Of a stretch of DNA of 38,170 bases, positions 1-38,170 are shown piece by piece (position 1 is the stretch's first letter; every line of letters begins with the position of its first letter). The notes beneath the pieces were generated by a model, which ran no database searches, was not told the origin of the DNA, and was given only the letters and a program-made list of their open reading frames with translations. The DNA is from Lachnospiraceae bacterium (GTDB taxonomy: Bacteria; Bacillota; Clostridia; Lachnospirales; Lachnospiraceae): positions 1-38,170 of the forward strand of contig JAFUPV010000047.1 of assembly GCA_017472605.1 (NCBI GenBank). Direction: 5' to 3'. The translations under genes and the position numbers were made by a program.

Positions 1-320
1 AGATTCTGGCATATATCCCCAATACTGCTCCGACAGCCGACTACATTGCGTTCGAGATTTCTGAGCCGAAGAAGAAGGAGCAGGAGATTGTGGCAGCAAA
101 TGTTGAGCATGCAATTTCCAATCCGGCAGTTTCCCTCCTGCTTCAGTCCGAGACCTACAGCGTAAGCGGAGCAAACCTGGATTTGATCCTTTCCGATGCC
201 AGAGTAAACTACATCATCGGCAACATTTCCGAGGAAGAGCTGAAGGAACAGTGGGATCTGTGGTACACCTCCGGCGGTGAGCAGATCATTGAGGAAGTAA
301 ACGCAGCGCGCGGAGAGTAA
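1..320 (+). CDS. Extracellular solute-binding protein of a sugar ABC importer, C-terminal part only
   Basis: The reading frame is open from the window edge (first full codon at base 3) to TAA at 318-320, so only the last 105 residues are present. The tail, with a motif like DARVNYIIGNISEEEL followed by LWYTSGGEQIIEEVNAAR, resembles the C-terminal lobe of family 1 extracellular solute-binding proteins, where a stretch of this sort ('GG..II.E.N') closes the protein. By family it would sit outside the membrane, deliver an oligosaccharide to two permeases and be the last gene of its operon. A good terminator follows at 398-448. Nothing here shows the substrate; the glycosidases downstream suggest a plant or host glycan, which is inference. 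Confidence 0.75.
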   Translation, partial: ILAYIPNTAPTADYIAFEISEPKKKEQEIVAANVEHAISNPAVSLLLQSETYSVSGANLDLILSDARVNYIIGNISEEELKEQWDLWYTSGGEQIIEEVNAARGE

Positions 321-397
321 TCCGGTATCTGTGGAATGGTTTGTATGTGGCATTACAAATAAATCCGTAACGATAAAATGAAATAAAAAGACAATAG

Positions 398-448
398 AGA
401 GCGGCAGATTGAGCGGTCAGAGACGGCACAGTCTGCCGCTTTCCTTTG
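398..448 (+). terminator. Rho-independent terminator after the solute-binding protein
   Basis: AGCGGCAGA (400-408) pairs with TCTGCCGCT (432-440) around a 23-base loop, followed by a T-rich TTCCTTT tail. It ends the upstream transport operon. Confidence 0.75.
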
Positions 449-480
449 GATGGATATCCCTTTGAAGCAGACGGAAAAAC

Positions 481-509
481 TTGCGGACTACATGGTTCTA
501 TGTTAAAAT
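481..509 (+). promoter_or_regulatory. Candidate sigma-A promoter ahead of the broken ATPase gene
   Basis: TTGCGG (481-486), a 17-base spacer, and TAAAAT (504-509). It lies about 60 bases upstream of the ATG at 571 and could also drive the beta-helix and GH27 genes, since no terminator is seen between them. Confidence 0.5.
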
Positions 510-570
510 GTGTATATTAGTTCAGTCACGCATTGCGGATGCTTCAAAAAAGCAGAAAGGAGCCGAGTAC

Positions 571-986
571 ATGTTAATTCAGAATAAACCTCCCATTGGA
601 ATTGAAGATTTCAAGGATATCCGTGAACTTGGATTTTACTATGTGGATAAAACCAGCCTGATTCGAGAGCTTCTGAGTCAATGGGGACGTGTCAATCTGA
701 TTACCCGCCCAAGAAGATTTGGTAAGACGCTGAACATGAGCATGCTCCGTTACTTTTTTGAAATCGGTCAGAATCAAGGTCTGTTTGAAGGGCTTGCGAT
801 TGCGGAAGAATACTTCTCGGATTGCTGAGCCATGACGAATCGTGGATTCCACTGTCAAATGCTGAGTCAGGAGAAGGATACAGCGATATTCTGATTGAAA
901 CAGAAGACAGCAGTCTGGGAATTGTTATTGAACTGAAGTATGAGGAGAAAGACGATTTGGAGGATGGATGTGCAGAAGCAAGCAGT
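571..986 (+). pseudogene. Remnant of an AAA-ATPase-like / PD-(D/E)XK (DUF1703-type) protein
   Basis: An 85-residue N-terminal piece (571-828, ribosome site AAAGGAG at 556-562) starts with the family's IGIEDFKDIRE...YYVDKT region and has a Walker A-like TRPRRFGKTLN, then stops after EEYFSDC. From about 825, in another frame, comes a C-terminal piece, NAESGEGYSDILIET followed by IVIELKYEEKDDLEDG, which looks like the PD-(D/E)XK part of the same family. Intact members run to roughly 500-600 residues, so most of the middle is deleted. The second piece stays open and reads straight into the next gene. This family is abundant and often decayed in gut Firmicutes. Activity is not expected from these fragments. 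Confidence 0.85.
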
Positions 987-2918
987 ATGATTTATCATGT
1001 AGCGAAAACAGGAAATGACAGGAACAGCGGCACAATGGAATCCCCGTTTCTGACCATTCAGCGGGCGGCGGATCTGGCGCTGCCGGGAGACCGGGTTGTG
1101 GTACACGAAGGTGTGTATCGGGAATGGGTCAGACCGCGTGTCGGCGGACTGAGCAGCACCTGCCGGATTGTTTATGAGGCGGCAGAGGGGGAAAAGGCGG
1201 TTATCAAAGGATCGGAAGAAATCAGAGACTGGGAACAGGCGGGAGAAAATGTCTGGAAAACTGTGATTCCCAATTCCCTGTTTGGCGAGTACAATCCCTA
1301 TGGAAAAATCATTGACGGAGACTGGTTTGTGCAGATGCAGCCCCATCCGGTTCATGCCGGTGAGGTCTATCTGAACGGTGTTTCCCTGTTTGAAGCCGGA
1401 TCTTTAGAAGAAGTCAGAAATCCGCAGATTCGTTATGAAAGCAGGAGAGCAACCTGGGGAGGACGAACGGAGAAGATTCCTCATCCGGAGCAGACCCTGT
1501 ATGTCTGGTATGCACAGGTAAAAGAGCAGGAAACGGTTCTCTATGTGAATTTTCAGGACAAAAATCCGAAGGATGAGCTGGTTGAGATCAATGTGAGAAA
1601 GTCCTGCTTTTATCCGGAAGTAACCGGAATCAACTACATTACCGTCCGCGGCTTTGAAATGGCCCATGCGGCAACCATCTGGTCTCCGCCTACCGGTGAC
1701 CAGCCGGGACTGATCGGACCGCGCTGGGCGAAGGGCTGGGTGATTGAAGACAATGAGATTCATGACTCCAAGTGCTGTGCGGTCAGTCTGGGAAAAGAAG
1801 CGTCCACCGGTGACAATGAATTCTTCCGCTGGGGAAGAAAACCGGGCTATCAGTATCAGATGGAAGTGGTGTTCCGCGCGAAGAACGTTGGCTGGGACAA
1901 GGAACGGATCGGTTCCCATGTGGTGCGCAGAAACCGGATCCATGACTGCGGCCAGAATGGCGTGGTCGGTCATCTGGGCTGCATTTTCAGCGAAATCTAT
2001 GAGAATGAGATTTACAACATTGCGGTAAAGCAGGAGTTCTGGGGCTACGAAGTCGGCGGAATCAAGCTTCACACGGCAATTGATGTGCAGATTCGGCACA
2101 ACTATATTCATAACTGTTCCCTCGGAACCTGGCTGGACTGGCAGGCTCAGGGGGCAAGAGTCAGCCGGAACATCTATGATCAGAATGCACGTGATCTGAT
2201 GATCGAAGTGACCCATGGTCCGCATCTGGTTGACAATAACATATTCGCATCGCCGTACAGCTATGATAATGTGGCACAGGGAGGTGCCTATGTTAACAAT
2301 CTGTGGGGTGGATTCATGACCAGGAATCCTGTTTTAAACCGCGCAACCCCATACCATCGGCCCCATTCCACAGATGTGATGGGAACGGCTCTCGTCTACA
2401 GCATGGACGACCGCTGGTACCAGAACATCTTTGTCGGCGGAACAGAAGAGAACCGGATCTATGGAACAGGCGGATACAGCGGCGCGCCGGTTTCTCTGGA
2501 GGAGTATATTGCCCGGATCAAAGCAGGTGCGCCGGGTGATGTGGAAGCCTATGAGAAAGTTGATCAGCCGGTATATATTAATCGAAATGTCTATCTGGCG
2601 AACGCGTCTGCGTTTGACCGGGAAGAAGAACATGTGATGAGCGGCGGCAGCGCGGATCTGCGGATCGCGGACGAAGGTGACAACGTGTATCTGGAAATCA
2701 CGCTGCCAGAAGAAATGTTTGCAATGCAGACAGAGCAGATGGGAACCGGGAAGCTGGAGATGACGCGGATTACGGAGGAGAATTTTGAAAACCCGGATGG
2801 AAGTCCGATTGTTTTCGATGAGGATCTGAACGGAACTATCCGCGGTCAGCGGCCGGCAGTCGGTCCGCTGGAGAATGTGAAAGCGGGACGAAACCGGATC
2901 GCAGTATGGAAACGGTGA
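987..2918 (+). CDS. Right-handed beta-helix protein, likely carbohydrate-active
   Basis: This encodes 643 residues from ATG 987. The start IYHVAKTGNDRNSGTMESPFLTIQRAA plus GDRVVVHEGVYREWV is the usual N-terminus of DUF1565/parallel beta-helix proteins, which favours 987, although no good ribosome site sits right before it. The middle has helix rungs such as WVIEDNEIHDSKCCAVSLG, HVVRRNRIHDCGQNGVVGHL and IDVQIRHNYIHNCSLGTWLD, as in polysaccharide lyases and beta-helix glycosidases. No signal peptide is seen, so it probably acts inside the cell on an imported oligosaccharide. The frame is open back to TTG 822 through the decayed ATPase gene, so a fusion product is possible. A GH27 alpha-galactosidase follows 106 bases later with no terminator between, suggesting one glycan pathway. 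Exact activity is unknown. Confidence 0.82.
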   Translation: MIYHVAKTGNDRNSGTMESPFLTIQRAADLALPGDRVVVHEGVYREWVRPRVGGLSSTCRIVYEAAEGEKAVIKGSEEIRDWEQAGENVWKTVIPNSLFGEYNPYGKIIDGDWFVQMQPHPVHAGEVYLNGVSLFEAGSLEEVRNPQIRYESRRATWGGRTEKIPHPEQTLYVWYAQVKEQETVLYVNFQDKNPKDELVEINVRKSCFYPEVTGINYITVRGFEMAHAATIWSPPTGDQPGLIGPRWAKGWVIEDNEIHDSKCCAVSLGKEASTGDNEFFRWGRKPGYQYQMEVVFRAKNVGWDKERIGSHVVRRNRIHDCGQNGVVGHLGCIFSEIYENEIYNIAVKQEFWGYEVGGIKLHTAIDVQIRHNYIHNCSLGTWLDWQAQGARVSRNIYDQNARDLMIEVTHGPHLVDNNIFASPYSYDNVAQGGAYVNNLWGGFMTRNPVLNRATPYHRPHSTDVMGTALVYSMDDRWYQNIFVGGTEENRIYGTGGYSGAPVSLEEYIARIKAGAPGDVEAYEKVDQPVYINRNVYLANASAFDREEEHVMSGGSADLRIADEGDNVYLEITLPEEMFAMQTEQMGTGKLEMTRITEENFENPDGSPIVFDEDLNGTIRGQRPAVGPLENVKAGRNRIAVWKR

Positions 2919-3024
2919 CAGATGCGCCATACTTGGAACCGTGGATGTTCTCGGGCGATTCATGGATCAGAGAATGGACAGGAATGGATGACGGAAAGAA
3001 AGCCGGAGAAGGAATGCAGGAGGA

Positions 3025-4320
3025 ATGATGGACAAGAATCAGTTTGCAAAAACCCCGCCTATGGGCTGGAACAGCTATGACTATTATGATACAACAGTAA
3101 ACGAAGAGCAGGTAAAAGCTAATGCCGATTACATGGCAAAGAACCTGCGCAGATATGGATGGGAATACATTGTTGTGGACATTCAGTGGTATGCCCACAA
3201 GGCCGGCTCCAGAAGAGCGGAGCATCAGTATATTCCGTTTGAAACCGTGGAAATGGACGAATATTCCCGTCTCCTTCCGGATCCGGAGCGTTTTCCGTCT
3301 TCCGCCGGAGGTGCCGGTTTTGGCCCGCTGGCAGACTACGTTCACAGACTTGGATTGAAATTCGGAATCCACATCATGAGAGGAATCCCGCGGATTGCGG
3401 CTCACCTCCACACACCGATCCTTGGCAGCGATCTTCCGGCCAGTGAAGCGGCGGATCCGTCCTCCATCTGCGGCTGGAACCCGGACATGTACGGCGTGCG
3501 CAACACAGAAGCAGGTCAGGCATATTACGATTCCCTGATTCAGCTGTATGCGTCCTGGGGCGTTGACTTCATCAAATGCGACGATATCTGTAATACAAAT
3601 GTCTACCCGACAAGACCGTTTTCCGGAAAACATGAGATTGAAATGCTCCACCGCGCCATCATGAAATCCGGCAGAGAAATCGTTCTCAGCCTGTCACCCG
3701 GCCCGGCTCTCATCGATAAGGCATGGCACTATGAAAAGAACGCAAACATGTGGCGGATTACCGATGATTTCTGGGATAACTGGGATCTGCTTCTGAACAT
3801 GTTTGAACGCTGCGAACTGTGGCAGAACCATGTGTCCCAGGGCTGTTACCCGGACTGCGACATGCTCCCGCTTGGCTGGCTGGGCAAGGGCTTTGGCCAG
3901 GAGCGATACAGCAACTTTACCTATGAGGAGTGCCGGACCATGATGACCCTGTGGTGCATCTTTGGTTCGCCGCTGATGATCGGCGGGGAGCTGACAAAGA
4001 TGAGTGAGCCGGTTCTGTCCCTGCTGACCAATCCGGAACTTCTGAAGCTTCTGGATCCGGCTTACCGCAGAAGACAGGTGCTTCGTGACCGGAAACAGGC
4101 GGTGTGGAGCAGCTGTTCGCCGGATGGTGAGGTGTATGTTGCTCTGTTCAATCTGGGGGATGAGAGCGGCCGTGTGGAAATCCGTCTGAGTGAACTGGAA
4201 CCGGCATATCAGCCGACCGCGCTGACAGAGCTCTGGAGCAGGGAAACGGTGACGAAATCTTCTGTGATTGGCTGTGAAATTGCGCCCCATGGCTGCGCGG
4301 TGTTCCGGCTGGAAAAGTAA
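3025..4320 (+). CDS. GH27 alpha-galactosidase
   Basis: About 430 residues. It hydrolyses terminal alpha-galactosides (or a related alpha-linked sugar of clan GH-D). The N-terminal TPPMGWNSYDYYD is the family signature. The barrel strand DFIKCDDIC carries the expected nucleophile (Asp 185 counted from ATG 3028) and MWRITDDFWDNW carries the expected acid/base (near Asp 247). The C-terminal part, from about residue 350, is the small beta domain ending in GCAVFRLE. Tandem ATGs occur at 3025 and 3028; AGGAGG at 3018-3023 is better spaced for 3028. There is no signal peptide, so it is probably cytoplasmic, acting after uptake. It is likely co-transcribed with the beta-helix gene upstream. Other clan GH-D activities such as alpha-N-acetylgalactosaminidase or beta-L-arabinopyranosidase cannot be excluded from sequence alone. 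Confidence 0.93.
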   Translation: MMDKNQFAKTPPMGWNSYDYYDTTVNEEQVKANADYMAKNLRRYGWEYIVVDIQWYAHKAGSRRAEHQYIPFETVEMDEYSRLLPDPERFPSSAGGAGFGPLADYVHRLGLKFGIHIMRGIPRIAAHLHTPILGSDLPASEAADPSSICGWNPDMYGVRNTEAGQAYYDSLIQLYASWGVDFIKCDDICNTNVYPTRPFSGKHEIEMLHRAIMKSGREIVLSLSPGPALIDKAWHYEKNANMWRITDDFWDNWDLLLNMFERCELWQNHVSQGCYPDCDMLPLGWLGKGFGQERYSNFTYEECRTMMTLWCIFGSPLMIGGELTKMSEPVLSLLTNPELLKLLDPAYRRRQVLRDRKQAVWSSCSPDGEVYVALFNLGDESGRVEIRLSELEPAYQPTALTELWSRETVTKSSVIGCEIAPHGCAVFRLEK

Positions 4321-4342
4321 GGGGTTTTGCCGGAAACAGCGC

Positions 4343-4387
4343 ATGTAAAAGCTTTTTTACATCAAAAAAATGCCGGTGTAAACGCAA
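4343..4387 (+). promoter_or_regulatory. AT-rich inverted repeat overlapping a candidate promoter
   Basis: ATGTAAAA (4343-4350) and TTTTACAT (4355-4362) form a perfect inverted repeat around GCTT. TTTACA (4356-4361), a 17-base spacer and TAAACG (4379-4384) could be the promoter of the XRE gene, with the repeat covering the -35 box as an autoregulatory operator. It could instead act as a weak terminator for the GH27 gene. Confidence 0.35.
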
Positions 4388-4447
4388 TTTGATAGACAAC
4401 GGATGCCCGTTTGGATAAGATACAGGCAGAGAAAGGCGGTGAGAGAG

Positions 4448-5122
4448 GTGGATATCGGATCGAAAATAAAAGACGCACGGATTGCGGCGAAGCTGACGCA
4501 GGAGCAGGCGGCAGAGGTTCTTGGTGTAAGCAGGCAGACCATTTCCAACTGGGAGAATGGAAAAACATATCCCGACATCGTAAGTGTTGTCAAAATGAGC
4601 GATCTGTATGACATCAGTCTCGACCATCTTCTGAAAGAAAAGAAAGAAACGGAGGAATTGCCTGTGTCTGATTATGTAACGTATCTGGATGAAAGTACCA
4701 ATGCAGTAAAAAGCAGAAAGCAGCAGTCCCTGATCATCCTGGCTGTGGTCTATCTGGTAATCTGGGCGTTCTCACTCATTGTGTTCTGGTTTTTTACGTC
4801 CGGTTCCGATGGGATGGCGTACAGTCTGATGTTTTTGTGGATCCTGCTTCCTGTTACCACTTTTGTGATCTCCCTGCTGATTGGAAAGAACGGGTATCCG
4901 GGAAGGGGAAAATGGATTCTGCCGATTGCCTTTGGAATCATGTACATGCTGGCGGAGTATGGAACTTTTCAGATGTCCAACATGATTGCGTTTGATAAAA
5001 TCAATATGCCTGCATGGGGAATGATTCCTGCCGGTGCTGTGATGTCAGCGATCGGGATGGGGATTGGCGCGGGGATCCGCCGGATTCGGGGCAGGGCGAA
5101 GGAAAGGTCGGAGAAAAATTAA
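4448..5122 (+). CDS. XRE-family regulator with C-terminal membrane domain
   Basis: This encodes 224 residues from GTG 4448, preceded by AGGCGG with about 8 bases of spacing; the ATG at 4403 in the same frame has no ribosome site. The N-terminal helix-turn-helix spans about residues 6-62 (KLTQEQAAEVLGVSRQTISNWENGK), ending in the SDLYDISLDHLLK segment typical of these regulators. About four hydrophobic segments follow between residues 88 and 205 (such as ILAVVYLVIWAFSLIVFWFF), so the DNA-binding head is tethered to the membrane. This architecture is common in Lachnospiraceae and the target genes are generally unknown. The neighbouring esterase, 128 bases downstream with its own promoter, is a candidate target by position only. 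Confidence 0.88.
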   Translation: MDIGSKIKDARIAAKLTQEQAAEVLGVSRQTISNWENGKTYPDIVSVVKMSDLYDISLDHLLKEKKETEELPVSDYVTYLDESTNAVKSRKQQSLIILAVVYLVIWAFSLIVFWFFTSGSDGMAYSLMFLWILLPVTTFVISLLIGKNGYPGRGKWILPIAFGIMYMLAEYGTFQMSNMIAFDKINMPAWGMIPAGAVMSAIGMGIGAGIRRIRGRAKERSEKN

Positions 5123-5142
5123 AGGAAATCCGGAGAATCTGT

Positions 5143-5198
5143 TTTGCGCAGTATGATGATGGAATCTGCTTGCGCAAATTTGCAGTGTGAGGTAAAAT
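5143..5198 (+). promoter_or_regulatory. Promoter of the esterase gene with an overlapping inverted repeat
   Basis: TTGCGC (5170-5175), a 17-base spacer, and TAAAAT (5193-5198). TTTGCGCA (5143-5150) and TGCGCAAA (5171-5178) form an 8-base inverted repeat separated by 20 bases, whose right half covers the -35 box. That placement suits a repressor site. Confidence 0.5.
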
Positions 5199-5250
5199 TA
5201 TTTTATCTAGACAAATATCTGTAAAAGAAACGGCGATGAAAGGATGCAAA

Positions 5251-6255
5251 ATGAAAAAAGAAGCAATGAAACTTTGGAACCCGGAGGAATACACCTATCC
5301 TCTTGCCTTCGGCTTTATTCCCAATATTGTCCCCTACATTCACGAGGAGGATGACGAGGTGCGCCCCTGCATGATCGTTGTACCGGGCGGCGGATACTGT
5401 GTGGTTTCTCCGACGGAAGCGGAAATCGTGGCAAAAGTCTTCTACGAGATGGGCTATCAGGCATTTGTTCTGACATACACGACGAACCGTCTGATGAGGG
5501 AACCGCTGAAGGATCAGCCGATGAAAGATTTGTCCCGTGCCATTCGTTATGTCAGAAAGCATGCGGAGGAGTTTCGGATTCGTCCGGATCAGGTAGCCAT
5601 CTGCGGATTTTCAGCTGGCGGTCATCTCAGCGCCAGTGTCTGTGTTTACCACATGAATGTTGCGGAGGAGAATCCGGAATACAGCGGCTATTCCAACCGC
5701 CCGGATGCGGCAATTCTCAGCTATCCGGTGATTACCTGCGGAAAATATGCCCATAAGGGTTCCTTTGAGGCGCTGCTGGGACCGGAAGGAGAACCGGGCA
5801 GCAAACAGGCAGAAGCCTGGGAGAAAATGTCCCTGGAGAACCATGTAACACCGGCAACGCCGCCCTGTTTCCTGTGGCAGACAGCTACGGATGAACTGGT
5901 TCCGGTAGAAAACAGCTACTTCTTTGCAATGGCATGTAAGGATGCCGGCGTACCGTTTGCGCATCATGTGTTCACGGAAGGCGCTCACGGTCTGTCACTG
6001 GCGAACGAAGACTGGGAAGATGGCCGATTTGGAACATGGTATACAGCCGAGCAGGATTACTGTCTGGTGGATGCCATCAGGAAAGGTCTGATTGAAGTAG
6101 ACGAGGAACAGAAAAAATGGCTTTTCCTGCAGTTTGACGGTTCCGAACGTGATCTGGGAAGAGACGGACGGAAAGGAAACACGGAAGTTCAGGTCTGGCC
6201 GTGGCTTGCAGGCCGCTGGCTGGAGGAAATCTGGAAGAAGCAGGAAAACAATTGA
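5251..6255 (+). CDS. Alpha/beta hydrolase, carbohydrate-esterase-like (BD-FAE type)
   Basis: This encodes 334 residues from ATG 5251, which has AAAGGA 7 bases upstream; the ATG at 5236 lacks one. It has the alpha/beta-hydrolase fold with oxyanion motif VVPGGGYCVV (residues 43-52), nucleophile elbow CGFSAGGH (Ser 121), acid ATDELVP (Asp 214) and His 246 in EGAHGLSL. Related enzymes deacetylate xylan or other acetylated sugars or release feruloyl groups. There is no signal peptide, so it is probably cytoplasmic. The GH27 and beta-helix genes upstream support a role on imported plant oligosaccharides, but the substrate is inferred. The C-terminal 60 residues, rich in Glu, Lys and Trp, extend beyond the core fold. 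Confidence 0.85.
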   Translation: MKKEAMKLWNPEEYTYPLAFGFIPNIVPYIHEEDDEVRPCMIVVPGGGYCVVSPTEAEIVAKVFYEMGYQAFVLTYTTNRLMREPLKDQPMKDLSRAIRYVRKHAEEFRIRPDQVAICGFSAGGHLSASVCVYHMNVAEENPEYSGYSNRPDAAILSYPVITCGKYAHKGSFEALLGPEGEPGSKQAEAWEKMSLENHVTPATPPCFLWQTATDELVPVENSYFFAMACKDAGVPFAHHVFTEGAHGLSLANEDWEDGRFGTWYTAEQDYCLVDAIRKGLIEVDEEQKKWLFLQFDGSERDLGRDGRKGNTEVQVWPWLAGRWLEEIWKKQENN

Positions 6256-6440
6256 TCATGAATTTGATGAACAGAGCCGGCAGGATTACTACAGTCCCGC
6301 CGGCTTTCCTGAATTTTCGCGAGCAGCGAGCCGGGCGAGGGCGCTTGCGCACTTATCCGGCGAGCGCCGTGATAGCGAGAGCAAGTCGCGCAGCGTGGTG
6401 CTCTCGTCCACGCGAGCAGCGATCTGGCGAAACGTGTGAA
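6256..6440. repeat. GC-rich intergenic stretch with direct and inverted repeats
   Basis: The 12-mer CGCGAGCAGCGA occurs at 6318-6329 and again at 6411-6422. Between them CGAGAGCA (6376-6383) can pair with TGCTCTCG (6399-6406). The stretch is clearly richer in CG and GCG words than flanking DNA. No gene or T-tail is seen. It could be a decayed small repeat or a structured leader. Confidence 0.45.
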
Positions 6441-6447
6441 AAAAGTT

Positions 6448-6482
6448 TGTAAGATTCCCGGCAAAAACCGTACTGAATAGGT
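6448..6482 (+). promoter_or_regulatory. Candidate ECF-type autoregulated promoter
   Basis: TGTAAG (6448-6453) and, 15 bases on, CGTACTGAATAG (6469-6480). The TGTAA-type -35 with a CGTA-type -10 resembles promoters read by ECF sigma factors and sits about 65 bases ahead of the sigma gene, as expected for self-regulation. No sigma-A promoter is obvious here. Confidence 0.45.
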
Positions 6483-6546
6483 AAGAACAGAAAATCGGCA
6501 CAGTCTCTCCGACAGGGTGCTGACTGCGATACAAGGGGGTGCAGAG

Positions 6547-7098
6547 ATGGATGACAGCGGAATCATTGAACTGTTTTTTAACCGGTCAGAACAGGCAATC
6601 GAAGAGCTTTCACAGAAATACGGCAGACTTCTGCAGAAACTGGCGGGAAATATCCTGGGAAACCGCCGGGATGTGGAGGAGTGCATCAATGATACCTATT
6701 TTGGAATATGGAATCAGATTCCGCCAAAGCGTCCGGATAATCTTTCTGCCTATGCGTGCCGGATCGCAAGAAACCAGGCGCTGAAGCGGTATGAGGCCAA
6801 TACTGCTTTTAAGCGGAACAGCCAATATGAAATCGCGTTTGAAGAACTGGAAGATTGCCTGGCCGCAGGAAGTGATCCGGCGGCAGAATGCGAGGGCAGA
6901 GAGCTGACCCGCCTGATTGAAGCCTTTCTTGACACGCTGAAAAAGGAAGACCGTATTCTGTTTGTGCGCAGATACTGGTTTGCCGACTCTGTTCTGGAGC
7001 TGAGTGAGCGGATGGGGCTGACACCGGACAACACGTCGGTGCGCCTGTCCAGAATTCGAAGCCGGCTGCGAATTTATCTGGAAAGGAGCGGTTATTGA
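6547..7098 (+). CDS. ECF-type RNA polymerase sigma factor
   Basis: This encodes 183 residues from ATG 6547, with AAGGGGGT 6 bases upstream. Region 2 lies at about residues 10-80 (NRRDVEECINDTYFGIWNQIP, then LSAYACRIARNQALKRYE) and region 4 at about 125-178 (FLDTLKKEDRILFVRRYWF, then LGLTPDNTSVRLSRIRSRLRIYL type helix-turn-helix). It redirects RNA polymerase to a small set of promoters. The stop codon overlaps the ATG of the next gene (TGATG at 7096-7100), so the two are translationally coupled. The downstream membrane protein starts like the anti-sigma partner usual for this group. The inducing signal is unknown, but the partner's serpin domain points to protease stress outside the cell, which is inference. 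Confidence 0.93.
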   Translation: MDDSGIIELFFNRSEQAIEELSQKYGRLLQKLAGNILGNRRDVEECINDTYFGIWNQIPPKRPDNLSAYACRIARNQALKRYEANTAFKRNSQYEIAFEELEDCLAAGSDPAAECEGRELTRLIEAFLDTLKKEDRILFVRRYWFADSVLELSERMGLTPDNTSVRLSRIRSRLRIYLERSGY

Positions 7099-10000
7099 TG
7101 GATACAAAGAAATGGATGGAAGCGTTTTCCGAGATTGATGATGCCTATTTAAAGGAAGCAATGTCTGCCGCAAAGAAAAAGAAAAAGCGGAGATTGACCA
7201 ACCGTGTCATGCAGTGCGCAGCGGTGGCGGCATGTGTACTGATTCTGGCTGCGGCAATGGCAGGCGGTGTGATTCGACCTCTGAACGGCGGTTCGGGAAG
7301 CCAGGGACAGCAGATGAGCGAAGGGGCTTTGAAAGACACGGACATCAAAGAGACAGATATAAGTTTCGAACGCGGAGAAGGCGGTCAGGGAGAAGGCGGC
7401 CAGGGGGAAGATGGCAGCGGAGAAGGTGGCCGGGGCGGCAGCATAGAAGGCGGCAGCGGACAAGAGGGTTCGGCTGCCGTGGGGCAGCATACAGAAGCAG
7501 ATGAGATGGAACCGGATTCTTCCGCCGGAGCAGAGCAGGAGGCACAGCTGATTTTTGAAGAAGACGATGAGGGCATGACAGAGGCGGATCTTGCGCTGCC
7601 CGACGGTTATTTCTTTTATGAAATGACAGAAGAGGACATTGCCGGAATCTGGGGACAGGAAACCCTGTACTGGGAAGGAATGGATGTCATGAAATCCTAT
7701 GATCTTTCCGGCAGCATCACCTATGACGGAACGGGAACCATATGGATTGCAGCGATTTACGGGTACGAAAAGGGCGCACATCCGGAACTGGAAACCGCCC
7801 TGTTTACCATTGAACTTTCACCGGATCGGCTGCCTCCGCAGTGTACGGTGTATGTGGGGCCGGAGAACCGTACCTGTCAGGTATGGGGAACTGATGTCAG
7901 GGCAACATACCGGAACAATGGAGACAGGATCTGGTACACAGTGGAATTCCTGGGCGGACATGAAAATACGGAAGAGCAGGTTGGTGTTCATGTGGAATGC
8001 CGCAGTGAGAAGGATCAGAAGGAGGAACTGGAATCTCTTCTGAACTGCCTGGTATCCCAGTCGCTGCGCCCGGATGGCTGTCTGCAGTTGAGTCAACTGA
8101 AGACAGATGAGGTGCCGGAGTGGAGAAGTGAGAGACTGGACGAAAGTCAGGTTATGGATGAAACAGAATTTCTTGCCTGGTTCCCAGATGAGCTGCCGGG
8201 CGAATTCGGATTTGACAAGGCATTCCGCGAACTGGGACAGGACAGAAACTATCTGACCATTGAGTACCGGACGAAGATTGCAAACGGTCAGGCGGCGGGA
8301 AGTGATTACATCGACTGGACAATTCACATGACAAAGAATTCGCAGAATTCGGAGTCAGAAACCGCTTACCGCTTTGAAAATCTGACACTGGGGCTGCTGG
8401 AATCGCTGGCGGATGAATCCCGGGAAGCCGGGCAGAAGCGTCCATATCTGAATCTGCGGATTCGATATCAGGAAGATGTATTTGTAAACGTATCCGGTTA
8501 TCTGACAGCGGAGGAACTGTGGATGATGCTTCCGCAGACTGCCAGTGAGCTGACCTTCCTGTCGGCACTGCCGGAAGTCCGTTTTCAGACAGACAACAGT
8601 CTTTTTGAGGACATCAATGGATTCACGGTTCCCAACGAGTGGAGCACCCGTGAACTGACAGAGGAAGAAATTGCGTCAATTTGGGGGCAGAAGGAGCTTT
8701 GCTGGGAAGGCTGGAAGCCAGCAGAGGAATATGTTCTGACCGGAACGGCATCCTATGATAAAACGGGCGCGGTTTGCCTTACCGAGATTAATGGATATGA
8801 TGACAACGCTGCGGAGAATAAGCAGTGCTTTACCATCTATGTGGCAGACGGCCAGGTGTTTGGTGAAAGCCGGTTTGCGGAAGCAGGAAATGGACTGGAT
8901 TCTGTCTGGGGAACGGAAGTTGCCAGTACACGGGGAACATCAAGCTGGGCAAAGGAGGACAGAACATGGGCGCTGGCAGAGTATCAGACGATGTTTGTCC
9001 GGGACGGAGAGGAACCGGTTGGCATCTATACCATTGCGTGGTCAAAAGAAGATTCGGCTCATGAGATGGAAGCGATTCTTACAAGGATGATTTCACAGTC
9101 ACTGCGCCCGGACGGTGTGCTGCAGCTGAGTCAGCTGATCGGTGATCCGGGGGAACAATCAGGGATGGAACCGGCGACAGTACCGGGCGGACAGTTGGAA
9201 CCGACATCGGCCTCAGATCAGTGGACAGCTCCAACGGTATCGTCAGCTGCCTTGCAATCAATGGGAGCAGAAGTACCACAGCAGAAAATTACCGACTTTG
9301 CGATTCGTCTGCTTCAGACCAGTCTCAGTACCGATGAGACCGGTGAGAATGAAAATATCCTTCTTTCCCCCCTGTCCGTCCTGGAAGCACTGGCGATGAC
9401 GGCGAACGGTGCCGGAGGACAGACGCTGGAGCAGATGGAATTCATGTTTGGTTTGGATGTGGAGCAGCTGAATGAGTATCTGCTGACTTATCGGACCAAT
9501 CTGGAACATACAGAATCTGCCAGCCTCAATCTGGCAAACGGAATCTGGATGAGGGATGAGCCGGATTTTGTGGTGCAGGCGCAGTTTCAGGATGATATGG
9601 CATACTGGTATGACGCGGAGCTTCGCACAGCGCCTTTTGACGACTCAACCGTGCAGGAGATCAATGAATGGGTCCGTTTGAAAACAAAGAACCGGATTCC
9701 GTCTCTGCTGGATGAAATCCGGGACGAGGCAAAACTGTTTCTGATCAATGCGGTCGCGTTTGACGGAACCTGGGAAGTTGTTTATGAAGAACATCAGATA
9801 CAGGACGGTATTTTTACGTCAGCAGACGGTGAGGAGCAGAAGACGGAAATGATGCATTCCACAGAGATGGCATATCTGGAGGATCCGGGAATTGCCAGCG
9901 GATTCATCAAGTATTATGAAGGCAGAAACTATGCATTTGCGGCATTGCTTCCAGAGGAAGGAATCCGTGTGGAAGAATATGCAGAACTGCTGAGCGGTGA

Positions 10001-10391
10001 ACGGCTGCAGACGATTCTGTCTAATCGTCTGGATGTAATGACGGAGGTGACAATGCCGAAATTTACCAGTGAATATCAGACGAAAATGAAGGAAATTCTT
10101 CAGGATATGGGGATGATCCATGCATTTGATCCGGAAACGGCAGATTTCACTGGAATCGCTACACGGAATGGGGAAAGTCTCTATATTAATGAAATCATTC
10201 ACAAAACGTATCTGGGCGTAAATGAGAAAGGAACCGAAGCCGGAGCGGTAACTGCGGTTATCATGGAGGGCGCAGGCCTGCTGCCAGAGGAAGTCAGAGA
10301 AATTTCTCTGGATCGGCCGTTCCTTTACATGATTATTGACTGTGAACAGCAGATACCGGTCTTTCTGGGCGTTGTGCAGTCCGTGAAGTAA
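7098..10391 (+). CDS. Membrane-anchored protein with anti-sigma-like head, duplicated module and C-terminal serpin
   Basis: 1097 residues from ATG 7098 (TTG 7095 is an alternative; AAAGGAG at 7082-7088). In order: a short cytosolic head (1-36) with a Lys run, resembling the start of putative anti-sigma partners of ECF factors; one membrane segment (about 37-59); a Gly/Glu/Ser-rich linker (about 62-135); a module at about 168-340; an unrelated segment at about 345-505; a second copy of the module at about 511-695, both with (I/S)IWGQ and SQSLRPDG.LQLSQL; and a full serpin domain (about 728-1097). The serpin has the NILLSPLSVLEAL helix, the TMPKF strand and a reactive-loop hinge EKGTEAGAVTAV (about 1042-1053) with small residues, as in inhibitory serpins. 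The P1 residue is uncertain. It probably inhibits proteases at the cell surface and may signal to the sigma factor. Confidence 0.88.
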   Translation: MDTKKWMEAFSEIDDAYLKEAMSAAKKKKKRRLTNRVMQCAAVAACVLILAAAMAGGVIRPLNGGSGSQGQQMSEGALKDTDIKETDISFERGEGGQGEGGQGEDGSGEGGRGGSIEGGSGQEGSAAVGQHTEADEMEPDSSAGAEQEAQLIFEEDDEGMTEADLALPDGYFFYEMTEEDIAGIWGQETLYWEGMDVMKSYDLSGSITYDGTGTIWIAAIYGYEKGAHPELETALFTIELSPDRLPPQCTVYVGPENRTCQVWGTDVRATYRNNGDRIWYTVEFLGGHENTEEQVGVHVECRSEKDQKEELESLLNCLVSQSLRPDGCLQLSQLKTDEVPEWRSERLDESQVMDETEFLAWFPDELPGEFGFDKAFRELGQDRNYLTIEYRTKIANGQAAGSDYIDWTIHMTKNSQNSESETAYRFENLTLGLLESLADESREAGQKRPYLNLRIRYQEDVFVNVSGYLTAEELWMMLPQTASELTFLSALPEVRFQTDNSLFEDINGFTVPNEWSTRELTEEEIASIWGQKELCWEGWKPAEEYVLTGTASYDKTGAVCLTEINGYDDNAAENKQCFTIYVADGQVFGESRFAEAGNGLDSVWGTEVASTRGTSSWAKEDRTWALAEYQTMFVRDGEEPVGIYTIAWSKEDSAHEMEAILTRMISQSLRPDGVLQLSQLIGDPGEQSGMEPATVPGGQLEPTSASDQWTAPTVSSAALQSMGAEVPQQKITDFAIRLLQTSLSTDETGENENILLSPLSVLEALAMTANGAGGQTLEQMEFMFGLDVEQLNEYLLTYRTNLEHTESASLNLANGIWMRDEPDFVVQAQFQDDMAYWYDAELRTAPFDDSTVQEINEWVRLKTKNRIPSLLDEIRDEAKLFLINAVAFDGTWEVVYEEHQIQDGIFTSADGEEQKTEMMHSTEMAYLEDPGIASGFIKYYEGRNYAFAALLPEEGIRVEEYAELLSGERLQTILSNRLDVMTEVTMPKFTSEYQTKMKEILQDMGMIHAFDPETADFTGIATRNGESLYINEIIHKTYLGVNEKGTEAGAVTAVIMEGAGLLPEEVREISLDRPFLYMIIDCEQQIPVFLGVVQSVK

Positions 10392-10406
10392 ATTCAGAAA
10401 ACGTTT

Positions 10407-10450
10407 AACAGGCAGGAAATGAACAGACATCCTGCCTGTTTGTTTTGTTG
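10407..10450 (+). terminator. Terminator after the serpin gene
   Basis: AACAGGCAGGA (10407-10417) pairs perfectly with TCCTGCCTGTT (10430-10440), followed by TGTTTTGTT. Confidence 0.88.
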
Positions 10451-10451
10451 A

Positions 10452-10492
10452 TACATCCAGGCGAACGTGCCGGTGACACGTTCGATCGGATT
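10452..10492 (+). repeat. Dispersed hairpin element, copy A
   Basis: CGAACGTG (10462-10469), loop CCGGTGA, CACGTTCG (10477-10484): a perfect 8-bp stem, flanked by TCC and GGA. It lies directly behind the serpin terminator. It matches copy B at 17162 nearly base for base, including the CATCCAGG lead-in. Confidence 0.8.
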
Positions 10493-10850
10493 TGCAAAAA
10501 ACATCAAAGAAGACGTGAAAAAAAGTCGATTGCGAAAGAAAATGAACGAAACGTTACGAAAACGTTTTCTGCAAAAGAACTAAAACGTTTACTTTGTATG
10601 TAATTGTTGAAATAAACATGAAAAAACCGATTTTTTAAAGATGGGGTTGTGCAATATAACCGGAAAAGGAAGGGGGATATTGGTCAGAACGAGGATGGAA
10701 AAACAGCTGAGGCCATTCCTTTGGCATGGAGAAAACAGTTAGAACAAAAAAATCCAATTTGTAAACTGGTAAAACTAGATAAAATCACCTGTTTGCAATT
10801 GTGGAAAACGCTTAAACTTATCATTTTTGATAAAAAACCGAAAAAAAAGC

Positions 10851-10879
10851 TTGCATTATTATCGAAAACGCAATATAAT
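10851..10879 (+). promoter_or_regulatory. Sigma-A promoter of the sugar ABC operon
   Basis: TTGCAT (10851-10856), a 17-base spacer and a consensus TATAAT (10874-10879). The spacer contains CGAAAACG, another operator-like half. Transcription would start near 10886, leaving a leader of about 60 bases before AAGGAGG (10933-10939) and ATG 10948. Confidence 0.8.
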
Positions 10880-10947
10880 AAAGACACGAAAACGATTAAG
10901 CTTTCTTTTCGAAAAAAGAATGCAATATTATTAAGGAGGATACATAA

Positions 10948-12336
10948 ATGAAGAAAAGATTATTTGGCGCAGTGATGTCCGCTGCAATGGTAAGCAGCTT
11001 CATGTTCGGTGCTACCGCTTTTGCTGAGGAAGCTACTTCCGAGGCTGCAACTGAGGAAGTTGTAGAGGCTACCGTTCCTGCTGACGTTGTTACTGGTGAC
11101 GCTTCCAGTGAGGATGCTTTCGTTGTTTGGGGATGGAACGATGATATCAAGAAGATTCTTGATGGCCCGTTCGCAGAGGCTTATCCGGATCTGTACGAGA
11201 GAATCGTATTCGTAAACACCGGCGGTTCTGACTACTATCAGAGCAAGCTGGATCCGGTTCTGGATGATCCGTCCAACGAGCTGTACCCGGATATGATGGG
11301 TCTTGAGGTTGACTACGTTCAGAAGTACGTTAACAACGCTGACTGGATCGCAGCAGTTGCTGATCTGGGAATCACAGAGGAAGACATGGCTAGCATGTAT
11401 CAGTACAACATCGACCTTGGTTCTGACTGGGACGGCAATGTAAGAGCAATGTTCTGGCAGGCAACACCAGGATGCATCCAGGTTCGTGCTGACCTTGCTG
11501 AGAAGTACCTTGGAACAACTGATCCGGCTGAACTGGCTGAGATGTTCTCTTCCTATGAGAAGATCATCGAGACCGCTACCGCTGTTAACGAAGCTTCTGA
11601 AGGAAAGTGCAAGCTGTTCTCCGGTTACGATGAGCTGAAGAGAATGCTCACCAACTCCAGAGAAGTTGGCTTCTACGATGAGAACGATGTAATCACTCTT
11701 GACGAGAACATCGAGCAGTACATGGAGCTTGCTAAGCAGATGTACGATGCTGATCTGACCTACAACACCGCACAGTGGAGCGCAGACTGGACCGCTAACA
11801 TGAACGGTGATGGCATTGAGACCAACGCAGCAATCGCTTACATGGGATGCCCGTGGTTCACATATTGGTGCCTGCAGCCGACATGGCAGGAGAACACCAT
11901 TCTGGTTCCGACACCAGAGCAGTGCTACTGGGGTGGAACAGGTCTGGCAGCTACAGCTAACTGCTCTGACACAGAGATGGCAGCAACCATCATGAAGTTC
12001 ATCACAACTGATGTTGATGGTATGGTAGCAATCAATGCTATGAACTCTGACTTCGTAAACAACACCGAGGCTCTTTCCAAGATCGTTGAGAGCGGCGCTT
12101 CCGCAGATGGAAACGGATATCTGTACGCTGACGCTGGCCAGAACTTCATCGAGTTCTTCCTGCCGCTGGCTGATGGTATCGATGCTTCTACCGTAACCGC
12201 AGAGGATCAGCAGATTCTGTCCATGCTGGATACTCAGGTACAGGCATATGTAACTGGCGAGAAGGATCTTGAGACTGCTATCGCTGATCTGAAGGCTGCT
12301 ATTCACGACACCTTTGATTATCTGACTGTTGAGTAA
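10948..12336 (+). CDS. Sugar ABC importer, extracellular solute-binding protein (family 1)
   Basis: 462 residues, ATG 10948 with AAGGAGG 8 bases upstream. It has a signal peptide (MKKRLFGAVMSAAMVSSFMFG) with likely cleavage after ATAFA and no lipobox Cys, which is unusual for a Gram-positive binding protein that must stay near the cell. An acidic Glu/Ala/Val/Thr stretch follows, then the two-lobed fold from about residue 50 (AFVVWGWNDDIKKIL). The body shows the usual long alpha/beta pattern with aromatic residues that may stack on sugar (YMGCPWFTYWCLQP). Codon choice differs from most neighbours and resembles pflB (GCT, GTT, AAC and GAC preferred), pointing to high expression. Two permease genes follow. 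The sugar is unknown. Confidence 0.92.
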   Translation: MKKRLFGAVMSAAMVSSFMFGATAFAEEATSEAATEEVVEATVPADVVTGDASSEDAFVVWGWNDDIKKILDGPFAEAYPDLYERIVFVNTGGSDYYQSKLDPVLDDPSNELYPDMMGLEVDYVQKYVNNADWIAAVADLGITEEDMASMYQYNIDLGSDWDGNVRAMFWQATPGCIQVRADLAEKYLGTTDPAELAEMFSSYEKIIETATAVNEASEGKCKLFSGYDELKRMLTNSREVGFYDENDVITLDENIEQYMELAKQMYDADLTYNTAQWSADWTANMNGDGIETNAAIAYMGCPWFTYWCLQPTWQENTILVPTPEQCYWGGTGLAATANCSDTEMAATIMKFITTDVDGMVAINAMNSDFVNNTEALSKIVESGASADGNGYLYADAGQNFIEFFLPLADGIDASTVTAEDQQILSMLDTQVQAYVTGEKDLETAIADLKAAIHDTFDYLTVE

Positions 12337-12399
12337 TTGACAAGATAACAATATAAGTAGCTGTTGGAAGATAATTTCACAGTAAACGAGTGAGAAAAG

Positions 12400-12437
12400 A
12401 TGCTGCTTCTTCCGCTTGCGGGAGGAGCGGCATTTTT
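12400..12437 (+). terminator. Hairpin with T-tail between binding protein and permeases
   Basis: TGCTGCTTCTTCCG pairs with CGGGAGGAGCGGCA using three G-U pairs around a very short loop, followed by ATTTTTG. In ABC operons such a hairpin usually lets the binding protein be made in excess over the permeases, by partial termination or by protecting the upstream mRNA. Confidence 0.75.
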
Positions 12438-12520
12438 GACCATAAGAGTCTGATCGCAGATCAGTCGGCAATTACAAGAGGCGAGATTTGTTTCGCTTTC
12501 AGCGCATCAGGGAGGGACCA

Positions 12521-13495
12521 ATGGCAACAAAAAAGAGAAGAAAGTCGGTAGAGCGCGGCAAATACGGTTACCTGTTTATTGCACCGTTTTTTATTACATA
12601 TCTGCTGTTTCAGCTCTGGCCGTTAATCAACACATTTTACTACAGCACATTATCTTACTATAAGAGAAATGGACGTGAAATCATCAGCTTCGCTGGTCTG
12701 GAAAACTTTGCAGATATTTTGGGTCTGACAGCCGGCGAGCGTCCATACGTTTTGATTTATCTGAAGAATACTCTGATCATGTGGGGTATGAACTTTATTC
12801 CGCAGATTCTTGTATCTCTGTTAATGGCAGCATGGCTGACGAATAACAAGGTAAAGATCAGGGGAACCGGTGCAATTAAAGTCATTATCTATCTGCCGAG
12901 CATCATCACGGCAGCTTCCGTATCCGTATTGTTCAAAGCCATGTTCTCACAATATGGTCCGATTACTAAGACATTGCGTGATATTGGAATTATCAGTGAA
13001 AACTTCGATTTCATGGCCAGTGTCATGGGTACGCGTGGTCTGATATCGTTTATCCTGTTCTGGATGTGGTTTGGAAATACGTCGCTTATGCTGATATCCG
13101 GTGTCATGGGTATTGACCCGGGCCTGTTTGAAGCCGCCGATATCGATGGTGCAAATGGTAAAAAACAGTTTTTCTACATCACATTGCCTCTGCTTAAGCC
13201 AATTTTGCTTTATACGCTTGTAACGTCAGCAATTGGTGGTCTGCAGATGTATGACATTCCGGCACTGTTTAATGTAACAGAGACAAATCTGCAGGGATTA
13301 CCGAATGATACGTCGACGACAATGGCAATGTATATCATGCGATTGTACAACTCGAATGTCGGTAAAGCGGCAACTGTTTCTGTATTCCTGTTTGCAGTAA
13401 CATTGGCAGTGAGTCTGGTGCTGTTTGTGAGCATGGGAGATAAAGAAGCAAAGAAATTAAAGAAGGCAGAAAGGAGACGCAGAAATGAAAAATAA
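12521..13495 (+). CDS. Sugar ABC importer permease (MalF/UgpA type)
   Basis: This encodes 324 residues from ATG 12521, with GGGAGGG just upstream; an in-frame TTG at 12488 is less likely. A basic N-terminal tail (TKKRRKSVERGKYGYLF) leads into about six membrane segments. The EAA loop that docks the ATPase is EAADIDGANGKKQFFYITLPLLKP. With the next gene it forms the membrane channel of a carbohydrate importer of the CUT1 class. It overlaps the second permease by 11 bases, indicating tight coupling. No ATPase gene follows; as in many Firmicutes a shared MsmK-type ATPase elsewhere probably serves it. Confidence 0.93.
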   Translation: MATKKRRKSVERGKYGYLFIAPFFITYLLFQLWPLINTFYYSTLSYYKRNGREIISFAGLENFADILGLTAGERPYVLIYLKNTLIMWGMNFIPQILVSLLMAAWLTNNKVKIRGTGAIKVIIYLPSIITAASVSVLFKAMFSQYGPITKTLRDIGIISENFDFMASVMGTRGLISFILFWMWFGNTSLMLISGVMGIDPGLFEAADIDGANGKKQFFYITLPLLKPILLYTLVTSAIGGLQMYDIPALFNVTETNLQGLPNDTSTTMAMYIMRLYNSNVGKAATVSVFLFAVTLAVSLVLFVSMGDKEAKKLKKAERRRRNEK

Positions 13496-14348
13496 AGACA
13501 GCTACAGCGCATCATTAAGAAGACAGAAGATTCTGCGCGGCCTGGTTTGTGCGTTCTTCTGTGCTTTGAGCCTTGGTCCGTTCCTGCTTCTGGCAGTGAA
13601 TGCAACCAGAGATTCCAAGGCAATTCAGGCTGGAATTACTCTGATTCCGTCTACCCATCTTCTGGAAAACTGGAAAAATCTGCTGATTAAGCAGAATGGT
13701 ATGCAGATTACTCTGCAGCGCGCGGCACTCAACTCTTTAATGATTACCGTGCCGGGAACCTTCTGTTCCGTGTATTTCTCATCTATGACTGCTTACGGTG
13801 TTCATGTTTACAATTTTAAGCTGAAGAAACTGGCATGGGCATTTATTATGGCGGTTATGATGGTGCCGAGCCAGATTACAATCATCGGTTTCTACCGTTT
13901 TATGCTGGATCTGGATCTGGTTGATACTTACATTCCGCTGATCATTCCGGCAATTGCTTCTCCAACCGTTGTTTTCTTCATGAAACAGTACATGGAAAGT
14001 ACGCTGTCGATTGAGATTATTGAGGCATCGCGAATTGACGGTGCAGGTGAATTCCATACCTTTAACCGCATTGTGCTGCCGATTCTGAAGCCGGCTGTTG
14101 CAACGCAGGCAATTTTCCAGTTCATCGCACAGTGGAATAACCTGTTCACTCCGTCTATCATGCTGACGACCGACAGCAAAAAGACGCTTCCAATGTTTGT
14201 ACAGCTGCTTACATCCAATCAGTTCCGTACGGACTATGGTGTTGTTTATGTCAGCCTGTTTGTAACAATCATTCCGCTTGTTGTTGCATACCTGATCCTC
14301 TCCAAGTACATCGTTGCCGGTGTCGCTCTTGGCGGTGTAAAGGGTTAA
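13485..14348 (+). CDS. Sugar ABC importer permease (MalG/UgpE type)
   Basis: 287 residues, ATG 13485, with GAAAGGAG upstream inside the previous gene. It has six predicted membrane segments and the EAA loop EASRIDGAGEFHTFNRIVLPILKP. It is the second half of the CUT1-class channel. The C-terminus (SKYIVAGVALGGVKG) is typical of MalG-like permeases, many of which end in GAVKG or similar. The operon ends here with a strong terminator at 14389, so the transport unit is binding protein plus two permeases without glycosidase or ATPase. Confidence 0.93.
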   Translation: MKNKDSYSASLRRQKILRGLVCAFFCALSLGPFLLLAVNATRDSKAIQAGITLIPSTHLLENWKNLLIKQNGMQITLQRAALNSLMITVPGTFCSVYFSSMTAYGVHVYNFKLKKLAWAFIMAVMMVPSQITIIGFYRFMLDLDLVDTYIPLIIPAIASPTVVFFMKQYMESTLSIEIIEASRIDGAGEFHTFNRIVLPILKPAVATQAIFQFIAQWNNLFTPSIMLTTDSKKTLPMFVQLLTSNQFRTDYGVVYVSLFVTIIPLVVAYLILSKYIVAGVALGGVKG

Positions 14349-14388
14349 TGGCCGGAAAAAACACTTGAAAATGAAATCGATAACCGTT

Positions 14389-14440
14389 ACAGCCGCGAAA
14401 GCAGACAGGATTCTGCTTTCGCGGCTGTTGTGCTGTTTCA
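14389..14440 (+). terminator. Terminator of the sugar ABC operon
   Basis: A perfect 17-bp stem, ACAGCCGCGAAAGCAGA (14389-14405) with TCTGCTTTCGCGGCTGT (14412-14428), around a 6-base loop. The tail TGTGCTGTTT is only moderately T-rich. Confidence 0.85.
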
Positions 14441-14441
14441 A

Positions 14442-14475
14442 ATCCGGGCAGGCAGACCGGTGACCTGCGCGGGCA
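14442..14475 (+). repeat. Dispersed hairpin element, degenerate copy E
   Basis: It aligns without gaps to copy A from ATCC onward: 11 bases, then the identical loop CCGGTGA (14457-14463). The stem is degraded (5 of 8 pairs), with an alternative GCAGG/CCTGC pairing. It lies just behind a terminator, like copies A and B. Confidence 0.45.
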
Positions 14476-14741
14476 GATATGCCATGCATCCGGGAAGGGA
14501 CGGAGGGGAAGCAGCTGCGAAAGGGAAGACCGGCTGCGGATAAATACAATTTCATACAACTTAAAAATGATAATTATTCCTGAAATCTGGAAAGGCAACG
14601 TAATACTTTAAAACAATAAACAAAACCATATATTTAAAAATGCGATTCTGTTTCGAAATGGATTGATTAAAAACAGGAACGAATCCTGATTTTTAAAAAC
14701 GCTTTGTATTTAAAAAAGAACAAAAACGGTCAGATAAGCAC

Positions 14742-14770
14742 TTGTAAAGACGGATTCGATATGTTATTAT
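14742..14770 (+). promoter_or_regulatory. Promoter of pflB
   Basis: TTGTAA (14742-14747), a 17-base spacer, and TATTAT (14765-14770). The leader is about 60 bases with TAAGGAGG ahead of the ATG. Confidence 0.7.
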
Positions 14771-14836
14771 TAAGTCAGACCTGAGGTGGAGTATCAAGAA
14801 CCGCTTCAGATAGAATATAAGGAGGAAAAAGAAATT

Positions 14837-17080
14837 ATGGCACAGTTTGAAGCATGGGCTGGCTTTAAGGGCAGAGCCTGGAAAGAAGAAGTAAACACCC
14901 GCGATTTCATTCAGAGCAACTATACTCCATATGATGGAGATGCATCCTTCCTTGCAGACGCTACCGAGGCAACTGATAAGCTTTGGGGCAAGCTGCAGGA
15001 GCTGAACAAAGAGGCAAGAGCAAAGGGCGGCGTGCTGGATATGGATACCGATATCGTTTCCACTATCACCTCCCACGGACCGGGATATCTTGATAAGGAT
15101 CTGGAGCAGATCGTTGGTCTTCAGACCGATAAGCCTCTGAAGAGAGCATTCATGCCGTTCGGCGGAATCAACATGGCTGAGCAGTCCTGTCAGATGTACG
15201 GCTACGAGCCGAGCCCGGAGCTGCACAAGATCTTCACTGACTACCACAAGACCCACAACCAGGGCGTATTCGATGCTTACACACCAGAGATTCGTGCTGC
15301 ACGTAAGTACAAGATCATCACCGGTCTTCCGGATACCTATGGCCGCGGCCGTATCGTAGGCGACTATCGTCGTATCGCTCTGTACGGTATCGACTTCCTG
15401 GTAGCTGAGAAGAAGAAGGATCTGGCTAACTGCGGTAACGGCGCAATGTATGATGAGATCATCCGTCAGAGAGAAGAGCTGGCTGACCAGATCAAGGCTC
15501 TGAACGCAATGAAGGTTATGGCTGCAAGCTATGGCTACGACATCTCCAAGCCGGCTACCAACGCAAAAGAGTGTGTACAGTGGCTGTACTTCGGATATCT
15601 GGCAGCAATCAAGACTCAGAACGGTGCTGCAATGTCCGTTGGCCGTGTATCTACCTTCATCGATATCTACATGCAGAGAGACCTTGAGAACGGCGTAATC
15701 ACCGAGACCGAGGCTCAGGAGATCATCGACCACTTCGTAATGAAGCTGCGTATGGTTAAGTTCGCTCGTATCCAGTCCTACAATGAGCTGTTCTCCGGCG
15801 ACCCGGTATGGGCAACTCTGGCAATCGGCGGTCTTGGTGTAGACGGACGTTCCATGGTAACTAAGAACGACTACCGTATCCTGCACACCCTTGAGACCAT
15901 GGGACCGGCTCCGGAACCGAACATGACCGTTCTGTATTCCAAGAGACTTCCGAAGACCTTCCGTGACTACACCTCCAAGGTTTCCATCGACACATCTTCC
16001 ATCCAGTATGAGAACGATGATGTAATGCGTGTAATCTGGGGCGATGACTATGCAATCTGCTGCTGCGTATCCGCAACTCAGACCGGTAAGGAAATGCAGT
16101 TCTTCGGCGCTCGTGCAAACCTTGCTAAGTGTCTTCTGTACGCTATCAACGGCGGTATTGACGAGAAGGCAAAGGTACAGGTTGCTCCGGCAACTCAGCC
16201 GATCACTTCCGAGTACCTGGACTACGATGAGGTTATGAAGAAGTATGACACCGCTATGGAGTGGCTGGCAGGTCTGTATGTAAATACTCTGAACCTGATC
16301 CACTACATGCATGATAAGTACTACTATGAGGCAGCTGAGATGGCTCTGATCGATACCGATGTACGTCGTACATTCGCTACCGGTATCGCAGGATTCTCTC
16401 ACACCGTTGACTCCCTGGCTGCTATCAAGTATGCAAAGGTTAAGACCGTTCGTGATGAGAGCGGACTGGTTGTTGATTACGAGATCGAGGGAGACTTCCC
16501 GCGTTATGGTAACGACGATGACCGCGCAGATGAGATCGCTGTATGGCTTCTGAAGGAGTTCGTAAACAAGATCAAGAAGCATCACACCTATCGTAACTCT
16601 GAGCCGACCACCTCTATCCTGACCATTACTTCCAACGTTGTATATGGTAAGGCTACTGGTGCTCTTCCGGATGGACGTCCGGCTGGCGAGCCTCTGTCTC
16701 CTGGTGCAAACCCGTCCTACGGTGCAGAGAAGAATGGTCTGCTTGCATCCCTGAACTCCGTTGCTAAGCTTCCTTATGAGTATGCTCTGGATGGTATTTC
16801 CAACACCCAGACCATCAACCCGGGCGCACTGGGCAACAACGAGGAAGAGCGTGTTGCAAACCTGGTTAACACCATGGACGGATATTTCGAGCGTGGAGCT
16901 CATCACCTGAACGTTAACGTATTCGGTAAGGAGAAGCTGATCGATGCGATGGAGCATCCGGAGAAGCCAGAGTACGCAAACTTCACCATCCGTGTATCCG
17001 GTTATGCAGTTAAGTTCATCGACCTGAACAAGGAGCAGCAGATGGATGTTATCAAGAGAACCTGCCACGAGTCTCTGTAA
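14837..17080 (+). CDS. pflB: Pyruvate formate-lyase (formate C-acetyltransferase)
   Basis: 747 residues from ATG 14837 (GGAGGA upstream; GTG 14786 in frame is rejected). It converts pyruvate and CoA to acetyl-CoA and formate in the cytoplasm under anoxia. The catalytic pair is Cys 409-Cys 410 in [20 protein letters not shown], matching the Cys 418-419 pair of the E. coli enzyme; a third Cys (408) precedes it. The radical is carried by Gly 722 in [11 protein letters not shown] near the C-terminus. Length and motifs match true PflB rather than diol dehydratases or other glycyl radical enzymes. Codon use is strongly biased, as in very highly expressed genes. The activase follows after a terminator and two hairpin elements. 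Confidence 0.98.
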
Positions 17081-17125
17081 TGGATTCTTCAAACAGATTC
17101 AACGGATAAATAATTAAGCAACAAC

Positions 17126-17160
17126 GGCAGGTGTGGTAAAACACACCTGCCTGTTTTGTT
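17126..17160 (+). terminator. Terminator after pflB
   Basis: GGCAGGTGTG (17126-17135), loop GTAAAA, CACACCTGCC (17142-17151), then TGTTTTGTTT. It would let pflB be made in excess over its activase. Confidence 0.9.
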
Positions 17161-17161
17161 T

Positions 17162-17204
17162 ATGCATCCAGGCGAACGTGCCAGTGACACGTTCGGTCGG
17201 ATTG
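17162..17204 (+). repeat. Dispersed hairpin element, copy B
   Basis: CGAACGTG (17173-17180), loop CCAGTGA, CACGTTCG (17188-17195), with the same CATCCAGG lead-in and TCGGATT follow-on as copy A. It sits directly behind the pflB terminator. Homology to copy A begins already in the CCTGCCTGTTT arm and tail of the two terminators. Confidence 0.8.
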
Positions 17205-17208
17205 TTAT

Positions 17209-17251
17209 ACGTCCAGACGAACCTGCCGTTGACGCGTTTGCCCGTCTGGAT
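17209..17251 (+). repeat. Dispersed hairpin element, copy C
   Basis: Immediately after copy B. CGAACCTG (17218-17225), loop CCGTTGA, CGCGTTTG (17233-17240) gives 7 of 8 pairs including wobbles. An added outer stem pairs TCCAGA (17212-17217) with TCTGGA (17245-17250). Confidence 0.65.
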
Positions 17252-17326
17252 CTGTGTGAGTTGCAATAACAGAAAACGGATATACTGACAATGAGACAGA
17301 CAGGACTGTCTCCAAAGGAGGAAATT

Positions 17327-18085
17327 ATGGTACAGGGAGTGATTCATTCACTGGAGTCCTTCGGTTCCGCAGATGGACCGGGAGTCCGTTACCTTATTTT
17401 TTTAAATGGATGTAAGATGCGCTGCAAATACTGTCATAACCCGGACACCTGGGCGAAAAAGGAAACGCAGCTGCTTACCGCGGATGAGCTGCTTCAGAAA
17501 GCGATGCGCTACAAGACCTACTGGGGTGACAGAGGCGGCATTACTGTCAGCGGCGGAGAACCGCTTCTGCAGATGGAGTTCATGAATGAACTCTTTCAGA
17601 AGGCAAAGAAAGAAAAAATCAACACATGCATCGATACGGCAGGACAGCCGTTTACCAGAGAGGAACCGTTCTTTAGCCAGTTTAATGCTCTGATGGAGAA
17701 TACCGATCTTCTTCTTCTGGACATCAAGCACATTGATTCAGAAAAGCATAAGGCATTGACCGGATGGGGAAATGAGAACATCCTTGACATGGCACGTTAT
17801 CTTTCCGAGATCGGCAAGCCGGTCTGGATTCGTCATGTGCTGGTACCGGGCGTGAACAATGACCGGGAGTCTCTGGAGAAACTGAGTGAGTTCCTGAAGT
17901 CTCTGAAGAATGTGGAACGTCTGGACATCCTTCCCTATCATACACTCGGTGTGTTCAAGTGGAAAGAGCTGGGTCTTACCTATGGTCTGGAAGGTGTGAA
18001 CCCGCCAACAGACGAAGACATGAAACTGGCAAAAGAGATTCTGGATGTGGCATCCTATGATGCCTATGCGAAGCGCGGTTATTGA
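17327..18085 (+). CDS. pflA: Pyruvate formate-lyase activating enzyme (radical SAM)
   Basis: 252 residues from ATG 17327, with AAAGGAGG 5 bases upstream. It makes the glycyl radical on PflB using S-adenosylmethionine and a 4Fe-4S cluster held by Cys 29, 33 and 36 (CKMRCKYC). The family start SFGSADGPGVRYLIFLNGC and the ISGGEPLLQ-like VSGGEPLLQMEF are present, as is the DILPYHTLG region near the C-terminus. There is no extra ferredoxin domain, so it is the short PflA type rather than an activase of a larger glycyl radical enzyme. It lies 246 bases after pflB, separated by a terminator and hairpin copies B and C, so it may be read by readthrough or from a weak promoter of its own. Confidence 0.97.
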   Translation: MVQGVIHSLESFGSADGPGVRYLIFLNGCKMRCKYCHNPDTWAKKETQLLTADELLQKAMRYKTYWGDRGGITVSGGEPLLQMEFMNELFQKAKKEKINTCIDTAGQPFTREEPFFSQFNALMENTDLLLLDIKHIDSEKHKALTGWGNENILDMARYLSEIGKPVWIRHVLVPGVNNDRESLEKLSEFLKSLKNVERLDILPYHTLGVFKWKELGLTYGLEGVNPPTDEDMKLAKEILDVASYDAYAKRGY

Positions 18086-18165
18086 TTTGTTTTCAGACTG
18101 CATCCGGCGGACGATCTTTTGTTCTTTCGCTGCAGAAAGGACAACCGGGGAGCCGTGAGGGGATG

Positions 18166-18186
18166 TCTGCGCATGTTGTGCGCAGA
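18166..18186. other. Perfect inverted repeat between pflA and the YitT gene
   Basis: TCTGCGCA (18166-18173) and TGCGCAGA (18179-18186) around a 5-base loop, without a T-tail. It lies 15 bases before the ribosome site of the next gene, so it may be an operator or a structure limiting translation. Confidence 0.4.
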
Positions 18187-18211
18187 TCGGGTGCAGTAAT
18201 GGAGGTACAGT

Positions 18212-19057
18212 GTGTACGAGAAAGTGAGAGAATGGATTGAGATTACAATCGCGACGGTGATCGTTGCCTGTGCAATCTTCTTCTTCATGATGCCGAGCCA
18301 CATTTCTGTCGGCGGAGTCAGCGGTCTTTCCATCGTTCTGGCAAACTTTGTTCCGCTGTCGGTTTCGGCAATTACAATGTTTTTTAACGTGACGTTATTG
18401 ATCATCGGCTTCCTGACGCTTGGAAAGGAGTTTGGAATCAAAACTGTTTACACATCGCTTCTGATTCCGACAGTTATGGGAATTCTGGAAGGAATTTATC
18501 CGAATCTGGAGTCGCTGACCGGTGATGCGTTTGTTGACATGGTTTCCTACTGCTTTTTTGTTGGAATCGGTATGGCAATGCTGTTCAACCGAAATGCGTC
18601 GTCCGGCGGCCTGGATATCGTTGCAAAGATTGCGAACAAGTATCTTCACATGGAGATTGGAAACGCAGTTTTCATCGCCGGCATGTGCGTGGCGGTATCT
18701 TCCATTTTTGCCTATGATATCAGAACGGTGATCATCAGTGTTCTTGGTACCTATCTCAATGGTCTCCTTGTTGACCGTTTCATTTTTGGTTCGACTCAGA
18801 AGAAGCGTGTCTGCATCATTTCCCAGAAGGAAGAGGAGATCCGGAAATTTATTGTCAATGAACTGCACAGCGGTGCGACGCTTTATAATGCGTACGGTGC
18901 TTTTGATGAACGGAAGTATCGGGAGATTATTGCAATCGTGGATAAGACGGAGTATGTGAAGCTGATGAATTTCCTGGCGAAAACGGATAAGGATGCGTTT
19001 GTGACCATTTATGCGGTAAATGATGTGATTTATCGGCCGAAGGTGTTGAAAAAGTAA
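18212..19057 (+). CDS. YitT family membrane protein
   Basis: 281 residues from GTG 18212, with GGAGG 6 bases upstream. About five membrane segments fill residues 8-190, including the family stretch MMPSHISVGGVSGLSIVLANF and RNASSGGLDIVAKI. A soluble C-terminal domain (about 200-281; RVCIISQKEEEIRKFIVNELHSGATLYNAYGAF type DUF2179) follows. These proteins are widespread in Firmicutes; transport has been proposed but the substrate is not established. No terminator separates it from pflA, so co-transcription is possible. A clear terminator follows at 19089. Confidence 0.93.
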   Translation: MYEKVREWIEITIATVIVACAIFFFMMPSHISVGGVSGLSIVLANFVPLSVSAITMFFNVTLLIIGFLTLGKEFGIKTVYTSLLIPTVMGILEGIYPNLESLTGDAFVDMVSYCFFVGIGMAMLFNRNASSGGLDIVAKIANKYLHMEIGNAVFIAGMCVAVSSIFAYDIRTVIISVLGTYLNGLLVDRFIFGSTQKKRVCIISQKEEEIRKFIVNELHSGATLYNAYGAFDERKYREIIAIVDKTEYVKLMNFLAKTDKDAFVTIYAVNDVIYRPKVLKK

Positions 19058-19062
19058 AAGAA

Positions 19063-19117
19063 ACATGCGCTGACCGGTGCATGTCTGAGGAGTCTGAGAA
19101 ATCAGGCTCCTTTTTTG
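19063..19117 (+). terminator. Terminator after the YitT gene, preceded by a small hairpin
   Basis: GGAGTCTGA (19089-19097), loop GAAA, TCAGGCTCC (19102-19110), then TTTTTT. A separate inverted repeat, ACATGC (19063-19068) with GCATGT (19079-19084), lies just before it. Confidence 0.9.
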
Positions 19118-19138
19118 AGGCTTGTGTGATACATTCAG

Positions 19139-19202
19139 AAAAAAATGCCGATGGCAGTTCGATCAGACGGTTCCTGCATCTGATCAAACATACCAGCGGC
19201 AT
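19139..19202 (-). terminator. Terminator of the amidase gene (minus strand)
   Basis: Read on the minus strand, ATGCCGCTGG pairs with CCATCGGCAT (one mismatch), enclosing an inner TGATCAGA/TCTGATC stem, followed by seven T. On the plus strand the T-run is the A-run at 19139-19145. Confidence 0.75.
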
Positions 19203-19216
19203 GTTTATCGACTTAA

Positions 19217-20430
19217 TTATCTTCCAAAGTAAGCATCAATTCCATTCGCCAGACCCTGGACCATCTTTGCCTGGTAGGACGGATCTGCCATCAGCTGATC
19301 TTCAGCCGGGTTGGACATGAAGCCCATTTCGGCAATGGTAACCGGAATGGTACACCAGTTGATGCCGGTCATGCCGTCATCCTGAAGAACACCGCGGTTC
19401 TGAGCACCGGTAGCGGCACAGAAACGATCAAGCATCACTGCGCTTAACGTATTGCTGGCATTGATTACATTGGCATTCATGTAGGGGTTTGCCGGTGACG
19501 GAGCGTAGAACTGAGCGCCGGCAACGGAGGAGTTGGTGGAGCTGTTTGCGTGGATGCGGACGAAGATTTCCGCACCGCTGCTGTTCGCAACCTGAGCACG
19601 CTCTGCATTACTCTGTGGGCAGTCTGGTGTTTCGCGGATCATCACAACTTTGTAGCCGCGGTTAAGCAGTTCCTGCTTCAGTGCAAGGGCGATGGTCAGA
19701 TTCAGCTGATGCTCCGGAATTCCGGTGACACAGCCCTGTGTGCCTGTGGTCAGTTTCGCTTTCATGACAGTCGATCCCGGGCCGTTGGGCTCCTGCTCAC
19801 TGATGCCTGCCTGCTGATGTCCGGCATCGATGCAGACGATGTGGCCATTGCCAGAGGTCTGGGGAGCAGCAGTAGTGGCAGCGACAGACGCGGCTGCGGT
19901 GGTAGCGGCTACGCTGGCATTGACAACATTGGAGTCTTCATCCGGATCCTTTGGCGGAGCGCCTGTCATGCCGGTCTCCGCATAGGTGCCGACAAGGAAG
20001 TTTCGGTTGACATAGCCATCAGCAGTTGCGCTCATGATCTTGACCCAGTCACCTTCGACTGCCAGGATCAGAACCTGTTCGCCGCGGTACAGAGACGCAA
20101 TCTTTTCCGTATCAGAGGAGGGGCCGCTGCGGACATTCAGCGTGCCGTGTTGACATACCATTTCGCGCCGACTCCGAATTCATCGGCAACTTCAGCAGTC
20201 GGTTCTTCTGTCGTTGGCTCTTCTGTCGTCGGTTCTGCCGTCGTTGGAGCCGCTGTGGTCGTTGGTGCAGCCGTGGTCGTCGGAGCAGGAGTGGTTGGTT
20301 CTTCTGTTGTGATCTCAGGTGCATTTGTCATGACCGGAAGTGTTGGTTCACTTTCTTCTTTACAGCCTGCCATTGCAAGGATCAGGAACACAGAAAGAAA
20401 AAAGGGGAGAAGGAATCGCATTTTTTTCAT
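19217..20430 (-). pseudogene. Lipoprotein SH3 / N-acetylmuramoyl-L-alanine amidase, split by a frameshift
   Basis: The first part (ATG at 20430, GAGG upstream) has a lipoprotein signal with Cys 23 in LILAMAGC, a Thr/Pro/Glu linker (about 30-80) and the start of an SH3 domain (GVGAKWYVNTA), then hits TGA at 20137-20139. The second frame begins at the expected next residues (TLNVRSGPSSDTEKI) and continues through SH3 into an Amidase_3 domain with zinc ligands and catalytic residues in IVCIDAGHQ, PEHQLNL, FVRIHANSS and TIAEMGFMSNP. One added base near 20140-20145 would restore a 404-residue protein. No slippery heptamer is seen, so a real mutation or a sequencing error is likelier than programmed frameshifting. 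Intact, it would cleave peptidoglycan stem peptides at the outer membrane face. Confidence 0.88.
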
Positions 20431-20497
20431 AAAGTCGCCTCGTTTCTGCGTTGAATTGGGAGTGACCGGATTCAAAGACCGTTTCTACTCTTTCATC

Positions 20498-20526
20498 ATT
20501 ATATCTTTTTTTATAACAAAAGGCAA
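20498..20526 (-). promoter_or_regulatory. Promoter of the amidase gene
   Basis: On the minus strand, TTGCCT (plus 20521-20526), a 17-base spacer, and TATAAT (plus 20498-20503). Confidence 0.75.
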
Positions 20527-20597
20527 GAAGTCCGGCAGAATTCGCGTGAATTGACAGAATTTCGTAAACTTTCCATTTTACCGGGAAGAAGTTTATA

Positions 20598-20626
20598 TTG
20601 ACAAGTATCTTTTTTCGTGCTTGAAT
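20598..20626 (+). promoter_or_regulatory. Candidate promoter of the ParB-like/BMP gene
   Basis: Consensus TTGACA (20598-20603), a 17-base spacer ending in TGC, and TTGAAT (20621-20626). It would give a leader of about 125 bases containing hairpin copy D. Confidence 0.5.
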
Positions 20627-20699
20627 GGTAGAAGAGATGTTATGTCTGCGAACCATGGGAAAGAAGCTGCGGAGGCAGGCAGTCATCTTTGAGCAAAAA

Positions 20700-20735
20700 G
20701 CTGAGGCGAACATGCCGGTGACATGTTTGACCAGT
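20700..20735 (+). repeat. Dispersed hairpin element, copy D, in a gene leader
   Basis: CGAACATG (20707-20714), loop CCGGTGA, CATGTTTG (20722-20729): a full 8-bp stem with one G-T pair. Compared with copies A and B, a G-C pair is replaced by A-T on both arms. It ends 13 bases before the ribosome site GGGAG (20743-20747). Confidence 0.7.
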
Positions 20736-20755
20736 TCGTGAAGGGAGCAGAAATC

Positions 20756-22684
20756 ATGGGAGTTGAAGATTACAGCAAAGCCCAGAAAAGCGGGCAGAAA
20801 AGTTATCAGAAAAACCTGATGGAGGGAAAATATCCCTATCTTCAGGTGCTTGAAGAAATCCTGTCACATACAGATGCCGTGTCTGAGCAGAAGCTTGGAC
20901 TGGTACAGATCCCGGCGGAGCTGATTGTTGGTACCTATACAGCCGGCAGACGTACCGCTTTTGCGCCGAACTTCATGCCGCTGTTGGAAGACGGCACTGA
21001 GTTTGCCGGCAAATGGAGCCGTCTCTGTGATGCGCACATGAAAGAGGGAATCCGGGAACCCATCATTGCCTATGAGTTCATGAACCGTTACTATGTGGTG
21101 GAAGGAAATAAGCGTGTCAGCGTTCTGAAATATTTCAATGCGGTGACGGTACCGGGCTATGTGACACGGATGATTCCGAAGCGTACCGATGAACCGGCGA
21201 ACCGTCTGTACTTCGAGTACCTGGATTTTAACCGGAAGACAGGAGTGAACTATCTTGTGTTCTCTCAGCCGGGAAGCTACAAGCGTCTTCTGGAAGCGAT
21301 GAATAAGGAAAAGGCGGAGGACATAACGGAGAAGGAACTGGAAGAGCTTCGCTCCAGCTATGCCCGTTTCAGCAGTGCCTTCCGGGATAAGGGCGGCGAT
21401 AAACTGGATGTGTCTGCCAGTGACGCGATGCTTACCTACATTGAAATGTACTCCTATGTGGAACTGAGCAGCAAGATGCCTGCACAGTTAAAAGAAGACA
21501 TCGGTAAAATCTGGGATGATGTGCTGCTGCTGACCAGAGACCAGACGACGGAAATCGTGATGGAGCCGTCGGAAGCACCGAAGATGAATTTCTTTGAACG
21601 TCTGCTGCTGACCAGCGCCAACAAGAAACTGAAAATTGCCTTTATCCATGACAAAAATAAGGAAGATTCCGCCTGGACCTACGGTCATGAGCTGGGACGC
21701 ATGTATCTTCAGGATGAATTTTCGAAGCATGTGGAAACCATGTGTCTGGACAACGTGACGCCGGGCGAGTCACTGGATCGTGCATTTGACGCTGCACTGC
21801 GGCAGAAATGCGACATCATCTTCACCACGACACCGCAGTTTCTTGAGACCAGTCTTAAGATGGCGGTGAAGTATCCAAACGTGAAGATCCTCAACTGCTC
21901 GGTCAATCCGTCTCACCGCTATGTGCGCACCTACTACGCCCGTCTGTACGAGGCGAAGTTCCTGGCCGGAATCATTGCCGGTTCCATGAGTGCCAGCGGT
22001 AAGATCGGTTACATGGCGGATTATCCGATCAACGGAATGATTGCAAACATCAATGCCTTTGCTTTTGGCGCAAGGATGGTGAATCCGCGTGCAAAGGTTT
22101 ATCTGGAGTGGTCTTCTGTCCGCTCCAAGAAGGAAATTCTGGATGATTACCGTGCGAAAGGCGTAACAATGGTGTCCTGCCAGGAAATGATTACGCCAAG
22201 CTCCGCGTCCAGAGAATTTGGTCTGATCAGTCTGGAGAATGAGGAACCGGAGAATATTGCGCTGGCAATCTGGAACTGGGGCGCGTTGTATAAACGACTG
22301 ATCCAGAGTATTCAGGATGGTTCCTGGAAGACGGAGGATGACGGACTGGCAATGAGCTATTGGTGGGGCATGTCTGCGGATGTAATCGACATTATCTGCT
22401 CAAAGAAAGTTCCGGAGGCGACCATGCGTCTGGTGCAGCTGATGAAGCGTGAAATCTGCAGCGGAAGCTTCCATCCGTTTTCCGGCACGCTCTATACGCA
22501 GGACGGACCGATTCCCGGTGAAGAGAACAAACACCTGGATCCGGAGGAAATCATCGGAATGAACTGGCTGGCTGAAAATGTGATCGGATCCTTCCCGCAG
22601 TGGGAGAATCTGAGCGGAGATGCGAAGGCGATTGTGCGCCTTCAGGGTGTGGAAACGAAGGATGAGAAGGAAAATATGGTATGA
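20756..22684 (+). CDS. Cytosolic ParB-like / BMP-type ligand-binding fusion protein
   Basis: 642 residues from ATG 20756 (GGGAG 8 bases upstream); ATG 20723 lies inside a hairpin and has no ribosome site. Residues about 48-140 look like a ParB/sulfiredoxin-type domain: QIPAELIVGTYTAGR, then GIREPIIAYEFMNRYYVVEG with EGNKRVSVLK (116-125). A helical stretch leads to a periplasmic-binding fold of the BMP (basic membrane protein, nucleoside-binding) family from about residue 290 (KLKIAFIHDKNKEDSAWTYGHELG; GIIAGSMSASGKIGYMADYPI). There is no signal peptide or membrane segment, so unlike true BMP lipoproteins it should be cytosolic, perhaps sensing a nucleoside-like ligand. Its stop overlaps the ATG of a phosphoesterase gene (ATGA), so the two are coupled. 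Function is unknown. Confidence 0.82.
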   Translation: MGVEDYSKAQKSGQKSYQKNLMEGKYPYLQVLEEILSHTDAVSEQKLGLVQIPAELIVGTYTAGRRTAFAPNFMPLLEDGTEFAGKWSRLCDAHMKEGIREPIIAYEFMNRYYVVEGNKRVSVLKYFNAVTVPGYVTRMIPKRTDEPANRLYFEYLDFNRKTGVNYLVFSQPGSYKRLLEAMNKEKAEDITEKELEELRSSYARFSSAFRDKGGDKLDVSASDAMLTYIEMYSYVELSSKMPAQLKEDIGKIWDDVLLLTRDQTTEIVMEPSEAPKMNFFERLLLTSANKKLKIAFIHDKNKEDSAWTYGHELGRMYLQDEFSKHVETMCLDNVTPGESLDRAFDAALRQKCDIIFTTTPQFLETSLKMAVKYPNVKILNCSVNPSHRYVRTYYARLYEAKFLAGIIAGSMSASGKIGYMADYPINGMIANINAFAFGARMVNPRAKVYLEWSSVRSKKEILDDYRAKGVTMVSCQEMITPSSASREFGLISLENEEPENIALAIWNWGALYKRLIQSIQDGSWKTEDDGLAMSYWWGMSADVIDIICSKKVPEATMRLVQLMKREICSGSFHPFSGTLYTQDGPIPGEENKHLDPEEIIGMNWLAENVIGSFPQWENLSGDAKAIVRLQGVETKDEKENMV

Positions 22685-23292
22685 GAATTTTAGTCATCGC
22701 GGATGAGGAATCAAAGAGTCTGTGGGACTATTTTGAGAAGGAAAAACTTGAGGGGATCGATCTGATTATTTCCTGTGGGGATCTGTCACCGCACTATTTA
22801 TCCTTTTTGGCAACGTTTACAAAAGCTCCGGTGATCTATGTCCATGGCAACCATGACGGCCGTTATGAGACAACGCCGCCGGACGGCTGTATCTGCATTG
22901 AGGATGAAATTTACAACTTTAAGGGACTGCGTATTCTGGGGCTTGGAGGCTGTATGAAATACAAACCCGGCCCCCACATGTACACGCAAAAGGAAATGAA
23001 GAAGCGGGTGAAGAAGCTGCGCTGGAAACTGTTTCGCAGCCGTGGGTTCGATATTCTGGTGACCCATGCACCGGCATTGCATCTGAATGATGGAGATGAT
23101 ATGCCGCACCGTGGGTTCGAATCGTTTATCAGTCTGATGGACAAGTACCATCCGAAAGTTTTTTTACATGGACATGTTCATGCAAACTATGGAGGACGTT
23201 ACAAACGGGAATCGACCTATAACGAAACCAGAGTAATTAATGCCTATGAGAAATATGAATTTGAGATTGATGATGCGCTGTTAAAACAGTGA
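22681..23292 (+). CDS. Calcineurin-like metallophosphoesterase
   Basis: 203 residues, starting at ATG 22681 within the stop of the preceding gene (ATGA). Family metal-binding motifs appear in order: ISCGDLS, VHGNHDG, LVTHAPAL and LHGHVHANYG. The first motif, normally D-x-H, is ADEES here, so one metal ligand is replaced. The fold suits cleavage of a phosphodiester or phosphomonoester, and the tight coupling to a BMP-type binding protein suggests a nucleotide-related substrate, which is inference. There is no signal peptide, so it is cytosolic. A strong two-way terminator follows. Confidence 0.87.
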   Translation: MRILVIADEESKSLWDYFEKEKLEGIDLIISCGDLSPHYLSFLATFTKAPVIYVHGNHDGRYETTPPDGCICIEDEIYNFKGLRILGLGGCMKYKPGPHMYTQKEMKKRVKKLRWKLFRSRGFDILVTHAPALHLNDGDDMPHRGFESFISLMDKYHPKVFLHGHVHANYGGRYKRESTYNETRVINAYEKYEFEIDDALLKQ

Positions 23293-23305
23293 AATCGAAA
23301 AAAGA

Positions 23306-23365
23306 AAATCCTGGTGAAGGAGCTGCTGCAATGAGTGAGCAGTGATCCTTCATCAGGATTTTTTG
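23306..23365. terminator. Bidirectional terminator between convergent units
   Basis: AATCCTGgTGAAGGA pairs with TCCTTCAtCAGGATT; A-run on the left and TTTTTT on the right, so it can end both the phosphoesterase transcript (+) and the cellulase transcript (-). An inner GCTGCT/AGCAG pairing extends the stem. Confidence 0.88.
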
Positions 23366-23388
23366 TCAGGGAAGATGGAATTGGTCCG

Positions 23389-23652
23389 TTAATTGTCTTC
23401 CGGTTCGTTCTGCGGATCGGAGGAAAAATCTTCTTCACCGATTTGCCCGACCGGGAAATACTTCACGCAGAGGCAGAAGGCGTAGATCAATACCGGGATG
23501 ACAACGGTGCAGAAGATGGCGGCCCACATGATTCCTTCCGCCAGCGGGTGCTTGATGAAGGCACAGACGAGAGCGGTCAGGTACATGGCAGCCAGAGCAA
23601 CGATTCCGACAATTGCGGAAAGCTGCCGCAGCTTTTTTCTTTTATCTTTCAT
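23389..23652 (-). CDS. Small two-segment membrane protein, function unknown
   Basis: 87 residues, ATG at 23652 with GAGG 5 bases upstream. A basic N-terminus (KDKRKKLRQ) leads to two hydrophobic segments (about 12-32 and 41-64) and an acidic tail (GEEDFSSDPQNEPEDN). By the positive-inside rule the basic N-terminus and the tail would both be cytosolic. It begins 16 bases after the cellulase stop on the same strand, so both are probably on one mRNA. I do not recognise a family; small proteins of this look are common in Lachnospiraceae. The sensible ribosome site and operon position argue it is real. Confidence 0.7.
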   Translation of the reverse strand: MKDKRKKLRQLSAIVGIVALAAMYLTALVCAFIKHPLAEGIMWAAIFCTVVIPVLIYAFCLCVKYFPVGQIGEEDFSSDPQNEPEDN

Positions 23653-23668
23653 AGAACCTCATTTCTGG

Positions 23669-25105
23669 TTATTCAAACGCGACTCCGATCAGAGTCTGGG
23701 CGGTACTTCCGGTGCAGATGAAACCGAAGTTGATGCTGGAACCGGAATTGATCACGGCATTGTAATCCTTCGGAACAAACAGATAGCTGTTGGAGGAACC
23801 GCCGATGTCGCAGCTCCAGTACTGATCGAATCCCACGTCAGAGGCCCAGGTCAGGCGGAGACGCCAGTTGCTGACAGGAGCAGCAGTTGGGTTGGCAATG
23901 GAAACATCATATTCGTACCACTGGGACGTACCATCCGACCAGCTGTTGTTGATCGTTGTAGTAACACTGCAGCCGTTGGAAAGGAACCAGCTTTCGCCCG
24001 TTCCTGCAGCAGCAGAAGAGGGTGCGTAGGAGGAGTCCGGATAGTAGATGGGAAGGGAAACTTCACCGGTCATCCGGCTGACAAACCACCGGGCACTGTC
24101 GCTGAGATCTTCATACATCCAGTCGCTTAACAGCGTAGATTCCGGCTTCAGCAGCGCGGAGCTTTCCTCTTTGTTGGAAAGATTCCACATGACATAGCCG
24201 ATCTGGTAGTATTCCAGCATGGAAAGCCAGAGATCTCCCTGTTCGGTACTCAGTTCACCGTTTCCGGAGGCATCGCTGATGCCGAATTCGCTGACAATCA
24301 GCGGAAGTCCGGACTCGATGGCCGTCACGGCTTTCTGACGCAGATCCTCTTTGTGGGTGTTGGCATAGAAGTGGAGGGCATAGAGCAGATTCTCCCGGTC
24401 AATGGGATTCTGAGCTGCCACATCCACGTCCTGGGACCAGGTTGGTGTTCCGACGATAACAATGCTTTCCGGGGAATTCAGGCGGATCGCGTCAATCACA
24501 TCCACCGCGTAGCTGCGGATGGAATCCCAGGAAGTACCGCTGTTTGGCTCATTGCAGATTTCGTAGATCACGTTATCGTAGCCGCTTAAGGTGAGGGATA
24601 TCTCCTGGAAGAAAGCAAGCGACATGTCTTTGTAAGTGTTTGGATTACCGTCGCTCAGGATGTGCCAGTCGATGATCACATACATACCGAGATCGGATGC
24701 AGCCTGAACGCCGTCAAGAACCAGCTGCTTCAGTGCCTGTCTGCCGGCATCGTCGGTTACACAGTATCCGCCGTATTCGTCTGTGTACATGGCAAGACGG
24801 ATTGTGTTTACGTTCCACTTATCGCGCAGGGTCCGGAAGGTATCTTTTGATACATAGTCCGGGAACCAGGCCAGTCCGGCAGTGCTGACACCGCGCATCT
24901 GGAACAGTTCTCCATATTCATTTGTAAGGTTGGTTCCTGTTACGGAAAGCTGGCCGTGGGCTTCATAGGGCGTGAGAACGCTGGCTGCACCGTCAGCAGT
25001 GTCTTCTGCATAGACATTGCCGCAGACAAGCATTGCCATCAGGCATCCAAGAAGAAAACGGCGAAGAATTGCCGGCAACAGGGCAGATGCATTTAAATAT
25101 TTCAT
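23669..25105 (-). CDS. Secreted GH5 cellulase with C-terminal CBM2-like module
   Basis: 478 residues from ATG at 25105, with GGAGGT upstream. It hydrolyses internal beta-1,4-glucan links outside the cell. The signal peptide spans 1-33, with likely cleavage after VYA. The GH5 domain (about 48-355) opens with LTNEYGELFQMRGVSTAG; the acid/base is Glu 186 in YEICNEPN and the nucleophile Glu 273 in IVSEFGIS; VIIDWHILSD and ALHFYANTH supply subsite residues. The pattern fits subfamily GH5_2. After a Ser/Ala linker, residues about 373-478 form a CBM2-like cellulose-binding module with Trp residues in NNSWSDG, NWRLRLTW and YWSCDIGG. No sortase signal or dockerin is seen, so it appears to be freely secreted. 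Confidence 0.94.
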   Translation of the reverse strand: MKYLNASALLPAILRRFLLGCLMAMLVCGNVYAEDTADGAASVLTPYEAHGQLSVTGTNLTNEYGELFQMRGVSTAGLAWFPDYVSKDTFRTLRDKWNVNTIRLAMYTDEYGGYCVTDDAGRQALKQLVLDGVQAASDLGMYVIIDWHILSDGNPNTYKDMSLAFFQEISLTLSGYDNVIYEICNEPNSGTSWDSIRSYAVDVIDAIRLNSPESIVIVGTPTWSQDVDVAAQNPIDRENLLYALHFYANTHKEDLRQKAVTAIESGLPLIVSEFGISDASGNGELSTEQGDLWLSMLEYYQIGYVMWNLSNKEESSALLKPESTLLSDWMYEDLSDSARWFVSRMTGEVSLPIYYPDSSYAPSSAAAGTGESWFLSNGCSVTTTINNSWSDGTSQWYEYDVSIANPTAAPVSNWRLRLTWASDVGFDQYWSCDIGGSSNSYLFVPKDYNAVINSGSSINFGFICTGSTAQTLIGVAFE

Positions 25106-25173
25106 AATCTGACCTCCGCAGATCGTCTGTCTGGAGGGAAAACGATTTCGCAACGGAATCGTATCCCAGTCTC

Positions 25174-25201
25174 ATTATAGCATACGGAGAATAAAAATCA
25201 A
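25174..25201 (-). promoter_or_regulatory. Promoter of the cellulase gene
   Basis: On the minus strand, TTGATT (plus 25196-25201), a 16-base spacer, and TATAAT (plus 25174-25179), about 70 bases from the start codon. Confidence 0.75.
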
Positions 25202-25282
25202 AGGCAAAAAGCGGGGAAAAGCTTTCAATTTCCTTACGAAAAAGTGTTTGGCCTGCGCAAATCGCGGTATGGCCGGCCGGTC

Positions 25283-25311
25283 TTGACGGAGCGCGCAGAC
25301 CATGGTAAGGT
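25283..25311 (+). promoter_or_regulatory. Candidate promoter of the radical SAM gene
   Basis: TTGACG (25283-25288), a 17-base spacer, and TAAGGT (25306-25311). The -10 is weak. Confidence 0.4.
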
Positions 25312-25383
25312 AAGAGGGTACAGAAACATGACTTTCAGCAGGTAAAACATGTGTGGGAGTGTGCAGGAGGATACAGGATTTCT

Positions 25384-26340
25384 ATGAATGACAGGAAAGG
25401 GAATGGTGCAGACGGAATGATGGCAGAGGAAAATGAGGCAGGATTAAAGGAAATGAGGAACTGTCGCTTATGTCCGAGAAATTGTGGGATCGACCGGAAT
25501 CAGAGAAGCGGAAGCTGCCGCGTGGGAGCGAAGCCCAGAGTCGCAAGAGCTGCGCTTCATATGTGGGAAGAGCCGTGCATATCCGGTGAGGAGGGATCCG
25601 GAGCCGTGTTTTTTACCGGCTGCAACCTGGGCTGTGTCTATTGCCAGAACCGGGAGATTGCGGACGGAACGGTGGGGAAGGAAGTCAGTGTGGAGCGGCT
25701 GGCGGAAATCTATCTGGAACTGCAGGAACAGAAAGCCAATAACATCAATCTGGTAACAGCCGGTCACTGGCTTTCGGACGTGATTGCTTCCGTGAAGCTG
25801 GCCAGACGCCGTGGGCTTCGGATACCGGTTGTATATAATTCCAGCGGCTATGAAAAGGTGCAGGCGATCCGTCAGCTGAAGGACGTCGTGGACATTTTTC
25901 TTCCGGATCTGAAATATCTGTCCCGGGATCTGGCAAAACGGTATTCTCATGCGGCAGATTATCCTGACGTTGCTGCAGCAGCATTGGAAGCCATGGTTTC
26001 CCTGGCAGGTGAGCCGCAGTTTGATGGGAGGGAGATGATGACCAGAGGCGTCATTGTCCGCCATCTGATCCTGCCCGGTCATCTGGAGGAGTCAAAAGCC
26101 GTAATTCGCTATCTCTATGAAACCTATGGTGACCGGATCTACATCAGCATCATGAACCAGTACACGCCAATGCCCGGAATCGAAGCACGGTTTCCGGAGC
26201 TTGGCCGGACACTGACGGAACAGGAATATGATGAGGTCGTTGACTATGCCATTGATCTTGGGGTGGAAAACGGATTTATTCAGGAAGGAGAAACGGCGAA
26301 GGAAAGTTTCATCCCGGCATTTGATATCACCGGCGTCTGA
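25384..26340 (+). CDS. Radical SAM protein related to PFL activases, with N-terminal Cys cluster
   Basis: 318 residues from ATG 25384 (AGGAGG 13 bases upstream; ATG 25417, 25420 and 25453 are also possible). The 4Fe-4S/SAM motif is CNLGCVYC (Cys 80, 84, 87) after VFFTG. A separate Cys set, 27, 30, 34 and 45 (CRLCPRNC...SGSC), precedes it and could hold a second metal site. The family is the PflA-like group (COG1313) found across anaerobes; the true target protein has not, to my knowledge, been settled. It is distinct from the pflA at 17327, which has no such N-terminal Cys set. There is no glycyl radical enzyme next to it. The gene converges on the asparaginase gene with only 50 bases between. 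Confidence 0.85.
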   Translation: MNDRKGNGADGMMAEENEAGLKEMRNCRLCPRNCGIDRNQRSGSCRVGAKPRVARAALHMWEEPCISGEEGSGAVFFTGCNLGCVYCQNREIADGTVGKEVSVERLAEIYLELQEQKANNINLVTAGHWLSDVIASVKLARRRGLRIPVVYNSSGYEKVQAIRQLKDVVDIFLPDLKYLSRDLAKRYSHAADYPDVAAAALEAMVSLAGEPQFDGREMMTRGVIVRHLILPGHLEESKAVIRYLYETYGDRIYISIMNQYTPMPGIEARFPELGRTLTEQEYDEVVDYAIDLGVENGFIQEGETAKESFIPAFDITGV

Positions 26341-26390
26341 TTGTATCGGCGCGTGATTTCTCCGGAACTGATTACCAGCCGTCCCCTTTT

Positions 26391-27362
26391 TCAGCTGTGC
26401 TCGAAAATGTCCTTCAGCTGCCCATAGTCTTCTGTCTGCAGAAGTGCCAGCGAAAGCAGGATCCGGGCTTTCTGGGGCGGCAGGGTGTAGGCAGGAATGG
26501 TGTTGCTGGTAGGATCAAAATGACCGGTTTTTGTGATCATTCCGTTCATGACGCGGGAAGCGCGGACGACCGGAATCGGGAGTGCGGAAATCTTGTTGAT
26601 CCAGCTCTGACTGTAATTTCCGGCTCCGGTTCCGCAGACAACAAGACCGCGGCAGGAAGCGGCATGAATATCGATGATGTCGGACGGGGCATCGGTATAG
26701 TAATAAATCACATCGACCCGGGGCAGTACGGTGACGCCGTCCAGATCGAACTGAGGATGGCGTGTGGCAGAGGGACCGAAGGTATTGTAGTAGAAGCAGC
26801 GGCGATCCTGGATGTAGCCGAGGCAGGATGGAGTACGGCCGTCGAAGGCATCTACCTGGAAGGTACTGGATTTGATGACATTGCGGCCGGAATAGATGGT
26901 GCCGCAGAAGCAGACGAGAACGTTCTGCCCGCGGGATGCATCATTGGCGGCAACGTAAATGGAATCATAGAGGTTGAGAAGACCATCTGCACTGGTGGAG
27001 GAGGCCGGGCGCATGGAACCGGTCAGGACCACAGGCTTGTCCGTCTGTACGGTAACGGACAGGAAGTAGGAAATCTCATCCATGGTATCGGTGCCGTGGG
27101 TGATGACAAATCCGTCAACATCTGTCTCGTTTGCCAGGTAGTGGATTCGTTTGACCAGACCAAGCCACAGACCCATGGTCATGTCGTTGCTGTCTACGTT
27201 GGAGAACTGTTCAAAGGTCAGACGGACGGTACCATCCAGCGGAGGCAGTGCGGAAATCAGTTCAGAAACGTCCAGCTGCCCCGCGTTGTAATCGGAAGTG
27301 CGCCCTGCTTCGCCAAGACCGGCGATGGTGCCTCCGGTAGCGATGATGTGTATTTTTTTCAT
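26391..27362 (-). CDS. L-asparaginase family amidohydrolase
   Basis: 323 residues, ATG at 27362. It hydrolyses asparagine to aspartate and ammonia. The two active-site threonine regions are present: IIATGGTIAG (residues 5-14) and VITHGTDTMDE, with LTGSMRP and the SADGLLNL stretch. The length and the DGxxxTHGTDTM layout match bacterial asparaginases of the AnsA/AnsB fold. There is no signal peptide, so it should be cytoplasmic, unlike the secreted E. coli type II enzyme. It is divergent from tatD, with promoters close together. I see no terminator hairpin in the 50 bases shared with the radical SAM gene. Confidence 0.94.
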   Translation of the reverse strand: MKKIHIIATGGTIAGLGEAGRTSDYNAGQLDVSELISALPPLDGTVRLTFEQFSNVDSNDMTMGLWLGLVKRIHYLANETDVDGFVITHGTDTMDEISYFLSVTVQTDKPVVLTGSMRPASSTSADGLLNLYDSIYVAANDASRGQNVLVCFCGTIYSGRNVIKSSTFQVDAFDGRTPSCLGYIQDRRCFYYNTFGPSATRHPQFDLDGVTVLPRVDVIYYYTDAPSDIIDIHAASCRGLVVCGTGAGNYSQSWINKISALPIPVVRASRVMNGMITKTGHFDPTSNTIPAYTLPPQKARILLSLALLQTEDYGQLKDIFEHS

Positions 27363-27397
27363 GGCAGTGATTACCCCTTCGTGCGTGTATTTTCCAT

Positions 27398-27427
27398 ATC
27401 ATAGCACATCCGGCCGGCTTCCGTCAA
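27398..27427 (-). promoter_or_regulatory. Promoter of the asparaginase gene
   Basis: On the minus strand, TTGACG (plus 27422-27427), an 18-base spacer, and TATGAT (plus 27398-27403). Confidence 0.7.
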
Positions 27428-27458
27428 TGAACAACCGTGGAACCGGAGAAATCTGCGA

Positions 27459-27487
27459 TTGCAAACGGGAAGCATGTATGGTATACT
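27459..27487 (+). promoter_or_regulatory. Promoter of the tatD gene
   Basis: TTGCAA (27459-27464), a 17-base spacer, and TATACT (27482-27487), 38 bases before the start codon. It is back to back with the asparaginase promoter. Confidence 0.75.
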
Positions 27488-27525
27488 TGGCGGCAGGATG
27501 ATTTCCCTGAGAATGGAGAAGAAGA

Positions 27526-28299
27526 ATGATTTTTGATACACATGCACATTACGATGATGACGCTTTTGATGAGGACAGAGAAGCGCTTCTGGCTTCCCTG
27601 CCGCAGAACGGCGTGGAAGCGGTGACCAATGTGGGGGCGTCCCTGAAGGGCTGCAGAAAGAGCGTGGAAATGGCGCGCAGATATCCCCATGTCTATGCGG
27701 CGGTAGGCGTTCATCCGGACCATGTCAATGAGTTGAGTGAAGAACGTCTGGAATGGCTGGAACAGACTGCCAGGGAGGAAAAGAAGGTGGTGGCGATCGG
27801 TGAGATCGGTCTGGACTATTATTGGGACATTTCTGCTCATGAGGTACAGAAGGAGTGGTTTCGCCGTCAGCTGAAGCTGGCAGAGAAAGTGGGTCTGCCG
27901 GTGATCATTCACAGCAGGGAGGCCGCTCAGGATACCTTCGACCTCCTGAAGGAGGAAAAAGCCGGAGACATTGGCGGTGTGATCCATTGCTATTCCGGTT
28001 CTGTGGAGATGGCCAGGGAATATGTAAAGATGGGTTTTTTCATTGGAATCGGCGGGGTGCTGACTTTTAAGAATGCAAAAGTGATTAAGGCGGTGGCTGC
28101 GGACATTCCGCTGGAACGAATCGTTCTGGAAACAGACTGTCCCTATCTGGCGCCTGTGCCTTACCGGGGAAAACGAAACTGCTCGCTTTATCTGCCCCAT
28201 GTGGTGGAAACCCTCAGTGAGATCCGCGGTGTTTCACCGGAGGAAGTGATCCGTATCACCTGCGAGAACGCGAAGCGATTATATCGGCTTTCAGAGTAG
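27526..28299 (+). CDS. tatD: TatD family metal-dependent hydrolase (DNase)
   Basis: 257 residues from ATG 27526, with GGAGAAG upstream. Metal-binding motifs of the TatD family appear in order: FDTHAHYDDDAF (His 6 and 8), AIGEIGLDYYW, VIIHSREA, VIHCYSGS and ETDCPYLAPVP. Family members are 3'-5' DNA exonucleases and some deacylate D-aminoacyl-tRNA. In many Firmicutes tatD sits beside rnmV and rsmA; here rsmA follows after 134 bases and rnmV is absent. The gap shows no terminator, so co-transcription with rsmA is likely. Confidence 0.96.
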   Translation: MIFDTHAHYDDDAFDEDREALLASLPQNGVEAVTNVGASLKGCRKSVEMARRYPHVYAAVGVHPDHVNELSEERLEWLEQTAREEKKVVAIGEIGLDYYWDISAHEVQKEWFRRQLKLAEKVGLPVIIHSREAAQDTFDLLKEEKAGDIGGVIHCYSGSVEMAREYVKMGFFIGIGGVLTFKNAKVIKAVAADIPLERIVLETDCPYLAPVPYRGKRNCSLYLPHVVETLSEIRGVSPEEVIRITCENAKRLYRLSE

Positions 28300-28433
28300 G
28301 CGGGCGGTTTGAAGCCGGAGATTGCCTCAGGCTGTGTGTCCGTCAGAAAAACGAATGGAAAACGTGTGCCGGCAGAAAGAGCTGCTGGTAAATGATATCT
28401 GCAAAACCGGAATGTGAGAAAGGAGAGTTCGCC

Positions 28434-29294
28434 ATGGCAGAACTTGGAAATCCGAAAAATACCATAGAGGTACTTCAGAAATATAACTTTCATTTTGCCA
28501 AAAAGTTTGGTCAGAACTTTCTGATCGATACTCATGTACTGGACAAAATTGTCCGTGCGGCAGAAATTACGAAGGAGGACTATGTGCTGGAAATTGGTCC
28601 GGGAATCGGAACACTGACCCAGTACCTCTGTGAGTCCGCGAAGCATGTGTTTGCGGTTGAGATTGATGACAATCTGATTCCGATTCTTCAGGATACACTG
28701 TCTGCCTATGACAATGTGACAGTGATCCACAATGATGTTCTGAAGGTGGATATGAATGAGCTGGTACAGACGAAATGTGAAGGAAAACCGGTGAAGATTG
28801 TTGCAAACCTTCCTTATTATATTACGACCCCGATTCTGATGGGACTGTTTGAAGCCCATGTGCCGATGAAGAGCGTTACTGTCATGGTGCAGAAGGAGGT
28901 TGCGGAACGGATGCAGGCCGGACCGGGCAGCAAGGATTATGGCGCCCTGTCTCTGGCAGTTCAGTTCTATGCAGATCCATATATTGTGGCGAATGTGCCG
29001 CCGAACTGTTTCATGCCGCGGCCGAATGTGGGAAGTGCAGTGATCCGGCTGACGCTGCATGACGAGCCGCCCATTGTGGTGAAGGATGAGAAGCTGATGT
29101 TTGATTTGATCCGCGCCTCCTTCAATCAGCGCCGGAAGACTCTGGTCAACGGACTTCATAATGCGGGAGGATTTGGCTTCAATAAGGAAGAGCTGGCAAA
29201 GAATCTGGTTTCCATCGGACTTTCAGAGAACGTCCGCGGGGAAACACTGACGCTGGCGCAGTTTGCAGCACTGGCGGATGCGCTGAAGGCATAG
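28434..29294 (+). CDS. rsmA: 16S rRNA (A1518/A1519) dimethyltransferase
   Basis: 286 residues from ATG 28434, with AAAGGAGA upstream; an in-frame ATG at 28392 lacks a ribosome site. It dimethylates two adjacent adenines near the 3' end of 16S rRNA late in 30S assembly. The N-terminus KKFGQNFLID, the SAM loop LEIGPGIGTLTQYL and the catalytic NLPYYITTPI are all present, with the PPNCFMPRPNVGSAVIRL and SFNQRRKTL regions in the C-terminal half. Length is normal for KsgA/RsmA rather than the Erm resistance methylases, and the conserved FMPRPNV stretch supports RsmA. Confidence 0.97.
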   Translation: MAELGNPKNTIEVLQKYNFHFAKKFGQNFLIDTHVLDKIVRAAEITKEDYVLEIGPGIGTLTQYLCESAKHVFAVEIDDNLIPILQDTLSAYDNVTVIHNDVLKVDMNELVQTKCEGKPVKIVANLPYYITTPILMGLFEAHVPMKSVTVMVQKEVAERMQAGPGSKDYGALSLAVQFYADPYIVANVPPNCFMPRPNVGSAVIRLTLHDEPPIVVKDEKLMFDLIRASFNQRRKTLVNGLHNAGGFGFNKEELAKNLVSIGLSENVRGETLTLAQFAALADALKA

Positions 29295-29354
29295 CCTTTG
29301 GTGCATGGAAGATGGCGCGGCAATGGCTGCCCGAGAAGGAGCAGCCCACGCTTC

Positions 29355-29392
29355 TGACAGATGCTGCCGACATAAAAAGCAGTCATATTTTT
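29355..29392 (+). terminator. Weak terminator-like hairpin after rsmA
   Basis: TGAC and TGCT pair with AGCA and GTCA around an internal bulge, followed by TATTTTT. A separate inverted repeat, GGCTGC (29325-29330) with GCAGCC (29341-29346), precedes it. The rest of the 262-base gap holds nothing I can name. Confidence 0.4.
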
Positions 29393-29556
29393 CAACGTTT
29401 CACATATATTACTGGAGGAGGGCAGAGGGAAGTGTTTCCTGAGCCTTCTTTTGGCTTGCAGACGCAGCGCAGAGTCGGCCTGGAATGGGGCTGTTTCTGT
29501 AAAATGGTGCCGCCGGTAAAAACTGCGCGACGGCAGATTGTGTGGGAGGAGAGAAT

Positions 29557-30981
29557 ATGGCTCAGTATCAGCGTTTTTTATCTTATCTGTTTGGATATGA
29601 AAATGATGTAAAAGGAGAAAACTGCGGTTTCGCAAAAATTGAGGTTCGGGGGGACGTGAAACGGATTCAGATTACCGTGAAGGGCCGGTCGCCGGTGGAG
29701 CTGCTTCATGTCTGTGGATTTTACCGGGACAATGGCCGGTGCGTCTGTGTGCCTCTTGGCCGGATGATGATTAATGGAGGAAACGGGCAGTTTCAGTATG
29801 TAACAGGCGGATCATTTCTTCGGGGCAGTCAGATTCCCTTTGAGCAGCTGAGCGGCCTGGTACTCAGCAGTCCCCAGGAAAAGGGTCGGGCCTATGCAAC
29901 GGTATGGGATGATGATCCCTTTGGACTGTCCATGTTCGAACAGCCACAGGAAGAAACAGAGCTGCAGCAGATGTCCCCGGAAATGTCGGCTGAGCGGGTG
30001 ATGGAGCAGCTGGAGATGACGGATCGGGCAGCCGGGAGATGGACGGAAGTGGAAAATGATACAGAGGATGCATGGATCAGCCGGAAGGACGCTGCAGAAG
30101 GGATTGAAAAGACTCATGTGCATCAGAGGGAGTCTGTGGGAAGAGGCGAAGAAGGGGCAATGGGTCTGGATTGTGCTGCGGGAAGAGGCGAAGAAGGAGC
30201 ATTGGGTCTGGATTATGCCGTGGGAAGAGATGAAGAAGAGTCATTGAGTCTGGATTGTGCTGCAATGAGAGATGAAGAAGGATCAATGGGTCTGGATTGT
30301 GATGCAGTAAGAGGCGAAGAAGGATCAATGGGTCTGGATTGTGATGCAGTAAGAGGCGAAGAAGGATCAATGGGTCTGGATTGTGCCGTGGGAAGAGATG
30401 AAGAAGAGTCATTGAGTCTGGATTGTGCTGCAATGAGAGATGAAGAAGGATCAATAGGTCTGGATTGCACTGCAGAGAGAAACGGAGAAGGGGGCGAAGT
30501 TCAGGACACAGCCGCCGATGAGCTTTGGCTTAAACTATGCCGCCGCTTCCGCAGAATTGAATCGCTTGCAGGAAGCCAGATTACCTGTCTACGTGCAGTT
30601 CCGGCGGATCTTGGACGTCTGCCACGGGCTAATTGGATTTATGGAAACAACGGGTTTCTGATGTACAGCTATGTGCGTTACCGCTACCTTGTTTTTGCCA
30701 GATTGTCCGAGCAGGAATATGAACTGTGGCTTCCCGGTACATATCATAAAAATGAAGAGCTGCTGGCCGAAATGTTTGGCTTTGCCAGATTTCGGTCTAT
30801 GAAGTCCGCAAAGCCGGAAACGGGAGACTTCGGATACTGGTGTGTACCGCTTTTCATGCCGGGATGTCCCGTAAGATCCGATGATATCAGGGCGGCGTCT
30901 GCCGCGTGCGGTCACAATAGAAATGATACAAAAGAAGGAGAGCAGGAGTATGACAGAACAGGAACAGCAGAAGCTGGATGA
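29557..30981 (+). CDS. Protein of unknown function with an internal 14-residue tandem repeat
   Basis: 474 residues from ATG 29557, with GGAGGAG 6 bases upstream. Residues 1-125 form a probable folded N-terminal domain (MAQYQRFLSYLFGYENDVKG, CGFAKIEVRGDVKRI, VCVPLGRMMINGGNGQF). Residues 195-320 are nine copies of a 14-residue unit (type GRGEEGSMGLDCAA), the last degenerate. Residues about 322-455 form a C-terminal domain rich in Tyr, Trp and Arg (WIYGNNGFLMYSYVRYRYLVFA, WLPGTYHKNEELLAEMFGF). The two ends look conserved and the repeat looks inserted between them. No signal peptide or membrane segment is seen. The 3' end overlaps tadA by 32 bases. I do not recognise a characterised family. Confidence 0.75.
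   Translation: MAQYQRFLSYLFGYENDVKGENCGFAKIEVRGDVKRIQITVKGRSPVELLHVCGFYRDNGRCVCVPLGRMMINGGNGQFQYVTGGSFLRGSQIPFEQLSGLVLSSPQEKGRAYATVWDDDPFGLSMFEQPQEETELQQMSPEMSAERVMEQLEMTDRAAGRWTEVENDTEDAWISRKDAAEGIEKTHVHQRESVGRGEEGAMGLDCAAGRGEEGALGLDYAVGRDEEESLSLDCAAMRDEEGSMGLDCDAVRGEEGSMGLDCDAVRGEEGSMGLDCAVGRDEEESLSLDCAAMRDEEGSIGLDCTAERNGEGGEVQDTAADELWLKLCRRFRRIESLAGSQITCLRAVPADLGRLPRANWIYGNNGFLMYSYVRYRYLVFARLSEQEYELWLPGTYHKNEELLAEMFGFARFRSMKSAKPETGDFGYWCVPLFMPGCPVRSDDIRAASAACGHNRNDTKEGEQEYDRTGTAEAG
30139..30516 (+). repeat. In-frame 42-bp tandem repeat, nine units
   Basis: Units begin at 30139, 30181, 30223, 30265, 30307, 30349, 30391, 30433 and 30475 (last one decayed). Units 3-4 and 7-8 are nearly the same pair (GRDEEESLSLDCAA then MRDEEGS), so an 84-bp block was also copied. 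The array keeps frame. Confidence 0.92.
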
Positions 30982-31435
30982 ACGGTTTATGCGGCAGGCC
31001 ATCACACAGGCAAAGAAAGCCGCCGCATTGGAAGAAGTGCCGATTGGCTGTGTCATCGTACATGACGGCAAAGTGATTGGCCGCGGCTATAATCGCCGCA
31101 ATACGGATAAGACAGTCCTTGGCCATGCGGAGATCACCGCTATGCGGAAGGCATCAAAAAAAATGGGAGACTGGCGGCTGGAAGAGTGTACCATGTATGT
31201 CACGCTGGAACCGTGTCAGATGTGTGCCGGTGCAGCCGTTCAGGCGCGGATTCCCCGTGTTGTCATGGGTGCCATGAATCCGAAAGCAGGGTGTGCCGGT
31301 TCTATTCTGAATCTGTTTGAGGTGGAACGGTTTAACCATCAGATTGCGGTGACAAAAGGTGTTCTGGGTGAGGAGTGTTCGACAATGCTGTCAGCTTTTT
31401 TTAAGAGGCTGAGGAAAAAGAAACAGGAAGGCTGA
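30950..31435 (+). CDS. tadA: tRNA-specific adenosine deaminase
   Basis: 161 residues from ATG 30950, with GAAGGAG and CAGGAG just upstream, inside the end of the preceding gene. It deaminates A34 to inosine in the anticodon wobble position of tRNA-Arg(ACG). The zinc and catalytic motif is GHAEITAM (His 59, Glu 61) and PCQMCAG (Cys 89, Cys 92). EVPIGCVIV and the RIPRVVMGAMNPKAGCAGS stretch are typical of TadA rather than other cytidine deaminases. The 32-base overlap suggests translational coupling to the repeat protein. Confidence 0.97.
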   Translation: MTEQEQQKLDERFMRQAITQAKKAAALEEVPIGCVIVHDGKVIGRGYNRRNTDKTVLGHAEITAMRKASKKMGDWRLEECTMYVTLEPCQMCAGAAVQARIPRVVMGAMNPKAGCAGSILNLFEVERFNHQIAVTKGVLGEECSTMLSAFFKRLRKKKQEG

Positions 31436-31502
31436 AAACGAGAAGAATGACGCTGTCAATGAAGGCTGACGAATGCTGCTGAATGCCGGTTCTTAATGAA
31501 AC

Positions 31503-31814
31503 GTGGAAGAAGTCATGGAACTGATGGCCGCAGTAACTGGAGATGATCGATTTGAGAAATGCCTGGAATCGAACGACAAGAAAGGAAAGGAGCATATGAG
31601 ACTTGACTGTGCTATCATGAATCGTGCAGAAGAGCACGGGATTGCGATTGGTATGGAACGCGGTATGGAGCGAGGTAAGATGACCATTCTGCATGCGCTT
31701 ATTACCGAAGGACTGATCACGCTGGCAGAAGGCGCAAGACGTGTCAATCTGACGGAAGCGGAATTTCTGGAGAGATGCAAAGAGTTGGAAAAGCCGGAAG
31801 GCGAACTGGTGTGA
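31503..31814 (+). pseudogene. C-terminal remnant of an Rpn-family recombination-promoting nuclease
   Basis: Open from GTG 31503 for 103 residues. The pieces EEVMELMAAVTGDDRFE and MERGMERGKMTILHALITEGLITLAEGARRVNLTEAEFLERC match the C-terminal tail of Rpn (PD-(D/E)XK, transposase_31-like) proteins, with the repeated G(M/I)ERG motif and a terminal helix-turn-helix-like tail. The N-terminal nuclease domain of about 200 residues is missing and no ribosome site is evident, so this is a decayed leftover. A small inverted repeat, GCTGAT (31857-31862) with ATCAGC (31877-31882), follows. Confidence 0.75.
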
Positions 31815-31890
31815 GCCTGCGGGGAATTGCCCATGAAAAGGAAATCCTGAGCGTGTGCTGATAAATTTTGCATAAAATCAGCGGGAACCC

Positions 31891-31919
31891 TTGACAAACG
31901 CAGGGATTTTCAGTAAAGT
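31891..31919 (+). promoter_or_regulatory. Promoter of the SRP RNA gene
   Basis: Consensus TTGACA (31891-31896), a 17-base spacer, and TAAAGT (31914-31919), with an AGTATA alternative 3 bases on. Start expected near 31927. Confidence 0.75.
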
Positions 31920-31927
31920 ATAGGATG

Positions 31928-32190
31928 CGCAGCCGGGGCGGTAGCGGTGCCTTGTACCTTCAATCCGCTATAGTAGGGGTCATATCCCGGTCAAGGGTGT
32001 CTGTTTGTAGAGCAGCCCTCTGTAAGTGGCGTTGACGTTTGGGTCTTACGCGACGGAAATCTGTGAACCGTGTCAGGTCAGGAATGAAGCAGCACTAAGC
32101 AGAACCTTCCGGGTGCCGTAAGGGTGCCTGGGCCGAGTTAACTGCAGAGGTAACGTCTGGGGGCAGCATTCGAAGCCGGGATGCGCAGAA
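31928..32190 (+). ncRNA. ffs: Signal recognition particle RNA, large type with Alu domain
   Basis: About 263 bases; both ends are estimates. The Ffh-binding apical helix is visible at 32071-32095 (GTCAGGTC, AGGAATGAAGCAGC). The 5' region GCCGGGGCGGTAGCGGTGCC is the Alu-domain start, and the 3' end GCCGGGATGCGC closes helix 5. The size matches the large SRP RNA of Bacillus and Clostridia rather than the 4.5S form. With Ffh it targets nascent membrane proteins. The nearest terminator is about 100 bases past the estimated 3' end. Confidence 0.93.
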
Positions 32191-32290
32191 AAATGGAAAC
32201 ACGGACAACAGTTCCGGCATTTTGCAGAAAAAGAACACTGCTTTTGCCTGAGCAGGTTCTGCGGAGTGATTTTAATTAATTGAAATTTTT

Positions 32291-32325
32291 AAGAGTTGTC
32301 TGTTGCAACAGCAACTCTTTTTTTG
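32291..32325 (+). terminator. Terminator downstream of SRP RNA
   Basis: AGAGTTGtCTG pairs with CAGCAACTCT with one bulged T around TTGCAA, followed by TTTTTTT. Its loop and 3' arm double as part of the next promoter. Confidence 0.85.
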
Positions 32326-32331
32326 TATAAT
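32303..32331 (+). promoter_or_regulatory. Promoter of the phosphofructokinase gene, inside the terminator
   Basis: TTGCAA (32303-32308), exactly 17 bases, TATAAT (32326-32331). The -35 is the terminator loop and the spacer is its 3' arm plus T-run. It leaves a leader of about 145 bases before ATG 32485. Confidence 0.65.
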
Positions 32332-32484
32332 ATTATCGTGACTTATGACTGGAATTGCGGCCGTCCGGCAATGATGGATGAGGATGGCACGGTAATGGAA
32401 AGAACGTAACCGTTTGGGACGGATGCAGAAGGTGTACGAAGTTCAAAACGGCGGCAAATAAAAAAGTAAAGGACGGGAAATGTT

Positions 32485-33558
32485 ATGAGAGTTGGTATGT
32501 TGACCAGCGGCGGCGACTGTCAGAGCCTGAACGCCACCATGCGCGGAGTTGCAAAAACGTTGTACAATCTTCTTCATGATGATGTGGAGATCATCGGATT
32601 TATTGAGGGCTACAAAGGCCTGATCTATTCCGATTACAAAATCATGAAGCCGAAGGATTTCTCCGGTATCCTGACTGAGGGCGGAACCATTCTCGGAACA
32701 AGCCGTCAGCCGTTTAAGCTGATGCGCACCCCGGATGCGAACGGGCTTGACAAAGTCAAGGCAATGAAAGATAATTACAAGCGTCTTGGTCTGGACTGTC
32801 TTGTTGTCCTTGGAGGAAACGGAAGCCAGAAGACAAGCAATCTTCTTCGTGAAGAAGGCCTGAATGTGATCGGTCTGCCGAAGACCATTGATAACGATCT
32901 GTGGGGAACTGATGTGACATTCGGTTTCCAGAGCGCAATCAATCTGGCTACTCAGACTATTGACTGCATTCACACGACGGCTGCGTCTCATGGCCGCGTT
33001 TTCATTGTTGAAATCATGGGTCACAAGGTAGGATGGCTGACACTCCATGCAGGAATTGCCGGTGGTGCAGACATTATCCTTCTTCCGGAAATTCCGTACG
33101 ATATCAATAAGGTGGCGGATGCGCTGAAGAAGAGAGAGAAAGAAGGCAAGCGTTTCTCCATCATCGCTGTTGCTGAGGGAGCAATCTCCAAAGAGCAGGC
33201 AGCAATGAGCAAGAAAGAATATAAGAAATATGTAGAAGAGAGACCATATCCGTCTGTTGCCTATGAGGTTGGCGATCAGGTGAAGAAGCTGACCGGTCAG
33301 GAAGTGCGCGTTGCCGTTCCCGGCCACATGCAGAGAGGCGGCGAGCCATGTCCTTATGACCGCGTGCTGTCAACCCGTCTGGGAGCTGCAGCCGGTAAGA
33401 TGATCGTAAAGGGTGAATTTGGCTATCTGGTTGGAATGAAAAACAATGAGATCACCAAGGTTCCGCTGGAGGATGTTGCAGGTAAGCTTAAGATGGTTTC
33501 TCCGGACAGCTCCATGGTGAAAGAAGCGAAGCTGCTGGGAATCAGTTTTGGAGACTGA
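32485..33558 (+). CDS. pfkA: 6-phosphofructokinase
   Basis: 357 residues from ATG 32485 (AAAGGACGGG upstream). It phosphorylates fructose 6-phosphate in glycolysis. Family motifs: TSGGDCQSLNA (usually GGDCPGLNA), LGGNGSQKTS (residues 109-118), LPKTIDNDLWGTD (131-143), EIMGHKVGWL and the PGHMQRGG-like loop. Gly 113 at the donor-discriminating site favours ATP, while Lys 133 (Gly in E. coli PfkA) is shared with PPi-dependent and mixed-group enzymes. Asn 112 replaces the usual Asp of GGDGS. So it belongs to the mixed or group III PFKs and is probably ATP-dependent; PPi use is not excluded. The gene precedes dnaX with 30 bases between. Confidence 0.93.
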   Translation: MRVGMLTSGGDCQSLNATMRGVAKTLYNLLHDDVEIIGFIEGYKGLIYSDYKIMKPKDFSGILTEGGTILGTSRQPFKLMRTPDANGLDKVKAMKDNYKRLGLDCLVVLGGNGSQKTSNLLREEGLNVIGLPKTIDNDLWGTDVTFGFQSAINLATQTIDCIHTTAASHGRVFIVEIMGHKVGWLTLHAGIAGGADIILLPEIPYDINKVADALKKREKEGKRFSIIAVAEGAISKEQAAMSKKEYKKYVEERPYPSVAYEVGDQVKKLTGQEVRVAVPGHMQRGGEPCPYDRVLSTRLGAAAGKMIVKGEFGYLVGMKNNEITKVPLEDVAGKLKMVSPDSSMVKEAKLLGISFGD

Positions 33559-33588
33559 TAACTGCTTCAAAAATCAGAGGTTAACAGA

Positions 33589-35223
33589 ATGGCATATACT
33601 GCGTTGTACCGCAAATGGCGGCCAACAAAACTGGAAGATGTAAGAGGGCAGGAACATATCGTCCGGACATTGGAGAATCAAATCCAGTCCGGGCGTATTG
33701 GTCATGCCTATTTGTTCTGTGGAACCAGAGGAACCGGAAAAACCACGGTTGCAAAAATCCTGGCAAGGGCAGTCAACTGTGAGCATCCGGTTAATGGAAG
33801 TCCCTGCAATGAATGTGCGGTTTGCAAGTCTATTCTTGCGGGAACTTCCGTCAATGTGGCAGAAATCGATGCGGCGTCCAACAATGGTGTGGATAATATC
33901 CGTGAGATCCGCGAACAGGTGCAGTATTCTCCCACGGAAGGAAAATACCGTGTCTATATCATCGATGAGGTTCATATGCTGTCTCAGGGCGCGTTCAATG
34001 CGCTGTTGAAAACGTTGGAGGAGCCGCCGTCCTATGTCATCTTCATTCTTGCGACTACAGAGGCAAACAAGATTCCGATTACGGTTCTGTCCCGCTGTCA
34101 GCGCTATGATTTCAGGCGGATCGGAAATGATGTGATTGCGGGACAGATTGCGAATCTGCTCCGGGAAGAGGATGTGGCAGCGGAGGATGCGGCAATCCGC
34201 TATGTGGCAAAGGCTGCGGACGGATCCATGCGAGATGCGCTGAGCCTTTTGGAACAGTGTATTTCCTTCTACTATGGACAGACACTGACCTACGAGCGTG
34301 TTCTTGATGTGCTCGGTGCTGTGGACACGGAAGTGTTCAGCCGGTTGATTCGTCTGCTGATGAAGAAAGATGTTCCGGGCTGCATAGCCCTGATTGATGA
34401 GATTACGTCTCAGGGAAGAGAGTTGGGACAGTTTGTCCTGGATTTTACCTGGTATCAGCGAAATCTGATGCTGGTTCAGACCGCGGCGCAGGGAGCCGAT
34501 GCTCTGGATATGTCGATGGATAACTATCAGGCATTGAGGGAAGAAGCCCAGATGATTGATCTGGACACTCTGATGAGGAACATACGGATCTGTTCCGAGC
34601 TTTCCAACCGGATCCGGTACGCGACGTCCAAGCGGGTTCTTTTGGAGATGAGCCTGATTAAAATGATGCAGCCGGCGATGGAGGATGACACGGAAAGCCT
34701 GAAAATCCGGCTTGGTGAGCTGGAGGAGAAAGTTGCGTCCGGTGTTGTTGTTTCGGCTCAGGGCGCTGCGATGGCAGGTGCATCCGGCGGCGGAAGCGGT
34801 GCAGGTGCGGCAGGATACAGCGGTGCATCGGGGATGGCAGCAGGCGCAGCCGGTATTCCTGGCGGTCAGGAAGCCGGACCGGTCGTTGAACTGTCACCGG
34901 CGGAATTCGAAGACTATGATACGCTCCGCAGTGACTGGCTGAAAATCTGCAGCATGCAGAGTCCGTTTATTTATAGTCTGTTAAAAGGAAGCCGATTGGG
35001 GTATGATAAAGACAGAGGGCTGTGTGTCCTGTTTGAGGATGGCTTCAAGTATGCCACCATGATGAGGGATGACCGTCTGGAAAATCTGCGCCAGTTTATC
35101 AACCAGCAATACGGAAAAAACTTCCGGATGTTTGCAAGAGCCTTAAGTGCGGGAGAAGCCGCGCCGAAGGTGGTTCGGGGAAGAAACATTCCCGGTATTG
35201 AGATGGAAATTGAGGACAGCTGA
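33589..35223 (+). CDS. dnaX: DNA polymerase III subunit gamma/tau
   Basis: 544 residues from ATG 33589, with AGAGG upstream. It is the clamp-loader ATPase that loads the sliding clamp and couples polymerases to the helicase. The N-terminus YRKWRP, Walker A GTRGTGKTT (about 44-52), the zinc-binding Cys cluster (about 64-82, CEHPVNGSPCNECAVC), Walker B IIDEVHML and the LSRCQRYDF arm are all present. A Gly/Ala/Ser-rich linker (about 385-425) separates a C-terminal domain. Followed by ybaB and recR in the order usual for Firmicutes. Confidence 0.98.
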   Translation: MAYTALYRKWRPTKLEDVRGQEHIVRTLENQIQSGRIGHAYLFCGTRGTGKTTVAKILARAVNCEHPVNGSPCNECAVCKSILAGTSVNVAEIDAASNNGVDNIREIREQVQYSPTEGKYRVYIIDEVHMLSQGAFNALLKTLEEPPSYVIFILATTEANKIPITVLSRCQRYDFRRIGNDVIAGQIANLLREEDVAAEDAAIRYVAKAADGSMRDALSLLEQCISFYYGQTLTYERVLDVLGAVDTEVFSRLIRLLMKKDVPGCIALIDEITSQGRELGQFVLDFTWYQRNLMLVQTAAQGADALDMSMDNYQALREEAQMIDLDTLMRNIRICSELSNRIRYATSKRVLLEMSLIKMMQPAMEDDTESLKIRLGELEEKVASGVVVSAQGAAMAGASGGGSGAGAAGYSGASGMAAGAAGIPGGQEAGPVVELSPAEFEDYDTLRSDWLKICSMQSPFIYSLLKGSRLGYDKDRGLCVLFEDGFKYATMMRDDRLENLRQFINQQYGKNFRMFARALSAGEAAPKVVRGRNIPGIEMEIEDS

Positions 35224-35269
35224 TCAGACAGCTGGATTTGTATAGAGAGAAAAATGGAGGATTTTAAAA

Positions 35270-35632
35270 ATGGCAAAGAGAGGCGGATTTCCGGGCGGCA
35301 TGGGTATGCCCGGCAACATGAACAACTTAATGAAGCAGGCACAGCGCATGCAGCGCCAGATGGAAGAGCAGCAGAAGGAACTGGAAGAGAAGGAGTTTAC
35401 TGCGGCAGTCGGCGGCGGTGCGGTAAAGGTGACGATTACCGGAAAGAAGGAAGTCACTTCGGTTGAACTGGCTCCGGAAGCAGTGGATCCGGATGATATC
35501 GAGATGCTGCAGGATCTGATCGTTGCTGCCATGAATGAGGCACTGAGACAGGTGGAAGAGGCAAATGCGGAAAACATGTCTAAGCTGACAGGCGGACTTG
35601 GCGGTGCTCTCGGCGGAGGATTTCCGTTCTAA
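35270..35632 (+). CDS. ybaB: YbaB/EbfC nucleoid-associated protein
   Basis: 120 residues from ATG 35270, TGGAGG 9 bases upstream. A small dimeric DNA-binding protein. A Gly/Met-rich start ([20 protein letters not shown]) is followed by a helix ([21 protein letters not shown]), the beta core [18 protein letters not shown] and the C-terminal helix, ending in a Gly-rich tail. Its stop overlaps the recR start by one base. Gene order dnaX-ybaB-recR is conserved across bacteria and suggests a role in DNA repair or nucleoid shape. Confidence 0.97.
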
Positions 35633-36231
35633 TGGATTACTATAGCAAAGCGATCAACCAGTTGATCGAGGAATTTTCCAGGCTGCCGGGCATTGGAGCG
35701 AAATCCGCCCAGCGCCTGGCCTTTCATGTGATCCACATGCCCAAAGAACAGGTGGAGCACTTTGCCGAGACGCTGGTTGAGGCCAGAAATAACGTAAGAT
35801 ACTGTGAGTCATGTTTCACGCTGACGGATCAGGAGCATTGCCCGATCTGCAGAAGTCCGAAGCGTGACCATTCCGTGATCATGGTGGTGGAGTCCACGAG
35901 GGATCTTGCTGCCTATGAAAAGACCGGAAAATTTGAGGGTGTGTACCATGTTCTCCACGGAGCGATCTCTCCGATGCTCGGAGTGGGACCGGCAGACATC
36001 CGGATTAAGGAGCTTCTTGTCCGTCTTCAGAAGGAGGACGTGAAAGAAGTAATTATTGCGACGAACTCCAGTCTGGAGGGCGAAGCGACAGCCATGTATA
36101 TCAGCAGGCTGATCAAGCCGGCCGGGATTAAGACAACCAGAATCGCCAGTGGTGTTCCGGTAGGAGGCGATCTTGAATATATTGATGAAGTGACGTTAAC
36201 GCGTGCGTTGGACGGGCGCATAGAACTGTAA
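35632..36231 (+). CDS. recR: Recombination protein RecR
   Basis: 199 residues, ATG 35632 shares its A with the ybaB stop. It works with RecF and RecO to load RecA on gapped DNA. It shows the N-terminal helix-hairpin-helix (SRLPGIGAKSAQRLAFH), a zinc finger C4 (CESC...CPIC, about residues 57-72), the Toprim core (VVESTRDLAAYEKTGKFEG, then GAISPMLGVGP) and the Walker-B-like C-terminal region ending in LTRALDGRIEL. All are standard for RecR at its usual length. Confidence 0.98.
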   Translation: MDYYSKAINQLIEEFSRLPGIGAKSAQRLAFHVIHMPKEQVEHFAETLVEARNNVRYCESCFTLTDQEHCPICRSPKRDHSVIMVVESTRDLAAYEKTGKFEGVYHVLHGAISPMLGVGPADIRIKELLVRLQKEDVKEVIIATNSSLEGEATAMYISRLIKPAGIKTTRIASGVPVGGDLEYIDEVTLTRALDGRIEL

Positions 36232-36326
36232 GGCTTGCGGTCAGGGAGTCAGATCAGACCCCTGTGTGCAATCCTGTTCTGGTGGACCGGCAGTTCGCAG
36301 GGACAGATGCGATACTGGAGGAAAAA

Positions 36327-38170
36327 ATGGATAAATATGAATATCGGTTAAAAACAGATCATATCAGACAGGTAATGAAGCGCGGCGACTACCAGGAGGC
36401 GGCCAAGCTGTGTGATACGATCGATTGGAATAAAGTAAGAGATGTGAAAATGCTGACTTCTGTTGCGGATATTTATGCAGCAGTTGACCGGTATCAGGAG
36501 GCAATTGATGCGCTGATTCAGGCATATGAATATGCACCGCTTGGAAGACGGATTGTGTACCGTTTGACGGAACTGGCGCTGATGGCAGATAATTATGAGG
36601 ATGCAAAGGAATATTTTGATGAGTTCTGCCGCATTGCCCCTCACGACCAGGGAAGATATATCCTGCTTTACCGGATGGCATGCAGCCAGCGTGCCACGGT
36701 GGCAGAAAAGATAAAAATTCTGGAAGCATATAAACGCGAAGACTTTGATGAGAAATGGGCTTACGAGCTTGCAACTCTGTATGCAAGAAACCGGCAGGTG
36801 GATGACTGTATTCAGCTGTGCGATGACATCATTCTCTGGTTTGGTCTTGGCAAGTATGTGGAGCGTGCGCTGGCTCTCAAGGAGCGGTATGCACCGCTGA
36901 CAGAAGAACAGAAGGCGAAGGTGAAAGCGCTTCAGGAGCAGAGAGAAACGGAAAAGTATGAGGAGCGCAAACAGTCCATTCAGGAAATTCAGGGCGTGCC
37001 GGATTCAGTGGCAGATCTGAAGGTGGATTCGGAACTGGAGACAGTTGGAAAGGTGACGGCCGAGGCAATCCGTAACATCGAGATTGAAGAACTGGTGAAG
37101 AGACCGGCTGCAAAAGATGAGGTCAAAGAGACGGATGTCTCCATGAATGAGACGCGGATCAATGTGACCCGATTGGACAGCAGGACAGAACCAGAGGAAG
37201 AGCAGCACGCGCCGGGAGTGAAAGAAACAGTAAAGCGAAGAGCGGAGGCGCAGAAGGCGGAAGCGGAAGCAAAGCGCAGAGCAGAGGAGCAGAAAGCAGA
37301 AGCGGAAGCAGAGGCAAAGCGAAGAGCGGAGGCGCAGAAGGCGGAAGCAGAGGCAAAGCGAAGAGCGGAGGCGCAGAAGGCGGAAGCGGAAGCAAAGCGA
37401 AGAGAAGAGGCGCAGAAGGCGGAAGCGGAAGCAAAGCGCAGAGCGGAGGAGAAGGCGGAAGCCGAAGCAAAGTGCAGAGCAGAGGAGCAGAAGGCAGAAA
37501 CACAGAAAGAAGTACTGGTGGAAGCGGTAGAAGTAGAAGCGGATACCTGGGCAGAAGATCTGGCGGGAGGCATGGTGATTGAGGAAGCGGATATTGCAGC
37601 CGATTTGTATGAGGAAGCTGTAATCGGGGAAGACTACGATTACGATGCAGTCGAAAGTGTCTACGAAGAAGCGGCATTTGAAATGGAAATTCAGGAAATG
37701 CCTGCTGTGGAAGCGGCCAAAGAGGCAGAAGCGGATTTTGAAACGAATCTGGCAGAAGGCGTAACAGAAGCGGAGGATGCAGAAGAAGCTTTGGAAAACG
37801 ACTTAACAGAAGCAGAACCAGAGGAGGAAACTTCAGAAGAAGCCTTCGAAACAGTACCGGAATCAGAGGAGTGGGACGAAGTTTCAGAAGATGAGTCAGA
37901 AGATTATGAACCATTAGAAGCTCCTCAGGATGTCGTTGCATATGATATCGAAGAAGATTTCACAGTCGATATCGAAGAGGAAGAAGCGTATGAGGAAGAG
38001 GATTCTGAATATGAAGAGGAGTATGAGGAAGAGGATTCTGAGTACGAAGAGGAGTATGAGGAAGAGGATTCTGAGTATGTAGAGGAGTACGAGGAAGAGG
38101 ATTCTGAATACGAAGAGGAGTATGAGGAAGAGGATTCTGAATACGAAGAGGAGTATGAGGAAGAGGATTC
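36327..38170 (+). CDS. Large TPR, coiled-coil and acidic-repeat protein, 3' end outside the window
   Basis: Open from ATG 36327 (TGGAGGAAAA upstream) to the window edge, at least 614 residues. Residues 1 to about 208 look like TPR-type helical repeats (GDYQEAAKLCDTIDW, RYQEAIDALIQAYEYAP, NYEDAKEYFDEFCRIAP). From about 300 to 392 there are tandem KRRAEAQKAEAEA units (13 residues, with indels), likely a long charged helix. From about 405 the chain is strongly acidic, and from about 555 it repeats EEEYEEEDSEY (11 residues, 33 bp) about 5.5 times to the edge. No signal peptide is seen. It starts 95 bases after recR with no terminator, so it may share that transcript. I do not know its function; a C-terminal enzymatic domain could lie beyond the window. 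Confidence 0.85.
   Translation, partial: MDKYEYRLKTDHIRQVMKRGDYQEAAKLCDTIDWNKVRDVKMLTSVADIYAAVDRYQEAIDALIQAYEYAPLGRRIVYRLTELALMADNYEDAKEYFDEFCRIAPHDQGRYILLYRMACSQRATVAEKIKILEAYKREDFDEKWAYELATLYARNRQVDDCIQLCDDIILWFGLGKYVERALALKERYAPLTEEQKAKVKALQEQRETEKYEERKQSIQEIQGVPDSVADLKVDSELETVGKVTAEAIRNIEIEELVKRPAAKDEVKETDVSMNETRINVTRLDSRTEPEEEQHAPGVKETVKRRAEAQKAEAEAKRRAEEQKAEAEAEAKRRAEAQKAEAEAKRRAEAQKAEAEAKRREEAQKAEAEAKRRAEEKAEAEAKCRAEEQKAETQKEVLVEAVEVEADTWAEDLAGGMVIEEADIAADLYEEAVIGEDYDYDAVESVYEEAAFEMEIQEMPAVEAAKEAEADFETNLAEGVTEAEDAEEALENDLTEAEPEEETSEEAFETVPESEEWDEVSEDESEDYEPLEAPQDVVAYDIEEDFTVDIEEEEAYEEEDSEYEEEYEEEDSEYEEEYEEEDSEYVEEYEEEDSEYEEEYEEEDSEYEEEYEEED
37220..37500 (+). repeat. 39-bp degenerate tandem repeat coding KRRAEAQKAEAEA
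   Basis: About seven units with single-codon insertions and losses (EAEAEA, KREEAQ, RAEEKA), all in frame with the protein from 36327. Confidence 0.85.
37989..38170 (+). repeat. 33-bp tandem repeat coding EEEYEEEDSEY
   Basis: The GAT codon of EEED recurs at 38001, 38034, 38067, 38100, 38133 and 38166. Units differ by a few silent changes and one Glu-to-Val (YVEEY). The array continues past the window. Confidence 0.93.

Follow-up and report, generated by a model that had tools for sequence, protein, structure and literature searches.

In a Lachnospiraceae genome, an ECF sigma factor gene overlaps the gene of a protein in which a short N-terminal head, a membrane segment and a serpin domain are joined in a single chain, and this arrangement recurs across the family. 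We propose, with a probability of about 0.5, that the second protein is the sigma factor's own short membrane-anchored anti-sigma factor, and that the serpin in its ectodomain acts as both sensor and trap for proteases. The stretch of DNA analysed, here called the window, is the 38,170 nt contig JAFUPV010000047.1 of Lachnospiraceae bacterium GCA_017472605.1. Its relevant features are the following:

6437..6484, + strand: promoter-like site, found by weight-matrix score, with a -35-like TGTAAG at 6448-6453 and a -10-like CGTAC at 6469-6473
6547..7098, + strand: ECF sigma factor gene, 183 aa (Pfam Sigma70_r2 and Sigma70_r4_2; NCBIfam sigma70-ECF)
7098..10391, + strand: gene of 1097 aa coding for putative anti-sigma head, membrane helix, linker, duplicated module and serpin
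7098..7217, + strand: cytosolic head, residues 1 to about 40, with a motif like LxxAIgxIDDxxIxEA and a basic patch (head HMM)
7218..7274, + strand: membrane segment, about residues 41-59 (Kyte-Doolittle window)
7278..7577, + strand: Gly/Glu/Ser-rich linker (sequence; low pLDDT)
7620..8114, + strand: module copy 1 (similarity to copy 2)
8130..8636, + strand: inter-module region, about 169 aa
8634..9158, + strand: module copy 2 (similarity to copy 1)
9285..10376, + strand: complete serpin domain (PF00079)
10224..10253, + strand: hinge P17-P8, EKGTEAGAVT, of the inhibitory type with small residues

At about 180 aa, the sigma protein has region 2 and region 4 and no others, as is usual for ECF sigma factors, and it scores 66.2 bits against NCBIfam sigma70-ECF (cut-off 42.9). 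Its stop codon and the start of the 1097-aa gene overlap by one base. In the larger protein the serpin is the sole Pfam family above the cut-off (with E values of 1.1e-82 when the protein is scanned and 6.6e-84 when the genome is searched); neither module copy reaches the cut-off of any Pfam family, and the two are 38% identical over the 168 aa compared. AlphaFold2 predicts a helix at residues 16-55, with low confidence. The layout described in the earlier note, with overlapping sigma stop, head, membrane segment, Gly-rich linker, duplicated module, serpin and inhibitory-type hinge, is borne out by the coordinates and profile matches. The seven flanking proteins scanned comprise an HTH protein, an alpha/beta hydrolase, a melibiase, a GH120-like protein, an ABC permease, a glycyl radical enzyme and one protein without a family; a kinase and response regulator next to the serpin gene are absent among them.

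Within the window's family, 167 serpin ORFs were collected, 151 of them distinct, and 148 were retained after dropping a partial copy (the second ORF of L004) and the fragments L045 and L068. These 148 genes come from 107 genomes, and at least six further serpin matches lie outside the set. An ECF sigma gene is found upstream on the same strand in 35 of the 148 and on the opposite strand in 2, with less than 1400 nt lying upstream of the serpin domain in 8; at 113 serpins no same-strand sigma gene occurs in the 3.5 kb examined. The search for serpins following ECF sigma genes among relatives, proposed earlier, did reveal the coupling. We class 18 genes of the set, from 16 genomes and 15 genera, as fusions of head, membrane helix and serpin, and 13 as belonging to operons in which sigma factor, head protein and a separate serpin are encoded by successive genes (hereafter split operons). 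In the fusion L136 the adjacent sigma ORF is a 72-codon piece, and L016 and L062 have a more distant sigma factor and a different head. Further head-serpin fusions are present at at least seven loci among the best 80 loci of named records, L209 being nearly the same as L134 of the family sample. A fusion confined to this strain, which would have counted against the sensor model, is therefore contradicted by the 16 genomes of 15 genera and the seven named-record loci, and a one-off event is likewise ruled out by this spread. In a sample of three genomes of the genus, only the window's genome carries the fusion. The same genome has a second operon, in which a sigma gene is followed by a head-serpin gene and two genes for secreted-type serpins in a row, as would be expected for a sensor and its output. 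At the class level, a sigma-tied serpin was found in 1 of 74 serpin ORF rows (L296), some genes having been fetched twice or in two pieces and 40 regions having been picked for long frames; within the limits of this biased sample, the coupling is thus mainly a feature of the window's family. Among the other long class-level serpins, signal peptides are seen by eye together with SLH-like or dockerin-like regions.

The distribution of the fusion is scattered and repeated on both trees. On the serpin tree (18 fused of 148), the fused state changes 13 times, with at least 8 changes forced by starred branches; shuffling gives a mean of 17.2 changes, and values as low as observed in 2 of 500. On the sigma tree there are 15 changes, at least 4 of them forced.

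The link between head and sigma factor extends beyond serpins. The head HMM was built from 14 seeds including the window sequence, which it matches with E 2.5e-18. In a separate scan of named records, in which sigma genes were not chosen by head and the best 80 loci were taken, the gene next to the sigma gene contained the head (E<0.01) in 74 of 98 cases, whereas none of 3023 other ORFs did, the best E among them being 0.033. Moreover, 77 of 97 pairs of sigma and next gene share a four-base overlap. Judging from these sequences, sigma factors of this group normally have the head as their partner. The head mostly carries other ectodomains, as only 8 of the 97 next genes are serpins, and heads with non-serpin ectodomains are found in the window's own genome and a sister species too. 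Conversely, a sigma gene lies upstream of all 16 distinct head-bearing serpins (12 of the 16 being HMM seeds), and the head is absent from all 113 unlinked and all 13 split-type serpins. Against known anti-sigma domains the head stays below cut-off; its similarity to Pfam CnrY is weak (E 0.039, 14.7 bits, cut-off 25), and such a weak match appears in 1 of 42 heads only. The hallmarks of membrane-anchored anti-sigma factors are present, namely, a gene that follows and overlaps the sigma gene and a conserved cytosolic head followed by one membrane helix. On our reading, the sigma factor would be bound by this head.

The solved structures closest to the window serpin by sequence are 2pef, 2vh4 and 2pee (tengpin; E 5.9e-90 to 1.8e-89), and the structure alignment gives 44% identity with tengpin. 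We take P4-P4' to be MEGA followed by GLLP, with Ala at P1, as assigned by canonical spacing. Upon loop insertion P14, P12, P10 and P8 point inwards, and small residues occupy these positions in 18 of 18 fused serpins. The stricter of two hinge patterns matches 3 of the 18, and the version tolerant at P13 classifies 8 as canonical. Ten have V/C/A at P14 and F/Y at P9 in place of the textbook hinge, a type also seen in 15 of the 113 unlinked serpins. A lipobox was considered as a divider of free and fused serpins and rejected: a loose pattern matches 72 of the 113 unlinked serpins, and also 11 of the 18 fused ones, leaving the head alone to separate the two.

A promoter-like site precedes the sigma gene, its CGTAC lying 78 nt ahead of the start, which suggests that the sigma factor may be autoregulated. 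The weight matrix, built from 12 sigma upstream regions all from other genomes, gives this site 27.4 bits, a score reached by 0 of 1000 shuffles (maximum 7.4); the second-best site in the window scores 12.2. Among 23 serpin-linked sigma genes, the window (27.4) is followed by L085 (21.2) and L005 (11.4), and the remaining 20 score 5.2 or less. A pattern modelled on the site has its sole exact match in the genome at the site itself. Allowing up to two mismatches, the own-genome regulon search returned 13 sites versus 19 with the reversed control and supported no targets outside the own operon; both sites with one mismatch fall inside or antisense to transporter-like genes.

On the proposed model, the head of about 40 residues would keep the sigma factor at the membrane under quiet conditions. 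A protease cutting the reactive loop of the serpin would cause irreversible loop insertion and be trapped. The insertion, or the resulting drag or exposure of the stem, could then lead to cleavage of the stem and the membrane helix by a site-1 and subsequently a site-2 protease, transmitting the signal through the membrane; an M50 (site-2-type) protease is encoded in the window's genome, and likewise in 14 of 14 control genomes. Degradation of the head would free the sigma factor to transcribe its own operon and yield more serpin, so that a single molecule would serve both as a shield and as a sensor that fires once. The earlier note had proposed such a dual role: the coupling it rested on proved to be real, recurrent and specific. 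The 13 split operons speak against a strictly sensor-only reading, since the serpin there is separate from the head protein, whose ectodomain is something else, and can thus also be an output. A broader and more tentative version, somewhat short of an even chance, is that the serpin is a single-use protease receptor, whose loop cleavage and stressed-to-relaxed change are signalled through one helix to an ECF sigma factor, and that this device was built repeatedly, in at least two sigma/head lineages, through a swap between signal peptide and anti-sigma head, in either direction.

Other readings of the gene pair have to be weighed against this model. Sigma genes are common, with 20 Sigma70_r2 matches in the window's genome, and chance neighbours or an annotation artefact might be suspected; the strand control (35/148 versus 2/148) contradicts a chance neighbourhood, and together with the 15 genera and the second operon makes this explanation highly improbable. 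Another possibility is that the head is an anti-sigma factor, that the stem or the duplicated modules read the signal and that the serpin is a tethered effector under sigma control. Indeed, most heads of the relatives bear other ectodomains, the split operons have a separate serpin, and uncharacterised modules make up more than 500 residues of the window's protein. However, these modules occur in none of the other genomes among the 397 of the family and therefore cannot be a shared sensor. Furthermore, in L016, L052, L062, L085, L113 and L115 38-46 residues separate the membrane helix from the start of the serpin, which is thus expected to be the sole folded ectodomain there; with no space for a second one in at least these six fusions, we consider a sensor elsewhere in the protein rather unlikely, if worth keeping in mind.

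Alternatively, the serpin may only guard the cell surface, with the head a leftover or plain membrane anchor and the sigma factor regulated otherwise. A hydrophobic segment lies at the N-terminus in 107 of the 113 unlinked serpins, and many look lipoprotein-like by eye, as would befit shields that are anchored or secreted. Yet the fusions keep the head motif, which goes beyond a mere helix, the sigma gene accompanies every head-bearing serpin, seeds included, and head genes overlap sigma genes throughout the group. A pure shield is thus improbable, and the sensor-and-trap model is the one we retain. If it is correct, a sigma-wired serpin would act as a protease receptor consumed by the very act of reporting. 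This would explain how Clostridia of the gut and rumen, the habitats of the named relatives, could adjust the amount of serpin they make to the proteases of hosts or rivals, and the system could serve as a component of protease-responsive gene circuits. Whether the serpin is the sensor can be tested directly, given how many fused and split operons occur in nature.

Serpins are chiefly familiar as inhibitors. Among the matches listed in our literature search, none described a serpin coupled with an ECF sigma or anti-sigma factor, and three reports, in the passages considered, treat serpins and anti-sigma factors separately (PMC10059941, PMC3990059, PMC12484212). Tengpin, the gut siropins and the cellulosomal serpins belong to the same protein family as the window serpin. 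Siropins target human proteases (PMC5127057) and cellulosomal serpins subtilisin-like proteases (PMC12484212), and in the passages considered none of the three is joined to a sigma-factor partner. The serpin of Bifidobacterium breve is recounted in PMC8012564 as protease-inducible, and so its gene is under protease-responsive control, as proposed for the window; by contrast, that control is a two-component system without a sigma factor, and the account there does not describe the serpin as part of the sensor. CnrY-type (class II) anti-sigma factors resemble the window protein in having a short cytosolic head ahead of the membrane helix (PMC7406223). Their motif and ectodomains differ from those of the window. 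The SigI-RsgI systems of Clostridium thermocellum have a sigma family and a head unlike the window's. They share with it the design of a membrane anti-sigma factor with outer sensor domains, although these bind polysaccharides (PMC3990059, PMC12484212). A pair resembling that of the window is SigV-RsiV of Bacillus subtilis, where the ectodomain of a membrane-anchored ECF anti-sigma factor acts both as sensor and as inhibitor of an enzyme, namely lysozyme (PMC5014341); protease sensing by the window serpin is proposed by analogy with it. The RsiV ectodomain is not a serpin and its target is lysozyme, whereas the window ectodomain is a serpin with a protease as its putative target. The window protein has no Pfam match to the lysozyme-binding ectodomain of RsiV, DUF3298. 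If our reading is right, the window protein would be, after RsiV, the second anti-sigma factor to detect an attacking enzyme and block it as well.

Serpins are encoded in 140 of the 397 genomes of the Lachnospiraceae sample. We assembled a non-redundant set of 148 serpin domains, drawn from 107 genomes, with upstream DNA from most of the matches listed, and examined the 3.5 kb upstream of each domain with a sigma HMM derived from the own genome's two serpin-linked sigma factors and their relatives at these loci. Serpins behind ECF sigma genes, which the earlier note suggested looking for, are indeed recurrent: a sigma gene lies upstream on the same strand for 35 of the 148 serpins, and on the opposite strand for 2. 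We class 18 serpins as fused (head, membrane helix and serpin in one protein), 13 as split (sigma factor, head-membrane protein and separate serpin) and 4 as additional members of such operons; 113 remain, among them L018, with a sigma gene downstream, and L070, with one about 2 kb upstream. The fused serpins come from 16 genomes of 15 genera, and either arrangement is found in 28 of the 107 genomes. At the class level, serpins occur in 123 of 291 sampled genomes, and a sigma gene adjoins one of 74 serpin ORF rows (L296). Six serpins outside the family (L248, L260, L264, L275, L279, L287) have long N-terminal parts, dockerin-like or SLH-like by eye.

A head HMM, built from 14 heads of family-sample loci, was tried on a separate set, the best 80 loci of a contig scan with the sigma alignment (one of which, L209, is nearly the same as the seed locus L134). 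Taking as next gene the frame with the best head score where several lay near the sigma stop, the head was matched at E<0.01 for 74 of 98 sigma ORFs; 14 more had a head at E<1, 9 had none and 1 lacked a candidate gene. The lowest head E-value among 3023 non-partner same-strand ORFs was 0.033. Therefore, the head is the usual partner of the window's sigma group, with exchangeable ectodomains. The sigma gene overlaps the next gene by exactly four bases in 77 of 97 pairs. Serpin fusions make up 8 of the 97 next genes (L169, L170, L184, L191, L196, L206 and two at L209), a share biased upwards because the scan query derived from serpin-linked sigma factors. In the family sample, the HMM detected no head in the 113 unlinked or the 13 split-type serpins. 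Serpins seemingly also go with a second group of putative sigma factors, further removed from the first and with a basic head of another kind (L016, L025, L031, L048, L062, L071); the serpins are fused at 2 of these loci and split at 4, and the sigma factors match the sigma HMM weakly, at E-values between about 1e-5 and 1e-11.

A domain search of the own genome yielded four serpins in all, the three outside the window standing in one apparent operon on contig C11:

Window 6547-7098, + strand: ECF sigma factor
Window 7098-10391, + strand: 1097-aa head-membrane helix-serpin protein
L005 8051-13474: apparent operon of an ECF sigma factor, a 624-aa head-membrane helix-serpin protein and two serpins with signal-peptide-like starts

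The reactive loops of the two secreted-type serpins differ. The genome has five sigma factors of the window's group: two have a head-serpin partner, two precede a head with non-serpin ectodomains (L313, L315), and a head gene was sought at L314 and none found. In one of the two same-genus genomes compared, all five group sigmas fetched, out of seven, precede a head protein without serpin. These two genomes contain 1 and 2 serpins, none fused to the head.

On a quick IQ-TREE phylogeny of the 148 domains (LG+G4, SH-aLRT only), the fused label requires 13 changes, gains and losses not being distinguished, and at least 8 are forced by supported branches. Shuffled labels required 17.2 on average, with 13 or fewer in 2 of 500 shuffles. 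The window's row falls in no supported set of the serpin or sigma tree. Its closest serpin by identity (L021, 48%) has no sigma gene in its 1.5 kb upstream, the closest by tree path (L042) is split-type, and its closest sigma factor (L139, 56% identity) precedes a head with another ectodomain. Since the nearest serpins are not fused and the nearest sigma's head bears another ectodomain, the window's protein looks like a joining event of its own.

The hinge of the window's serpin is canonical, as in 8 of the 18 fused serpins; in the other 10, P14 is V, C or A and P9 is F or Y, a type also present in 15 of the 113 unlinked serpins. P14, P12, P10 and P8 are small in all 18, and the P1 residue that canonical spacing predicts is A (10 serpins), N (3), T (2), E, S or G (one each). 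The duplicated module of the window's protein (7620-8114 and 8634-9158) is found in no other genome of the 397.

Most likely, these proteins are putative membrane anti-sigma factors with a serpin ectodomain, the cutting of which would report proteases. In the chief rival reading, sensing falls to a different external portion of the protein and the serpin is an output on a tether. The split operons favour this, and it may hold for the window's protein with its duplicated modules; in some fusions, however, there is by spacing no room for any folded external domain but the serpin. We prefer the protease-reporting serpin because of this spacing, the conservation of the head and the scattered occurrence of fusion.

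A promoter matrix was made from the DNA upstream of 12 sigma genes in other genomes, picked after CGTAC had been noticed in several upstreams, the window's included. It scores 27.4 bits at window 6437-6484 (next window site, 12.2; top of 1000 shuffles, 7.4), which suggests that the operon is transcribed by the sigma factor it encodes, from this promoter-like site. Among 23 serpin-linked upstreams, only those of the window, L085 (21.2) and L005 (11.4) exceed 5.2 bits, so the other members must use other promoter sequences or none. No further targets of the pattern stand out in the own genome. Immediately upstream of the promoter-like site lies a GC-rich dispersed repeat (6300-6440), of which the own genome holds 38 matches, counting this one; some of those on contig C50 are arranged in tandem, at intervals of about 77 nt. 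Window 10948-18085 holds a putative catabolic cluster:

10948-12336: protein resembling a solute-binding protein, without a Pfam match
ABC permease, plus another ORF (13485-14348)
14786-17080: PFL-like glycyl radical enzyme
17291-18085: radical SAM protein

Among the open-licence papers searched, we found none that links serpins to ECF sigma or anti-sigma factors. The combination and its repeated occurrence appear new, the parts and the principle being already known. RsgI proteins are described as anti-sigma factors bearing outer sensor domains, and a secondhand account of a protease-inducible two-component system in B. breve indicates that serpin genes can be protease-controlled (PMC8012564). 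The anti-sigma factor RsiV acts both as a receptor for an enzyme and as its inhibitor (PMC5014341); for the window's protein these two roles are proposed.
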